A stretch of 64,000 nucleotides of DNA from positions 1,984,001 through 2,048,000 of the forward strand of contig NZ_CP026948.1 of the NCBI RefSeq assembly GCF_003070865.1. Reading direction: 5' to 3'. The stretch's first letter is position 1. Every line of letters starts with the position of its first letter. Under the pieces are notes generated by a model. It ran no database searches. It saw only the letters and a list, made by a program, of their open reading frames with translations, and was not told where the DNA came from. Of the stretch, positions 1 through 64,000 are shown one piece after another. The DNA is from Corynebacterium liangguodongii (lineage in GTDB: Bacteria; Actinomycetota; Actinomycetes; Mycobacteriales; Mycobacteriaceae). Position numbers and translations under genes: made by a program.

Positions 1-204
1 GCCGAGGAGCCGGGCGCCGCCCCCAACGGCTCCTCCGCACGCCAGCTGGCGGCCCTTTCCGCGGTCAGCGGCTCTTCGGTGGACACCGCCTACATCGGCA
101 CCCAGATCGGCTGGAGCCTCCTGTGGGCCGGCATCATTGCCGCGGTCCTCGGCGGCGCCTACAACCTCGCCGTCCAGGCGGGGCTGCTTCCGGCGGCACG
201 CTAG
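1..204 (+). CDS. C-terminal end of a membrane protein (5' truncated)
   Basis: Reading frame 1 is open from the first base to a TAG at 202-204, giving 67 residues. The visible part has a Gly/Pro/Ser-rich stretch followed by a hydrophobic segment (roughly residues 40-62, IGWSLLWAGIIAAVLGG) that looks like a final transmembrane helix, then a short tail ending PAAR. A strong terminator follows at once. The rest of the gene lies outside the window, so no family can be assigned; it may be a permease or a membrane-anchored protein. Confidence 0.6.
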   Translation, partial: AEEPGAAPNGSSARQLAALSAVSGSSVDTAYIGTQIGWSLLWAGIIAAVLGGAYNLAVQAGLLPAAR

Positions 205-234
205 GAGCCAGCCCCCGCACCTATAAGCTCTATT

Positions 235-258
235 CGGCCCCGTTATCGGGGCCGTTTG
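235..258 (+). terminator. Rho-independent terminator
   Basis: Perfect 8-bp stem CGGCCCCG / CGGGGCCG with a TTAT loop, followed by TTTGTGT. It lies 30 bp after the stop of the truncated upstream gene and ends that transcript before the convergent pilus operon. Confidence 0.85.
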
Positions 259-433
259 TGTCTCGTCATCGATGTATAAGTCGCCGGCCCCGATCTTTCG
301 TTGTTCCGGGTCCACCCAGGTTGTCGCGTCGAACCCCAACGAGGAAATCCTGCAGCAGGCCTTTGTTCCACTCGATACCCCGGCGAGATCTAAGAGGAAA
401 ACCATCGGGGTAATGCGGCTGGGAATCCTTCGA

Positions 434-471
434 TGTGACATCTCACCCAGGCCAGCTGCCGAGATGTCACA
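434..471. repeat. Solitary A-type intergenic repeat module
   Basis: TGTGACATCTC and GAGATGTCACA form an inverted repeat with a core of exactly 38 bp, the same as the A modules in the large arrays further along. It sits in the convergent gap (205-525) between the first gene and the sortase gene. The usual AGGTGG boundary tag is degenerate or absent here. Apart from this module and the terminator, I see nothing recognisable in 259-525. Confidence 0.75.
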
Positions 472-525
472 CCGAAGCCCAGCGCCGTGCAGTTGGAGAC
501 TTTTCGCAGTGCAGGCGCAACCGGG

Positions 526-1404
526 CTATGCGTCCGCGGAGTCTAGCCGCGCCCGCGCCGCCCGACGGCGCTTCACAGCCCGCCACGCAACCAGCAGGGA
601 GACGATGACCACGAGCGCCACCACCGCGATCATCCACCACGACCACGCCCATCCCGACACCTCCGGCTCCGGCACACTGGGGTCAAGCGGCACGCGCTCG
701 GCGTGCACCAACAGCCGGTCGGTATTCAGCCCGTAGGGGGTGCAGGTGATCAGCGTGATCTTGTCCTTGCCCGGCTCGTAGGTCACTCGGTCGTAGGCCT
801 CGGGCTTGACCACCTCGCGCCCCGTCATCTGGTAGCGCAGGCGCTGGCCCATGACGTCGATGTAGATGTCGTCGCCTTCTTTGAGCATGGGAAGCTGGTC
901 GAACATGGCGGCGTTAACCATGCCGGTATGCGCGGAGATCACGGCGTTGGTCCCCTCTCCCCCGACGGGCAGGGTGGAGCCGTACATGTGGCCGGCACCG
1001 TCGTAGAGCACCTTCGGCGCGGTGGTGTGGAAGACGGGGAGGTCGACGTTGATGGCGGGGATGCGGATGCGCGCGATGGTGGAGAAGTTCTCGGGCAGCA
1101 CCAGCTGCGACATGTAGTAGTCAAAGCCGTCGTCGCCCTCGACCGGCGGGCGCGCGTGCGGCCCGGTGGCGAGGAGCCAGTCGTTGTACTCGTGGGCGAG
1201 GCGCAGCTGATCGGCCTTTTCGATGTCGCTGAGTGATTCAACAGCGTCCGAGTAGACCTCGTTCTGCCGGATCAGCGTGTAGTGGTTCGCCAACGTGGAC
1301 ACCACGGGGTAGAGCAGCAGGAGCGCACCCAGCACAAGCACGACGAGGGAGGCTGCGTTGCCGCTTTTCCGCCTCGCGGCCCGCTTATCGACGCCTACGC
1401 TCAC
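526..1404 (-). CDS. Class C sortase (pilus polymerase)
   Basis: A 292-residue membrane transpeptidase that joins pilin monomers through their sorting signals. The N-terminus has a basic stretch and a transmembrane helix (about residues 15-37). The catalytic domain shows the conserved His in SAHTGM, the active Cys in TLITCTP and the Arg in NTDRLLVHAER. A second transmembrane helix and a basic tail at the C-terminus are typical of class C. The GTG start at 1404 overlaps the upstream pilin stop as GTGA; a longer frame reaching upstream only shadows the pilin gene. It is the last gene of the pilus operon and presumably polymerises the pilins encoded before it. Confidence 0.93.
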   Translation of the reverse strand: MSVGVDKRAARRKSGNAASLVVLVLGALLLLYPVVSTLANHYTLIRQNEVYSDAVESLSDIEKADQLRLAHEYNDWLLATGPHARPPVEGDDGFDYYMSQLVLPENFSTIARIRIPAINVDLPVFHTTAPKVLYDGAGHMYGSTLPVGGEGTNAVISAHTGMVNAAMFDQLPMLKEGDDIYIDVMGQRLRYQMTGREVVKPEAYDRVTYEPGKDKITLITCTPYGLNTDRLLVHAERVPLDPSVPEPEVSGWAWSWWMIAVVALVVIVSLLVAWRAVKRRRAARARLDSADA

Positions 1405-2837
1405 GCCCCGGCCCCACCACGCCCGCGCCGGCGCAGGACGAGACCCGCGGCAATGAGCACAAGTGCCAGCATGGTGATGCCGAGCACTCCCGCGCCGGTC
1501 GATGCGAGCCCGGAACGGGAGCCCCCTTGTGTCCCGCCCTGCTCGGAGCCTTGGGCGCCTTCGCCTGGTCCAGCGGCCTGGGGCTGGGCCCCAGGCCCAC
1601 CATCGCCGCCACCGGGCTGCCCGGCGCCGCCGTGGGAGCTGGACCCGCCGGCGCCATTGCTGCCGGGACCGGAGCTGCCCGGGCCGTTGTTTCCTGGCCC
1701 GTCGGTGCCGCCCGAACCGGAATCGTCGGAACCCGGCAGGAAGCAGGCCTTGCGGGTGACCACGTTGACGTGGCTGGTCTTTTCCACGTCGACGGGGGTG
1801 CGCACGGCGTCCATCCCGTCGGTGCGCAGGTGCGCTGTCGTCTCCAGCGTGCCAAGCACCTCGCCGCGGCCCGGGGTGCCCCAGGGGCCGGACGTGTTCG
1901 CCTTGGTGGGGACCCGAATTTCGATGTGTGCGAGGGGGTCGGCCCTGCGGGCGTCGGCAAGCTGCGCTCGCGCCTGCTCCGTTAAGGTAAACGTCGCCGA
2001 CTTGGTGCCGTCGAGCGCGACGGTGTAGCCGGGGCCATCCGCAAGCTCGGTGGTCTTTCCGCCCGCGACGAGCGAAATCGTCGGCTTGGCCAGCTTGACC
2101 ACGGTCTCCTCTCCGCGCGGCTGCAGCCAGGGCAGCCGTAGCAGCATCTTTGCGGCCGCGGCCCGGACGATCACCGGGGAGTCCTCCCACTGGATGGTGT
2201 GCCCAGTGGAGAAATCCAAGGTGATCTCGTAGACCCCCACGCCGCCGTCGACGCTGGGATTGGGGATAGTGAAAGAATAATCGTATTCGACATAGGTGCC
2301 CGGCGCGGCCGCGTTGAGCCAGCGCGGGGTGTTGCATGCAGTGAGCGCCTGGGCACTCACGCCCAGCACCTGCGCCTTGGGAGCGAAGGTGCGGGTCATG
2401 GCCCCCGGGGCGAGCACGACAACCGCGGGCGCGTAAGACACGCGTGCGTCCCGCGTCTGCGGGTTATCGGCCACCTCGAGGAGGTAGACGCCCGGCTCGA
2501 GGCCGGTGAGAGTGGCCACACCGTCTTTGGTTGCCGCGCGGGCAACCTCGTCAAGCGTGGTTCCCGAGCGCAGCAGCGCCGGGACATCGAGCGCGCCAAG
2601 CTGCTCCTGGCCCGCTGCGGTGGAGGGGTCGATCCCATCGATGCGGCTGAGCACGACGTCTCGGTCGCCGATGAGCTCGAACCACTCCTGCCCCACCGAG
2701 TCGACGAGGCTGACATCTACCGTTCCGGCGGCCTGCGCTATTGCGGCAGGCCCGACGGCGGGCAGCGCCACCGGGGTCGCCGCCGCAGTCAGTGCAGCTG
2801 CGACCGCCAGAGGCAGCCACCTTCCTCGTCGACTCAT
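1401..2837 (-). CDS. LPXTG-type minor pilin (LASTG signal)
   Basis: A 478-residue secreted surface protein. A signal peptide occupies about residues 1-37. The C-terminus has a Gly/Ser-rich linker and the sorting signal LASTG (444-448), a hydrophobic helix and an RRRGRGG tail. The body resembles Spa-type pilin folds. A sorting motif departing from LPxTG at the second residue is characteristic of SpaB-like base pilins, so it probably ends the pilus and hands it to the cell-wall anchoring sortase; that role is inference. Start ATG at 2837 has AAGGAAGG upstream. It lies 33 bp after the major pilin gene and overlaps the sortase gene by 4 bp. Confidence 0.85.
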   Translation of the reverse strand: MSRRGRWLPLAVAAALTAAATPVALPAVGPAAIAQAAGTVDVSLVDSVGQEWFELIGDRDVVLSRIDGIDPSTAAGQEQLGALDVPALLRSGTTLDEVARAATKDGVATLTGLEPGVYLLEVADNPQTRDARVSYAPAVVVLAPGAMTRTFAPKAQVLGVSAQALTACNTPRWLNAAAPGTYVEYDYSFTIPNPSVDGGVGVYEITLDFSTGHTIQWEDSPVIVRAAAAKMLLRLPWLQPRGEETVVKLAKPTISLVAGGKTTELADGPGYTVALDGTKSATFTLTEQARAQLADARRADPLAHIEIRVPTKANTSGPWGTPGRGEVLGTLETTAHLRTDGMDAVRTPVDVEKTSHVNVVTRKACFLPGSDDSGSGGTDGPGNNGPGSSGPGSNGAGGSSSHGGAGQPGGGDGGPGAQPQAAGPGEGAQGSEQGGTQGGSRSGLASTGAGVLGITMLALVLIAAGLVLRRRGRGGAGA

Positions 2838-2870
2838 GGGTTCATCCTTCCTTGCAGTAGTGTGCTCGGC

Positions 2871-4367
2871 CTATGCGTTGTTGCGGCGGAGCTGGTAGGC
2901 GGCACCGCCGGCGAAGAGCACGAGGCCGATCGCGAGCATGGCCAGCATCGTGGTGGTACCGGTTGCGGGCAGCTTGCCGAAGATGTTGTCCTTGACGTTG
3001 TTCACCGTGGCGGTGTAGATCGGTCGGCTGTCCGCGTCACCGGGGGTGGTGAGGTTGAGCGGAGTCGGATCCGGTTTGAGCAGGTAGCCGGCCGGGGCCT
3101 GGGTCTCCACGGCGCAGTATTGCTTCTCCGGGTCGAACTGGAGGGCGTAGCCGTTAGCAACGGCAGCGGCATCTGCGGAGCCACCGGCGGTGGTGATCGT
3201 CGTGCCGGCGGTAGCGGTGCCCTCGGCGTTCGCGCCCGTCAGCGGTGCCGCATTCTCGGCGATCTGGTAGCTGGAACCCTGAGCGGTGCACTCGTAGATC
3301 TCAAAGACTGCGCCGGCACCGGTGGTGCCCTCGTCGACGTTGACACCGTTAACCGTCTTGCTCACGGCGACATCGGAGTACTGGGTGGTCACGGCGTCGT
3401 CGGTACCGTCGTTGGGGGTGGACGGGGTGGTGTCCAGCGGTGTGGTCGCGTTCGGGATGAACACCTGGGCGGTGTTGGAGAACTGGCCGTTGGCCGGAAT
3501 CTGGGTGACGGTGGCGTTGAACTTCACCGAGACGGTCAGCCCCGGGTTGGTGGCGCGCCATTCGGCCAGCTTCGCGCGGCCGGCGTCGGTGAAGTCAACG
3601 GTCAGCTTCGGTGCCGTCCAGTCGACGGTGTAGTCGGTGCCGGCCTCCAGGGTCTCACCGCCGGCGCCGCCGGTCACGGTCACCTGGGCACCCTCGGTCT
3701 GGTTGTAGGTCAGGCCCTGCTGCAGCGTGTCCTCGATGCGGAATTGGGTGATGGTGCGGGTGTCGTCCTGCAGCACATCACCGGCGGGAACCGGAGCGTT
3801 GACGGTGTAGACGATGTCCTGGCCAACGGTGACGTTGGTATCCACCGCGGACTTGGTCGGCTCAAGCAGCTGGTTCTTCGGGGAGATAGTCGGGTTGTAG
3901 TTGACCACGCCATCCTCGATCAGCGGCAAAGTGACCAGGAACGGGGCTGCGACGGTGTAGTTGCCGTTTTGGATTTCGGTCACGCGGTAGAGGCCGACGG
4001 TCACGTCGGGGAAGACGGCCTTGCCGTCAGCGCCCGTGGCAACGGTGAATGCCTCACCGGTTACGTTAGCGGCAGCGGCGCCGGCGGCGGTGATGTCGGA
4101 GGCCTCCTGCCAGCCGGCAGCGGTGTTGAGCTGGTTGGTCATCGCAACGCGCTCGACCTTGAACGAGGTGCCCTGGAGCGGCGTAGTGGTGCCGCCAGCC
4201 TCGCCGAGGCGCTTGTCGATGGTCAGGGAGGCATCGGCGTTGATGTCGACACCCTGGGTGTTCTGCGCAACTGCGAACGGGGCGTTGGGGGAAAACGCGA
4301 GCGGGGAGGCCGCCGCGATGGTGGCCGCTGCGGCGATCGCCAGGGCCTTGGAAGAGATTCGGGACAT
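2871..4367 (-). CDS. SpaH/EbpB-type major pilin
   Basis: A 498-residue shaft pilin. It has a signal peptide (about 1-35), a candidate pilin-motif lysine at K164 in the sequence ISPKN just before the KSAVDTNVTVGQDIVYTV strand typical of the family, and an E-box-like YCAVETQAPAGY near the C-terminus. The sorting signal LPATG lies at 466-470 with a membrane helix and an RRNNA tail. The family forms intramolecular isopeptide bonds and is polymerised by the class C sortase. RBS GAAAGGAAAG precedes the ATG. It lies between the tip and minor pilin genes, as in other Spa operons. Confidence 0.92.
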   Translation of the reverse strand: MSRISSKALAIAAAATIAAASPLAFSPNAPFAVAQNTQGVDINADASLTIDKRLGEAGGTTTPLQGTSFKVERVAMTNQLNTAAGWQEASDITAAGAAAANVTGEAFTVATGADGKAVFPDVTVGLYRVTEIQNGNYTVAAPFLVTLPLIEDGVVNYNPTISPKNQLLEPTKSAVDTNVTVGQDIVYTVNAPVPAGDVLQDDTRTITQFRIEDTLQQGLTYNQTEGAQVTVTGGAGGETLEAGTDYTVDWTAPKLTVDFTDAGRAKLAEWRATNPGLTVSVKFNATVTQIPANGQFSNTAQVFIPNATTPLDTTPSTPNDGTDDAVTTQYSDVAVSKTVNGVNVDEGTTGAGAVFEIYECTAQGSSYQIAENAAPLTGANAEGTATAGTTITTAGGSADAAAVANGYALQFDPEKQYCAVETQAPAGYLLKPDPTPLNLTTPGDADSRPIYTATVNNVKDNIFGKLPATGTTTMLAMLAIGLVLFAGGAAYQLRRNNA

Positions 4368-4486
4368 GGTGGGCTTTCCTTTCGAGGAAGATCTGTGAAG
4401 TTAGGACGGGGGAAAGGGTGTGGGCTGGTCGGACTCTTCCGTGGTTTTACGTCATGCCGAACAGCCTCCGCATGAATCGGGCTCGC

Positions 4487-7400
4487 TTACACGGTCGCAT
4501 CAATGGCCTCCGCTTCTTCGCTTGTCGACGCCCCGTCTTCGCGCCGCAGGAATCGCCACGCACCGAAGCCGAAGAGCAACAGGCCTAGCACGAGCATCCA
4601 CGCGAGCGTCTGCATGCCGGTATCCGGCAGAAGTGCGCCGATGATGCCTGTGAGCCGGAGCGCGCCGTAGCCGTCGGTGGCGGTAAGCGTCTGTCCGTTC
4701 GACGTCGCCGTGATGGTGACGTCGCCGAAGTAGCTAAACGTCTTATCCGTAGGCTCGCCGGAGATGTCAACGGTCACCGTGCACGTCAGCGACTGGCCGC
4801 TCGGCACGGTTCCTCCGGCGCACACCGAGGCCGGGATGACCCCGTCTTCGCCAATGTCGGTGCCATTGACGCTGTAGCCGGCCAACGAGGGGTCTTTAAA
4901 CTCCGTGACCTGGGCGTCGAACACGCCGGTGTTCTTCACCGTGTAGGTGATCTCCATCGTCGTGGCGTCATCGGCAAGGATCGCGCGATCGGCCACCGCG
5001 CCGGTCACCGCGCTCACCGGGGTGCCCGGGATGCGCTTGGTCACCTCGATGCCGGGGAAGCTGTTGAGCACCGTAAGTGCCCAGCGATCACCCGCGGTCG
5101 AGGTGTCCTCCCCGCTGGTCGCCAGCGCGACGAAGGACACGGTGCCCGAGCTTGAGGAGGCCGCGGCGTCGCCGATGAGGTCCCCGCTGGTCTGAACGGT
5201 GAGCGCGGGGTTGGCCTGGGGGTTTGCGTCGTCGACCTCGGTGACCACGCAGGTCGAATCCACGGGGACGTCTTTGATAATGTGCGTACCGCCGTCCTTG
5301 AGCTCGAAGGACTGGTCCGCGGCGCTGCACGCCTGGGTGAAGGCGAACGTGTTGCCGCTGCCTGGCTCGCCTTCGGCTTCCTTGGTAAATCGGACGTCGT
5401 ATAGCGCGCGCGGGTGGTAGAACTCCGCGCCGAGCACGAAGGTTACCGAGTCGCTCGGGGCACTACCGGGCACTGTGAACGTCGTGTTGTAGACCTTCGA
5501 ACCCACGTCCCCGAAAGGAACCTGCGTGAGGTTTTTCGAGGTCCCGTTGTACGCCTCGCCGGCCCATTCCGCGTAGCGCATGTAGGGACGCCGGTCCCCG
5601 CCGACGACCTCGACCTGGCCCCGGGCGGCGAGAGCGGGGCTGCTTTCTGCGTTGATTGCGCACTCTAGGCCGACGGGGAGGAGGACGGTATCATCCGACA
5701 CGACGCTGCCGTTGGTTGTCGGCAGCGTGCCTTCAACGACGCTGGTGAGCGGGTACGTCTTGGTCACTTCCCCCGCACCGCAGGTGATCACCAGCGTGTA
5801 GCCCGCCTCGGCGGCCCCGCCGAGGTAGCCGGCCTGGCGCAGCTTGAGGCCGACGGGTGCTGTGCGTCGCTCGATGGTGTCGGTGAAGGTGAACTTCGTC
5901 GGCTCGGTCGCTCCAGGTACCGGGGCGCGGCCCGTCGCGGTAGCTGGGTCTTTAGGATCGGGGTCCTCGTTCGACGCCGATGCCACGCTCATGGTGAGCT
6001 CCTGCGGCAGGCCCGCCGGGGCGACCTCCCGGAAGGTACAGAGCGAACCAGCGGGAACGAGTGCGCCCGGGCTGGTGTAGGTCCACGGGGTGCTCGACGT
6101 GGTGAAATCACCAGTACCGAGGGAGTTCGGGATGGTGTTGTCGTCCGTGCCGATGACGTTGGTCTGGAAGCCGATCGCCTTGCACTGCATGGCGAATTGG
6201 AACCGCGTCTCGGTCAACAGGGAGAGGTCCTCCTGCGTGCCTTCCACGCGCTTTTCCAGCTGCACAGGGGAGTACTGGTAGTTGTAGTGGTTCGTCAGCG
6301 TGACGTGGTTGGCCGCCGCGTCATCGACGGTGAGCACGGCCGGCGAGCTCGTCACACCATCGTCGAGGGCAGTGTCTGCCACCGCGTTGCCGCCGGCTCG
6401 GTCGATGACCCAGTCCACTTCCTCGGGCTTGAGGTAGGCCTCGAGCTTCTGGCCACCATCGCGCATCTCTAGACGCAACGATCCGAAGTTATCGCCGTCG
6501 ATCTTGCAGTCAGCGCCGACTGGCACCCCGGTATAGGTCGTGGTGCCCTCTCCCGTAATCGACTGGGTCTGCTCGAAGAGCATGGCAGTATCCCCCGTCT
6601 CCGGGTCGAAGCACTGCAAGTGGAATTGGTGAGTGTAGAGCTGTTTTTGCAGGTCCTGGCCAGAAGCGGCGTACTGCTCCCGCACGTTGGCGGGCAGGAT
6701 CGCGACCTTGTCTAGCTTGATGTCCGTCAGGCGGCGGGAGTAGACGTTTTGAATCGTGATTAAGTCATCGCCCTCCCGGGCGGTGAACTCGATCGAGTTG
6801 CCGTCGACGCTGGTGTTCCCCTCGCCGGTATTGAGACCGATCTTGGTGGTCAAGGTCACGCCACTGGCTGTCGTCGTCGCCCCTTCGGACCCAGCGCACT
6901 CCGCACCCTCGGGAATGCCCCCCTGGGAAAGGGTTTGCTCATCCTTGATGGTCGTCGAGATGTTCACCAGCGGCGAGCCATCGGGGCTGGTGCACACGAG
7001 AGTGATGGGGAACTGCCGATCCCGCTTGATTTGCTTGCGCGGGTCGGAGATGTATTGCTCCGTGGCGGTATCGAAGATCACCTGCTTGGTGCTTGTGACT
7101 GTCGACGGCTTGTAGCTATAGTCAGCCGAGACGCCGAACACCGTGGACTGGCCGATGGTAAAAGGCGTGCCAAGAGCAATGGTTGAGGGGTCCGAGGACT
7201 GGGTATCCAGCTCACGGTTGATCTTGTACTCAGTGCCCTTGTAGTTCGTGCGCGTGAGGCTATCCGGGTTAGCCTCGCTGATCACGCATTCGCTGCCGAG
7301 GGGAAGCTCTTCCGCAGTGACGCGTCCTTCCTGGCCGTCTGTGAGGTTGAACGTGAAGGTCTTCTCCACTGCCGTCGTCTCCGCGGGTGGCTCTGCGGGA

Positions 7401-10366
7401 TTGACCACAACCGCCTCGTTGACGGTGCAGACGAGAGTGTAGGACATACCCCCGGCGGGAATGAGCTCCTCTTCTCCGCCGAGGGCCTGGTAGATGGTGA
7501 AACCATCGCCGGCTGCGGTAAACGTGTTCGTCGCCGTCACGGAGTTCGTCGGAGCACTCACAGTAATTCCGGGAACGTTCGTGTCCATGATGACAGCGGC
7601 GCTGAGGGTGGGCAGGTCCTCCGTGAACGTGCAGGTGTTGCCGTAGGGAACGCCCATTGCGCCTTCCTGGTCGTTCGCCGCCGGGTCAGTTGCCTGGAGC
7701 ACCGTCGACCCATCGGCCGCGACCTGCGCAGTACCCGTGAGGAAGACGGCACTTTGCCCTATGTTCCTCGTGCCGCAATTAAAGCGGAAGGTATACGAGC
7801 TGGGCACATTGAGGCCAGAGGTGTTGACTACGTCCTTGTTCAGCGTGACGGTGCCAAGCTTGTAGTCGTAGGAGTTCTCCACCGTCACGAGGTTGCGTTC
7901 ACCGGTTTGCGTGAGCCAGACCTTGAGCACGGACGCGTTGTGCGCCTGGCTGTTATCCACCTCGGTGGGGATATCGCTCGCGTCAAAGGAGCGCACGCGT
8001 GCACCCGTAAAGACAGTATTGGCGGTATCCCCCGGCGCGTTTTCCCACACGTTGCAGCTCGATCCCACGGGCACGTTGCCTATCGACGCCTCACTGCCGT
8101 GCCCCCCGAGCTGCGCGGTGCCCTCGGTGACCTTGCCCGTGGGTGCAGTGCAACGGTAGTTCGCCGTGTAGGTGGGGCTCACTAGATCGGGGCTACCTGA
8201 AGCCGGCCCGACGATGAGCTTGTTCACAAACACCTCGCGGACGATGTATTCGTATCCTGTGTGGAAGTGAATCTCGCTGCGCGCGCCGTCGGTTTCCGGA
8301 AGCGTGAAGTGGTAGGAGTAGTTTGCCGCGGGATCAACCTCCACCGTCGCACCGTCGACGGTGACTGTGCGACCAGTAAACCGGATCTGATTTCGCTGCT
8401 CCCCCGCCAGGTCCGTTAAGGGGCGCACGGTGCAATCCTGCCCCACCGGGATGCCGGAGAGCTCTGTGCTGCCCGAGACCGCGGTGCCCGAACGGGACAT
8501 CGTGATCGTCGCGGTCCACTTCGGCAGGTTTGTCGCGGCGCAGGTGACCTCAAAGGAGTAGTTATCAAGCTGGAATCCGTCGATGACCGGGTCGCCGAAG
8601 ATCTCCTTGCTTAAGACCAAGGTGCCCGTGCCGTAGTTGTAGTTGTCGTAGGCGTGGGCGGTGTTAGAGTCCTGCAGCTGCACGGAATACGAGTTGGTTC
8701 CCCCGTTCGGGTTCGCCACCGGCCCGGTAGGCGCCGTGTTCCATTGCAGGTCGAGCTTCGTGCCTGACGGCGGCGCGGCAGAGGCGGGATCCTCTGTCAC
8801 CGTGCAGGATGATCCCTTCGGCAGCACGCCGGTGGTCTGCGAGGTACCGCGCTCGAGGGAGGCGAATCCCGTCAGCTCGAGTCCGGGGTAGGCCTCGCTT
8901 GCGCGCACGTTGGAGACCGTAAGGTCCGTACACGTGTAGTTCAACGTGAACTGGCGCAGCTGGATGTCTTTGTAGCCGGCGGCGTTTCCGGTGACCGACT
9001 TCTGCAGATTCAGCGTCGTGGGCAAGAATCGTGTCTTCCACTGCACTGAGCAGGACGGGACGCGACCGGTCGGGTCAGTCACCACAACCTCGCTCCAATT
9101 TCCCCCTGGCGCGTTGTTGACCCTTACCGGCATATCTTCCGGTTCGCTCCCCGCCTTAAACGTACGGGTGATCGCCGTGGAGTTCGAGTCCGTGAGCGTG
9201 CAGGTCCACGTCGGCTCGTAGCGCTTCGTCGCCATGTTCGCCTGCGCGCCGGTGGCGGTGGAGCGGTAGACCACCGAGCCGGCGTAGGAGTTATCTGCAT
9301 TGCGCGCGCGGATGTAAGCCCCCGTCGTCCCCGGCGTGACATCGATAGGGGTATCGGTGGTGCCCTGCCTGTCGTAGACCTTCAAATCGTTGGGGCTAAA
9401 CGTGGTGACCTGGCCGGTCTGTTGCTGCTCAAAGGCGGTGGAATCGACGCTCACGGCGGTTGCGGGCACGGAGGCGCGGGAGAGGTTGATGCCCATGGCA
9501 AAGGCCTGAACAGTATTGGTGTAGGCACCCATACCAATTCGCAGTGCGGACGGGTTTTTCGTCTCAAAGGTCCAGGTTCCGGGTCTCTCCGGCGGGTTGA
9601 GTGTGAAACCAGGAACGCGGCAAACAAAGTCTTTGAATCCTGCCACCGCGGCAGGCCATTCAATAGGCTTAATAACAGTGCCCGGACCGAACATTGTGTC
9701 TTGATGATTCGCGCCCGTACAGGCCTGATCATAGCCCTGAGGAGTGACGCGGCCGTAGCCCATTGTGGTTCCCCCAGTAGAGACCACGGAGATGATTTCG
9801 CCGACGGAGCCGTTTTTCTTCGTACCTTCCGCGTCGGCGAAGACCACACTAAAGTCCTGGCGCACCCCGCCCTTTGTCACAGCGATCTGGTCTGCGTAAA
9901 GCTCAATGTATTGGGTGGACACCTTGCGAATAATCGGTGTACCTCCATCCCCGGCATAGGGATGAAACACACCTTGACCGCTCGTAGAGTCGCCGAATGC
10001 GCTACCGGTGCCGAGCCTCCCGTTCTGTGTCTCCAGGTAACCGTCTCGAGCATCCGAGTTCTGGATGCTCAGCCGCATCGTGAGCGTGTATGGCCCGATG
10101 GTTTTGGTCACGACATTGCCGTTGAACTCGCTGCGGTTGAAACTAATCCAGCACGTGTTGTTTGCGTAGTCGCGAGCGAGGTCGCCCTGCCGGAAAGAGC
10201 AATCTTTGAAGCTCCAGTTCGTTGCGTTGGGCACGGTCGCCTGCGCCTGCGCCTGCGGGACGCCTACGGGCGCCGCGACGATCGCGAGCGCAACGAGGAG
10301 CGTTGCCACGATCGACAGTGTGCGCCGCGCGCACTCGCTCATCGAGGGGGATGCAGCCGAAAACAT
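4487..10366 (-). CDS. Giant pilus tip adhesin with DUF5979-type repeats
   Basis: A surface protein of about 1959 residues. It has a signal peptide ending near AQAQA, an N-terminal region resembling SpaC-type tip adhesins, then many immunoglobulin-like repeats of about 100-130 residues (each carrying patterns such as C-T-F-T-E-D or VPVG-S-C, DUF5979-like), and the sorting signal LPDTG at about 1913-1917 with a helix and RR tail. I chose the ATG at 10366 because GGAAAGG lies upstream and it leads directly into a signal peptide; an in-frame ATG at 10438 would add 24 residues. It is the first gene of the operon. By analogy with SpaC/SpaF it should sit at the pilus tip and bind host cells (inference). 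Confidence 0.88.
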   Translation of the reverse strand: MFSAASPSMSECARRTLSIVATLLVALAIVAAPVGVPQAQAQATVPNATNWSFKDCSFRQGDLARDYANNTCWISFNRSEFNGNVVTKTIGPYTLTMRLSIQNSDARDGYLETQNGRLGTGSAFGDSTSGQGVFHPYAGDGGTPIIRKVSTQYIELYADQIAVTKGGVRQDFSVVFADAEGTKKNGSVGEIISVVSTGGTTMGYGRVTPQGYDQACTGANHQDTMFGPGTVIKPIEWPAAVAGFKDFVCRVPGFTLNPPERPGTWTFETKNPSALRIGMGAYTNTVQAFAMGINLSRASVPATAVSVDSTAFEQQQTGQVTTFSPNDLKVYDRQGTTDTPIDVTPGTTGAYIRARNADNSYAGSVVYRSTATGAQANMATKRYEPTWTCTLTDSNSTAITRTFKAGSEPEDMPVRVNNAPGGNWSEVVVTDPTGRVPSCSVQWKTRFLPTTLNLQKSVTGNAAGYKDIQLRQFTLNYTCTDLTVSNVRASEAYPGLELTGFASLERGTSQTTGVLPKGSSCTVTEDPASAAPPSGTKLDLQWNTAPTGPVANPNGGTNSYSVQLQDSNTAHAYDNYNYGTGTLVLSKEIFGDPVIDGFQLDNYSFEVTCAATNLPKWTATITMSRSGTAVSGSTELSGIPVGQDCTVRPLTDLAGEQRNQIRFTGRTVTVDGATVEVDPAANYSYHFTLPETDGARSEIHFHTGYEYIVREVFVNKLIVGPASGSPDLVSPTYTANYRCTAPTGKVTEGTAQLGGHGSEASIGNVPVGSSCNVWENAPGDTANTVFTGARVRSFDASDIPTEVDNSQAHNASVLKVWLTQTGERNLVTVENSYDYKLGTVTLNKDVVNTSGLNVPSSYTFRFNCGTRNIGQSAVFLTGTAQVAADGSTVLQATDPAANDQEGAMGVPYGNTCTFTEDLPTLSAAVIMDTNVPGITVSAPTNSVTATNTFTAAGDGFTIYQALGGEEELIPAGGMSYTLVCTVNEAVVVNPAEPPAETTAVEKTFTFNLTDGQEGRVTAEELPLGSECVISEANPDSLTRTNYKGTEYKINRELDTQSSDPSTIALGTPFTIGQSTVFGVSADYSYKPSTVTSTKQVIFDTATEQYISDPRKQIKRDRQFPITLVCTSPDGSPLVNISTTIKDEQTLSQGGIPEGAECAGSEGATTTASGVTLTTKIGLNTGEGNTSVDGNSIEFTAREGDDLITIQNVYSRRLTDIKLDKVAILPANVREQYAASGQDLQKQLYTHQFHLQCFDPETGDTAMLFEQTQSITGEGTTTYTGVPVGADCKIDGDNFGSLRLEMRDGGQKLEAYLKPEEVDWVIDRAGGNAVADTALDDGVTSSPAVLTVDDAAANHVTLTNHYNYQYSPVQLEKRVEGTQEDLSLLTETRFQFAMQCKAIGFQTNVIGTDDNTIPNSLGTGDFTTSSTPWTYTSPGALVPAGSLCTFREVAPAGLPQELTMSVASASNEDPDPKDPATATGRAPVPGATEPTKFTFTDTIERRTAPVGLKLRQAGYLGGAAEAGYTLVITCGAGEVTKTYPLTSVVEGTLPTTNGSVVSDDTVLLPVGLECAINAESSPALAARGQVEVVGGDRRPYMRYAEWAGEAYNGTSKNLTQVPFGDVGSKVYNTTFTVPGSAPSDSVTFVLGAEFYHPRALYDVRFTKEAEGEPGSGNTFAFTQACSAADQSFELKDGGTHIIKDVPVDSTCVVTEVDDANPQANPALTVQTSGDLIGDAAASSSSGTVSFVALATSGEDTSTAGDRWALTVLNSFPGIEVTKRIPGTPVSAVTGAVADRAILADDATTMEITYTVKNTGVFDAQVTEFKDPSLAGYSVNGTDIGEDGVIPASVCAGGTVPSGQSLTCTVTVDISGEPTDKTFSYFGDVTITATSNGQTLTATDGYGALRLTGIIGALLPDTGMQTLAWMLVLGLLLFGFGAWRFLRREDGASTSEEAEAIDATV

Positions 10367-10474
10367 AGGTGAGATGGCCTTTCCGAAAAGTGGGTGCTCG
10401 ACCGTGCAGCGCCCAGCGAGCCTTCTACGAGGCAGCATCCAGCTGAACGCAACTAAACGACTAATACCTCCAGG

Positions 10475-10503
10475 ATTATGACAGCTATACGGCAGTCAAG
10501 CAA
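10475..10503 (-). promoter_or_regulatory. Candidate promoter of the pilus operon
   Basis: On the minus strand TTGCTT (-35) and CATAAT (-10) are separated by 17 bp, about 110 bp upstream of the tip adhesin start. This is a motif match only. The rest of 10439-10583 holds nothing else convincing. Confidence 0.4.
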
Positions 10504-10583
10504 CACTTAGGGGTAAAACTTTCCCCTCAAACAATACAGATCTCCGCCCCGAAAAGGCCGACACTACAGCACCTAACCCCAGG

Positions 10584-11318
10584 TCAGGCGGGTTTTTCGG
10601 ACGATGCCTCCAGGCCGGTAAACAGCGGCGCACGCCCCTCCCTGCGCGCGGCGGCGGCTTCAAGGAAGTCCGGGGAGCTCATCGCGGCATCCCGGAACGA
10701 GGATCGCTCGTCGGCGCTAAAGAGGTCGGGGGCGAGCTCGGCCTTAATATTGCGCACGGTCAGCGGCGCCTTCGCCGCCGCGACCTCCGCGATCTCCACC
10801 GCGCGCTCACTCTCACCCGCCGTGACATATCCGCAGCTCACGGCGTCGCCGAGCGGGAGCGGGGCGCCGGCGATAAGCATGGCGCGGGCGCGCGAGGCCC
10901 CGACGTAGCCGACCAGGCTGGAGGCGACCCAGCCGTCGACGCCGATGGCCATGTCGGCCACGGGGAGGGCAAAGCGCGCCGTCTCGGCGGCGACGCGGAT
11001 GTCGCAGGCCATGGTGAGCATCATCCCGGCCCCGATGGCCGGGCCGTTGACGTGGGCGATGATGGGCGCACTGTGGCGTCGCAACGCATGGATGAGACGC
11101 TCGAACTCGGCGAAGAACTCGCCGCCCAACCCGTCTTTCAAGTCCGCGCCCGCGCAAAACGCGCTCCCCGCCCCGGTAAGAACGATCGCACGCGAGGCGG
11201 AGGCCTGAATCGCGTCGCGCAGCTCGCGCACGAGCTCAACCGTCAGGGCGTTGCGCCGCTCGTGGCGGTTGATGGTCAGCAGCGTGATGCGCCCACGCTG
11301 CTCGCGCAGGAGATCCAC
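10584..11318 (-). CDS. Enoyl-CoA hydratase/isomerase family protein
   Basis: A 244-residue crotonase-fold protein. It shows the family N-terminus (ITLLTINRHERRNALT), the CAGADLKD loop forming part of the oxyanion hole, and HVNGPAIGAGMMLTMACDIRVA, the second conserved block. One of the two usual catalytic glutamates is not obvious, so hydratase, isomerase or another acyl-CoA reaction are all possible. The start abuts the stop of the upstream ppk2 gene (11319), suggesting co-transcription. Confidence 0.85.
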   Translation of the reverse strand: MDLLREQRGRITLLTINRHERRNALTVELVRELRDAIQASASRAIVLTGAGSAFCAGADLKDGLGGEFFAEFERLIHALRRHSAPIIAHVNGPAIGAGMMLTMACDIRVAAETARFALPVADMAIGVDGWVASSLVGYVGASRARAMLIAGAPLPLGDAVSCGYVTAGESERAVEIAEVAAAKAPLTVRNIKAELAPDLFSADERSSFRDAAMSSPDFLEAAAARREGRAPLFTGLEASSEKPA

Positions 11319-12221
11319 CTAGTCCCCGATCTGGTCGCGGCCACGCTTGACAATCTGCGGGTCGGGCTCGCCGACGATCTCGTGGTCCTTGTTGGTGTAT
11401 TCGAACTTGCTGAGGATGTAGCGCATCGCGTTGATGCGCGCGCGCTTTTTGTCGTTGGACTTAATCGTGATCCAGGGCGATTCGTCCGTGTCCGTGTAGC
11501 GGAACTGCTCCTCCTTCGCCCGGGTGTAGTCGTCCCACTTATCCAGCGAGGCAAGGTCCATCGGCGAGAGCTTCCACTGGCGCACCGGGTCGACCTGGCG
11601 GATGGCGAAGCGGGTGCGCTGCTCCTTCTGCGTCACGGAGAACCAGAACTTCGTCAGCGAAATCCCGGAGCCGAGGAGCATGTTCTCCAGCATGGGAACC
11701 TCGCGGAGGAACTCGGCGTGCTGGGATTCGGTGCAAAAGCCCATGACGCGCTCGACGCCGGAGCGGTTGTACCACGAGCGGTCAAAGAAGACGATTTCGC
11801 CAGCGGCGGGAAAGTGCTGGATGTAGCGCTGGAAGTACCACGACGTGCTCTCGCGTGGCGACGGCTTCTCCAACGCCACCGTGCGGGCACCACGAGGATT
11901 GAGGTGCTCATTGAAGCGCTTAATGGTGCCACCCTTGCCGGCCGCGTCGCGCCCCTCGAAGAGGATGATGTGGCGCTGACCTGTGTCCTTGGTCCAGTTC
12001 TGCCACTTGAGAAGCTCGATCTGCAGGGCACGCTTGGTCTTTTCGTACTCTTCGCGCGTCATCCGCTCGTCGTACGGGTAGTTCTCGCGCCAGGTCTCAA
12101 TCGGGGTCCCGTCCGCCTGAAGCAGGACCGGGTCGTCCTCGTCGGAGTCATCCACCCAATACCCCTCGGTCTGGGCGAGGTCCACCATTGGCATGTCGTC
12201 TTCTTTGTGGTCTTGTGCCAT
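11319..12221 (-). CDS. ppk2: Polyphosphate kinase 2
   Basis: A 300-residue class II polyphosphate kinase that transfers phosphate between polyphosphate and nucleotides. It shows Walker A FEGRDAAGKGGTIKRFNEHL, Walker B IVFFDRSWYNR with the lid arginines, and the conserved PRGARTVALEKPS segment. I chose the ATG at 12221 (MAQDHKEDD); in-frame starts upstream (12287) and downstream (MPMVDL) are possible because no RBS decides it. It lies downstream of porA, as in C. glutamicum, with a terminator between them. Confidence 0.9.
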   Translation of the reverse strand: MAQDHKEDDMPMVDLAQTEGYWVDDSDEDDPVLLQADGTPIETWRENYPYDERMTREEYEKTKRALQIELLKWQNWTKDTGQRHIILFEGRDAAGKGGTIKRFNEHLNPRGARTVALEKPSPRESTSWYFQRYIQHFPAAGEIVFFDRSWYNRSGVERVMGFCTESQHAEFLREVPMLENMLLGSGISLTKFWFSVTQKEQRTRFAIRQVDPVRQWKLSPMDLASLDKWDDYTRAKEEQFRYTDTDESPWITIKSNDKKRARINAMRYILSKFEYTNKDHEIVGEPDPQIVKRGRDQIGD

Positions 12222-12303
12222 GAAGCACATCTTAGCGCCGGTTGCGGCTTGTCGCCCGCTAACTTCCACGCCCCGGCGGGCGCGCAAACCTGCTGCGCAT
12301 ACG

Positions 12304-12332
12304 CAAAAACCCCGCCACTTGGGCGGGGTTTA
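12304..12332 (-). terminator. Rho-independent terminator after porA
   Basis: 10-bp stem AAACCCCGCC / GGCGGGGTTT with a 5-nt loop (12306-12330). Read leftward it ends the porH-porA transcript; the flanking A and T runs would also let it work in the other direction. Confidence 0.88.
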
Positions 12333-12364
12333 TCAGCAGGCCCTAGGCCTGTGCCTCTAAGGGT

Positions 12365-12538
12365 TTAGAGGTACTTGGCAGCGACGGAGAGCATGTCGGC
12401 GATGTTCTTGGACAGGCCGCCGATGGTCTTGATGAAGTCGAGGAGCTCGCCGGTGACGGTGTCACCGGAGGAGAGCTGCGCCCACTGCAGGGTGTCGAGC
12501 TTGAACTGGATGTCAGAGTTGGTGACGTTGGGTTCCAT
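12365..12538 (-). CDS. porA: PorA-like mycomembrane channel subunit
   Basis: A 57-residue acidic, amphipathic protein without a signal peptide (begins MEPNVTNSDI, ends AAKYL). PorA and PorH form hetero-oligomeric cation channels in the corynebacterial mycolate outer membrane and are O-mycoloylated. The assignment rests on size, helical character and position between ppk2 and porH; sequences in this family diverge strongly. The ATG at 12538 has AAAGGA 7-8 nt upstream; an earlier ATG (12556) would swallow that RBS. It lies 75 bp downstream of porH. Confidence 0.75.
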   Translation of the reverse strand: MEPNVTNSDIQFKLDTLQWAQLSSGDTVTGELLDFIKTIGGLSKNIADMLSVAAKYL

Positions 12539-12613
12539 GGGTGGTTTTCCTTTCAAGTTCGGTGACGCATCGACCGCGTATCACCGGGGAAGCGATTTGG
12601 GTGGGTGCGAAAA

Positions 12614-12811
12614 TTACTTGTCCGCGGCATTGATCGCGGGTTGGTAGTCACCCTCGAAGACACTGGAGGTGTTGTTGATGATGTCACCGTCGTCGGTGGC
12701 CCAGTTACCGAAGGTATCGAACAGGCCGGCGAAGCCCTGGAAGAACTTAGCGAAAGCCTCGGCGAACTTGCCGAAGTCGCCGAACTGGGTAGCGATGGTA
12801 CCGAGGTCCAT
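12614..12811 (-). CDS. porH: PorH-like mycomembrane channel subunit
   Basis: A 65-residue acidic, Phe/Gly-rich amphipathic protein beginning MDLGTIATQFGDFGKF, reminiscent of C. glutamicum PorH (MDLSLL...), with no signal peptide. The helical periodicity FAEAFAKFFQGFAGLF fits a membrane-channel helix. RBS AAGGGGA lies 5 nt upstream of the ATG, with a good promoter above. It should pair with the PorA-like product. Homology is judged from composition and gene order, so the symbol is probable rather than proven. Confidence 0.75.
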   Translation of the reverse strand: MDLGTIATQFGDFGKFAEAFAKFFQGFAGLFDTFGNWATDDGDIINNTSSVFEGDYQPAINAADK

Positions 12812-12892
12812 ATTTTCCCCTTAGAGGATTGGTGCCAGTATGACTGGCAGAAGCTTGATGTGTACTGACACCCTTGGGGCGTCGTAGGGGCA

Positions 12893-12920
12893 ATAATGCC
12901 ACATCGATGGCAGGGGTCAA
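12893..12920 (-). promoter_or_regulatory. Promoter of porH-porA
   Basis: Minus strand TTGACC (-35), 16-bp spacer, CATTAT (-10), about 80 bp upstream of the porH start. This is a good match to a primary sigma promoter and fits the strong expression known for porins. The rest of the 495-bp gap (12812-13306) is AT-richer, with no other clear element. Confidence 0.6.
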
Positions 12921-13306
12921 CCCCTCCAGATCGGCCGGTCCGGCACGATTTGTAACCTTTTCGTTACCTATTCCACCGGTTACGGTTCCGTACGTTTCCG
13001 TGCCAAATCATTTCAACAGCGCTTATAGGTTCCACAGTTTTAACTACATGTGAACAAGAGCTGAACGATTTTCCTAAGTAATCTCTTTTATTTATCCGTG
13101 AAACGGCTGAATACTACCCTATTTCGGGGGTATTTTGGCCCGTTTTCCCCTTCAGTGGGCCGCCTCTCCCCATGGGCCCACAACCAGCCGCCAGGTTCAC
13201 GACATTCCCCGGAGCAACGCTGCCAAACCGGCCCAACCACCCTAAAGTAGGTAGAGGATCCTAATTTTCCCGCACAAACCCTCGCGCATATATAAGGAGA
13301 ACACGC

Positions 13307-14353
13307 ATGCCCACATCGACAGAGTGGACCCAGATCCCCGATTCCGAAGCTCCTGCGGCACCCCGCGGCGGCACCGTCTACCGGGTGCGCTACACCGCCG
13401 AGGGCGCGCGCGGCCCGGTTCCCATGACGGGTCTGGTCACCGTGCCGCCCGCCCCGCGTGACGACGGCACCATTGCCAGCTGGGCCCACGGCACCACCGG
13501 GCTATCGACTTCGAGCGCGCCATCCCTCTACAAGGAGGGCGACCCCATCGGCCGCTACATCCCGCACTGGACGGCCTACCTGCAGCACTGGCTTGACGCC
13601 GGGTTCATCGTCACCCAGCCGGACTACGAGGGCCTAGGCGTCGACGAAGTGCCGGGCACCTACATGCACCGCGCCTCCCTCGCCTCTTCGATCAACCGCC
13701 TCGTCGAAGAGGCCGCAGCACGCTTCTCCCCCGGTGCGCGCTGGGTCAACGTGGGCTTCAGCCAGGGCGGGTACGCGGCGCTGGCAGCATCGGACTCTCC
13801 GGCTGACAATTTGGCCGCCACGATCGCCATCGCGCCTGGCGATACCGAGCTTGTGAACAAAAACCTCCGTCTCATGGGCATCCGCCCTGTCGACGTGGCC
13901 AAGATGCTCAAGGGCAAGGGCGTGCGCTTCTTCCCCATCGTCATGGCCGGCGCGATCAACGCGTTCGAGGAGGTCGACCCGGCAGACTTTGCCAGCGAGC
14001 GCGGCGCGGAGCTCATCGAGAAGGCCCAGCAGCTCTCGCTTCCCGAGCTCACCGACGAGGTCGAAGGCGTCTCCGGCGGGGAGCTTTTCATCTCCAAGGC
14101 CAACACCAAGACCATGCAAGATCTTCTCGACGCCCAACGGCTCGAGCTCATGGCACCCCAAGGCCCCCTCCTCATCCTCACCGGCGATAACGACACCACC
14201 ATCAACCGCGAGGCCGTCAAGGCCACCATCGCAACGTGGGAGGCCAAGGGCATCACGGTCGACTACCGCGAGGTGCCTGACTCAGACCACAACGGATCCG
14301 TCCGCAATAGCTTCGACATCCAGGCGGAGTGGGTGCGGCAGTACGTGGGGTAG
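13307..14353 (+). CDS. Alpha/beta hydrolase, secretory-lipase (LIP) type
   Basis: A 348-residue serine hydrolase. The nucleophile elbow GFSQGG is near residue 150, an ASWAHGTTG segment fits the oxyanion strand, and the late DSDHNG supplies a plausible catalytic His, with Asp in TGDNDTT. It matches the actinobacterial LIP lipase family, but no signal peptide is visible, so it may act in the cytoplasm or leave by another route. Start ATG follows AAGGAGA. It is monocistronic and faces away from the porin genes; the substrate is unknown. Confidence 0.85.
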   Translation: MPTSTEWTQIPDSEAPAAPRGGTVYRVRYTAEGARGPVPMTGLVTVPPAPRDDGTIASWAHGTTGLSTSSAPSLYKEGDPIGRYIPHWTAYLQHWLDAGFIVTQPDYEGLGVDEVPGTYMHRASLASSINRLVEEAAARFSPGARWVNVGFSQGGYAALAASDSPADNLAATIAIAPGDTELVNKNLRLMGIRPVDVAKMLKGKGVRFFPIVMAGAINAFEEVDPADFASERGAELIEKAQQLSLPELTDEVEGVSGGELFISKANTKTMQDLLDAQRLELMAPQGPLLILTGDNDTTINREAVKATIATWEAKGITVDYREVPDSDHNGSVRNSFDIQAEWVRQYVG

Positions 14354-14389
14354 TTCGAGGCACCGTGCTGCAGAGTTCATCTGCAGCCG

Positions 14390-14755
14390 TTACTCGACCT
14401 TCTCGTTCTCCTCCGACCTGACAGTACGAATGAACTTTCCGAGGAATTGAAAGACTGCCGGCGACAAAAAGAGGCCGGAGAGTACGACATCATTGCTCAT
14501 CGCAAATGCCAGCAGCGCCGTGATCACAGAGGCCACGAACATTGCGAAGCTCATCCACTGCCCGCGTCTGATCGAATCCACGTCGCCATGTGCCAAGGTG
14601 ATGATTTCATCCGTAGATGCTTCGACGCTTCGCTCAGCCATTGAGAACGCCCGTTACGCCAGCTCCGGGTCTATCTCTCGATACTGCGCCAAAGTTTCGG
14701 GTGACGGGCCAGATTCGCTCCGCTGCGGGGTGTCCTGTGCACACCAGAGTGACAC
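14390..14755 (-). pseudogene. DUF2335-like membrane protein broken by an in-frame stop
   Basis: The annotatable part (ATG 14641 to 14390, 83 residues, MAERSVEAS...) has two hydrophobic helices (SFAMFVASVITALLAFAM and LSGLFLSPAVFQFLG). Upstream in the same frame, from a GTG at 14755, the sequence reads ...SPETLAQYREIDPELA, then TAA (minus strand, 14654-14656), then RAFSMAERS. DUF2335 proteins carry a motif like LAQYREIDPELA...I..MAE just before the helices, so a single nonsense codon has split the gene. The 83-residue part could still be translated by reinitiation. Confidence 0.65.
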
Positions 14756-14775
14756 AGCTTTCGGCGCCTATACAG

Positions 14776-14811
14776 CAGCGCCCTCCCAAGAAATACATGG
14801 AGAGGGCGCTG
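14776..14811 (-). terminator. Stem-loop downstream of groEL2
   Basis: 10-bp perfect stem CAGCGCCCTC / GAGGGCGCTG around a 16-nt loop, 32 bp after the groEL2 stop. There is no T run on the minus strand, so it may act as a 3' stabiliser or a weak terminator. Confidence 0.5.
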
Positions 14812-14842
14812 CGGGTTGCTTCAGGCGTCGCTAAGCAGATGC

Positions 14843-16501
<1,659 letters not shown>

Positions 16502-16600
16502 TTACTTCGTTGAGAGTGTTCGTTTGATGGCGCCACTCAACGTCGGTTCAAGCAGGCGCCCGCGACGGCACGGCTGGTGAGTGAGACAGCCTCACCCGCT

Positions 16601-16627
16601 CTAGCACTTGGATACCTTGAGTGCTAA
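16601..16627 (-). promoter_or_regulatory. CIRCE operator (HrcA site)
   Basis: CTAGCACTT-N9-GAGTGCTAA closely matches the CIRCE consensus TTAGCACTC-N9-GAGTGCTAA; the right arm is perfect and the left arm differs at its first and last base. It lies 118 bp upstream of groEL2. Confidence 0.92.
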
Positions 16628-16782
16628 CCCATTTTTAGCAGTCCCGCCCGGCGAGTGCAAGGTGTTTGCAGAGCGGCACGTCCGCTCTACCCCGGGGCGG
16701 CCATCCCCCGCACGGTTGCGTGCGGCTGGGCCGGAGGGGGATGGGGCGGATGAGACTTGCGGGACCCGGGCAATGTTTGCCC

Positions 16783-17280
16783 GGGTGGCCGAATCTTGGC
16801 CGGGCTTCGATGTGACATCCCGGCAGGTGGGCGGGGTGGGATGTCACATCGGAGGGTTTTCGGGGTGCGTTTGCCCAGGTGATCCGCTCTCGGCGGGGCT
16901 TCGATGTGACCCTACGGCTCCGAAACGTCACATCCAACGATTTTCCGGCTGCGTTTTCCCAGGTGGTCACAGTCACGCAGGGCTTGAATGTGACATCTCG
17001 ACAGGCTAGGCGGGTGAGATGTCACATTGAACGAAAACCCGGGCACAAAACCCCAGGTGGTCACAGTCACGCAGGGCTTGAATGTGACATCTCGACAGGC
17101 TAGGCGGGTGAGATGTCATATTGAACGAAAACCCGGGCACAAAACCCCAGGTGGTCACAGTCTCACACCGCTTGAATGTGACCCTACGGTCCCGAAACGT
17201 CACATCCATCCCAAACCGCCCCCCAAAAAACCAGGCGGCCACACCGAACACCCCCGGAAACGTGACATCCCACCGCCCGC
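16783..17280. repeat. Modular intergenic repeat array 1 (A-B-A-A-B-half)
   Basis: Boundary tags (consensus AGGTGG(T/C)CACA, degenerate at the first two) start at 16783, 16877, 16961, 17055, 17149 and 17233, giving module lengths of 94, 84, 94, 94 and 84 bp. A modules contain TGTGACATCTC...GAGATGTCACA (38-bp core); B modules contain TGTGACCCTACGG...CGTCACA (28-bp core). In every module TGTGAC begins 28 bp after the tag. The modules at 16961 and 17055 are near-identical tandem copies. The array ends in a half module (GTGACATCC). It fills the gap between divergent groEL2 and the M20 peptidase gene. Short ORFs inside it are artefacts. Confidence 0.9.
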
Positions 17281-17332
17281 GCACAACCTCTCCACCCACA
17301 ATCCACGCGCAAAGCACCGACAGGGCCGGTGG

Positions 17333-17345
17333 TACGTTCGAACCC
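17333..17345 (+). promoter_or_regulatory. -10 box of a probable leaderless promoter
   Basis: TACGTT ends 7 nt before the ATG at 17346, with no Shine-Dalgarno sequence. This is the layout of leaderless actinobacterial genes, where transcription starts at the A of the start codon. Confidence 0.5.
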
Positions 17346-18665
17346 ATGGAAAAACCCAACCGTGACCGCATTTTCGCAGACCTTTCATCCCTCGTATCGT
17401 TCAACTCCCCGCACTCGGTGCCGGAGCTCGCCGAGCAGCACGACGCGGCGTGCGCGTGGGTGTGCGAGGCCTTAGAAGGCCAGGGCTTCGAGGTCACCCG
17501 GCACGCGACTGTCGATAACGCGGATGCCATCATCGCCCGCCGCCACATCGCCGATAACGCCCCGACGGTGCTTCTCTACAGCCACTACGACGTCGTCCCG
17601 GCGAACAACCCGGAGGAGTGGACGTCGGACCCGTTCACGCTGACGGAGCGCGACGGGCGCTGGTACGGGCGCGGCGCCGCAGACTGCAAGGGCAACATCG
17701 CCATGCACCTCGAGGCGCTGCGACTGGCAGAGCCCAAGGCCAACATCACGGTCGTGGTCGAGGGTTCCGAGGAGCTCGGCGGCAACGGCGGGCTGGAGAG
17801 GCTCATCGAGGCCTCTCCCGAGCTGTTCGCGGCGGATGCGATCCTCATCGCCGATACCGGTAACGTCGCGGCCGGCACGCCGACGCTGACCACGCAGCTG
17901 CGCGGCGGCGCGCAGGTCCGCGTGGATGTACAGACACTCGAGGGCGACGCGCACTCCGGTAACTTCGGCGGCGCGGCCCCCGATGCGGCTGCTGCGCTGA
18001 TCCACATCGCGCGCTCGCTTTTCGACGACCATGGGCGCACCACCATCGACGGAGTCAACTGCCTCGGCACCTGGGAGGGCGACGCGTATGACCGCGAGAC
18101 CTTCCGCAAGGACGCGGGTGTGCTCGAGGGCGTGCAGCTCTACGGCACCGTCGACGACGAGCCCGCCGACATGGTCTGGGCCCGCCCGGCGGTGACCATG
18201 ATCGGCTTTACCTCCCGCCCCGTCGACGAGGCCCTCAACGCGGTGAACTCGCACGCCAGCGCGCAGTTTAACCTCCGTGTCCCCGCCGGGATGAGCGCGG
18301 CGGAGACCGCGGCCAAGCTCGAAGAGCACATCAACGCCAACACCCCGTGGGGAGCCCAGGTGGATATCGAGGTCACCCAGATCAACGAGCCCTTCGCCAC
18401 CGACATCACAGGCCCCGCAATCACGCTGTTCGGGGAGTGCCTGCGGGAATCCTACGGCGCCGACTCCCTCGCCGTCGTCGGCTCGGGCGGCTCGATCCCG
18501 CTGACGATCACCCTGCAGGACAACGTCCCGGGCGCGGAGATCGTCCTCTTCGGCGTCGAAGAACCCCAGTGCGGGATCCACGGCGTGGACGAGTCGGTCG
18601 ACCCGACCGAGATCGAGCGCATCGCCCTCGCCGAGGCCGAGTTCCTCACCCGGTTCGGAGCCTAA
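17346..18665 (+). CDS. M20 family metallopeptidase (dipeptidase)
   Basis: A 439-residue zinc hydrolase of the M20/ArgE/DapE group. Metal ligands and catalytic residues fit YSHYDVVPA (His and catalytic Asp), RGAADCKGN (bridging Asp), EGSEELGG (catalytic Glu and ligand Glu), DTGN and a late GIHGVDE His. It probably hydrolyses dipeptides or N-acyl amino acids; the exact substrate cannot be read from the sequence. I chose the ATG at 17346; an in-frame extension upstream runs through the repeat array and is not credible. Confidence 0.9.
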   Translation: MEKPNRDRIFADLSSLVSFNSPHSVPELAEQHDAACAWVCEALEGQGFEVTRHATVDNADAIIARRHIADNAPTVLLYSHYDVVPANNPEEWTSDPFTLTERDGRWYGRGAADCKGNIAMHLEALRLAEPKANITVVVEGSEELGGNGGLERLIEASPELFAADAILIADTGNVAAGTPTLTTQLRGGAQVRVDVQTLEGDAHSGNFGGAAPDAAAALIHIARSLFDDHGRTTIDGVNCLGTWEGDAYDRETFRKDAGVLEGVQLYGTVDDEPADMVWARPAVTMIGFTSRPVDEALNAVNSHASAQFNLRVPAGMSAAETAAKLEEHINANTPWGAQVDIEVTQINEPFATDITGPAITLFGECLRESYGADSLAVVGSGGSIPLTITLQDNVPGAEIVLFGVEEPQCGIHGVDESVDPTEIERIALAEAEFLTRFGA

Positions 18666-18697
18666 GACCCCCCCTTGCGCGGGACGCCGGGAGCCAG

Positions 18698-18710
18698 TAG
18701 TGTGATGCGC
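18698..18710 (+). promoter_or_regulatory. -10 box preceding a short leader ORF
   Basis: TAGTGT followed by 7 nt and an ATG (18711), the leaderless arrangement. It lies 33 bp after the peptidase stop. Confidence 0.45.
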
Positions 18711-18767
18711 ATGACAGCGAAGCGAGTAGTAGCGGTAGGAAAGGCTACGCACCCCGGCCATAGTTAA
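18711..18767 (+). CDS. Putative 18-residue leader peptide
   Basis: ATG to TAA encodes MTAKRVVAVGKATHPGHS. It is leaderless by sequence, and about 95 bp separate it from the downstream gene. The stretch after it can fold: GGCC...GGCC and CCCC...GGGG pairs span the leader stop, and CCCA...TGGG sits before the next RBS. The peptide has four valines but no run of a single amino acid, so classical attenuation is uncertain. It could be a leader peptide, an unrelated small protein or chance. Confidence 0.35.
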   Translation: MTAKRVVAVGKATHPGHS

Positions 18768-18861
18768 ACGGCCTTTCGTGGCACGGGGAAGTAGTCGCTA
18801 GGGCAACCCAGAAAAAATTTGGGCCGACTCACTCCCCCACACGGATAAGGAATCGCTCGCC

Positions 18862-19380
18862 ATGGCAATCACCGCCACCACACCCACCGCCCACAACCTC
18901 CTCTCCGACTACCGCGACCCGTTCCAGGCTCGCTACGACATCGACACCCGCCTGCCCAAGGAACTGCGCGAGCAGGCCCGCGGGATGGACTGGGGGCTGT
19001 TCATGGCAACCTACGCGCCGGCACCGACGATGCAGGTCGTTGTCACGGGCGTCGATAAGCTGAACTGGTGCGATAGCCTCTACACCGCCGAGCTGACGCG
19101 CACATCGAAGACGCGAGCCCCCGAGACCACGCACTGTGAGGTCACCGCCTCCGGCCCCCTCGCCGCGATAAGCGCCATCCTGGCCGAGCACGGCCGCTAC
19201 GTCGAGGTCTTGGCTTTCCACCAGATCGCGCTGCACGAAGCCACCGTGACCTGCGTCAAGGTCGCCCACCAGGTCAACCACACCCGCAGCGCGTGGGCCG
19301 TCGGATTCGGCCCTAACCCGGCCCACTCCGTCGCCTCGGCGCTCTCCGCCGGCGCACAACGCATCTACGGCAATCTCTAA
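18862..19380 (+). CDS. Stand-alone LeuA allosteric-domain-like protein
   Basis: A 172-residue protein whose C-terminal half (CEVTASGPLAAISAILAEHG ... AWAVGFGPNPAHSVASALSAGAQRI) resembles the regulatory/dimerisation domain of 2-isopropylmalate synthase, which binds leucine. No TIM-barrel catalytic domain is present. It could be a free-standing regulator or amino-acid sensor. RBS AAGGAA precedes the ATG. It follows the possible leader peptide and ends in a strong terminator, so it is a separate unit from the mrp operon. The family assignment comes from pattern similarity only. Confidence 0.6.
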   Translation: MAITATTPTAHNLLSDYRDPFQARYDIDTRLPKELREQARGMDWGLFMATYAPAPTMQVVVTGVDKLNWCDSLYTAELTRTSKTRAPETTHCEVTASGPLAAISAILAEHGRYVEVLAFHQIALHEATVTCVKVAHQVNHTRSAWAVGFGPNPAHSVASALSAGAQRIYGNL

Positions 19381-19406
19381 ACCCTGCTACACTCATAGGC
19401 GTTCAT

Positions 19407-19438
19407 TGCGTCGCCTTCGCGGCGGCGCATATTTTTTA
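19407..19438 (+). terminator. Rho-independent terminator
   Basis: 9-bp stem TGCGTCGCC / GGCGGCGCA with a TTCGC loop, followed by TATTTTTTAATT. It separates the LeuA-domain gene from mrpA. Confidence 0.9.
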
Positions 19439-19512
19439 ATTAAAAACTTTTCCTCCCGACGGCGGCAGCACGCGCGTCGCCCGTCCAGCCGAGAAATGGA
19501 GGGGTACGCATT

Positions 19513-22500
19513 GTGCTGACATTGCTCTTAGCACTCACAGTTGCCATGATCGCCGCGCCGATCATGCTGCGCGCCATCGGCCGGGTCACGTTTGCCCTCA
19601 TCGCGCTCGTCCCGCTCGCGGGGTTTGCCTGGATCTTAAGCCTGTTCAACGGCGGGGTGTTCTCCGACGGCGGGGCCATCTTAGCCACCTACGAGTGGAT
19701 GCCCAGCACGAACCTCAACCTGGAGTTCCACCTCGATGCGCTCTCCGGGCTCTTTAGCCTCATCATCCTGGGCGTCGGCGCGCTGGTGCTGTTCTACTGC
19801 TGGGGCTACTTCGACTCCAACCCGCGCCGCCTCGCCGTCTTCGGCGCGGAGCTCACCATGTTCACCATGGTGATGTACGGCCTCGTCATTGCCGATAATT
19901 TCCTGCTCATGTATATGTTCTGGGAGCTGACTTCGGTTCTGTCGTACCTGTTGGTGTCCTACTACGGCGAGAGGGCCTCCTCCCGCCGCGCCGCCCTGCA
20001 GGCGCTCATGGTCACCACCTTCGGCGGGCTAGCCATGCTTGTGGGCATCGTGCTCTTCGGTGTGACGACAGGCATCTGGCGGCTCTCCGAGATCTCCCAG
20101 CTCGACCAGGTCGCCGCCACCCCAGGCATCGCCGCGGCGATCGTGCTCATCATGCTCGGCGCCCTGTCGAAGTCCGCGCAGGCTCCGTTCCATTTCTGGC
20201 TGCCCGGGGCGATGGCCGCGCCCACCCCGGTCTCCGCGTACCTGCACTCCGCCGCGATGGTCAAGGCCGGAATCTACCTTGTCGCCCGCCTCGCCCCCGA
20301 CTTCGCGGCGGTACCCACCTGGCACATCGTCGTCTGTGGCATGGGGACCTTTACCATGCTGCTTGGTGGCTGGATGGCGCTCAAGCAGACAGACCTTAAG
20401 CTCATTTTGGCCTACGGCACCGTCTCCCAGCTCGGGTTCATCTTCGCGGTCATCGGCATTGGCTCGCGCGAGGCTACCATGGCCGGCCTCGCGCTGACCA
20501 TGGCACACTCTATTTTCAAGGCGACCTTGTTCATGGTCGTCGGCGCGATCGACCACACGACCGGCACCCGCGATATTCGCAAGCTCACCGGCCTGGGCGG
20601 CAAGGAGCCGCTGGTGGCCGGCCTCGCCATCGTCTCGGCGGCCTCCATGGCGGGCATCCCCCCGCTCTATGGGTTCGTGGCCAAAGAGGCCGCGCTCGAC
20701 GCGGTGCTCCACGAGGAGTTGCTCCACGGGATGCCCGGCTACATGCTGCTCACCGGGCTTGTCGCGGGCTCCGTCCTCACCATGGCCTACTCGCTGCGCT
20801 TCATCTTCGGCGCCTTTTTCTCCCTCGGCTCGCCCGCGGACGGGACTGTGTCTAAAGCTGTAGCGCACATGCATCCGATTGGGCCCACCCTGTGGCTCTC
20901 CCCCGCGGTGCTCACCGTGCTCACCGTCGCACTTGGTCCCTGGCCGGGCTGGGTGAGCGGTGTGATTAACGAATACCTCGACGTGCGCTTCCCGGAGGTT
21001 GCGGCGAGCGAGCTCGCGTTGTGGCACGGCTTTACCATCCCGCTCGCGCTCACGGCACTCATCGTCGCGTTGGGCACCTTGATGTTTTGGCAGCGCGACC
21101 TCGTCGCGCGAGCGTATTTCGAGCGCCCCGCGCTTGGCGACGCCAACTCGGTGTGGGACAACATCATCCGCGCACTCTCGATTACCTCGCTGCGTTTGAC
21201 GGCGTCGACCCAGCGCGGCTCGCTGGCGATCAACTTGGCCACGATTTTCTTCGTGCTCATGGTGTTCCCGCTGCTCTCACTCATCCTCGGCCAGTCCAAC
21301 GACATCCGCATCATCGTCGCCGACAACCCCTGGCAGGCGTTTACGGCTGTGCTTGCCTCGCTGCTCGCGCTCGGGGCGGTGATGCAGCGCAACCGCCTCT
21401 CCGGAGTCATCATTGTCGGGCTCACCGGCTTTAGCCTTGCACTTATCTTCGCCTTGCACGGCGCTCCCGACCTCGCCCTGACCCAGATACTCGTAGAGAC
21501 CATCGTCATGGTCATCTTCATGCTCGTGCTGCGCAAGCTCCCTGCAAATCTGGAGGCCCGCGGCGATAGCGACGTGCGCCTGCGTGCCTGGCTCTCTATC
21601 GGCACTGGGCTCTCCGTGGTCATCATTGCTATGACCGCGATGTCGGCTCGGGTGGCAGAGCCGATCTCAACGGCGATGCCGGGCCTCGCCTACGAGATTG
21701 GCCACGGCCGCAATGTGGTCAACGTTTTGCTTGTAGATCTCCGCGGGTTCGACACCTTCGGAGAAATCACCGTCCTTATCATCGCTGCCACAGGCGTGGC
21801 CAGCCTCATCTTCGGCACTGGTTCATTCCACCGCCAAACCCGCCGCCCGGTGCTCTCCGCGACGGTGCCGCGCTGGCTTGCTTCCCAGGCCGGCTCCGAG
21901 ACGTCGCAAAACCGCCACCTCATGGTTGCGGTCTCCGCGCGCATCCTCTTCCCCTCGATGATGCTGCTCTCGGCCTACTTCTTCTTCGCCGGCCACAACG
22001 CTCCCGGCGGCGGCTTCGCCGGCGGCCTCGTCGCCGCCCTGGCGTTCTCGCTGCGCTACATCGCGGGGGGCCGTAAGGAAATCGAGGAGGCGCTGCCCAT
22101 AAACCCGTCGACGCTCTTGGGCACGGGTCTGCTGCTCTCGGCCACGGCGGTGGCTGCTCCCCTCCTCCTCGGCAACCCACCTTTGACCTCCGCGCACGTG
22201 GAGCTCGAGCTGCCGTTCATCGGCGAGGTGAGCATCGTCTCCGCGATGCTTTTCGACGCCGGGGTCTACGTCATCGTCATCGGCCTTATCCTCCATATCC
22301 TCAACTCCTTCGGAGGCTTCCTCGACCGGGAGGAACAGGCGCGCAAGGACCGCGTGAAGGGTCGCGCCCGCGCACTATTGGAGAAAAACGAAAAACGCCG
22401 AGCCGCCCAGACGAAGCGCCGCGTCGAACGAGCCGGGCGCAGTACGGATGCCACCGAGCCTGGAACGCCTGCGCCGCAACGCGTCTCCGTTGCGGGCGGG

Positions 22501-22536
22501 TCGACGTTGATAAGTGAAGCCCAAAGGAGAGATTGA
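19513..22536 (+). CDS. mrpA: Na+/H+ antiporter subunit A (MrpA with fused MrpB domain)
   Basis: A 1007-residue polytopic membrane protein, the largest subunit of the Mrp (Mnh/Sha) cation/proton antiporter. The NuoL-like antiporter domain (about residues 100-400, including LLMYMFWELTSVLSYLLV and KSAQAPFHFWLPGAMAAPTPVSAYLHSA) is followed by MrpA C-terminal helices and an MnhB-like module (about 800-930, LFPSMMLLSAYFFFAGHNAPGGGF). A separate mrpB gene is therefore absent. The tail is charged. GTG start with GGAGGGG upstream. First gene of the mrpACDEFG operon, which exports Na+ or other cations and aids pH homeostasis. Confidence 0.95.
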   Translation: MLTLLLALTVAMIAAPIMLRAIGRVTFALIALVPLAGFAWILSLFNGGVFSDGGAILATYEWMPSTNLNLEFHLDALSGLFSLIILGVGALVLFYCWGYFDSNPRRLAVFGAELTMFTMVMYGLVIADNFLLMYMFWELTSVLSYLLVSYYGERASSRRAALQALMVTTFGGLAMLVGIVLFGVTTGIWRLSEISQLDQVAATPGIAAAIVLIMLGALSKSAQAPFHFWLPGAMAAPTPVSAYLHSAAMVKAGIYLVARLAPDFAAVPTWHIVVCGMGTFTMLLGGWMALKQTDLKLILAYGTVSQLGFIFAVIGIGSREATMAGLALTMAHSIFKATLFMVVGAIDHTTGTRDIRKLTGLGGKEPLVAGLAIVSAASMAGIPPLYGFVAKEAALDAVLHEELLHGMPGYMLLTGLVAGSVLTMAYSLRFIFGAFFSLGSPADGTVSKAVAHMHPIGPTLWLSPAVLTVLTVALGPWPGWVSGVINEYLDVRFPEVAASELALWHGFTIPLALTALIVALGTLMFWQRDLVARAYFERPALGDANSVWDNIIRALSITSLRLTASTQRGSLAINLATIFFVLMVFPLLSLILGQSNDIRIIVADNPWQAFTAVLASLLALGAVMQRNRLSGVIIVGLTGFSLALIFALHGAPDLALTQILVETIVMVIFMLVLRKLPANLEARGDSDVRLRAWLSIGTGLSVVIIAMTAMSARVAEPISTAMPGLAYEIGHGRNVVNVLLVDLRGFDTFGEITVLIIAATGVASLIFGTGSFHRQTRRPVLSATVPRWLASQAGSETSQNRHLMVAVSARILFPSMMLLSAYFFFAGHNAPGGGFAGGLVAALAFSLRYIAGGRKEIEEALPINPSTLLGTGLLLSATAVAAPLLLGNPPLTSAHVELELPFIGEVSIVSAMLFDAGVYVIVIGLILHILNSFGGFLDREEQARKDRVKGRARALLEKNEKRRAAQTKRRVERAGRSTDATEPGTPAPQRVSVAGGSTLISEAQRRD

Positions 22537-22537
22537 G

Positions 22538-23029
22538 ATGACTGCCAACTTGTTTTTGCTCATCGCCTCCGGGGTCCTCATCTCCTGCGGCGTCTACCTC
22601 ATGCTCGATCGTGCGATGACCCGCATGATCATGGGTATTCTGCTGCTTGGCAACGGCGTGAACCTCATCATGCTGCAGGCCGGCGGCCAAGCCGGTTCCC
22701 CGCCGATCATCGGGCGCACCACAGAGCGCTACGGCGAGAAGATGGCCGACCCGCTGGCCCAGGCGATGATCCTCACCGCCATCGTTATCTCGATGGCCAT
22801 GTCTGCCTTCCTCCTCGCGTTGGCCTACCGCCAGTTCCGCTATCGTGTCGACGACCTCATCGAGCGCGACGAGGAAGACCGCGCGATCGCCGCCCGCCCC
22901 TCGACCGCCTCCGCGCAACCGGATCACGACGCCTCCGACGACCCGCACACCGGGCGCGCCAGCGCCTCCGGCGACAACTTCGGCCCGCGCTCCTTCGAAC
23001 AACCCGTGGAAGGGGCCGACGAGAAATGA
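22538..23029 (+). CDS. mrpC: Na+/H+ antiporter subunit C
   Basis: A 163-residue NuoK-like membrane subunit with three helices (NLFLLIASGVLISCGVYLML, MIMGILLLGNGVNLIML, QAMILTAIVISMAMSAFLLAL) and a hydrophilic C-terminal extension longer than in the Bacillus protein. The ATG at 22538 follows AAAGGAGAGA and begins 1 bp after the mrpA stop. It overlaps mrpD by 4 bp. Confidence 0.93.
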   Translation: MTANLFLLIASGVLISCGVYLMLDRAMTRMIMGILLLGNGVNLIMLQAGGQAGSPPIIGRTTERYGEKMADPLAQAMILTAIVISMAMSAFLLALAYRQFRYRVDDLIERDEEDRAIAARPSTASAQPDHDASDDPHTGRASASGDNFGPRSFEQPVEGADEK

Positions 23030-24822
23030 GTGAGATGTTTGTCAGCTACGCGGCCTGGCTCGCCCCGGCCGTCCCCTACCTCATCGCGGTGCCGATCCTC
23101 CTCCCCGCGCTCGCCGCGGCGTTGATCCTGCTCTTTGACAAGCACCTGACGCTGCAGCACACCATCGCCTTTTTCACGCTGCTCTCCCTGGCGTTCGTGG
23201 CGGCCTCGCTGCTCATCGTCTCGACCACCTACGGCATCCAGACCCTGCAGGTCGGCGGGTGGGACGCCCCCATTGGCATCACCTTGGTCGCCGACCGCCT
23301 CTCCACGGTCTTCCTCACTGTCTCCTCGATCGTGCTCTTCGCCGTGATGTGGTACGGCATCTCCCAGGGATTGAAGGACGGCACAGAGGACGACCCTGTC
23401 GCGGTGTTCCTGCCGAGCTACATGCTGCTGACCATGGGCGTGAACCTGGCGTTCCTCGCCGGGGACCTGTTTAACCTCTACGTCGGCTTCGAGATCTTCC
23501 TTGTCGCCTCCTACATCCTGCTCACCCTCGGCGCGTCCGCGGCGCGCGTGCGCGTGGGCATCGGCTACGTCATGGTCTCCATGGCCTCCTCGATGGTCTT
23601 CCTCATCGCGCTCGCGCTGATCTACGCCTCGGTGGGGACGGTCAACATGGCCCAGGCGGGCATGCGGCTCGAGGAGCTGCCGGTGGGCACCCGCTCGGCG
23701 ATCTTCGCCACCCTGCTCGTCGCCTTCGGCATCAAAGCCGCCGCCTTCCCCCTCGACGCCTGGCTCCCCGACTCCTACCCCAGCGCGGCCTCCCTGGTCA
23801 CCGCGGTCTTCGCCGGCTTGTTGACGAAGGTCGGTGTGTACTCGATCATCCGGATGCGCTCGACCGTCTTTACCGACGGCTCCCTCGACACCGTGCTCAT
23901 GTGGGTGGCGCTGGCGACGATGATCATGGGTATCATGGGCGCGCTCGCCCAGAACCTCATCAAACGACTACTTTCGTTCACCCTGGTCAGCCACATCGGC
24001 TACATGCTCTTCGGCGTCGCGCTGGGCTCGGTTGCGGGGTGGGGCGGGGCGATCTTCTACGCCGTGCACCACATTTTGATCCAGACCACGCTCTTCGTCG
24101 TCGTCGGCCTCATCGAGCGCCACGCGGGAACCTCGCAGCTGCGCAGGCTCGGCTCGGTGATCTACGCCTCCCCCTTGATCGCCATTCTGTTCTTCATCCC
24201 GGCGATGAATATGGGCGGCATCCCGCCGTTCTCGGGGTTCTTGGGCAAGGTCCTCCTCCTCGAAGCGGGCGCGCGCGACGGGTCGTGGCTGGCCTGGACG
24301 CTCGTCGGGGGCACCGTGGTGACCTCGCTGCTCACCCTCTACTCGATGATCCTCGTCTTCTCCAAGGGCTTCCTGCGCGATCGTGCCGACGCCCCCGAGG
24401 GCCACCTCGCCGTCGACCGGCCCTCCTCCCTGGCAGGTAACCACTCCACCATCCCGGCGGAGGAACGCAACGTCGTCGGCGGGATCCCGGTGGGCATGCT
24501 GCTCTCTACCGTCATGCTCATCACCGCCTCCCTGTCGCTGACCGTGCTCGCCGGCCCGGTCGCCACCGTGACGGGGCGGGCGGCAGAGCAGGTGGGAGAC
24601 GTCGAAATCTACCGCGCGGCCGTGCTGGGCACCGACGACGCCGCGCCGACCCGCGACCTCGAGCTCGGTGGCGAGCCGGCCTCGGACGGGATTACAGAGC
24701 GCCCCGGAGGAGATGACGTCGTCTCCTCCCCGGGGTTAAGCACCGCCCCGGTGCCGCGGCCCGTCAACCCGGGCAACGGCGCCACCGAAGCCGAATCGGC
24801 GGAACCGACGGAAAGGCAGTAA
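23026..24822 (+). CDS. mrpD: Na+/H+ antiporter subunit D
   Basis: A 598-residue NuoN/NuoM-like polytopic protein, the second proton-translocating subunit of the Mrp complex. Conserved segments include LFNLYVGFEIFLVASYILL (key Glu), IKAAAFPLDAWLPDSYPSA and HHILIQTTLFVVVGLIERHAG. The C-terminal 90 residues after the last helix are hydrophilic and probably cytoplasmic. ATGA overlap with mrpC; mrpE follows after 4 bp. Confidence 0.94.
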   Translation: MSEMFVSYAAWLAPAVPYLIAVPILLPALAAALILLFDKHLTLQHTIAFFTLLSLAFVAASLLIVSTTYGIQTLQVGGWDAPIGITLVADRLSTVFLTVSSIVLFAVMWYGISQGLKDGTEDDPVAVFLPSYMLLTMGVNLAFLAGDLFNLYVGFEIFLVASYILLTLGASAARVRVGIGYVMVSMASSMVFLIALALIYASVGTVNMAQAGMRLEELPVGTRSAIFATLLVAFGIKAAAFPLDAWLPDSYPSAASLVTAVFAGLLTKVGVYSIIRMRSTVFTDGSLDTVLMWVALATMIMGIMGALAQNLIKRLLSFTLVSHIGYMLFGVALGSVAGWGGAIFYAVHHILIQTTLFVVVGLIERHAGTSQLRRLGSVIYASPLIAILFFIPAMNMGGIPPFSGFLGKVLLLEAGARDGSWLAWTLVGGTVVTSLLTLYSMILVFSKGFLRDRADAPEGHLAVDRPSSLAGNHSTIPAEERNVVGGIPVGMLLSTVMLITASLSLTVLAGPVATVTGRAAEQVGDVEIYRAAVLGTDDAAPTRDLELGGEPASDGITERPGGDDVVSSPGLSTAPVPRPVNPGNGATEAESAEPTERQ

Positions 24823-24826
24823 CACC

Positions 24827-25345
24827 ATGGATGGATTGAAAAGCCGCCTGCATTTAAGCTACGTCGTGTGGCTCACCTTCATGTGGGTGCTGCTCATGGG
24901 TGAGCTCACCCTCGCCAACGTCGTGGCCGGGCTCCTCCTCGCCTTAGCCATCGTCTTGTTCCTGCCGCTGCCGCAGATCCCGCGCAGCCACAGCCGCGTC
25001 GCCTGGGGCAAGCTCATCGTCTTCGTCCTAAGGTGGTTCGGCGACCTGCTCACCGCCTCGGCCAAGGTCGCGTGGCTGGCCCTGCGCCCGGCCGCGCCGC
25101 CGCGCAACGCAGTGCTGCAGGTGCCCATGCGCGTGTCCAACGACCTCGTGCTCTACCTCGCCACCTGCGCCTACAACCTGCAGCCGGGCGGTTCGGTCAC
25201 GGACTTAGACGTGGCCAACCGCACCTGGACCATCCACGTCCTCGACGCCGACGGGCCCGAGGACATCGAGCGCGAGCGGGAAAACGTGGCCAAGCTGGAG
25301 CGAGACATGATCGACATCTTTGAAAGCAGGGGGTCAGCCCGATGA
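24827..25345 (+). CDS. mrpE: Na+/H+ antiporter subunit E
   Basis: A 172-residue MnhE-family protein with an N-terminal helix pair (YVVWLTFMWVLLMGELTLANVVAGLLLALAIVLFLPL) and a soluble C-terminal part with the family signature RVSNDLVLYLATCAYNLQPG. It lies inside the mrp operon and overlaps mrpF by 4 bp. MrpE is required for full antiport activity of the complex. Confidence 0.93.
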   Translation: MDGLKSRLHLSYVVWLTFMWVLLMGELTLANVVAGLLLALAIVLFLPLPQIPRSHSRVAWGKLIVFVLRWFGDLLTASAKVAWLALRPAAPPRNAVLQVPMRVSNDLVLYLATCAYNLQPGGSVTDLDVANRTWTIHVLDADGPEDIERERENVAKLERDMIDIFESRGSAR

Positions 25346-25620
25346 ACCCGGCCGTCTATAACGCCTTCCTCGGCCTCGCCGCGGTGCTCCTCGTCGTGGG
25401 GTTTTTCACCATCGCCTGGCGCATCGTCGTTGGCCCGAACTCGATGGACCGTGCACTTGGCAACGACGCTATCTCTGCATCCCTGCAGTGCGTACTCGCC
25501 CTCTACATCTGTTGGTCGCTGGATACGACGGTGGTTGACGTCATGATCGTCATCGCGCTGCTCGGATTCATCTCCTCGGCGTCCATCGCCCGCTACCGCA
25601 AGAAGGATGATGCGCTGTGA
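25342..25620 (+). CDS. mrpF: Na+/H+ antiporter subunit F
   Basis: A 92-residue protein with three helices of the MnhF/PhaF family; the conserved WRIVVGPNSMDRALGNDAISA loop carries the functional Asp. ATGA overlap with mrpE upstream and with mrpG downstream. Confidence 0.93.
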   Translation: MNPAVYNAFLGLAAVLLVVGFFTIAWRIVVGPNSMDRALGNDAISASLQCVLALYICWSLDTTVVDVMIVIALLGFISSASIARYRKKDDAL

Positions 25621-25973
25621 TCACAGATATCATTTCCCTCGTTTTCATCCTCCCCGGCGCTTTCATGGTCTTCTCCGCCGCGGTCGGCGTGGTACGCTTC
25701 CGCACCACCATGGCGCGGGTGCACGCGATCACGAAACCGCAGACCACGGGGCTTGTGCTCATGGTCACCGGCACGATCATCCGGCTTATCGGCTCGCCCA
25801 ATTTCGGGGTGCACGAGCGTAGTGATATCGGAATGCTCATCCTGCTGACCATCTTCGCGCTCATGACCAGCCCCGTCACGGCGCAGCGCCTCGGGCGCAT
25901 CTCGCGCCTCGAGGGCCTCTACGGCGGGGAGGACGACATCACCGTCAACGAGCGCCCGGCCCGAAACCCTTAA
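25617..25973 (+). CDS. mrpG: Na+/H+ antiporter subunit G
   Basis: A 118-residue MnhG/PhaG-family membrane subunit: three helices, with the conserved AAVGVVRFRTTMARVHAITKPQTTG segment split between helices 1 and 2 and the MTSPVTAQRLGR motif near the end. GTG start overlapping mrpF. It is the last gene of the operon; only 3 bp separate its stop from the convergent ligase gene, so there is no room for an intergenic terminator. Confidence 0.93.
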   Translation: MITDIISLVFILPGAFMVFSAAVGVVRFRTTMARVHAITKPQTTGLVLMVTGTIIRLIGSPNFGVHERSDIGMLILLTIFALMTSPVTAQRLGRISRLEGLYGGEDDITVNERPARNP

Positions 25974-25976
25974 AGG

Positions 25977-27110
25977 CTAGCCCCAGGTGAGCGACGTCAA
26001 CTCGTCGCAGGCGAGGTCGACGGCGGGCTTCCAATCCTGGTGCACCTCAAAGACGCGGCGCTGCCGCTGGTAGCCGGCGCCGCGCTCGAGGATCTCGGGG
26101 ACGAGCCCGAGCTCGTCGACGCAGCCGAGCTGCTCGGCGACGGGCTGGAGGGTGTCAACAAGATCGGCGATTTCCTCTGTCACCCAGCGCTCCTCGGTCT
26201 CCCGGCTTGTGATCACCAGCGCCTCCATGCCGTAGCGGGCGCCGCGCCACTTGTTCTCCGCGACGTGCCACGGCTGCAGGGTGGGCAGTTCCTCCCCGCG
26301 GTCAATCATCTGGTCGAAGTGGACGACAAGGCAGTGGGTGAGCGCAGAGATCGCGGCGAGCTCGCGCAGGTTTGACGTCGCATCGGAGATGCGGACCTCG
26401 ATGGTGCCCCACTTTGCGGCCGGCCGGACGTCGAAATGCATGCTGCCTGTGTGGTTAATCACCCCGGAGGTTTGCTGGTCGCGCATGAAGCCGACCCACT
26501 CGTCCCAGCTGGCGAACTGGTACGGCATGCCAGCGGTGGGAAGCTGCTGGTAGAGCATGGTGCGGTTCGACGCGTAGCCGGTATCGAGCCCCTCCCACCC
26601 CGGGCTGGAGGCGGAGAGCGCGAGCAGGTGCGGGTACTTCGTCATCACCGCGTTGATGATCGGCCACACGCGATCTTCGTGCCGGATGCCGATGTGGCAG
26701 TGGATACCCCACAGCAACATCTGCTTTCCCCAGTACTGGGTGCGGTTGATGATCTCCTGGTAGGTGATCTTCGGGCTCAGCGGCTGCGTGCGGAAATCCG
26801 TAAACGGGTGCCCGCCGGAGGCCCACAGGCGAAGCCCCGCCTCCTCGGCGACGGCACGGACCTTGTGCGTGGCCTCGCCGAGGTACGCGATGGCCTCCCC
26901 CGCGTTGCGGCACACCGGGGTGACCAGCTCGATCGTGTTCTGCAAAAACTCCCGCTCCAGGTGGAGCTCGGGGTGGCGGGCCTGGGTTTCGTCGATAATC
27001 TCGGCCGCCCGCGGAACGAGGTCGCGCGTGGCCGGGTCAACGAGGCAGATCTCCCACTCGACGCCGAGCGTCGGGTGCGGGGAGCGGGCGAAATCGCGGA
27101 ACGGATCCAT
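25977..27110 (-). CDS. Glutamate-cysteine ligase-like (YbdK/GCS2) enzyme
   Basis: A 377-residue carboxylate-amine ligase of the GCS2 family. It shows the N-terminal [11 protein letters not shown] strand with the Mg-binding Glu, [29 protein letters not shown] and [14 protein letters not shown]. Such enzymes make amide bonds between Glu and an amine. Corynebacteria use mycothiol rather than glutathione, so the true substrate may differ from cysteine. No RBS is visible before the ATG, which lies 11 bp after the LytR_C stop; the two are probably co-transcribed. Confidence 0.9.
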
Positions 27111-27121
27111 GCTGGGTTATT

Positions 27122-27844
27122 TTAACCGGCGAGCACGACAGAAATCGCCTCGCGGTTGTTTTTCGCCTCGCCCGGCAGGGACGCGCCCTGCGGGATTTCG
27201 CTCACTGGCTTAGCGACGCCCCCAACCTGCTGCGCCACCTCAGCAGCCACCTGGTCAGCCCCGCTGACCTGCGGATCAAAGAACACAGTGGTCTCCGGGA
27301 AGATACCAAAGGTCTGCTCGGGCAGGTTCATCGTTTTCGAATCCGCGCTCTTGTTCGCCACCGAATATTCCGGCGCGAGTTTATCCGCCGTCGTCCCCGC
27401 GAGACCCGGGTTTGCCGAGTTGTTGAAGACGTAGACCTTCGCGTTCTGCTTCGTCAGCGCCGGTGCCGGGGCGCCGGGCTGGGGCTGCGGGTTCGGCTGC
27501 GTTCCTTGTTGCGGGTTCGGCTGCGGGCTCTGCTGTTGCTGTTGCTGCTGCGTCGGCTGGCCCTGCGGCTGCTGGGCGGGCTGGCTGGGCTGTTTCACCT
27601 GCGCGGTGGGGCTCGCCGGTGCCGCGGCGTTGTCACCGGAGCCCTTCTGCGTCATGGCGTAGATGCCCCACAGGAGCAGGATGGCAGCCACGGCGATGAG
27701 GATCATCGCCAGGCCGCGCTTCGGGATGCCACCCGCCGCGGCGGCGGTGCTGCCGCCCTCGGCAACGACCTCGTCGTCCTCGACGCGGCGGTGGGAACCG
27801 CGGTACTCCTCCGCCTCATCATTACCTGGATTCACATTAGTCAC
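27122..27844 (-). CDS. LytR C-terminal (LytR_C) domain protein, membrane anchored
   Basis: A 240-residue type II membrane protein: cytoplasmic N-terminus, one helix (about 45-63, GLAMILIAVAAILLLWGIYA), a low-complexity Pro/Gln linker with a run of seven Gln, and a C-terminal LytR_C domain (AKVYVFNNSANPGLAGTTAD ... FFDPQVSGADQVAAEVAQ). This domain often accompanies LytR-CpsA-Psr ligases that attach arabinogalactan to peptidoglycan, but no catalytic domain is present here. It lies 9 bp downstream of the DUF559 gene. Confidence 0.88.
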   Translation of the reverse strand: MTNVNPGNDEAEEYRGSHRRVEDDEVVAEGGSTAAAAGGIPKRGLAMILIAVAAILLLWGIYAMTQKGSGDNAAAPASPTAQVKQPSQPAQQPQGQPTQQQQQQQSPQPNPQQGTQPNPQPQPGAPAPALTKQNAKVYVFNNSANPGLAGTTADKLAPEYSVANKSADSKTMNLPEQTFGIFPETTVFFDPQVSGADQVAAEVAQQVGGVAKPVSEIPQGASLPGEAKNNREAISVVLAG

Positions 27845-27853
27845 ACGGCCACT

Positions 27854-28771
27854 TTATTGCGTACTCCCCACGCGCACGCGTTGCGACGCGCCACGGACCT
27901 GCCGCACCACCCGACCAGGCTCCTCCCTCAACTCCTGCGGCCGATAACGCAGAAACACAAACCCCTCGTTCATCAGCGCCTTCTGCCGATTGTTCTCCTC
28001 GAGGATTGTAAGCTCCGCACCCTCGGAGTACTTCACGTCGCCGTCGACCTCGAGGGCGACGAGGTCGTCGATAAGCAGATCCAGCCGATACCCGCCGACG
28101 GGCACCTGAACCCTGATGTTGACAAAACCAGCCTCGATGAGAATTGCCCGCGCGAGGGACTCGTAGGGAGATTCCGATTTCCCCTTCGCATGCTCGATGC
28201 AGCGCCGCACCACCGCACCATTGGGCATCTTTCCCATCCGCCGCAGCCCTTCGAGGAGGTCCTCGCGGGTGTAGCCGCGCGCGAGCAACCAATCCGCCGC
28301 GATGAGGCCTTCACAAAACCCATGGTCACGCGCGATATCAATGAACGTCCGCACCGGCAACGTCACACGCACCCCATGCACCTCATCAAGGTAGGGCACT
28401 TTGCGACGCCTACACACCACCTTTTTGTTCCTCCGATACGTCGGCGGCACCTGCGTCGACGGAAGGCAGACCTCGACCCGCTCCTCACCCAACGACACCA
28501 CCCACATTCCCAACACCCGCGCCGCCGACCTCCCCAGCAGCACCGCCGCGTACGCATTCTTGCCGACGGCCACCGCCCTCACGAACCGGTCCTCATGAAA
28601 CCGCAGCCGCTTGAGCACCTCCGTCGGTATCGCAATCTGCTTCGTCAGCAGCGTCAACCCATGCCCCGCAGGATCCCTCCTGCGTGGATCATCGCTCCGC
28701 AGCCTCCGCAAATCCACCAGCTCGTCCACCAACGGCTCCCGCCACTTTTGTTCTCCCCGAGTATTCTGCAT
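27854..28771 (-). CDS. DUF559-type nuclease-fold protein (hypothetical)
   Basis: A 305-residue protein. The N-terminal half resembles transcriptional antitoxin (AbiEi-like) architecture but is not recognised with certainty. The C-terminal part (from about 185: SPYESLARAILIEAGF ... GYRLDLLIDDLVALEVDGDVKY ... RQKALMNEGFVFLRYRPQEL) matches the very-short-patch-repair-like DUF559 fold, with the Asp and Glu/Asp cluster of PD-(D/E)xK nucleases. Actinobacteria carry many such genes of unknown role. RBS AAAAGGG is 2-3 nt before the ATG, and an RNA stem CCGGAG/CTCCGG lies in the leader. DNA repair or defence roles are speculative. Confidence 0.65.
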   Translation of the reverse strand: MQNTRGEQKWREPLVDELVDLRRLRSDDPRRRDPAGHGLTLLTKQIAIPTEVLKRLRFHEDRFVRAVAVGKNAYAAVLLGRSAARVLGMWVVSLGEERVEVCLPSTQVPPTYRRNKKVVCRRRKVPYLDEVHGVRVTLPVRTFIDIARDHGFCEGLIAADWLLARGYTREDLLEGLRRMGKMPNGAVVRRCIEHAKGKSESPYESLARAILIEAGFVNIRVQVPVGGYRLDLLIDDLVALEVDGDVKYSEGAELTILEENNRQKALMNEGFVFLRYRPQELREEPGRVVRQVRGASQRVRVGSTQ

Positions 28772-28926
28772 ACCCTTTTAGACCGGCCGGAGAGCGCTCC
28801 GGTTCCGTATTTCCGGAAAATTTCTCCGCCTTTGGCGCGGGCGGGCGTTGCCCCTTCCCTTGTTTGTACAGGTAACGACGTTTTTGATAGCCGCGTTCTT
28901 CGGGGGTTGGTTTTTGCTGCAATCCC

Positions 28927-29640
28927 GGGCGGTCACCTGTTGGCGGGGCTCCGGTGTGACCCTACGGTTGCGGAATGTCACATACAACACATTTCCAGCG
29001 GCGTTTCCCCAGGTGGTCACAGTCACGCAGGGCTTGAATGTGACATCTCGGCTAGTCATTCCGGGTGAGATGTCACACTGAACGGTTTTCGGCCTGCAAA
29101 ACCCCAGGTGGTCACACCGAAAAAACCCGTCAATGTGACCCTACGGTTCCGAAACGTCACATACAACGAATTTCCAGCAGCGTTTCCCCAGGTGGCCACA
29201 GTCACGCAGAGCTTGAATGTGACATCTCGGCCAGTCATTCCGGGTGAGATGTCACACTGAACGGTTTTCGGCACTCAAAACACCAGGTGGCCACACCGCG
29301 GTGGGGCTTCGATGTGACATCTCGGTAGGTGCGCAGGGTGAGATGTCACAGTGAACGATTTTCGGGGCACAAACCCCAGGTGCTCACAGTCACGCAGGGC
29401 TTCGATGTGACATCTCGACAGGCCAGCCCGGTGAGATGTCACATCGGACCCAAACCAGCCCACAAAACCCCAGGTGGTCACACCGAAAAAACCCGTCAAT
29501 GTGACCCTACGGTTCCGAAACGTCACATACAACGAATTTCCGGCCGTGTTTCCCCAGGTGGTCACGCCGAACAACCCCGAAACTGTGACATCCCACCAAC
29601 CGCCCCAGGTGGCGACACAGAAAACCCAACCCCGAAAACC
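28927..29640. repeat. Modular intergenic repeat array 2 (B-A-B-A-A-A-B-half)
   Basis: Boundary tags start at 28927 (degenerate), 29011, 29106, 29190, 29285, 29378, 29472 and 29556; module lengths are 84, 95, 84, 95, 93, 94 and 84 bp. In each checked module TGTGAC starts 28 bp after the tag. The array ends with a half module (TGTGACATCCCACC from 29584) and one more tag at 29607. It lies between the start of the DUF559 gene and the end of the DUF3263 gene. Small ORFs here with recurring peptides such as CDPTVPKRHIQ come from the repeat and are not genes. The stretch 28801-28926 shows nothing recognisable. Confidence 0.9.
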
Positions 29641-29849
29641 TACCGCGAATCCCGCACCCGCTGCAGGCGTCGCACCAGCTGCGGCCGGGCGGCTAAGGCA
29701 TCGGGTGAATCGAGAAGCACGTTGAGCCGCTGGTAGTAGCGGATCGGTGTGAGCCCGAGCCGGGAGCGGATGGCCTCCTCCTTTGCCCCGACGGAGCGCG
29801 GGGCGGTGGCCTCGAAGTCGAGGAGGGTGAGGTCGGCGTCGTCAAGCAT
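29640..29849 (-). CDS. DUF3263 family small protein
   Basis: A 69-residue basic protein ([15 protein letters not shown]...[22 protein letters not shown]...[10 protein letters not shown]) matching DUF3263, an actinobacterial family with a helix-turn-helix-like pattern, so DNA binding is plausible. Its neighbourhood next to def is conserved in the group. I chose the ATG at 29849 because it is 7 nt from a TAATAT box, making it leaderless; upstream in-frame Mets lie inside def. Its 3' end abuts the repeat array. Confidence 0.8.
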
Positions 29850-29865
29850 GCTTAATATATTAGGC
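29850..29865. promoter_or_regulatory. Shared symmetric -10 box for two divergent leaderless genes
   Basis: Only 16 bp separate the start codons of DUF3263 (minus) and def (plus). The centre is TAATATATTA. On each strand it gives TAATAT followed by exactly 7 nt and an ATG, so one palindromic -10 element appears to serve both directions, and the -35 region of each promoter lies inside the other gene. Confidence 0.7.
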
Positions 29866-30438
29866 ATGACAATTCGACCAATCGTGATCTGCGGCGACCC
29901 GGTGCTGCACGCGCCAACGAACCCGGTGGAGCAGCCGGTCGCTGAGCTCAAGGAGCTCATCGCTGATATGCACGAGACGATGGACGCGGCCAACGGCGTT
30001 GGCTTGGCGGCAAACCAGGTGGGTCTGCCGTTGAGGTTGTTCGTCTACCACTGCCCGGACGGGGACCACATGCGCCGTGGCACGGTGATCAACCCGGTGC
30101 TAGAGACCTCGGAGATTCCGAAGACGATGCCGCGCGATGACGGCGATGACGACGAGGGATGCCTGTCGCTGCCCGGGGAGTTCTTCCCCACCGGCCGGGC
30201 GAGCTGGGCAAAGGTGACGGGCCTCGATGAAAACGGTGAGGCCATCGAGGTCGAGGGCGAGGGGTTTTTCGCTCGCTGCCTGCAGCACGAGGTCGGCCAC
30301 CTCGATGGGTTCGTCTACACGGACGTGCTCACTGGCCGCTACAAGCGTGAGGCGAAGCGCGCGATCCGCGCTAACGGGTGGAACCAGCCGGGGTTGACGT
30401 GGTTGCCCGGGGTGGATGAGGATCCGTTCGGCCACTAG
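29866..30438 (+). CDS. def: Peptide deformylase
   Basis: A 190-residue metalloenzyme that removes the formyl group from nascent proteins. The three motifs are present: [18 protein letters not shown] (metal-binding Cys) and QHEVGHLDG (two His and the catalytic Glu). The ATG at 29866 is probably leaderless. The next gene starts directly after the TAG. Confidence 0.96.
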
Positions 30439-31374
30439 ATGTTTCGCTCGGATGACATTGCTATAGGCGATCGGGTCGTGGTGCGGCAACGCGTCGGCAG
30501 CCACGCCAGCGACGTGATCGGCCACGTAGTCTCGCTCGAACCACTGGTAATTCGCCCTCAGGAAGTCGGCGGCTTTCCGTCATTTAAAGACGCGATGGAG
30601 ATCGGCGAGTACCACGTGATCAAGAAGCTTTCGCCGCGCACGGTTCGCAACAGCGACATCCGCGCGGTCGAGGTCGCCTACGCTAAGGCGTTTCCTGGCC
30701 GTGAGCAGCAGCTTATCGACGCCTGGCTGGCCCGCGCCGGAGCCGAAATCGCCGAGCGCTCCAACTCGGCGACCCCGATCGGCCACTCGGCCGGCTTCGA
30801 CCCCGTCCCGCTCGAGCGCATTACGGAGTTCTACCACCAGCGCGGAATGCCTGTGCAGCTGCTCATCCCGGAGCGCATCGGCAAACCGGCGCTGCGCATC
30901 CTCAGTGATGACTGGGTGCTCGGCGAGGAGATCATCGTGATGACGCGCCCGCTAAGCCCCGGCCATCTCGCCGAGGGCTTCGAGGTGCTCAGCCAGCCCG
31001 ATCGCGACTGGCTCGCCCTCTACCACTTCCGCGGCGAGCCCCTGCCGCCCGAGGCGATCCGGCCCATCGACGGACGCATGGGGTTCGCCCGGCTCACCCG
31101 CGGCGGTGAGACCGTGGCGGTGACGAGGGTGACGCTGACGCAGTCCGACGACGGCCGGGTGTGGCTGGGCTACTCGGCGGTGGAGGTCAGGCAGGATATG
31201 CGCAGGCAGGGATTGGGCACGGCCCTTGGCGCATCCGTGGCCGCGTGGGGCGCAGCGCAGGGAGCGCACAACGCCTACCTGCACGTGCGGGCGGACAACA
31301 CCGCGGCGCTCGGGCTCTACGCCAAGCTGGGGTTCATTGAGCACCACCGCCACCGCTACGCGCGACTCGGTTAG
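30439..31374 (+). CDS. N-acetylglutamate synthase, CG3035 family (GNAT)
   Basis: A 311-residue GNAT acetyltransferase. The C-terminal half has the acetyl-CoA loop VRQDMRRQGLGTALGASV and the closing strand DNTAALGLYAKLGF. The N-terminal half (SH3-like barrel start, then an extended region) fits the unusual C. glutamicum cg3035 protein, shown to catalyse the first step of arginine synthesis, acetylation of glutamate. The position between def and xthA is the same. The ATG is adjacent to the def stop. Another GNAT substrate cannot be excluded. Confidence 0.8.
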   Translation: MFRSDDIAIGDRVVVRQRVGSHASDVIGHVVSLEPLVIRPQEVGGFPSFKDAMEIGEYHVIKKLSPRTVRNSDIRAVEVAYAKAFPGREQQLIDAWLARAGAEIAERSNSATPIGHSAGFDPVPLERITEFYHQRGMPVQLLIPERIGKPALRILSDDWVLGEEIIVMTRPLSPGHLAEGFEVLSQPDRDWLALYHFRGEPLPPEAIRPIDGRMGFARLTRGGETVAVTRVTLTQSDDGRVWLGYSAVEVRQDMRRQGLGTALGASVAAWGAAQGAHNAYLHVRADNTAALGLYAKLGFIEHHRHRYARLG

Positions 31375-31385
31375 GGTTGGAAGCC

Positions 31386-32165
31386 ATGCGGATTGCCACC
31401 TGGAACGTCAACTCGGTACGCTCGCGCGCCGAGCGCATCGCCGCCTTCCTCAAGCGCCACGACGTTGACGTGCTTGCCATGCAGGAGACCAAGACGGCCG
31501 ACGAGAAGTTCCCCTACGCCGTGTTCGAAGCCGCCGGCTACGAGGTCGCCCATGTCGGGGTGAACCAGTGGAACGGGGTGGCCATCGCCTCGCGCGTCGG
31601 CCTCGACAACGTGCGCTCCTCCTTCCCCGGCCAGCCCGCCTACGAGGGCGCGGTGGAATCCCGCGCGGTGGGGGCAACCTGCGGCGGGATCGACGTGTGG
31701 AGCCTGTATGTGCCCAACGGCCGCGAGATCGGCCATCCGCACTACAACTACAAGCTGGCGTTTCTCTACGCCCTCGCCCGCGCCGTCACCCCGTCGGCTC
31801 CGCAGCTCCTCGTCGGCGATTTCAACATCGCCCCGCGCGATACGGACGTCTGGGACATCGCCTGGTTCGAGGGGAAAACCCACGTCACGGAGCCGGAGCG
31901 CGCTGCCTTCGAGATGCTTCTGGAATCCGGGGTCACCGAAATCACCCACGACAACGACTACACCTTCTGGGACTACAAGGCGGGGAGGTTTGGAAAGAAC
32001 CAGGGCATGCTCATCGACTTCATGCTCGCCACCGACCCAGTGGCAGCCAAGCTCCGCTCGGCGTGGGTGGACGTCGAGGAGCGCGCCGGCAAGGGTGCCT
32101 CCGACCACGCGCCGCTAATTGCTGACTTCGACACTCGCGCGCTGGACCTCGACGAGGTGCGTTAG
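31386..32165 (+). CDS. xthA: Exodeoxyribonuclease III
   Basis: A 259-residue AP endonuclease/3' exonuclease of the EEP fold for base-excision repair. Motifs: IATWNVNSVRSR, LAMQETKTAD (metal Glu), SLYVPNGR, LLVGDFNIAPRDTD, and the C-terminal SDHAPL His. I chose the ATG at 31386 (MRIATWNV); a TTG 9 bp earlier is less likely. It lies 11 bp after the NAGS gene and 2 bp before cls. Confidence 0.95.
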   Translation: MRIATWNVNSVRSRAERIAAFLKRHDVDVLAMQETKTADEKFPYAVFEAAGYEVAHVGVNQWNGVAIASRVGLDNVRSSFPGQPAYEGAVESRAVGATCGGIDVWSLYVPNGREIGHPHYNYKLAFLYALARAVTPSAPQLLVGDFNIAPRDTDVWDIAWFEGKTHVTEPERAAFEMLLESGVTEITHDNDYTFWDYKAGRFGKNQGMLIDFMLATDPVAAKLRSAWVDVEERAGKGASDHAPLIADFDTRALDLDEVR

Positions 32166-32167
32166 GC

Positions 32168-33631
32168 GTGGACCTGAGCTACTGGCAGCTGGCCGTCATG
32201 GTGGTCGACTACGCCATCAAGTTCGTCATGATCGGCGTGGTGCCGTCGAACCGCAGGCCGTCGAGCGCGAATGCCTGGTTGCTGCTCATCCTCCTGCTCC
32301 CGCTGGCGGGCCTGCCGCTCTACCTGCTGATGGGCTCGACGTTTTTCAACCGACGCCGACACAGGATCCAGCAGCAGGCCAACGCCATGATCACCAACGT
32401 CCACGTCGACATCCCGGACCACCCCGCCGACGCTGAGCTCTCCGACGAGGTCGAATCCATGGTGCGGCTCAACCGCTCACTGACGGGGTATCCGGCCGTC
32501 GATACGAATGTGCGCGCGCTGTGGACCGACTACAGCCTGGCGATTTCGCGCATAGCCGCGCTTATCGACACCGCCGAGCACGACGTCAACCTCGAAATCT
32601 ACGCTGTCGCCCTCGACCCCACCACCCGGCCCGCCTTCGACGCGATGGCGCGCGCCACCGCCCGCGGCGTCCATGTCCGCCTCCTGTTCGACCACATCGG
32701 CTCGCGCAAGTACCCCGGCTACGGCCGCATGAAAAAATTCCTTAACGACGCCAACATCGACTGGCACCTCATGCTCCCCCTCCAGCCCTGGCGCGGCCGC
32801 TTCCGCCGACCCGACCTGCGCAACCACCGCAAGGTCGTCATCATCGACGGCCGCACCGCGCTCATGGGCTCGCTCAACCTCATCGACCGCGGCTACCTCA
32901 TGCGCAACCACCGCCGCGCCGGCCGCCAATGGATCGACGCCCTCTTGGAGCTCGAAGGGCCCGTCGTCACCTCCATCGAGTCGATGTTCGCCGTCGACTG
33001 GTACACCGAATCCGGCGAGGCCATCGAGCTACTCTCCCCCCGTCGCCTCGGCGTAGACACGCCCGGCGAACACGTGGTCCAGCTCGTGCCCTCCGGGCCC
33101 GGCTACCAGACCGAACCAAACCTGCGGATGTTTAACACCCTCATCCACCACGCCCGCGAGCGCCTCGTGCTCTGCTCCCCCTACTTCGTGCCCGAGGATT
33201 CGCTCCTCGAGGCAGTCACCACCGCCTGCTACCGCGGCGTGCGTGTCGATCTCCTCGTTGGCGAAAAAGCCGACCAATTCATGGTCAACCACGCCCAATC
33301 CTCCTACTACGAGGTGCTCCTGCGCGCCGGGGTCCGGATCTGGCAGTTCCCCGCCCCGTATGTCCTGCACACCAAGTTCGCGATTGCGGATCCAGGCCGC
33401 CCCTCCAACATCGCCGTCGTCGGCTCCTCGAACATGGACATGCGCTCATTCTCCCTAAACTACGAAAACTCCCTCTTCGTCGCCTCCGGCCCTCTCCTCG
33501 GCCAGCTCGAACAGCTCGCGAATACCTACATGGGTGTATCCCGGCAGCTCACGCTCGAAGAATGGTCGCGGCGCCCCTGGCACCGGCGCTACATCGACAA
33601 CGTGATGAAGCTGACCTCGGCGTTGCAGTAG
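32168..33631 (+). CDS. cls: Cardiolipin synthase
   Basis: A 487-residue phospholipase-D superfamily membrane enzyme. Two N-terminal helices (about residues 8-25 and 36-56) precede two HKD motifs: NHRKVVIIDG...GSLNLID and LHTKFAIADPG...GSSNMD. It condenses phosphatidylglycerol to cardiolipin. GTG start 2 bp after xthA, so the four genes def-NAGS-xthA-cls are probably one operon. It is followed by repeat array 3 rather than a terminator. Confidence 0.93.
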   Translation: MDLSYWQLAVMVVDYAIKFVMIGVVPSNRRPSSANAWLLLILLLPLAGLPLYLLMGSTFFNRRRHRIQQQANAMITNVHVDIPDHPADAELSDEVESMVRLNRSLTGYPAVDTNVRALWTDYSLAISRIAALIDTAEHDVNLEIYAVALDPTTRPAFDAMARATARGVHVRLLFDHIGSRKYPGYGRMKKFLNDANIDWHLMLPLQPWRGRFRRPDLRNHRKVVIIDGRTALMGSLNLIDRGYLMRNHRRAGRQWIDALLELEGPVVTSIESMFAVDWYTESGEAIELLSPRRLGVDTPGEHVVQLVPSGPGYQTEPNLRMFNTLIHHARERLVLCSPYFVPEDSLLEAVTTACYRGVRVDLLVGEKADQFMVNHAQSSYYEVLLRAGVRIWQFPAPYVLHTKFAIADPGRPSNIAVVGSSNMDMRSFSLNYENSLFVASGPLLGQLEQLANTYMGVSRQLTLEEWSRRPWHRRYIDNVMKLTSALQ

Positions 33632-33637
33632 TTTTTG

Positions 33638-34390
33638 GGGTCTTCGGGTTTGTGGGTCTTCCGTTTTAGCGTCTTCGGGTTCCGGAACGTCGCATCTGGG
33701 CTTTGCGGGGTGCGTTTGCGTAGGTGGTCGCAGTCTGGTCGGGGTTCGATGTGACCCTACGGTTCCGAAACGTCACATCGAACGAAAACCCGGGCGCAAA
33801 ACCCCAGGTGGCCACAGTCTCACAGGGCTTCAATGTGACATCTCGGAGGGCGGACCGGGTGAGATGTCACACCGAGCGGGTTTTGGGGATGCGTTTTCCC
33901 AGGTGGTCACAGTCTGGTTGGGGTTCGATGTGACCCTACGGTTCCGAAACGTCACATACAACGGTTTTCGGCACGCAAAACCCCAGGTGGCCACAGTCTC
34001 ACAGGGCTTCAATGTGACTTCTCGGAGGGCGGACCGGGTGAGATGTCACATCGAGCGGGTTTTGGGGATGCGTTTTCCCAGGTGGTCACAGTCTCAGATC
34101 GGTTCAATGTGACCCTACGGTTCCGAAACGTCACATACAACCGTTTTCGGCACGCAAAACCCCAGGTGGTCACAGTCTCAGATCGCTTCGATGTGACATC
34201 TCGGAGGGCGAAACTGGTGAGATGTCACATCCAACAAAAACCAGCCCCCCCCAAACCCCAGGTGGTCACATCGAACTAACCCGAAGCTGGGACACTACTG
34301 TTCCGAAACGTCACATCGAACGATTGCCCGGCCGCAAAACCGACAGAAACGCATCGAACTAACCCGAAAGCGTGACATCTCGGCAACCGA
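33638..34390. repeat. Modular intergenic repeat array 3 (alternating B and A)
   Basis: After a degenerate B module (from about 33638), tags start at 33722, 33806, 33901, 33985, 34080, 34164 and 34260, giving 84, 95, 84, 95, 84 and 96 bp: strict B-A-B-A-B-A alternation. A mutated B follows (TGGGAC at 34288, core still 28 bp), then a half module with CGTGACATCTCGG at 34371. It lies in the convergent gap between cls and the ABC permease gene. ORFs reading VTLRFRNVTYN and similar are repeat translations. Confidence 0.9.
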
Positions 34391-34419
34391 AACACCGAGG
34401 AACACCAACCCGCGAGCGC

Positions 34420-35166
34420 CTACACATCGCGGCGGAGCAGCAATGCAACGCCGAGGATCCAAGCGGCAAGGGCCCAGGCGGCGAAGATCGCCAAGGAGGC
34501 CGTGATCCCGTGGCCCTGGACGGGGACGTTGACCATGAACGCGATGAAGTTGGAAAACGGCATGTATTCGACGATGGAGTTGCCGACGCGGGGGATGAGC
34601 CGAATGATGTTTTCCACGACGAACTGCAGCGCGAAGACGATGGTGACGGCCCCGGCGGTGTTGCGCATGATCCAGCCGACGCCCTGGGTGAACAGGACGA
34701 GGAGGATGATGCCCACGGGCACGGCCCACAGGCCGCGGCGGGCGATGGGGTTGGAGGTCCAGCTGCCGGTAAAGGCGTGGAAGATTGACCCGATGGAATA
34801 CGCGATGACCAGGGCGATGAGGGCGATGGCGGCGGCGAGGATGGCGTAGAGGACGAACTTGGCCAGGGCGACCTGCCAGCGCTTGGGGGCGATGCGGAAG
34901 TTGGTTGTGTGCACGCCGAAGCGGTATTCGGTGGTGACCACCATGGCGGATTGGACGATGACGAAGAGGGAGGAGATGAGTCCGACGTTCATCACCAGCA
35001 GCATGGGGGCGAAGGGGTTGCCGCCGCCTTCGCCGGCCATGGCGTCTGCAGGGGCGGTAAAGGCCACGGAGAACAGGGCGGAGGCGGCGAGGAGTAGTCC
35101 GGTGGTCCAGTAGAAGGAGGCGGTGGAGCGTAGCTTGGTCCACTCCGCAAGCAGTAGGTTAAGCAC
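34420..35166 (-). CDS. ABC-2 type transporter permease
   Basis: A 248-residue integral membrane protein with about six helices (for example FVLYAILAAAIALIALVIAYSIG, ALAAWILGVALLLRR at the end) and the ABC-2 permease start LLLAEWTKLRST typical of actinobacterial exporters. It partners the ATPase encoded just upstream, overlapping it by 8 bp. The substrate (drug, lipid or peptide) cannot be told. Confidence 0.88.
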   Translation of the reverse strand: MLNLLLAEWTKLRSTASFYWTTGLLLAASALFSVAFTAPADAMAGEGGGNPFAPMLLVMNVGLISSLFVIVQSAMVVTTEYRFGVHTTNFRIAPKRWQVALAKFVLYAILAAAIALIALVIAYSIGSIFHAFTGSWTSNPIARRGLWAVPVGIILLVLFTQGVGWIMRNTAGAVTIVFALQFVVENIIRLIPRVGNSIVEYMPFSNFIAFMVNVPVQGHGITASLAIFAAWALAAWILGVALLLRRDV

Positions 35167-36103
35167 GGTTGACCCCCTGGTGAGTAGCCCGGTATTGGGT
35201 GTGGTCTTCGGTGGAATGCATGTAGGCGTCCTCGAGGGAGGCGCGGCGTTCGGTGAGCTCGGCGAGCTGGACGCCGGCCGAGAAGGCCAGCGCCCCGACC
35301 TCGTCGGAGCTCACCCCGTCGATGGTGAGGGTGGGCCGGCCGTCGGCGTCGGTGCCTCGGGTGTGGCCCATCCCTGCGCCGGTGAGCGCGCCCTCCAATC
35401 CCGCGAGGGCCTCAGGCGAGGCGGCGCGCGCGACGGTGGTGATCGTGGAGTTGCCCTTGATGAAGTCGTGGACCGTGGTATCGGCGACGAGCTTTCCCCT
35501 GCCGATGACGACGAGGCGGTCTGCGGTCTGCGCCATCTCTGCGAGCAGGTGGGAGGAGACGAAGACGGTGCGGCCCTCGGAGGCGAGGGTGCGCAGGAGG
35601 CTGCGGACCCAGCGGATGCCCGCGGGGTCGAGGCCGTTGACGGGTTCGTCGAGGATGAGGTATTCGGGGTCGCCGAGCATGGCGGAGGCGATGCCGAGGC
35701 GCTGGCCCATGCCAAGGGAGAAGCCGCCGGAGCGCTTGGAGGCGACCTCGCTGAGACCTACCATCTCCAGCACGTCGTCGACGCGGCTCGCGGGCAGCCC
35801 CATGGCCTGGGCTTGCCAGAGCAGGGACGCCCGGGCGGAACGGTTGGGGTGGACGCTCTTTGCGTCGAGCAGGGCACCGACGCGGCGGGCGGGGTTGTCG
35901 AGGGATGCGTAGGGGGAGCCGTCGATAAGCGCGCTGCCCGATGTGGGCACGTCGAGCCCCACGATCATGCGCATCGTCGTTGACTTCCCTGCCCCGTTCG
36001 GGCCGAGGAAGCCAGTGACCACGCCGGGTTCAACCGTGAACGTCACGTCGTCCACGGCGCGCACCGAGCCGTAGTGCTTGGTCAGTCCTTCAACTCTGAT
36101 CAT
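35159..36103 (-). CDS. ABC transporter ATP-binding protein
   Basis: A 314-residue ATPase: Walker A GPNGAGKSTT near residue 40, signature SGGFSLGMGQRLGIA, Walker B LILDEPVNGLDP, and the H-loop VSSHLL. The C-terminal extension of about 90 residues is typical of bacitracin/daunorubicin-type exporters. It overlaps the NUDIX gene upstream by 14 bp and the permease gene downstream by 8 bp, so the three are one operon. Confidence 0.92.
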   Translation of the reverse strand: MIRVEGLTKHYGSVRAVDDVTFTVEPGVVTGFLGPNGAGKSTTMRMIVGLDVPTSGSALIDGSPYASLDNPARRVGALLDAKSVHPNRSARASLLWQAQAMGLPASRVDDVLEMVGLSEVASKRSGGFSLGMGQRLGIASAMLGDPEYLILDEPVNGLDPAGIRWVRSLLRTLASEGRTVFVSSHLLAEMAQTADRLVVIGRGKLVADTTVHDFIKGNSTITTVARAASPEALAGLEGALTGAGMGHTRGTDADGRPTLTIDGVSSDEVGALAFSAGVQLAELTERRASLEDAYMHSTEDHTQYRATHQGVNRA

Positions 36104-36575
36104 GCGGTTCAGTATGCCCTAAGACGTGGCCTAGGACGAGGTCGAGGGATTCCTCGAACGCAGGGTGGAGCGGTAGTGCGCGGATGCTGCCGAGCGGCAC
36201 CCAGCGCAGCTCGGCCGATTCGGCGTTGGGGGTGACCGGGATCGGGGCGCCGCTCGCCGTGGCGGCCATGACCGTGGTGTAGCTCCAACCTGATGCGTAG
36301 GGCCCGGCGGTGATTAAGGTCTCGCGCACCCGCACGAGGGCGGGATCGATCGCGCACTCCTCGACGGATTCGCGCAGCGCGGTCTCCTCCACCGTCTCGT
36401 GGGAGTCTCGTGCCCCTCCCGGCAGCGCCCAGGTGCCGCCCTGGGCGGTCCAGCTCGCCCGATGCTGCAACAGGACGAGACCGCCTGCCTGCAAGAATAG
36501 CCCCGCCGCGCCGTAGCGCCCCCAGAGCTTGATGCCGCCCGGGCCGTCGACCCACCCGTTTCCGTCGCCTTCCAT
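36090..36575 (-). CDS. NUDIX hydrolase
   Basis: A 161-residue pyrophosphohydrolase with the Nudix box GGARDSHETVEETALRES followed by VEECAI (a near-complete GX5EX7REUXEEXGU match; the last Gly is Cys). It cleaves nucleoside-diphosphate derivatives; the substrate is unknown. A gene of this type next to glnX is also found in C. glutamicum. First gene of the leftward operon with the ABC exporter. Confidence 0.88.
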   Translation of the reverse strand: MEGDGNGWVDGPGGIKLWGRYGAAGLFLQAGGLVLLQHRASWTAQGGTWALPGGARDSHETVEETALRESVEECAIDPALVRVRETLITAGPYASGWSYTTVMAATASGAPIPVTPNAESAELRWVPLGSIRALPLHPAFEESLDLVLGHVLGHTEPHDQS

Positions 36576-36618
36576 AGCTTCCCACTCTATGTGTGACGCA
36601 ATCGATCGCTCAATAGGT

Positions 36619-36630
36619 TAGTCTGTAGCA
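36619..36630 (+). promoter_or_regulatory. -10 box of a leaderless glnX promoter
   Basis: TAGTCT followed by 6 nt and the ATG of glnX at 36631; no Shine-Dalgarno sequence is present. Confidence 0.55.
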
Positions 36631-38039
36631 ATGGCGGTCGATTCGAGGCAGCGAGAGGGCACTGTGCCCGACGACGCCTGGGTTGACCAGCTCGAATTCC
36701 TGCCGGAGTCCCGCTCCCGGCGGGTGCGTGTGACGGAGACGTTTACCGGCCCGCTGCGCTGGGTGCGCCGCGTGATCCTCTTCGCGTTGACCACTCCGGG
36801 GAAGATCATCGCGATGATGGTGGTGCTTACTCTCGCGTTGGTGGCGGCGGGGGTGTCAATGAGCCAGTCGATGGCCTCGCGCCAGGAGTCGATGGACGTG
36901 CTGGTCAATTCGACGGAGCCGATGAGCAACTCGGCACACCAGCTCATCACCGCGCTCTCGCAAGCCGATACGTTGGCTACGACGACGTTCGTGCAGCCGG
37001 GGATTTCCACCGAGTACGACACGAACAGGTTTGCCGCCTCCGTTGATGCCGCCGTGGTAGCGGCGAATGATGTGCTCGAGGGCACGGTGGATTCGGGCGC
37101 GCGGGACGGGGAGATCCGCCGGCTGGTGCTGCAGGTCCAGCGCGACATCCCCGTCTACGCCGGGCTGATGGAGCGCGCGCGCACGAATCAGCGCACGGGC
37201 AACCCGGTGAGCGTGGCCTATATGTCCGCTGCGTCAGACGTGATGCGTGAGCGGCTGCTGGCTAATTCGGTGGAGCTGTTCGATGTGACCCGCCAGCAGG
37301 TCGCCGACGAGATGGAGCGGCTCTCGCGCCCGCAGTGGGTTCCGCTCTCCGGTCTCGTGGCGGCACTGGTGTTCCTTGTGGCGGCGCAGTACGGGCTGTG
37401 GCGGGTCTACCGGCGGCGGCTGAACAAGGGTTTTGCCATGGCTACGGCGATGATGGTGGTGGCCATCGCGTGGACGTCGGCGGCGAACTACACGATGTGG
37501 GAGTCGGGGCAGCGTGATTTCGAGCGCGCGGCCATGCCGTGGGAGGAGCTGACGGACGCGCGTATCGACGCCCAAGAGACCCGCACGAACGAAATCTTCG
37601 CGCTGCTGCGCCGCCAGTCCGCCACCGAGACCAACGCCTCCTTCGCCCCGACCCACGAGTCGGTCACCCGGGCGCTGGAGGCGGCGAGCGGTTCGACGGA
37701 CGAGGAGGTCGTGGCCAGCGCGCGCGATGCGCTCGCGCAGTGGCGACGCGCACACGCCGAGCTCGTGCGCACGCTTGGCGACGGCCAGTTCACCCACGCC
37801 GTCGACGTGTTGACCTCAACGGATCCAGATGAGTCGGTGCCGTCGTCCGCGCGGGCCTACTCGCAGCTCGATAACGCCCTCGACAACCTGATTAACCAGT
37901 CGCGTGAGGACATGCGCGCGTTTATCGAGGCCTCGCTGGACGCCACCACCGCTGTGGCGGGCGCGGTGTTAGTGCTCACGGCGCTCTCGGTCCTCGCGAT
38001 CTGGTTGGGCATCCGCCAACGTCTCGGGGAGTACCTGTG

Positions 38040-38040
<1 letters not shown>
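36631..38040 (+). CDS. glnX: GlnX, transmembrane sensor linking GlnH to PknG
   Basis: A 469-residue protein with four predicted helices (near 56-76, 230-247, 257-275 and 440-462). Between helices 1 and 2 and between 3 and 4 lie helical extracytoplasmic domains. In mycobacteria and corynebacteria GlnX relays amino-acid binding by lipoprotein GlnH to the cytoplasmic kinase PknG. First gene of glnX-glnH-pknG; its stop overlaps the next start by one base (TGATG). Confidence 0.92.
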
Positions 38041-41386
<3,346 letters not shown>

Positions 41387-41399
41387 GGGGTGGGCGCGG

Positions 41400-41610
41400 C
41401 CCGGGGTTACGGTGCGGAGGGTTTCGGTGTGCCTTTGCGGTTGTGGAACGGCGCATCTGAGGTACTCGGAGGTGCGTTTGCCCAGGTGGTGACCTGTTGG
41501 CGGGGCTTGGGTGTGACATCTCGGCGGGCCGGCCAGGTGAGATGTCACACTCAACGAGTTTCGGGGCACAAAACCCCAGGTGGTCACACTGAACAACCCA
41601 AAGGAAACCT
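41400..41610. repeat. Modular intergenic repeat array 4 (B-A)
   Basis: A degenerate B module (41400-41483, 84 bp; core mutated to GTGTGCCTTTGCGG...GGCGCA) is followed by an intact A module (41484-41577, 94 bp; TGTGACATCTCGG...GAGATGTCACA) and a final tag AGGTGGTCACA at 41578. It lies in the convergent gap between pknG and ackA. No conventional terminator is visible there. Confidence 0.85.
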
Positions 41611-41632
41611 CAGCGCACGCCCTGCCCCGGTC

Positions 41633-42835
41633 TTACCTCGCAGAAACGACCTCGGCGGCCTTCTGGGCGATGGCCAGCTCCTCGTTTGTCGGCACGACGA
41701 GGACCTTCACGGTCGAGGAGTCGGCAGAGATGACGCGCGGGCCGTCGTTCGGGCCGGCGTTGCGCTCCGGGTCGAGCTCGATGCCGTACATCTCCAGCCC
41801 GGCAAGGGCGGCGGCACGGGTGGCGGAGTCATTCTCGCCGACGCCGGCGGTAAACGTGATGGCGTCGACACGCCCGAGGGCGATCATGTACGCGCCGATG
41901 TAGCGGCGCAGCTGGGTGATGTAGACGTCGAAGGCAAGCTTAGCCGCCTCGTCGCCCTCGTCGATCTTGGCGTGGAGGTCGCGGAAGTCGTTGACGCCGG
42001 CGATGCCCTTGATGCCCGACTGGCGGTTGAGAAGTGTGTCGATCTCGTCGATGTTCATCCCCGCCTGGCGATGTAGATGGAAGATGACGCCCGGGTCGAG
42101 GTCACCGGAGCGGGTACCCATGACGAGCCCGGCGAGCGGGGTAAGCCCCATGGATGTGTCGATCGGCTGGCCGCCGCGCACGGCGGAGCAGGAGGCGCCG
42201 TTGCCGAGGTGGAGCACGATCTGGTTGACGTCCGCGGGCTCGGCGCCGAGAAACTCCGAGACCTGCCCGGAGACGAACTCGTGCGAGGTGCCGTGGAAGC
42301 CGTAGCGGCGCACTTGGTACTTCTCCGCCACCTCTGCGTTGACAGCGTAGGTGGCCGCGGCTTCGGGGAGTTCGCCGAAGAAGCCGGTGTCAAAGACAGC
42401 GACGTGCGGGATGTTGGGGAGCAGGTCGCGGGCGACCTCGATGCCGTCGATGTTGGCCGGGTTGTGCAGCGGTGCGAGGGGGACGAGGTCGCGGATTTGC
42501 TCGACCACGGTGTCGTTGACAAGCGCGGGGCCCGGGAAGGTCTCGCCGCCGTGAACGACGCGGTGGCCCACGGCGATGAGGTCGAGCTGCGTGGGGCCGA
42601 CGCCGAGGGAGTCGAGCATGGCCACGGCGAGCTGGAGGCCGCCGCGGTGGTCGCGGATCGGCTGGTTGGATTCGTGCTTGCGGCCGTCGTGGTTGATGGA
42701 GATCCGGCCGCCCGGCTCGCCGATCTTTTCCACCAGTCCGCTGACCAGGGGCGCGTCGGTGGCGCCCCCAGCCGGGTCGACGATCTGGAACTTGATGGAG
42801 GACGATCCGGAGTTGATGACGAGGACGTAGGACAT
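41633..42835 (-). CDS. ackA: Acetate kinase
   Basis: A 400-residue ASKHA-fold kinase interconverting acetate plus ATP and acetyl phosphate plus ADP. Signatures: [12 protein letters not shown] at the N-terminus, [25 protein letters not shown] and GNGAS (adenosine/phosphate loop). It starts directly after the pta stop, forming pta-ackA for acetate activation and overflow metabolism. Confidence 0.96.
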
Positions 42836-44197
42836 TTACTTCACTGCTCCTGCCTGGATAGCGGTAATGGCGACGGTGTTGACGATGTCGGCGACGGTGG
42901 CGCCGCGGGAGAGGTCGTTGACGGGCTTGTTGAGGCCCTGCAGCACGGGGCCGATGGCGAGCGCGCCGCCCGTGCGCTGCGCGATCTTGTAGCCGGCGTT
43001 GCCCGCCTCAAGGTCGGGGAAGATGAAGACGTTGGCCTCGCCCGCCACGGGGGACTCGGGGGCTTTTTTCTTGCCGACGCCCGCATCGCACGCCGCGTCG
43101 AACTGCAAGGGGCCGTCCACAAGCAGCTCGGGATCGGCCTCGCGCGCGGCCTTGACGGCCTCGACGGCGCGGTCCACGTCGGGCCCCGAGCCGGATGCAC
43201 CGGTGGAGTAGGACAAAATGGCCACCTTCGGGTCGATGCCGAACTGCGCCGCGGTCTTCGCGGAGACGGCGGCGATCTCCCCGATCTGCTGGGCCGTCGG
43301 GTTGGGGTTGACGGCGCAGTCGCCGAACGCCCAGAGGCGCCCGCGCATGACCATGAGGAAGATCGAGGAGACGACGGAGGCGCCGGGGGCGGTTTTGATG
43401 ATCTGGAACGACGGCTTGATGGTGTGGGCCGTGGTGTGGGCGGCGCCGGAGACCATGCCGTCGGCATAGCCCTTGTGCACCATCATGGTGGCGAAGTAGG
43501 AGATGTCTTTCATGGTCTCTCTGGCGTCGTCAAGCGAGACGCCCTTAGCCTTGCGCAGCTCCGCGAAGTCGGCGGCGAACTCCTCGCGCAGCTCGGAGTC
43601 GAGGTGGTTGATAATGTGCGCGGCCTCAAGGTTGAGGCTCAGGTCTTTCGCGCGGCGGGCGATGTCGGCGGGGTCGCCGAGGATGGTGATCTCGGCGACG
43701 TCCCCGGCGAGCAGCTGGTCGGCGGCTTGGAGGATGCGGTCGTCCTCCCCCTCGGGGAGCACGATGTGGGCTCGCTTTTCCTTCGCGCGCGAGATGAGCC
43801 AGTTCTCGAACACCATGGGCGAGACCACCGGGCTGGCGTCGGCTTCCTCCGCGTTGGTGGCCGCAAGGTCATCGGCGGTGACGACTGCTGCGGGCACCGC
43901 GCCGAGCTCGCGCAGGCGCCGCTCTGCCAGCTCGGCGCGGGCGGCAGGGTCGTCGGCGACAACGATGACCGGGACGCCGAGGGCGGCCGCGAGCTCACCG
44001 TCGAAGCTGAGATCCCCCGTGCCGACGACCAGGGCCGGGCCCTGCCCCAGCAGGTCCGCCCCGTAGGCGTTCGCGAGGTCTGTTCCGAAAGAGTCGAGGC
44101 GGACGACGCGCAGCTCGCGCTGGGAGGCGTACCCCTCGACGTCGACGCCCTCGAAGTTGCGATTCGCCACAGTGATGAGCAGGGATTTCCCGGCCAT
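42836..44197 (-). CDS. pta: Phosphate acetyltransferase
   Basis: A 453-residue enzyme making acetyl phosphate from acetyl-CoA. The C-terminal 320 residues are the PTA_PTB catalytic domain (YADGMVSGAAHTTAHTIKPSFQII, SYSTGASGSGPDVD, GPLQFDAACD). The N-terminal part is a shortened P-loop-like region, as in other actinobacteria. I chose the ATG at 44197 because AAAGGTG lies just upstream; a GTG 21 bp earlier is weaker. I see no clear RamA/RamB site in the leader. Confidence 0.95.
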   Translation of the reverse strand: MAGKSLLITVANRNFEGVDVEGYASQRELRVVRLDSFGTDLANAYGADLLGQGPALVVGTGDLSFDGELAAALGVPVIVVADDPAARAELAERRLRELGAVPAAVVTADDLAATNAEEADASPVVSPMVFENWLISRAKEKRAHIVLPEGEDDRILQAADQLLAGDVAEITILGDPADIARRAKDLSLNLEAAHIINHLDSELREEFAADFAELRKAKGVSLDDARETMKDISYFATMMVHKGYADGMVSGAAHTTAHTIKPSFQIIKTAPGASVVSSIFLMVMRGRLWAFGDCAVNPNPTAQQIGEIAAVSAKTAAQFGIDPKVAILSYSTGASGSGPDVDRAVEAVKAAREADPELLVDGPLQFDAACDAGVGKKKAPESPVAGEANVFIFPDLEAGNAGYKIAQRTGGALAIGPVLQGLNKPVNDLSRGATVADIVNTVAITAIQAGAVK

Positions 44198-44298
44198 ATA
44201 CACACCTTTCTTTGCCACGTGTTTGCCCCACCCAGTGTAGCGCGGATCACAGGCAGTTTTCTGGTTTGCGGCCTTGGGGTTTTCCGGGCAAAAGGAAA

Positions 44299-44333
44299 CG
44301 CCCCCGCCCCTCCGTGAGGAGGAAACGGGGGCG
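44299..44333 (-). terminator. Rho-independent terminator of the Rib-like gene
   Basis: Stem CGCCCCCG / CGGGGGCG with further pairing inside, followed on the minus strand by TTTCCTTTT. It lies about 50 bp after the surface-protein stop and upstream of pta. Confidence 0.8.
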
Positions 44334-44385
44334 CAACCGGCCGCTTTTGCCTCAAGCGGCAGATGCTCAGTCCTAGGCCTGACCC

Positions 44386-47300
44386 CTAGGCCTGATCGGC
44401 GCTGGAGGAGCCAGCGGCCGGGTCGGTGCCTTCGGCGCTGGAGCCTGCCGAGCTGGAGCCCTCGGCGTCGGTGCCGGTGGAGCTACCGGCGCCTTCCCAG
44501 GCACCCGGGGTGCAGGCAAGGCCGATGGTCGTTGCCGCACCGATACCGGCAGCGATGGCGGCGAGGCCGCCGACAATCGTGCCAAGGTTCAGCCCGTAGA
44601 CGCGCAGCTGAGCGTCAATGTCGTTGACGAACTTGGCGATCTGCGGGTTGAAGATACCGAGCTGCTTCTGCAGAGCAGTGTTTGCTTCGTTCATCTGGAT
44701 GCGAGCCTGCTCCGTCATCGGCGCGAGGCCGGGGATGTTCACCGTGGTGGCCAGGCCGAGCGGGATCAGGGCCAGCAGCGGGATGCCCCAGCCGAGGGCG
44801 GCCGCGGTGCAGCGGTCCTTCTCGGCATCGCTCAGGTCGGAGCTCAGGTCCGGCGACGGGGCAACATCCGGCTTGGCGACGGTGACCACCACGGTGTCGA
44901 TGGTGTTGCCATCCTTGTCAACCACCTTCACCGTGATCTTGTCACCAGGCTTCGCGTCCTGGTTCGGAGTCACCACCAGGTTGCCATCCTTATCGATGAC
45001 CGCCGCACCCGGACCAGCAACCCCCACGCTGACATCAGCCGGAACAGAGCCACCATCATTCGGCAACGTCACAGCCTCACCCGGCTTGACCTCACCATCA
45101 TTCCAATCCGGAGCAGCCGGGGTCTCCGGCTCGGCGACCGTGACCACCACGGTGTCGATGGTGTTGCCATCCTTGTCAACCACCTTCACCGTGATCTTGT
45201 CACCAGGCTTCGCGTCCTGGTTCGGAGTCACCACCAGGTTGCCATCCTTATCGATGACCGCCGCACCCGGACCAGCAACCCCCACGCTGACATCAGCCGG
45301 AACAGAGCCACCAGCATTCGGCAACGTCACAGCCTCACCCGGCTTGACCTCACCATCATTCCAATCCGGAGCAGCCGGGGTCACCGGCTCGGTGACCGTG
45401 ACCACCACGGTGTCGATGGTGTTGCCATCCTTGTCAACCACCTTCACCGTGATCTTGTCACCAGGCTTCGCGTCCTGGTTCGGAGTCACCACCAGGTTGC
45501 CATCCTTATCGATGACCGCCGCACCCGGACCAGCAACCCCCACGCTGACATCAGCCGGAACAGAGCCACCAGCATTCGGCAACGTCACAGCCTCACCCGG
45601 CTTGGCCTCACCATCATTCCAATCCGGAGCAGCCGGGGTCACCGGCTTAGAGTTGCCATCCTTCGGGTTCGAACCAGCCTCGGTCTCGACAACGTCCGAA
45701 ACACCATCGTTGTCATCGTCCTCATCGGTGACATCCGGGATGCCATCGCCATCGGTGTCGAGCTGGAACTTCGCCAGAACATCCTCGTCGATAGTGCCAT
45801 CCGGGTACGCAACATCAACCGGAACCGGGAACTCCTCGGCAGTCTCAGCATTCAACTCAGCCGGAGCGATGACCTTGACAACACCGGTGGCCTCATCCAC
45901 CGAGATGGTGTAGCCCTCCGGGGTGATGAAACGCGAGTCAATCGAGAACTTCGTACCAGCAGGAACACCCTCAATCGGCTGACCAGTCTCAGCATTCTTC
46001 AGCACCGGCGCAGACTCCACGGTCGCACCCGCAGCAACAAGCTTTTCCTCATACGACGGATCAAGCAAAACATCAAGCTTGTTAAACACCGTCACAGTCA
46101 CAGTGTCAAGAACCTCACCAGCAGAGTCCTTCACCGTCACCACAATCTTGTCACCAGGCTTCACGTCCTGGTTCGGGGTCACCGTAATCGAACCGTCCTG
46201 GTTCAGAACTGCGCTGCCCGAGCCAGCAACCTCAACCGTGCTCTTCTCCGGAACCGCACCACCAGCATTCGGAATCGACACCAGGTTACCATCAGAAGCA
46301 GCATCATCCCACTTCGGGTTCTCAGCCGCCGCTCCAACGGTCACCGAAGCGTATGCGGTCTCCTTGGTTCCATCCGCGTAGGTCACTACGACGGGGATGG
46401 AGTACTGACCCTCTGCGACCGTCTGATCGACGGTGATGGAGCCATCTGGGTTGATGGTGAAGCCCTCAGGCGTGTTGGACGCGATCGCGCTCGGCGCGAA
46501 GGTCGTGCCCTCTGGGGTCGGCACTGTCTCATCGGCGGCGTTGGTGAACGTCGGTGCTGCGACGGTGCCTCCCTGCCCCTGGGGCACCGTCAGCGGAGCA
46601 TACGCGGGCTGGTACTCAGCGGCGTCGTTGGTGACATGAACAGCGAAGGAATCAGCTGCCACAGCGTCATCGGCTTCGTAGTAGGTCGCGGTGATGATGT
46701 CGTTGTTCGCCTGATCTTCGGGCACCGTGTAGGTGCAAGCCTCGCCTTCGGTGAGGGAGGTGATGTTGTCACAGGTCTTAAGAACGTCGCCGGCGGAGTT
46801 CGTCCACACAATCTTGTTGACGAACGGCGAAATCTGGCCGTTGAGATCGATCAGCGCCGTATCGCCCGGACCAGCGGGGTTCTCGGCAACATCGAAGTTG
46901 GTGATGTCGAGGCTGATCTCAACCGACGGAACGAGCGCGAAAGAGACATTGTAGAGCTCGTTCGTCAGGCCGACGTTCGGCGTTACCAAGCCGTTGTAGG
47001 AAGGTCGTGTGGCGACATCTCCGTTAAACGCCCCGAAGCTCAGCGACATGAAGTTGTTGTAGCCGGGCACGACGTTGCCGGCGGGGTCTTCCACCCACAT
47101 GATCATGTTCTCGCGGTCGAGGTAGTCCCCGAAGCGCAGGGTGTACATTCCGTTGGTGCCGACGGGACCGTAGACGGTCTTGGCGATGTACTCGGGGTGA
47201 TCGGTCAGCATGGTCTTGGTTGCTGCCGCACGCTGCTCGAAGGGGAGTGCCTTGATCGCCGCGTTGGCAGCTGCGCCCTCAGGCGTCAGCGTTGAAGCCC

Positions 47301-48201
47301 AGATGGTGTAGCCCGCGCTGGGGAATCGGTCTGCGCCACCGTAGGTGGGGCCGGTACCGAAAGTACCGTCGCCGGTTTCCAGCCACACGACGCCCGAGAC
47401 AGAGTTGTCATACTCACGGCCGATCTTATCAACCATTCCGGCCGGTCCGGCAAAATGGTTGTAGCCCACGGTGTCGTTGACGAGGCGGTCGCCCGTTGCG
47501 GCCAAGTAATCACCCTCGTAGCGCTCCTGCATGAAAACGCCCGTGCGCTGGAGGTTTGCTCCGATCAGATTGAACGCTCCAATCGGTGGCAGCTCGTCAG
47601 CCGGGACGAATCGGCTGGTGCCACCAGGTGCCTGGCGGATCTGGACCAGGCTCTGGCCGGTCTCAGGGTTGGTCAGCGGCTCGGTCCAGATGCGGACCTG
47701 CTGCATCCGGCCGTTGTGGTAGGCGCTGTCGTACAGGTGGCTCGTACCGTTGGCGTCAATCCACGGCTCGCGCAAATCGAAAGCGTAGAAACCGTCGGAG
47801 GCCTGCGTGCCGGGAAGCCCATTGTGGGTCTCGGTCTGGTAGATCGGGGAAACCGCACCGTCGCCGTCGATCCACTGCATGTAGACCTTCGTCCCCTCGG
47901 GCAGGGGCACGGCAGAAGACTGGTAGGTGTGAGACGCGTAAACCGCCCACCCCGAAACCGTGTTCGCGGCGTTGGACGCATCCACGCCTGAGGTGACGTA
48001 GCCGTTAGCCACCGCATCGGCAACGATGATGTTGTTGGCCGCGGCCGTGATAACCGGGGCAGGAGCCGCCTCCTGCGCCTGCGCGGCAGCAAGAGTCTGC
48101 GGAGCCACGACCGCCGGGGTGACCGGCGCGATGAGCGCAAGCGAGAGCGCTGCGGCGGCGATCGAAATGCCGCGACGGCGTGCGACAGGGTTTGTGCGCA
48201 T
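44386..48201 (-). CDS. Rib/alpha-like surface protein with tandem repeats
   Basis: A 1271-residue secreted protein. It has a signal peptide (about 1-40, ending AQAQE), an N-terminal domain of about 400 residues, Rib/YPDG-type repeats (motifs YADGT, YPDGT), a calcium-binding thrombospondin-3-like stretch DTDGDGIPDVTDEDDDNDG, then three almost identical 86-residue repeats and a C-terminal membrane helix followed by a Ser/Ala-rich tail. There is no LPxTG, so it is held by the membrane helix or the mycolate layer rather than by sortase. The ATG at 48201 follows GGAAGGAAC. Likely adhesin or surface-layer component (inference). Confidence 0.88.
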   Translation of the reverse strand: MRTNPVARRRGISIAAAALSLALIAPVTPAVVAPQTLAAAQAQEAAPAPVITAAANNIIVADAVANGYVTSGVDASNAANTVSGWAVYASHTYQSSAVPLPEGTKVYMQWIDGDGAVSPIYQTETHNGLPGTQASDGFYAFDLREPWIDANGTSHLYDSAYHNGRMQQVRIWTEPLTNPETGQSLVQIRQAPGGTSRFVPADELPPIGAFNLIGANLQRTGVFMQERYEGDYLAATGDRLVNDTVGYNHFAGPAGMVDKIGREYDNSVSGVVWLETGDGTFGTGPTYGGADRFPSAGYTIWASTLTPEGAAANAAIKALPFEQRAAATKTMLTDHPEYIAKTVYGPVGTNGMYTLRFGDYLDRENMIMWVEDPAGNVVPGYNNFMSLSFGAFNGDVATRPSYNGLVTPNVGLTNELYNVSFALVPSVEISLDITNFDVAENPAGPGDTALIDLNGQISPFVNKIVWTNSAGDVLKTCDNITSLTEGEACTYTVPEDQANNDIITATYYEADDAVAADSFAVHVTNDAAEYQPAYAPLTVPQGQGGTVAAPTFTNAADETVPTPEGTTFAPSAIASNTPEGFTINPDGSITVDQTVAEGQYSIPVVVTYADGTKETAYASVTVGAAAENPKWDDAASDGNLVSIPNAGGAVPEKSTVEVAGSGSAVLNQDGSITVTPNQDVKPGDKIVVTVKDSAGEVLDTVTVTVFNKLDVLLDPSYEEKLVAAGATVESAPVLKNAETGQPIEGVPAGTKFSIDSRFITPEGYTISVDEATGVVKVIAPAELNAETAEEFPVPVDVAYPDGTIDEDVLAKFQLDTDGDGIPDVTDEDDDNDGVSDVVETEAGSNPKDGNSKPVTPAAPDWNDGEAKPGEAVTLPNAGGSVPADVSVGVAGPGAAVIDKDGNLVVTPNQDAKPGDKITVKVVDKDGNTIDTVVVTVTEPVTPAAPDWNDGEVKPGEAVTLPNAGGSVPADVSVGVAGPGAAVIDKDGNLVVTPNQDAKPGDKITVKVVDKDGNTIDTVVVTVAEPETPAAPDWNDGEVKPGEAVTLPNDGGSVPADVSVGVAGPGAAVIDKDGNLVVTPNQDAKPGDKITVKVVDKDGNTIDTVVVTVAKPDVAPSPDLSSDLSDAEKDRCTAAALGWGIPLLALIPLGLATTVNIPGLAPMTEQARIQMNEANTALQKQLGIFNPQIAKFVNDIDAQLRVYGLNLGTIVGGLAAIAAGIGAATTIGLACTPGAWEGAGSSTGTDAEGSSSAGSSAEGTDPAAGSSSADQA
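44882..45655 (-). repeat. Three 258-bp tandem repeats inside the surface-protein gene
   Basis: Equivalent positions recur at 44882, 45140 and 45398 (period exactly 258 bp, 86 codons), with only scattered substitutions. Each unit encodes PAAPDWNDGE...TLPN(A/D)GGSVPADVSV...DGNTIDTVVVTV. Near identity at the DNA level implies recent duplication or gene conversion, so copy number probably varies between strains and assemblies may miscount it. Confidence 0.95.
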
Positions 48202-48232
48202 AGAAGTTCCTTCCAAAGGAGTTCTCAAGTTC

Positions 48233-48250
48233 GACGCCACGCATGGCGTC
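48233..48250 (-). promoter_or_regulatory. Stem-loop in the leader of the surface-protein gene
   Basis: Perfect 7-bp stem GACGCCA / TGGCGTC with a 4-nt loop, about 32 bp upstream of the start codon and before the RBS. It could stabilise the mRNA or modulate translation. The remaining gap to the purT end (48251-48764) is AT-rich for this genome, with no clear ORF; promoter elements probably lie there but none is convincing. Confidence 0.4.
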
Positions 48251-48764
48251 TCCCTTCTGAAGTGGGGTGATGAGGCCGCTCAGTCGGCGCAGGCTTTCAG
48301 CAAACGCATAGGCCGATGACAGGTACTCATGACGGAAACGTTATCAGCACGGCCATCGACGGGCGACGAATAATTCAGCCCCAGGGCTGCATTTAATGCA
48401 TTAGCGTAGATTAATTCACTTACATCAATTATCTAGCAGCAGGAATGTCATTCTCCCGCACACTGTCCCAACAGTCACACGAGTAACACGGGCAACAAGT
48501 GTCGCGAATTGACACAGGTCACGCTACCGAGACGTACTTGTACCAAGGATAACCCAAGCTGTAAATCGCCATTTCATGCGAACTTATCTAGATACGTTTA
48601 TCAAAACACGGCCCCGAAACCGCCCCCGCAACCCGGCCGGGACCGCACCACCAATACCGAATTACTTATGTGACCCAAAATACTTCGATTGCGCCTGTAA
48701 TATACCCCCATTTGGGGTTAAAACGGCTTAGACATCATCCCCGAGGCCGCATAGTTATCGCATT

Positions 48765-49823
48765 TTATGCAGTCAAATCGCGGGCCGCGGCCTCAGCCCG
48801 CCCGCGGGCCTCCTCGACGGTCTCGGCCGTGGAGCGAATCACCACAGCGTCCTCCAAGAACTGCACTCCGGTCTCCTCCACGGCGAGGGCGCGCGCCAGC
48901 GCGTCTCGATCAAACGGCTGGGCGGGCAGGAAGTGCGCGGCACCAGGGGTGGTCAACGTGACGTCGATAGGCAGCCCCGCGACGGCGCGCGCGTGCAGCT
49001 CGAACTGGTTGACGCGCTGCGTGGCCACCGTCACCATGCCATCGAGGCTCGGCCGCGGGTTGACGTCGGAGAAGTAGACCTCATCGCCGGCGACGAACAG
49101 CTCGATCGAATAGACACCCTGCACCCCGATCTTGCCGGAGATCCGCGCGGCGATCGAGCGCGCGTTATCCATCGCGGCCTCAGACAGCGGCGCCGGCTGC
49201 CATGCCTCCACAAGCACGCCGGCCTCGTGGCGGGTGCCAATCGGCTCGCAAAACCACGTGGCCAGCTGCCCCGTCGCGGGATCCACCGAACGCACCGTGA
49301 CGATGGTGACCTCGAAGTCGAAATCGACGTAACGCTCCACCGCTACCGAACCATCGGGGCGCATCTCGCGCGCGGAGTTCCACGCACCGCCAAGCTCCTC
49401 GCTGCCGTGCACCACCGTCTGGCCCAACCCGCCCGTGCTTACCGACGGCTTAACCACGCACGGGTATCCGACCTCGTCAGCACAGCGCTCCAGCTCCTCC
49501 GGTGTCTTGGCGAACTCATACGCCATAGTCGGCAAGCCGAGCTCCTCAGCCGCCGTACGACGAATCCCCTCCCGGTTCCGCGTAATCCTGCACGCATCCA
49601 GCGACGGCACCGCCGCCGCGCCCGTCCGCGAGATCGCCTCACGCAACGCGTCCGGGTCGAACTCCTCCGTCGCGTTGACGATGAGATCCGGCCTCAGCTC
49701 CGCGGCGCACTCCAGCGGGCCCACCTTCGTAGCACACCCCAACCCCCGAAACGCCGTCTCGAGTTGTTCTGCGAGGGCCCCTGCCCCAATGATGAGCACC
49801 TGCGGATTGAGCTGCGATTCCAT
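48765..49823 (-). CDS. purT: Formate-dependent GAR transformylase, PurT-like
   Basis: A 352-residue ATP-grasp enzyme for the formate-dependent third step of purine synthesis. Visible: the N-terminal Rossmann-like part (VLIIGAGALAEQLETAFRGLG), ATP-grasp strands (YPCVVKPSVSTGGLGQTVV, YSIELFVAGDEVYFSDVNPRPSLDGMVT) and a PurT-like C-terminus. It is shorter than E. coli PurT (about 390), with a compact N-terminal domain. The neighbourhood next to purA supports the call; another ATP-grasp ligase is the alternative. Confidence 0.85.
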   Translation of the reverse strand: MESQLNPQVLIIGAGALAEQLETAFRGLGCATKVGPLECAAELRPDLIVNATEEFDPDALREAISRTGAAAVPSLDACRITRNREGIRRTAAEELGLPTMAYEFAKTPEELERCADEVGYPCVVKPSVSTGGLGQTVVHGSEELGGAWNSAREMRPDGSVAVERYVDFDFEVTIVTVRSVDPATGQLATWFCEPIGTRHEAGVLVEAWQPAPLSEAAMDNARSIAARISGKIGVQGVYSIELFVAGDEVYFSDVNPRPSLDGMVTVATQRVNQFELHARAVAGLPIDVTLTTPGAAHFLPAQPFDRDALARALAVEETGVQFLEDAVVIRSTAETVEEARGRAEAAARDLTA

Positions 49824-49932
49824 GTGTTCCGATTATTCCACATACGTGCTCGGGCTGGTCCCAACACACAGCCGCACTACTCTTCGCATACGATTGCGTT
49901 AAAACACGGTCACTGAAAGTGAGACGATACTT

Positions 49933-51258
49933 GTGGAGATCCGCTCCCTCCATGTGAAAAACTTCCGTCGATTCGATGACCTTTCCGTTACCTTCGATAA
50001 AAGGATGACGGTGATTGCAGCTCGAAACGGCTTGGGAAAGACCACCGTTCTCGAAGGCGTCGCCCTTGCCTTGGGCCCATTTGTCGGGGCTTTCGACGAC
50101 GGTAAGTCCGAACACATCAAGAGATCTGATGCTCGCTACGTTCCTCTTGCCAATGGAAGCAATGCCCAGCAGTTTCCTGTTGTGATCGAGGCAACCTTTG
50201 CTTCTCCGCCGCTTCATTCCGTTCGGGAATTGCGTAGTTCCAAGGGCAAGACCACGACCGGCGGCTCCAACCAATTGTCACAATTCGCGCGAGAACTCCA
50301 GGAGTCGATTCTCCTTGAAAATCTCGTTGACCTCCCGATCATGTGTTACTACAGCTCAAAGCGGCTGTGGGTGCACCACAAGAGTACGGTGGGCAAACTT
50401 CCGGGCAATTCGCGGACTACTGGCTACACGGATAGCCTGTCCGCGCTATCGAGCTTTAATCAGCTGACAAAGTGGGTTCAGAAAGCAACGATGGCAAACC
50501 TCCAAGCCGCCCAACGACCCGAGGCAGGTTCGTCATCATCCCTGCCCGATCAACTCAACGGTGTTGCCTTAACGGTAGCGAAGGCTCTGGCCGAAGAAGG
50601 TTGGACAGATTTCGAGTACGACATCGCGGAACAAGACCTTGTCATGTTTCATCCCGATCACGGGCGGCTTCCGGTCAGCGCGCTAAGCGACGGACTCCGA
50701 GCGATGGCCACCCTCGTCGCCGACATAGCTCGCCGCGCATGCCAGCTCAACCCCCATCTCGGAAGCAGAGCCCCAGAAAAAACAACGGGAATAGTCTTAA
50801 TTGACGAAGTAGATCTCCATCTCCATCCAGAATGGCAGCAGCGCGTTCTAGGTGGATTGCGCAACGCGTTCCCCAACGTCCAATTCATCGTCAGTACCCA
50901 CAGCCCCCAGGTCCTCAGCTCTGCCACCAAACACGAGATCAGGGTGATAAGCCAAGACTCCGAAGGCGCATGGTGCGCACTCGAACCGGTTGATGAGATT
51001 GTTGGACTCCCCAGTTACGTGGCGCTTTCCCAGGTCATGGAGGTGGACCCACGCCCTCCCGTGACTGCAGCCGAGAAGATTAGCGAATACACCCGCCTCA
51101 TAGAGGCTGGCGAAGTGTCCTCACACGCAGCTCACGACCTGCGACGCGAACTCGAAGAATTATACGGACGAGGTCACCCCGTTCTCCGCGACGCAGACAG
51201 GTTAGCCAGGTTCCAAGCGATCAAACTCCGGCGCAAGGAGTCAAGCACCGATGCATAG
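49933..51258 (+). CDS. ptuA: Septu-like antiphage ATPase (PtuA)
   Basis: A 441-residue ABC/SMC-type ATPase: RecF-like N-terminus EIRSLHVKNFRRFDDL, Walker A RNGLGKTT (31-38), signature-like SALSDGLRAM, Walker B GIVLIDEVDLHLHPEW (near 287) and the VSTHSPQVL switch His. It has no TOPRIM domain, unlike OLD proteins. It overlaps an HNH nuclease gene by 8 bp, the gene pair that defines the Septu antiphage system. GTG start, weak RBS. Codon use and base composition are visibly less GC-rich than the flanking purine genes, so it was probably acquired between purT and purA. Confidence 0.82.
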   Translation: MEIRSLHVKNFRRFDDLSVTFDKRMTVIAARNGLGKTTVLEGVALALGPFVGAFDDGKSEHIKRSDARYVPLANGSNAQQFPVVIEATFASPPLHSVRELRSSKGKTTTGGSNQLSQFARELQESILLENLVDLPIMCYYSSKRLWVHHKSTVGKLPGNSRTTGYTDSLSALSSFNQLTKWVQKATMANLQAAQRPEAGSSSSLPDQLNGVALTVAKALAEEGWTDFEYDIAEQDLVMFHPDHGRLPVSALSDGLRAMATLVADIARRACQLNPHLGSRAPEKTTGIVLIDEVDLHLHPEWQQRVLGGLRNAFPNVQFIVSTHSPQVLSSATKHEIRVISQDSEGAWCALEPVDEIVGLPSYVALSQVMEVDPRPPVTAAEKISEYTRLIEAGEVSSHAAHDLRRELEELYGRGHPVLRDADRLARFQAIKLRRKESSTDA

Positions 51259-51891
51259 TCTCGTCCGCCCAGCCGAGCCGACCTGCCTCGATGTGTTGAG
51301 GAAGCGCAATCCCCCATGGGGGAGGTTGCCCGGGCGCAGAGAGCGGAGATCAGGTCCGCCCTTGAGGAGATGAGTAAGGGCGGACCAGATCACTTGTGCA
51401 ATTACTGTGAATCGAGAATTGGGGACCAGTGCCACATTGAACACCTCACTCCACGCAGCAAGAACGGGAAACTTACTTACTCTTGGGCAAACCTTTTCCT
51501 CAGCTGCAACAGCACACAACATTGCGGTCACTATAAAGATCGTGCGGGCAATAGAGGCTACACTCCGGCGGACCTCATTCACCCAGATCTCGAAGACCCT
51601 GACGACTTCCTGCAGTTTTCCAGCGACGGGAAAGTGCACCCGCGAGACGACGTTAGCGCAGATGCCCAACGTCGCGCGAAGGAGACAATCAAGGTGCTCA
51701 ACCTCAATTGTAAAAAACTCGTGGGGGCGAGGCAAAACGCTGTGCGATCTCTTAGGCAACAATCCCTTGACGATCTCGATGAATTAGAAAAGTGGAGCGT
51801 GGAAGAGCGCGCCGAGTATTTCGGCATCGATAGCTTCGAAAACTACGAATACCCAACGGCCATGCGCCATTTCTGCACGAGTCTAAGGTAG
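51251..51891 (+). pseudogene. ptuB: Septu-like HNH endonuclease (PtuB) with apparent frameshift
   Basis: The HNH part (51316-51891, TIGR02646-like) has CNYCESRIG, HIEHLTPRS and NLFLSCNS. The natural start appears to be the ATG at 51251 with AAGGAG 10 nt upstream. That frame reads MHSLVRPAEPTCLDVLRKRN, matching the usual family N-terminus, but shifts out of phase at CCCCCATGGGGG (51311-51322) and stops soon after. One extra G or C there would join both parts as ...RNPPWGEVARAQRAEI. So this is a one-base frameshift: a real inactivation, a phase switch, a sequencing error, or a recoding site. The downstream ATG (51316) would give a shortened 191-residue protein. Confidence 0.75.
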
Positions 51892-51902
51892 GTAGGACCT
51901 CG

Positions 51903-53192
51903 CTACCTCTCCATGACGTCGTTACGCACGATCGTCTGGTCGCGTCCCGGGCCCACGCCGATGTAGCTCATGGGCGCGCCGGAGAGCTCCTCAAGGCGGT
52001 TGACATAGTCCTTCGCCTTCTGCGGCAGGTCATCGAAGTCGGTGATCTCGGAGATGTCCTCGTCCCAGGCCGGCATGGTCTCGTAGATCGGCTCGGCGTG
52101 GTGGAACTGGGATTGGGTCAGCGGCATTTCGTCGAAACGCTGCCCGTCGACGTCGTAGGCCACGCAGATCGGGATCTCCCCGATGCCGGTGAGCACGTCG
52201 AGCTTAGTGAGGAAGAAATCGGTAAATCCGTTCACACGGGCGGCATACCGGGCGATGACGGAGTCATACCACCCGCAGCGGCGCTTGCGCCCGGTGTTGA
52301 CCCCGACCTCCCCGCCGACGGTTTGCAGGTAGTCGCCCCACTTGTCAAAAAGCTCTGTGGGGAACGGGCCCGCGCCCACGCGGGTGGTGTAAGCCTTGAC
52401 AATGCCTAGCGACGCCGTGATCCGCGTCGGGCCGATGCCTGAGCCGACGCACGCCCCGCCAGCGGTCGGGTTCGAGGAGGTGACGAACGGGTAGGTGCCA
52501 TGGTCGACGTCGAGCATCGTGGCCTGGCCGCCCTCCATGAGCACGTGCTTGCCCTCGTCGAGGGCCTTGTTCAGTGTGTATTCGGCGTCAATCACCATCG
52601 GTTTGAGCCGCTCGGCGTAGCCCATGAAGTAGTCCATCATCTCGTCCGCCTCGATGGCGCGGCGGTTATACATCTTCACCAGCATCTGGTTTTTCACATC
52701 GAGTGCGGATTCGATCTTTTGGCGCAGGATGGATTCGTCGAAAATATCTTGTACCCGCAAGCCCACGCGCGCGACCTTGTCGGCGTAGGTCGGGCCGATG
52801 CCGCGGCCCGTGGTGCCAATGGCGCGCTTGCCCAGGAAGCGCTCCTGCACGCGGTCGAGTGTCTGGTGGTAGGGCGCGACCATGTGGGCGTTGCCCGAGA
52901 TGCGCAGGCGCGTCGCGTCCGCGCCGCGAGCGACGAGCCCATCGATCTCCTCGAACAGTGCCTCGAGGTTGACCACGACGCCGTTGCCCAAGATGGGCAC
53001 CGCATTTTCCGAAAGCACGCCCGCGGGGAGCAGCTTCAGCTCGTACTTCTCCCCGCCGACGACAACGGTGTGCCCGGCATTGTTGCCGCCGTTCGGCTTG
53101 ACCACGTAGTCGACCTTGCCGCCGAGGATGTCCGTGGCTTTGCCCTTCCCTTCGTCGCCCCACTGGGCGCCAACGATGACGATGGCGGACAT
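51903..53192 (-). CDS. purA: Adenylosuccinate synthetase
   Basis: A 429-residue GTP-dependent ligase joining IMP and aspartate on the way to AMP. Signatures: [64 protein letters not shown] and the C-terminal GVGPGRDQ. It converges on ptuB with an 11-bp gap that holds a small stem AGGTAG/CTACCT. Confidence 0.97.
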
Positions 53193-53252
53193 GCATACTC
53201 CTTATATAGGCCCGTAGCGCTTCAGCAAACACGGTCATTGTAGCGTGAGCGC

Positions 53253-54143
53253 ATGCGGCTGATTCATTGCCAGTGCGGCGGGGGGAACACTTTCCCCGGC
53301 GGCCACCGCACTCTCTCGCTGCCGCCCGTCCCCGGGCGCACTGATTTCGGCGAGCTCGACCGCGCCGCCGCTGAGCTCCTGCCCGTCGATACGACGCCGA
53401 CGTTGGCGCAGATCCAGGCGCGCCCGGACGTTGCGCACATGTCCGAGCCGCAACTCGCGCCGCAGCGCCCGAGCGAGAGGCTCCGCGTCCTGGTCTCGGG
53501 TGGCGACGCCGCGCTTTCCGCCGTGCTCACCCGCATGATGCGCCGCGACTACATGTGGGTCGAAATTGCCTACCTGCCCACCGACCCAGCCTCGCCTGCG
53601 GCGATCGCCTGGGGCAACCCGGCCTTCGAGGAGGCCTGCGACCTGCCCGTCGTGCCCTCGCCCCTCATCCGTACGGACTTCGGCGAGGCCGTTGCCGGCT
53701 CCGCCACCGTAACGAGCAGCGACCCTGCCGCCGAGTTCGTGGGCGAGATCATCGTCGATAGCGAGGTGCTCGCGCTCAACCACTCTGCCTCCGCCCGCTT
53801 CTTCGGCACCTTCGGTGCGCGCCTCGTCCCCACCGCCTCGGCCCCTGGCCTTGCCGCGGTGCGCATTGTCACCCCTGCCCGCCAGGACGGTCGGCCCACG
53901 CGCCTCTCCCCGCCAGCCCTCGAGTGGCTGCGGCGCCTCCCCGGAGGGGGCCTTGCCACCCGTCCGCTCAGCGTTCCCCCTGCTCAGACGGACCCCTCTC
54001 GCGTCCTTGCGGGCCGCGCGCTCCAGGCGGGCGGGCGCGCTATGAACGTAACGGTGGACGGCCGGGTGCGTCGCCGCGGCGTGGAAAAGGTGACGTTCTA
54101 CCGCCATCTGCGCGACATCCAGAGCGTCAAAATCGCCCCCTAA
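53253..54143 (+). CDS. Hypothetical protein (possible lipid-kinase-like fold)
   Basis: A 296-residue soluble protein, unrecognised. A segment LRVLVSGGDAALSAVLTRMMRR recalls the GGDGT nucleotide loop of diacylglycerol/NAD kinases, and the C-terminus RRGVEKVTFYRHLRDIQSVKI resembles the end strands of that fold, but the other kinase motifs are not evident. A gene at this place beside purA is conserved in corynebacteria. No RBS is obvious; the start ATG is the first in frame. Confidence 0.55.
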   Translation: MRLIHCQCGGGNTFPGGHRTLSLPPVPGRTDFGELDRAAAELLPVDTTPTLAQIQARPDVAHMSEPQLAPQRPSERLRVLVSGGDAALSAVLTRMMRRDYMWVEIAYLPTDPASPAAIAWGNPAFEEACDLPVVPSPLIRTDFGEAVAGSATVTSSDPAAEFVGEIIVDSEVLALNHSASARFFGTFGARLVPTASAPGLAAVRIVTPARQDGRPTRLSPPALEWLRRLPGGGLATRPLSVPPAQTDPSRVLAGRALQAGGRAMNVTVDGRVRRRGVEKVTFYRHLRDIQSVKIAP

Positions 54144-54151
54144 GGACGCGG

Positions 54152-54167
54152 TGTGATTTTTCTCACA
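54152..54167. promoter_or_regulatory. Consensus GlxR/CRP-type operator
   Basis: TGTGA-TTTTTC-TCACA is an exact match to the TGTGA-N6-TCACA consensus of the cAMP-responsive regulator GlxR. It lies within a 7-bp stem GGTGTGA/TCACACC, 8 bp after the hypothetical gene's stop and about 300 bp upstream of the PRC/DUF2382 gene. It may instead serve as a transcription-ending hairpin. The rest of 54168-54465 holds no clear element. Confidence 0.45.
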
Positions 54168-54465
54168 CCCTCGACATCGACAGCGATTCGTTAGCGCTCC
54201 TTTATTGATTCGAAACCTTCTAAATCGCACCCATGTCGCACAGCCGAAGCAACATTGCAGGTCAGAGCACTTGAGCCTCTCATGGTAACGAAGTCCTACC
54301 GCGCTCGCCTCAAACTTTTGGTTGACACACTGCGCATCGGTGACAGCCCGCCGTCTTTACCCCATTCGTCGCTACATTGGAAATCGTTCAAGCGAACAAC
54401 CGGCGAGCAGCCAAGCGGCTAGCGCGTCGGAGACAAAATTTACTGAAGGAGAATCTACAAAGCAC

Positions 54466-55284
54466 ATGGCTGATTACAACCGCATTGAAGACCTGGCAAA
54501 CGCAACCGCATTCGATGTCGATGGCGACAAGGTCGGCTCCGTCCGCGACGTCTACGTCAACGACACCACCGGCCAGCCGGACTTCGTCTCCGTTAACCAC
54601 GGTCTCTTCGGTGGCGGCGACTCCATCGTCCCGCTGCGCGGCCACACCCTGCGCGACGGCGAGCTGCACCTCGCATTCCCGAAGGACCGCATCAAGGACG
54701 CCCCCACCCTTGAGGAGGACGGCCACCTGACCAACGAGGACCAGGAGGCGTTCTACCGCCACTACGGCCTCGAGGGCGCACGCGACGTCACCACCTACAA
54801 CACCGGCGCCGCTGCTGGTGCCCCGGCTGCCGCTGGCGTTGACACCGAGCGTCGCAACGCTGCTGCCACCACCGACAACGACACCCTGGTCCGCTCCGAG
54901 GAGCAGCTCAACGTTGACAAGGAGCGCGTCGAGTCCGGCCAGGTCCGCCTGCGCAAGTACGTCGTCAACGAGACCGAGACCGTCGAGGTTCCGGTCCAGC
55001 GCGAAGAGGTCCGCGTTGTGCGTGAGCCGCTTACCGACGCCGACCGCGCCAACTACGACGGCAACATCGGCGAGGACGAGGCTTCCGTGACCCTCTCCGA
55101 GGAGCGCGTCAACATTTCCAAGGAATCCGTCCCGGTGGAGAAGGTCTCCCTCGGCAAGGAGACCGTCGAGTCCACCGAGCGTGTCTCCGAGGAGCTCCAG
55201 AAGGAGCGCATCGAGACCGACGGCGCTGTCGTCGACGAGACCCGCGGTGCACGTCCGAACACCGACTTCGACGCCAACCGCTAA
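54466..55284 (+). CDS. PRC-barrel and DUF2382 domain protein
   Basis: A 272-residue acidic soluble protein. An N-terminal PRC barrel (about 1-85, DLANATAFDVDGDKVGSVRDVYVND) is followed by an Ala-rich linker and a DUF2382 domain of about 110 residues with charged VP.E..E.V.V repeats (SEEQLNVDKERVESGQVRLRK ... EERVNISKESVPVEKVSL), the pattern of general-stress proteins such as YsnF. Start ATG at 54466 follows GAAGGAG; an in-frame ATG at 54322 lacks support. Strong terminator downstream. Confidence 0.85.
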   Translation: MADYNRIEDLANATAFDVDGDKVGSVRDVYVNDTTGQPDFVSVNHGLFGGGDSIVPLRGHTLRDGELHLAFPKDRIKDAPTLEEDGHLTNEDQEAFYRHYGLEGARDVTTYNTGAAAGAPAAAGVDTERRNAAATTDNDTLVRSEEQLNVDKERVESGQVRLRKYVVNETETVEVPVQREEVRVVREPLTDADRANYDGNIGEDEASVTLSEERVNISKESVPVEKVSLGKETVESTERVSEELQKERIETDGAVVDETRGARPNTDFDANR

Positions 55285-55300
55285 GCACTAGCTAGCTCTT

Positions 55301-55334
55301 AGCCCCCCGGCCTTCCGGCCCGGGGGGCTTTTTG
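55301..55334 (+). terminator. Rho-independent terminator
   Basis: 10-bp stem AGCCCCCCGG / CCGGGGGGCT followed by TTTTT, 16 bp after the PRC/DUF2382 stop. Confidence 0.95.
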
Positions 55335-55403
55335 CTGTCGCCAGTGGGGTTTTCTGCGCCCGGGGTTTTCTGTGCCTGGGGTTGTGGTCTAGTAGCAACC
55401 CAG

Positions 55404-55452
55404 CACCCCAGCCCTCCCGACCACCAGCTACACCCCAGCCCTCCCGACCACC
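55404..55452. repeat. 27-bp direct tandem duplication upstream of nadA
   Basis: The 22-bp sequence starting CACCCCAGCCCTCCC and ending GACCACC occurs at 55404-55425 and 55431-55452. Downstream of it TAGACT (55468) could be a -10 box for nadA. Confidence 0.7.
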
Positions 55453-55511
55453 CCAACCCCCACGCCCTAGACTTGCCCTCACAGGCATATCAAGAAAGAG
55501 AGGCGCCGAGC

Positions 55512-56528
55512 ATGACACTGTTAGCTGAACCAGTCCGCCGGGACGGGGTGTGGCAGGGGGTTGAGGCAGATCGATCGTGGGCGCAGGAGATTGACGCGCT
55601 GAAGAAGCAGCGCAACGCGGTGATCCTGGCGCACAACTACCAGATCCCCGAGATCCAGGACATCGCGGATTTTACGGGTGATTCTCTGGCGCTCTCGCGC
55701 AAGGCCGCGGAGACGGACGCTGACGTGATTGTGTTTTGCGGGGTGCACTTTATGGCGGAGAGCGCGAAGATCCTCTCCCCGAACAAGACGGTTCTCATCC
55801 CGGATCAGGACGCGGGGTGCTCGCTGGCTGATTCGATTACCGCGGAGCAGCTGCGGGAGTGGAAGGCGGAGCACCCCGGTGCCGTGGTCGTCTCCTACGT
55901 GAACACTACCGCGGAGGTCAAGGCGTTAACGGATATTTGCTGCACGTCTTCAAACGCGGTCGATGTCGTGGCGTCGATCGACCCGGAGCGCGAGGTGTTG
56001 TTCTGCCCCGATCAGTTCCTCGGGGCTCATGTGAAGCGCGAGACCGGCCGGGACAACATCCGGATCTGGGCGGGTGAGTGCCACGTGCATGCGGGCATTA
56101 GCGCCCAGCACCTCGCCGAGCAGGCGCAAGAACACCCGGATGCTGACCTCTATATTCACCCGGAGTGCGGGTGCGCGAATTCGGCGATTTATCTCTCCGG
56201 TGAGGGGATCATCGACCGGGAGCGGGTGCACATGCTCTCTACCGGCGGAATGCTGGAGCACGCGCGGACGACGCAGCAGGACAAGGTGTTGGTGGCCACG
56301 GAGGTGGGCATGCTGCACCAGCTGCGCGGGGCGGCGCCGGAGGTGGATTTCCAGCCGGTGAATGACCGCGCGTCGTGCAAGTATATGAAGATGATCACCC
56401 CGGCCGCGCTGTTGCGGTGCTTGCGCGAGGGCAAGGACGAGGTTGACGTGCCAGCCCACATTGCGGATAAGGCGCGGGCCAGCCTGGAGGCGATGATTTC
56501 GATTGGCGAGCCCGGGGGCGGCGAGTGA
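55512..56528 (+). CDS. nadA: Quinolinate synthase
   Basis: A 338-residue [4Fe-4S] enzyme condensing iminoaspartate with dihydroxyacetone phosphate to quinolinate for NAD synthesis. The three cluster cysteines fit [20 protein letters not shown] and HPECGC. I chose the ATG at 55512 with GAAAGAGAGG upstream; the long upstream extension is unlikely. It overlaps nadC by 4 bp. No nadB (aspartate oxidase) is present here. Confidence 0.95.
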
Positions 56529-57367
56529 CCCCGCTTGATCAGGCCAAGACACGCGATCTCATCCGCGTGGCCCTCGACGAAGACCTCGCCTTCGGCCCGG
56601 ATGCGACGACGCTGGCCACGATCGGGCAGGGGGCGCGCTGTCGGGCGGCGTTGGTGACGCGCAGCGCTGGTGTTATCGCCGGGCTCGCGGTCGTCGGCTG
56701 GGCGCTGCCGCACGCGCGCGTCGAGCTCGAGGTCGCCGACGGCGATGCGGTGGGGGCGGGCACGACGCTCGCGCTTATCGACGCCCCCACCCGCGACCTC
56801 CTCACCGCCGAGCGCACCATCTTAAACCTGCTGTGCCACGCGAGCGGCATAGCCACGCAGACGCGGCGCTGGGTTGAGGCTGTCGCCGGCACCGGTGCCC
56901 GGATCCGCGATACGCGCAAGACGCTCCCCGGCATGCGGGACCTGCAGAAGTACGCCGTGCGCGCCGGCGGGGGTGTGAACCACCGGATGGGGCTAGGCGA
57001 TTGCGCGATGATTAAGGACAACCACGTCGCCGCCGCCGGGCTCACCGGCGCGCTCGAGCGGGTGCGAGCCGCCTACCCCGGCCTGCCCTGCGAGGTCGAG
57101 GTGGATACGCTCGGCCAGCTCGATGAGCTCTTCGCGCTCGGGACCCCGCCGGAGCTGGTGTTGCTCGATAATTTCACGGTGGAAGCGACGGCGGCAGCGG
57201 TGGGGCGTCGAAACGAGAAGAGCCCGCGAACCCTGCTGGAATCCTCCGGCGGGCTCACCCTCGAGAGGGCCCGGGAGTTCGCCGAGACCGGGGTGGACTA
57301 CCTCGCCGTGGGCGCGCTGACCCACTCGGTGCGAGCGCTCGATATCGGGCTGGACTATCAGGCGTAG
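56525..57367 (+). CDS. nadC: Nicotinate-nucleotide pyrophosphorylase (carboxylating)
   Basis: A 280-residue quinolinate phosphoribosyltransferase giving nicotinate mononucleotide. Motifs: [64 protein letters not shown] and [24 protein letters not shown] start overlapping nadA. The 3' end overlaps the convergent FUSC gene by 10 bp. Confidence 0.95.
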
Positions 57368-58524
57368 AACTCCGGCGGGTACTTCGGGCTCTCCGAGGTC
57401 GGCGCCAGCACCGCCGCCGCGGACTCCCGCGACATCCCGCAGACCTGCAGGAGGTCCACGATGAGCGAGCGCGTTTGCGCGAGAATGACATAGGCGGAGA
57501 GCACGCCGCGGTCCGGCACCACCTCCATCCCGGATCTGCCACCGAGCACGCGCAGCTCATTGGTGATGCGCGGGATCGCCACAGACTGCAGCTGGGTGGA
57601 GTTGAGCTCGTAGACGCTGGAGATGTCGAGGCAAGCTTTAGCGAGGGCGTCGATAAGCGCGATCTGCTCATCGGATACCTCGTCCCGGTCGTCGCACAAC
57701 ACGTGCGCCCGGCGCGCAAGCACATGGGTCGTGCGTATCGCAGCATCGACGGGAGGAATGACGTTTTCCAGCGAGTGCACATAGCGTCTCGACGCCCACA
57801 AAAACGGCGACAGCTTCGCCGACTCCGCCCCCGACGCAATCGCAGTTGACATCGCATCAATATCGTTTTGCGTCGTGCGTATCGACGCCAGCGCCTCATC
57901 AATCACCCCCGAATCGCGCGCCCGCAACCCCGCCGCAACGTCATCGAGCACCGACGACATCAGCTCCATGACCTTCGCAATTTCCTGGCGCGCCTTGCGC
58001 ACCGGGCCCTGCGGAATCAACGCCAATGTCACCATAGCCACGCTCGCACCAATGAACGCATCAATCGACCGGTCAATGCCCGTGACATCCCCACCCGGCG
58101 GCATGATCGTCGCAATGAGCACCGAGCCGATGGCCACCTGATTATTGACAAGCTGCGAGCGCGAAAAGAACGACGCAATCGCCAGCGCGCCCGCCACCAT
58201 CACCGCGATCTGCGGCCCGCCGACGCCGAGGCGGTAGAAGATCAAATCCCCCACCAACACCCCCAGGATGCAGCCCATCGAGATGTCCCACGCCTTGTTG
58301 ATGCGCTCCCCGCCCGTCATCCCGATGATGATGATGACCGAGATCGGCGCAAAAAACGGCTGCTCGTGCCCCGCCAGCTCGCTGGCAATCCAAAACGCCA
58401 GCCCTGCCGCCACCGCTGTCTGCGCAATGGGAAGCAGCCGGTTGCGCACCCTTTGAATACGGCCCTGAAGCGAGAGGTCAACGGCTTTGAGCCTCTCGCG
58501 CGTGCTCATCCGTTCCTTCGCCAT
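57358..58524 (-). CDS. FUSC-family transporter
   Basis: A 388-residue protein with about six N-terminal helices (TAVAAGLAFWIASELAG, FFAPISVIIIIGMTG, ISMGCILGVLVGDLIFYRLG, IAVMVAGALAIASFF, VAIGSVLIATIM, AFIGASVAMVTLALIP) and a cytoplasmic helical domain of about 200 residues. This is the fusaric acid resistance/aromatic acid exporter layout. The substrate is unknown. ATG with AAGGTGAGG upstream, and a perfect palindrome 30 bp upstream. Confidence 0.85.
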   Translation of the reverse strand: MAKERMSTRERLKAVDLSLQGRIQRVRNRLLPIAQTAVAAGLAFWIASELAGHEQPFFAPISVIIIIGMTGGERINKAWDISMGCILGVLVGDLIFYRLGVGGPQIAVMVAGALAIASFFSRSQLVNNQVAIGSVLIATIMPPGGDVTGIDRSIDAFIGASVAMVTLALIPQGPVRKARQEIAKVMELMSSVLDDVAAGLRARDSGVIDEALASIRTTQNDIDAMSTAIASGAESAKLSPFLWASRRYVHSLENVIPPVDAAIRTTHVLARRAHVLCDDRDEVSDEQIALIDALAKACLDISSVYELNSTQLQSVAIPRITNELRVLGGRSGMEVVPDRGVLSAYVILAQTRSLIVDLLQVCGMSRESAAAVLAPTSESPKYPPEFYA

Positions 58525-58553
58525 GCCCTCACCTTACTTGGGGCTGGTGTTTT

Positions 58554-58570
58554 GGTATAGCAGCTATACC
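58554..58570 (-). promoter_or_regulatory. Palindromic operator candidate upstream of the FUSC gene
   Basis: GGTATAGC-A-GCTATACC, a perfect 17-bp palindrome centred about 38 bp before the start codon, and containing a TATACC/TATAGC -10-like core. It is probably bound by an efflux regulator encoded elsewhere. Next to it (58571-58608) is an AGCACC-type short repeat. Confidence 0.5.
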
Positions 58571-58630
58571 GCAGCACTAGCACCAGTACCAGCACCAGCA
58601 CCAGCACGCCCCCACCCACACGAGACACAC

Positions 58631-58666
58631 AAAACCGGGCGCGCCACGACAACGCGGCTCGCCCGG
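58631..58666 (-). terminator. Rho-independent terminator of fba
   Basis: Stem CCGGGCG / CGCCCGG with an 18-nt loop followed on the minus strand by TTTTGTGT, 15 bp after the fba stop. Confidence 0.85.
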
Positions 58667-58680
58667 CAACCGGGGTCAGA

Positions 58681-59715
<1,035 letters not shown>

Positions 59716-59793
59716 TGGGGGTTCCTCCAGGTGGTTGGCTCTATCGATCTTCGCCCCCAGTATGCCCGTTTTGGCCCTCCGGTGCAGTCGGTT

Positions 59794-61005
59794 CTACCCC
59801 CGTTGCACGCGTGCGGCCGCGGTTGCGATGCGGGCGGCGGCCTCCAACAGCATCCAGCCGGAGAGCTGGACGGAGAGATCACGTTCGTCGATACGCACGA
59901 GCCCCACGGCCTCGCTGATCGTGGCGGGGCCGAGCCCGTAGTTGTGCGGCAGGCGCGCGTCTTGAGTCCACTCGGAGGCGAAGACCGGCAGGCCGTCGAC
60001 CTCGAGGCGGCGGTTCCACAACGACTCCGCCGAGGCCATGACCATGCGGGCGGCGACCTTGCGGGTGGCGATGTTCTCGCGGGAGTCCTCCGGCAGGCGC
60101 AGCGCGACGTCGGCAAGGTAGCGCGCGAGGATGCCCTTGAAGAGGGCGCCGTCGCCGTCGCGGGTCTCTTGCGGCGGACACAGGATCACGCCCTGGGGGG
60201 TGGCCAGGTGCAGGGCGATGGCCTTGACGAGCTCGCGGATGTGGGTGATGTAGAACACGGAGTCGTCGGCGCGCTCGGAGTGGTCGAAGGAGTCGATGGG
60301 TTCGGTGGCGCCAAGCCCGACGTCCTCACGCAGCGCAAGCGCGATCTCAAGGGAGGCCCCCAGCACAGTGCCCTGGTTGTAGGTATAGATCTTGTCGACG
60401 ACCTCGGGGCCGTTCATGCGCATGCGGATGCCGTCGTTGATGAGGCCGGAATCTGCGCTCAAGTTGTCGAATATCCAATCCGTCGCCGTGCGGGCCTTAT
60501 CCAGCCGGCCCGTGCGCGCGAAGAGGATCGAGGCGGGGCCGTTGGACGGCACGTTGAAAAACGTCTCCCCCGCGCGCCAAGGCAGCACGCCGGCGTCAGG
60601 GTCGATGCCCGCGAGGATGTTGAACTCGAGCGCGTCGAGCGACTTGGTGCGCTCGATCCCCTCTAAGGCGAGCGCCCGGTTCCACGCCACCGCGAGCCAC
60701 GCCTTGTCGTCGTAGTAGCGGTTTTTGGACACGTCCCCGCGGCTGCGCAGCTTGATCGCGCGGAGCGTATCGGCAACCCGCCCCCGCCGCGTCTTCGTCG
60801 GGCGCCGCAGCGCCGCGTCGATCTGGCAGTCGAGGTAGTGCGCCTGCCACCAGTAGTGCCAGTGCACGAAGCTGCGCTCGGCCGGCCGCGGCGGCCAGGC
60901 CACCACGGCGAGGTTTGTCCTGGGCAGGCGCCACAGCGGGGCGGCGTGGCGCTCGGTGATGGCCTCTTCCGCCAGGTCCGCGCGATGCGGCCACTTCTCA
61001 GGCAC
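59794..61005 (-). CDS. Glycoside hydrolase family 76-like protein
   Basis: A protein of about 403 residues with the (alpha/alpha)6 barrel pattern of GH76 alpha-1,6-mannanases: NRYYDDKAWLAVAW with the paired catalytic Asp, IYTYNQGTVLGASLEIA and PSNGPASIL. No signal peptide is visible, unlike secreted GH76 enzymes, so it may act on cytoplasmic or lipid-linked mannosides. I chose the GTG at 61005 because GAAGGAAG lies upstream; a TTG at 61047 would add 14 residues. It is downstream of the trmH-like gene and upstream of fba. Confidence 0.75.
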   Translation of the reverse strand: MPEKWPHRADLAEEAITERHAAPLWRLPRTNLAVVAWPPRPAERSFVHWHYWWQAHYLDCQIDAALRRPTKTRRGRVADTLRAIKLRSRGDVSKNRYYDDKAWLAVAWNRALALEGIERTKSLDALEFNILAGIDPDAGVLPWRAGETFFNVPSNGPASILFARTGRLDKARTATDWIFDNLSADSGLINDGIRMRMNGPEVVDKIYTYNQGTVLGASLEIALALREDVGLGATEPIDSFDHSERADDSVFYITHIRELVKAIALHLATPQGVILCPPQETRDGDGALFKGILARYLADVALRLPEDSRENIATRKVAARMVMASAESLWNRRLEVDGLPVFASEWTQDARLPHNYGLGPATISEAVGLVRIDERDLSVQLSGWMLLEAAARIATAAARVQRG

Positions 61006-61050
61006 CTGCGACCCCACTTCCTTCGAACTCCAACCGGGTATACGCAAAAT

Positions 61051-61698
61051 CTACCAGGCGCGCGAGAGGTCGCCGTGCTGGCGAATCCAGGCGTGCATGG
61101 CGATGCCCGCCGCCACGCCCGCGTTGATGGAGCGCGTCGAGCCGAACTGGGCAATCGAGCAGGTCATCGACGCCGCGGCGGCCGTATCCCCGGTGATCCC
61201 GGGGCCTTCCTGCCCGAAGACGAGCACGCAGCGCTCGGGCAGCGTGGCGGTCTCCAGCGGCACGCTGCCGGGGGTGTTGTCGATCGCCACCACGGCCAGC
61301 CCCCGCCCGCGCGCCCAGGCGACGAGGTCGCCGACGGTGTCGTGGTGAATGATGTGCTGGTAGCGGTCGGTGACCATCGCGCCGCGGCGGTTCCAGCGCC
61401 GGCGCCCGACGATGTGGACGGCCTCGGCCAAAAAGGCGTTCGCGGTGCGCACGACGGTGCCGATGTTCATGTCGTTTTCGAAGTTCTCGATCGCGACGTG
61501 GAACGGGTGGCGCCGGGTATCTAGCTCGGCACGGATCGCCTCGAGCGACCAATACCGGTAGGCGTCGACGACGTTGCGGCGGTCCCCTTCGGCAAGCAGG
61601 GTTGGATCAAAGCGCGGGTCATCCGGCCACGGGCCCTCCCAGGGGCCGACACCGTGGCGGCCCTCCGCCCACTCGGTGGGGCCCTTAGGCGAGTCCAA
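61051..61698 (-). CDS. TrmH/SpoU family RNA methyltransferase
   Basis: A 215-residue SPOUT methyltransferase (2'-O-ribose methylation of tRNA or rRNA). Conserved motifs: ENFENDMNIGTVVRTANAFL, LVFGQEGPGI and SINAGVAAGIAMHAW, which form the knotted SAM site. I placed the start at the TTG at 61698, which overlaps the pyrE stop by 14 bp; longer frames only shadow pyrE. Co-transcribed with pyrE. Confidence 0.85.
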   Translation of the reverse strand: MDSPKGPTEWAEGRHGVGPWEGPWPDDPRFDPTLLAEGDRRNVVDAYRYWSLEAIRAELDTRRHPFHVAIENFENDMNIGTVVRTANAFLAEAVHIVGRRRWNRRGAMVTDRYQHIIHHDTVGDLVAWARGRGLAVVAIDNTPGSVPLETATLPERCVLVFGQEGPGITGDTAAAASMTCSIAQFGSTRSINAGVAAGIAMHAWIRQHGDLSRAW

Positions 61699-62221
61699 GA
61701 TCTGCAAGCCCGAGCAGGTAGCGGTAGTCCAGCCCCGCGTCGCGCAGCGCCTCGTCCGCGCCGGTTGCGCGGTCGACGACCGTGGCCACGCCAACGACCT
61801 CCGCGCCCTCGGCACGGCACGCCTCCACCGCGGTGAGCGGCGAGTTTCCGGTCGTGGTGGTGTCTTCGACAACGAGCACGCGTTTACCGCTAATCTGCGG
61901 TCCCTCAATGCGCCGCTGCATCCCGTGTTTTTTGGCCTCCTTGCGCACCACGAACGCGTCGATGTCGCGCCCGTCGGCGTGCATCATCGCCGTGGCGACC
62001 GGGTCCGCGCCGAGCGTGAGCCCGCCCACGGCGTCGAACTCGAGGTCCGCGGTGAGCTCGCGCAGCAGCTGCCCGATCAGCCTCGATGCGCGGTGGTGCA
62101 GCGTGGCGCGACGCAGGTCGACGTAGTAATCGGCCTCGCGCCCGGACGACAGGGTCACCTTGCCGTGCACTACTGCAAGCTCTTTGACCAGGCCCGCCAG
62201 TTCAGCTTTCCGCTCGTTCAT
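61685..62221 (-). CDS. pyrE: Orotate phosphoribosyltransferase
   Basis: A 178-residue enzyme forming OMP from orotate and PRPP in pyrimidine synthesis. PRPP motif VLVVEDTTTTGNSPLTAVEA, LTLGADPVATAMM and the flexible-loop lysines RKEAKKHG are present. ATG at 62221 with AAGGTAG upstream. Confidence 0.95.
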   Translation of the reverse strand: MNERKAELAGLVKELAVVHGKVTLSSGREADYYVDLRRATLHHRASRLIGQLLRELTADLEFDAVGGLTLGADPVATAMMHADGRDIDAFVVRKEAKKHGMQRRIEGPQISGKRVLVVEDTTTTGNSPLTAVEACRAEGAEVVGVATVVDRATGADEALRDAGLDYRYLLGLADLGLA

Positions 62222-62231
62222 GCCCACTACC

Positions 62232-63137
62232 TTACTCGTCGCCGAAAATCGACGGCGGAACCTGGTTACGGCGCACGCGGGTCAAATCGAAAGGCTGCTC
62301 TGCCACGGGGCCATCCGCGATGGGGTCTATCTCGTCGCCGCCCACGGCGCGCCGCTCGAGCGTGCCGCGCACCGCGCCCGTCGCCCGAGTCGGCATCTCC
62401 AGCGGCTCCTCGGGCCGCTTCACCGGTCTTGGATCGAAGGCATCTCGCGTGTCGACGCCCCCTCCACCAGCCACACCGACCACCTCGCGCGTGGGAAACT
62501 CCCACGCCACACTGCCCCACCTGCGCGGCGGGAGCACCCGCGCGGCGTCCGCGATGAGCGCGAGCGGCGCCAGTGTCGCATCGGCATCTTCCTCCGAGAC
62601 GGGGCCGGCAAACTGCGCGGCGGCCCACTCGGATTCGCACCACACTGCGCTCACGGCCTCCGGCATCTCCTCGAGCGCGGTGCGCACCCGCACGTCAATA
62701 AAGCGCTGCGCCGGCCCCGGCTCGTTGGACGCCACCCGAAAGCCCTGCGTGGTGGCCACCTCGACCACATCGGCCGGCAGCTCGCCCGCGAGCCCCTCCC
62801 TGCGCATCTCGACCACCACGTCGCTGACCTCACCGGTGCGCATCACCATCACCGCAACCGCCCCCACGTCCGCGAGGTAGACGTCGTGGCCGAAGGCGCT
62901 TCCCGCTGCGACGTTTCGCGGCCGGGCCCCGGCAGCAGCGGGCCCCCTGCCCCACTCGCCGCCCAGCGCGTCATCGGCGCGGGCGAAGTCGAAGCCCTTG
63001 TCCTTCGCCCAGGCGCGGCGCGCCCGGGCGCCGGCACCGGGCAGGCGCGGGGAGGAGGTCTCACGCTCGTCGGCGAACCACAACGCGGCGGCCCCGGCGA
63101 GGGCGAGAAGGGCGAGAATAATCAGTACGTAGGCCAT
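62232..63137 (-). CDS. Membrane-anchored hypothetical protein
   Basis: A 301-residue protein with one N-terminal helix (MAYVLIILALLALAGAAALWF) and a long soluble part without a recognised domain; the C-terminus is charged and ends RRNQVPPSIFGDE. The anchor could be an uncleaved signal. It lies 10 bp upstream of pyrE, suggesting co-transcription. A similar gene is found at this place in C. glutamicum; function unknown. Confidence 0.7.
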   Translation of the reverse strand: MAYVLIILALLALAGAAALWFADERETSSPRLPGAGARARRAWAKDKGFDFARADDALGGEWGRGPAAAGARPRNVAAGSAFGHDVYLADVGAVAVMVMRTGEVSDVVVEMRREGLAGELPADVVEVATTQGFRVASNEPGPAQRFIDVRVRTALEEMPEAVSAVWCESEWAAAQFAGPVSEEDADATLAPLALIADAARVLPPRRWGSVAWEFPTREVVGVAGGGGVDTRDAFDPRPVKRPEEPLEMPTRATGAVRGTLERRAVGGDEIDPIADGPVAEQPFDLTRVRRNQVPPSIFGDE

Positions 63138-63168
63138 CGCAGAGTGATGTTAGTGCGCGGCCGCGACA

Positions 63169-64000
63169 TTAGACGTCGCGGGCCACGGGGTTGGCCGGAT
63201 CTGCGCTCCACTGGGACCACCCGGCGACGAAGTGCGTGAGCACGGGAAGCCCGGCGTGAGCCGCGGCGGCCAGCAGCAGCGAGGAGTGATTACCCGAGCC
63301 GGAATACGCGATGACCTCGGCAGGGTCCGCGTTGTGCGTCACGCCGATCGCGGCGAAGCGGTCCCTAATAAGGTCGACGCTGACCACTTCGTGCGTGAGA
63401 GGATCAAACAGGTCATCAACGGGGAGATTGACGGCGCCGGGGATGTGGCCGGCTTTCAGATCGAGGTGCTCGTGGCGGCCGGAGAACCGGGGGGTATCCC
63501 GGGCGTCGACAAGCGTGCCCGCACAAGCCTTGACCTGCTCGATGTCGGCGACGGGCAGTGAGCCCGGCCGAAGCTCCATGGGCGCGCGCACGGCGACGTT
63601 GCCCGGCCCCGCGAGCGTGTCAAAACCGCGCGAATCCCACGCAGGGAACCCGCCGTCGAGGATGTAGACGTCCTCGACGCCGAGCCACCGCAGGAGCCAC
63701 CACGCGCGCGCCGCGTACACGCCCACGCCCGTGTCGTAGATGTAGACGGGCCGGCCAGGCTCGATGCCCCACCCGGCGACGTGCGCAGCGATGACGTCCA
63801 CCTGCGGCAGGGGGTTGCGGCCCTGCGGGCGCCCCGGCATGCCAGCCAGCGCGACCGCGGGGTCACAAAACAGTGCCGTGGGGATGTGTTCGGATTGGAA
63901 CTTCGACCACGCCCACCCCTCGCGAGGTTCCCACAGCGCGGCCAGGATCGTGTGCTTCTTACCGGTTTGGATACGTTCGTTGAGCTCGTCTGCCGAGACA
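63169..64000 (-). CDS. Rhodanese-like sulfurtransferase (5' end outside the window)
   Basis: The frame is open from the right window edge to the stop at 63169 (about 277 residues). It has two rhodanese domains: the N-terminal one is partial (ILAALWEPREGWAWSKFQSEHIPTALF), and the C-terminal one is complete (DARDTPRFSGRHEHLDLKAGHIPGAVNLP ... VIAYSGSGNHSSLLL). The usual catalytic Cys of the YCGSG loop is Ser here (codon TCC), so thiosulfate or mercaptopyruvate sulfurtransferase activity is doubtful. An ATG at 63840 lies inside the frame and is not the true start. Confidence 0.85.
   Translation of the reverse strand, partial: VSADELNERIQTGKKHTILAALWEPREGWAWSKFQSEHIPTALFCDPAVALAGMPGRPQGRNPLPQVDVIAAHVAGWGIEPGRPVYIYDTGVGVYAARAWWLLRWLGVEDVYILDGGFPAWDSRGFDTLAGPGNVAVRAPMELRPGSLPVADIEQVKACAGTLVDARDTPRFSGRHEHLDLKAGHIPGAVNLPVDDLFDPLTHEVVSVDLIRDRFAAIGVTHNADPAEVIAYSGSGNHSSLLLAAAAHAGLPVLTHFVAGWSQWSADPANPVARDV

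What the first reader, a model, noticed from the sequence alone, without database searches (positions are those of the whole stretch)
28927..29640. Helically phased two-module intergenic repeat arrays
Arrays at 16.8-17.3, 28.9-29.6, 33.6-34.4 and 41.4-41.6 kb are built from two interchangeable modules: B (84 bp in every clear case) and A (93-96 bp, mostly 94-95). Both start with the tag AGGTGG(T/C)CACA; TGTGAC begins 28 bp later and pairs with GTCACA to give a core of 28 bp (B) or 38 bp (A). The modules therefore differ by one helical turn, and 84 and 94.5 bp are 8 and 9 turns of B-DNA, so every tag falls on the same face of the helix. Such length quantisation suggests selection for a phased protein-DNA architecture or paired RNA hairpins, not random MITE decay. 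I know of no named family with this design.
Basis: partly seen in the sequence, partly recalled or inferred. Interest (0 to 1): 0.88.

Follow-up and report, generated by a model that had tools for sequence, protein, structure and literature searches.

The report
Length-locked intergenic repeat arrays
Several spaces between genes in this bacterium are filled with a short repeat whose letters drift while its length and a few tiny motifs stay fixed, most likely because a still unknown protein binds them, which would make it a new lineage-specific chromosomal repeat rather than decaying junk DNA.

Summary
In detail: arrays of 84 bp (B) and 93-96 bp (A) modules, with palindromes far beyond chance. 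Relatives change the anatomy. The unit is GTCAC - 58 bp - GTGAC with a CAGGT box inside; A and B differ mainly in the junction between neighbouring units. A profile of the unit matched 5 of 242 genomes of the genus: this one and its four nearest by groEL score. In sister species G020, 61 of 62 junctions are 27 bp, giving an 85 bp pitch. Some sites are shared by two to four species. Between two close species the GTCAC/GTGAC arms differ at 2% of positions and the remaining interior at 32%; indels per substitution are five times rarer than in other noncoding DNA. Outer arm positions do not covary within G020 and G021, and G-U is no commoner than A-C, so RNA or cruciform hairpins are unlikely. I read the arms as DNA half-sites for an unidentified protein. 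Helical phasing is unproven: implied pitches near 84.5, 94.5, 104.5 and 146.5 bp fit, 77 and 112 bp do not. No RAYT gene, Rfam match, or phage or plasmid copy was found. Binder and function remain unknown.

The parts
28927..29640 (+). main array: B A B A A A B plus a terminal half unit, between a DUF559/MTES_1575-like gene (27854-28771, -) and a DUF3263 gene (- strand, its stop codon begins at 29640)
   Evidence: an array lies at the same gene border in G020
16785..17275 (+). array upstream of groEL (14843-16483, -) and of an M20 peptidase gene (+)
   Evidence: the same site holds arrays in G020, G021 and G059, not in G042
33655..34330 (+). array of alternating B and A modules (179 bp dimers) between a PLD-domain gene (+) and an ABC-2 transporter gene (-)
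41440..41615 (+). short array (one A module and partial units) between a pknG-like gene (+) and ackA (-)
   Evidence: same site in G020 and G021
434..471 (-). solitary 38 bp palindromic core downstream of a sortase gene (526-2337, -)
   Evidence: the same gene region holds units in G059 and G042
29134..29161 (.). example of a B junction: 28 bp core TGTGAC..GTCACA
29039..29077 (.). example of an A junction: 39 bp core with TGTGACATCTC / GAGATGTCACA arms
29104..29116 (+). example of the CCAGGTGGTCACA tag; CAGGT is the part conserved in all five species

Best explanation
A lineage-specific family of intergenic repeats that works at the DNA level. The unit is a roughly 80 bp element: half-site (GAGATGTCAC-RGTSAA), 58 bp interior with an AAAACCCCAGGT box, inverted half-site (TTSAYYGTGACATCTC). 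Units occur singly and as head-to-tail arrays, in which each junction places two half-sites as a palindrome. Arrays are inherited at certain gene borders and change by whole units. The arms, the CAGGT box and the spacing are kept by purifying selection, most simply because an unidentified DNA-binding protein contacts the half-sites and the box and needs fixed distances between them. Shown: anatomy, clade restriction at the search's sensitivity, shared sites, fixed length, slow arms, no covariation of outer arm positions in G020 and G021. Inferred: that a protein is the cause. Open: whether the 8-turn pitch aligns sites on one face of the helix, and what the host gains.
For: Interior 58 bp in 142 of 156 units of five species (which allowed 56-60 and counts some near-palindromic units on both strands) and in 123 of 149 spacings when any length up to 90 was allowed. 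Junction 27 bp in 61 of 62 (G020) and 19 of 20 (G021). Between orthologous G020 and G021 loci: GTCAC/GTGAC mismatched at 10 of 485 positions, CAGGT 16 of 245, bulk of interior 560 of 1757 (arms plus tag against bulk, p 8e-65). Indels/substitutions 26/915 in arrays, 21/145 in other noncoding DNA, p 6e-7. In G020+G021 the base pair next to the core is Watson-Crick in 35 of 80 junctions against 44.8 expected by shuffling, with 18 G.U and 25 A.C. Neighbouring genes occur in every orientation: 23 tandem, 12 convergent, 11 divergent of 46 clusters (composition-based ORFs, no genome baseline). The arm consensus differs between species on both sides.
Against: No binding protein was identified. A transposase that once recognised the ends could also have set the motif, and gene conversion between units could hide indels and substitutions. 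The alignments pair some paralogous units. Units were found by the same arms whose conservation is then measured, although only the G020 copy was so selected and the G021 base was free. The within-genome covariation test covers seven outer positions, not the inner arms. In G000 units at shared sites are no closer to those of G020, G021 or G059 than units at other sites are.
Confidence: 0.5

Rival explanations
1. Relic of a small non-autonomous transposable element (MITE): inverted ends were recognised by a lost transposase, copies spread, arrays grew by unequal recombination, and nothing is now selected.
For: Mostly single dispersed copies with inverted ends in G042; half-site numbers differ widely (G020 152, G059 5); arrays change by whole units; the site of the G020 array at 1409 kb is without an array in G042 and G059.
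Against: Arms about 15 times slower than the bulk of the interior between G020 and G021, which neutral decay does not give; no clear target-site duplication in the one comparison made; no phage or plasmid match for window 28950-29640; of six isolated end-motif places inspected, two were units (one shortened), one an array, two lay in open coding frames and one was not resolved, and none was seen to be the end of an insertion sequence.
Confidence: 0.28
2. Transcribed RNA hairpins (terminators, mRNA stabilisers or a small RNA).
For: Strong palindromes; the pooled alignment of 35 units shows apparent covariation.
Against: Outer-arm covariation is absent within G020 and G021, where A.C mismatches are as frequent as G.U; neighbouring genes occur in every orientation; no Rfam match in the window; the two terminator-like sites found in 28.7-29.8 kb (1.3 in shuffles) lie beyond the repeat units.
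Confidence: 0.06
3. Recombination sites: the 26-27 bp palindromic junction is the core of a site-specific recombinase site, and units are exchanged like cassettes.
For: 10 bp arms around a 6-7 bp centre resemble tyrosine-recombinase core sites (recalled resemblance); arrays change by whole units.
Against: Junctions of 19, 36-37, 46-47, 54 and 88-89 bp also exist; centres vary; no recombinase family among the 20 window proteins scanned; whole-unit change is equally expected from homologous recombination.
Confidence: 0.07
4. Plain tandem repeats (VNTR) produced by slippage and kept similar by gene conversion; the two length classes are founder effects.
For: AB dimers of 179 bp; within-array distance 0.233 against 0.374 between arrays in G020 (in G000 there is no such difference, 0.331 against 0.334).
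Against: Does not explain position-specific conservation of arms and box, nor the 58 bp interior in G042, where most units are single (10 of 10; L118 holds two units and L124 is counted on both strands).
Confidence: 0.09

Closest known systems
REP/BIME elements of enterobacteria and pseudomonads
   Same: short intergenic palindromic units in mosaic arrays with module variants; E. coli BIMEs are reported to interact with gyrase and IHF (passage of PMC2267715 seen)
   Different: the RAYT family Y1_Tnp (PF01797) matched 0 of 9 genomes searched (the five with repeats and four without), while the control rang in 5 of 14 genomes; the unit is a pair of half-sites 58 bp apart; pitch is locked
STAR elements of staphylococci
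   Same: intergenic repeat arrays, locus-specific sequences, expansion and contraction, abundance differing between species (abstract of PMC3532100)
   Different: STAR sites differ between species (abstract), whereas here a number of sites are shared; sequences not compared
MIRU of mycobacteria and other VNTR
   Same: short intergenic tandem units in an actinobacterium (recalled)
   Different: inverted half-sites and fixed 58 bp interior; sequence not compared here
MITEs
   Same: about 80 bp with inverted ends, dispersed single copies
   Different: no parent element or target-site duplication found; position-specific constraint between close species
Cod families of Corynebacterium diphtheriae (PMC2267715)
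   Same: stem-loop repeat families in what is probably the same genus; Cod-5 is listed as 74 bp, 35(29) members, type I (intergenic) (table passage)

Membership tests
REP/BIME with RAYT | RAYT (Y1_Tnp) gene in the genome | tested here: not met
   matches in 0 of 9 genomes; control positive in 5 of 14
REP/BIME with RAYT | individual self-complementary REP with a 5' tetranucleotide (recalled definition) | tested here: inconclusive
   half-sites are not self-complementary and palindromes form at junctions between units (by inspection), but one solitary palindrome exists at 434-471
MITE | terminal inverted repeats | tested here: met
   GATGTCACRGTSAA and its inverse at the two ends; single copies in G042
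MITE | target-site duplication | tested here: inconclusive
   one filled/empty comparison, G020/G021 against G042/G059, shows only a degenerate flank similarity
MITE | related autonomous element | tested here: inconclusive
   none seen among six isolated end-motif places inspected; no insertion-sequence library available
STAR-like intergenic repeats | sites differ between species | tested here: not met
   a number of sites are shared by two to four species; other sites are unshared or unchecked
Structured RNA family | match to an Rfam family | tested here: not met
   no match at gathering score in the window
Structured RNA family | compensatory changes within a genome, G-U tolerated more than A-C | tested here: not met
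   seven outer arm positions
Helically phased protein-DNA array | pitches multiples of about 10.5 bp over independent events | tested here: inconclusive
   4 of 6 implied pitch classes fit
Helically phased protein-DNA array | bound protein | not testable with these tools
   needs pull-down or ChIP

The most novel reading that the evidence does not exclude
The arrays are fixed-pitch nucleoprotein scaffolds. One protein binds half-sites repeated every 8 (or 9, 10, 14) helical turns on one face of the DNA, and the recurring concentration of arrays in a region of some 50-85 kb that includes groEL marks a chromosomal domain that this clade organises in this way, like a small lineage-specific centromere or boundary system.
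Probability: 0.13. Interest if true: 0.82.

Novelty: new variant of a known kind. Interest (0 to 1): 0.56.

Why it matters
Bacterial intergenic repeats are often treated as mobile-element debris or RNA hairpins. Here comparison of close species separates the readings: a few short DNA boxes and the distances between them are kept while the rest changes. That points to a dedicated DNA-binding protein with many co-ordinated sites in a small clade, and one 85 bp unit is a ready probe for finding it. If phasing is real, natural pitches of 84/85, 94/95, 104/105 and 146/147 bp would be a ready-made series for testing how helical register governs a bacterial nucleoprotein array.

Tried and rejected
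RNA hairpin reading: the pooled alignment suggested covariation (42 double-change cells, 0 of 500 shuffles as high; but 6 pairs with a double change against 5.7 in shuffles), and by genome it is absent at the outer arm positions, so it reflects differences between species. Strict two-module quantisation: rejected as a rule for the family, because G020 and G021 have essentially one junction class (27 bp) and 19, 46/47, 54 and 88/89 bp junctions exist. Terminator or promoter role: all gene orientations occur. REP/RAYT: gene not found. Phage or plasmid copies: no match for window 28950-29640. The viral-contig scan gave 6 matches; I judged them chance by eye, since five are alike and read like one coding sequence, the sixth lies in a contig of 47% GC, and no second unit shows in the 40 bases printed on either side; no ORF test was made. 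The single genome-contig scan returned one Selenomonadaceae contig, taken as chance and not followed up; the window's own genome may be left out there, so the species could not be named. An earlier genus search with a tag-containing pattern matched only G000 among 151 genomes, because the tag differs in the relatives.

Literature: eight searches listed nothing that I recognised as this family. I saw search listings only, except passages of PMC2267715 and the abstract and outline of PMC3532100. The library lacks most subscription journals.

Weak points: one search scored only the 18 best candidates per genome, so counts are lower bounds (the G020 groEL array is not in its list and appears). The place list is cut for G020. 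In one search the G000 rows contain 5 bp artefacts of overlapping motifs. In one search some units are counted on both strands; removes these, drops units with interiors other than 58 bp, and leaves 133. The orthology labels were set by hand; the label for L175 was a guess then and was borne out. In one search ORFs were chosen by composition, the small DUF3263 gene was missed (so the main array is called divergent there although that gene makes it tandem), and the 41.4 kb array was not among the clusters. Of seven G020 sites sought in G021, five have an array there, one matched but its array was not resolved (L167/L203) and one gave no G021 match.

Full report
WHAT IS THERE. The window is G000:C1:1984001-2048000 of a single-contig genome of 2,357,924 bp, 64.7% GC in the window. 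The palindrome TGTGAC N10-34 GTCACA occurs 19 times in the window against 0.03 expected and at 26 places in the genome against 1 for the reversed control. B modules are 84 bp in the 7 window cases measured, A modules 93-96 bp in 10. Two arrays are largely built of 179 bp AB dimers.

THE FAMILY. A sequence profile of 35 units from G000 and G020 (A1; R1), searched in 242 genomes of the genus, matched 5: G000, G020, G021, G042 and G059 (only the 18 best candidates were scored per genome, so weaker copies may be missed). By groEL DNA the four others are the nearest to G000 by bit score (1563-1596 bits, 90% identity; the next, G038, 1396 bits, 87%; some others reach 88-89% over shorter stretches). 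The family is thus confined, at this sensitivity, to one small group of relatives. The half-site pattern RATGTCACRSTSRA occurs 11 (G000), 152 (G020), 49 (G021), 14 (G042) and 5 (G059) times on both strands together, with reversed controls of 0, 0, 2, 0 and 0; some of the isolated places are coding sequence. The search for TGTGACATC N10-24 GATGTCACA in 242 genomes matched G000 and G020 only. No phage or plasmid record matched window 28950-29640.

ANATOMY REVISED. In G042 units are mostly single. They show the unit: GTCAC, 58 bp, GTGAC, with AAAACCCCAGGT inside, and inverted ends reaching about 13-16 bp. The interior is 58 bp in 142 of 156 units over five species (allowed range 56-60); with an open range up to 90 bp, 58 is found in 123 of 149 spacings. 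Junction length (GTGAC to GTCAC) is 27 in 61 of 62 (G020) and 19 of 20 (G021); 26 (9), 36 (7) and 37 (2) in G000; 19 and 27 in G059; 54 in G042; 88 and 89 once each in G020 and G021 at the same metE site. Junctions of 46 and 47 were also seen in G020 and one more of 19 in G042. In seven G020 arrays the step between units is 85 bp in 28 of 29 cases and 86 in one. So A and B are the same unit with a junction about 10 bp longer or shorter; B has in addition its own inner sequence. At 1472 kb of G000 A-like arms carry a 28 bp core.

INHERITANCE. Blastn of flanks places arrays or units of different species at the same gene borders: pknG/ackA in G000, G020 and G021; DUF3263 in G000 and G020; upstream of groEL in G000, G020, G021 and G059 but not G042; downstream of metE in G000, G020 and G021; next to the sortase gene in G000 (a solitary palindrome), G042 and G059; and further sites shared by pairs. 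Of seven further G020 sites sought in G021, five carry an array there. One pair (L116/L124) has opposite orientation, as far as a degenerate tag shows. Units at shared sites are closer to each other than to units elsewhere for G020/G021 (0.237 against 0.366), G020/G059 (0.258 against 0.402), G021/G059 (0.173 against 0.400) and G000/G042 (0.314 against 0.402, 5 pairs), but not for G000 against G020, G021 or G059 (0.464-0.481 against 0.446-0.458), nor for G042/G059 (0.496 against 0.412, 3 pairs). Within G000, units of one array are no more alike than units of different arrays (0.331, 0.334), unlike G020 (0.233, 0.374), so G000 has probably re-amplified or mixed its own versions. Copy number changes by whole units: at one site (G020 1409 kb) the alignments left and right of the array are offset by 425 bp, five times 85, between G020 and G021. 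At that site the two flanks lie 41 bp apart in G042 and 67 bp apart in G059, without an array, and no clear target-site duplication is visible.

SELECTION. Across nine G020/G021 locus pairs, array DNA has 26 indels per 915 substitutions, other noncoding DNA 21 per 145 and coding DNA 16 per 1891 (arrays against noncoding p 6e-7). For about 49 G020 units aligned to G021, the GTCAC/GTGAC arms differ at 10 of 485 positions, CAGGT at 16 of 245, the A-rich box before it at 34 of 343, the outer arm at 65 of 483, the three bases inside each arm at 43 of 291, and the bulk of the interior at 560 of 1757. A dead element decaying neutrally would not show a 15-fold difference. Caveats: some aligned units are paralogous, and units were selected by their arms in G020, though not in G021.

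DNA, NOT RNA. If the palindromes acted as RNA or cruciforms, the two arms of one junction should covary, and for RNA G.U should be tolerated more than A.C. In 80 junctions of G020 and G021 the first outer pair is Watson-Crick in 35 (44.8 expected by shuffling), G.U in 18 and A.C in 25; the other six outer pairs are at or below expectation too. In G000 (18 junctions) every position is within about 3 of expectation, the largest excess being 9 against 6.5. The inner arms were not tested in this way. The apparent covariation of the pooled alignment is thus mostly a difference between species. Neighbouring genes occur in every orientation (23 tandem, 12 convergent, 11 divergent of 46; ORFs by a composition rule, no genome baseline). 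This suits half-sites read in duplex DNA by a protein whose preference, or founder copy, differs between species.

PHASING. Implied pitches (junction plus 58 bp) of 84/85, 94/95, 104/105 and 146/147 bp are close to 8, 9, 10 and 14 turns; 77 and 112 bp are not. All classes together: R 0.35-0.48, p 0.26-0.45; the four in-phase classes alone: R 0.97, p 0.004, but that choice was made after seeing the data. The in-phase classes come from the three species with many arrays and the out-of-phase ones from the two sparse species, which is suggestive only. No 36-37 bp junction, hence no A/B alternation, was seen in G020 or G021.

REGIONAL CLUSTERING. Of the R1 matches, 17 of 19 in G000 lie within 1974-2026 kb, 17 of 24 in G020 within 1085-1141 kb, 10 of 20 in G021 within 166-222 kb of contig C75, 5 of 5 in G059 within 1343-1407 kb and 6 of 13 in G042 within 1868-1952 kb (some are one unit matched on both strands, and only 18 candidates per genome were scored). 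Each of these regions contains groEL. The half-site list shows that G020 also has many arrays elsewhere. The cause of the concentration is unknown.

VERDICT. The feature is real, was not found in the searched literature, and shows position-specific and length constraint. It is filed as a new variant of the broad kind 'bacterial intergenic mosaic repeat', not as a member of REP/BIME, STAR or MITE families, for the reasons in the membership table. Protein binding is the best inference (0.5); a transposon relic is the main rival (0.28).

Noticed in passing
window 44868-45647: 258 bp repeat, 3 copies at 98% matches, inside a 1284 aa gene with Long Rib and Ig-like domains.
   Followed up: no
window 526-10438: Possible sortase and pilin cluster: sortase, a Gram-positive pilin D1/Cna-B protein and a 1983 aa protein with nine DUF5979 stretches.
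   Followed up: no
L014 and L018 (G000 about 870.9 and 872.8 kb): Two fragments of the repeat lie near copies of the same other sequence (GTGTCACGTTGTTCGTG...), as if a mobile element had entered an array.
   Followed up: no
window 27854-28771: A gene weakly like MTES_1575/DUF559 endonucleases lies directly beside the main array.
   Followed up: no
L116 and L124: At one shared gene border the unit seems to have opposite orientation in G059 and G042, as if inverted or inserted twice.
   Followed up: partly
L181 (G020, metE site): Junctions of 46 and 47 bp carry an extra inner palindrome (TGCGCAG..CTGCGCA) between the arms.
   Followed up: partly
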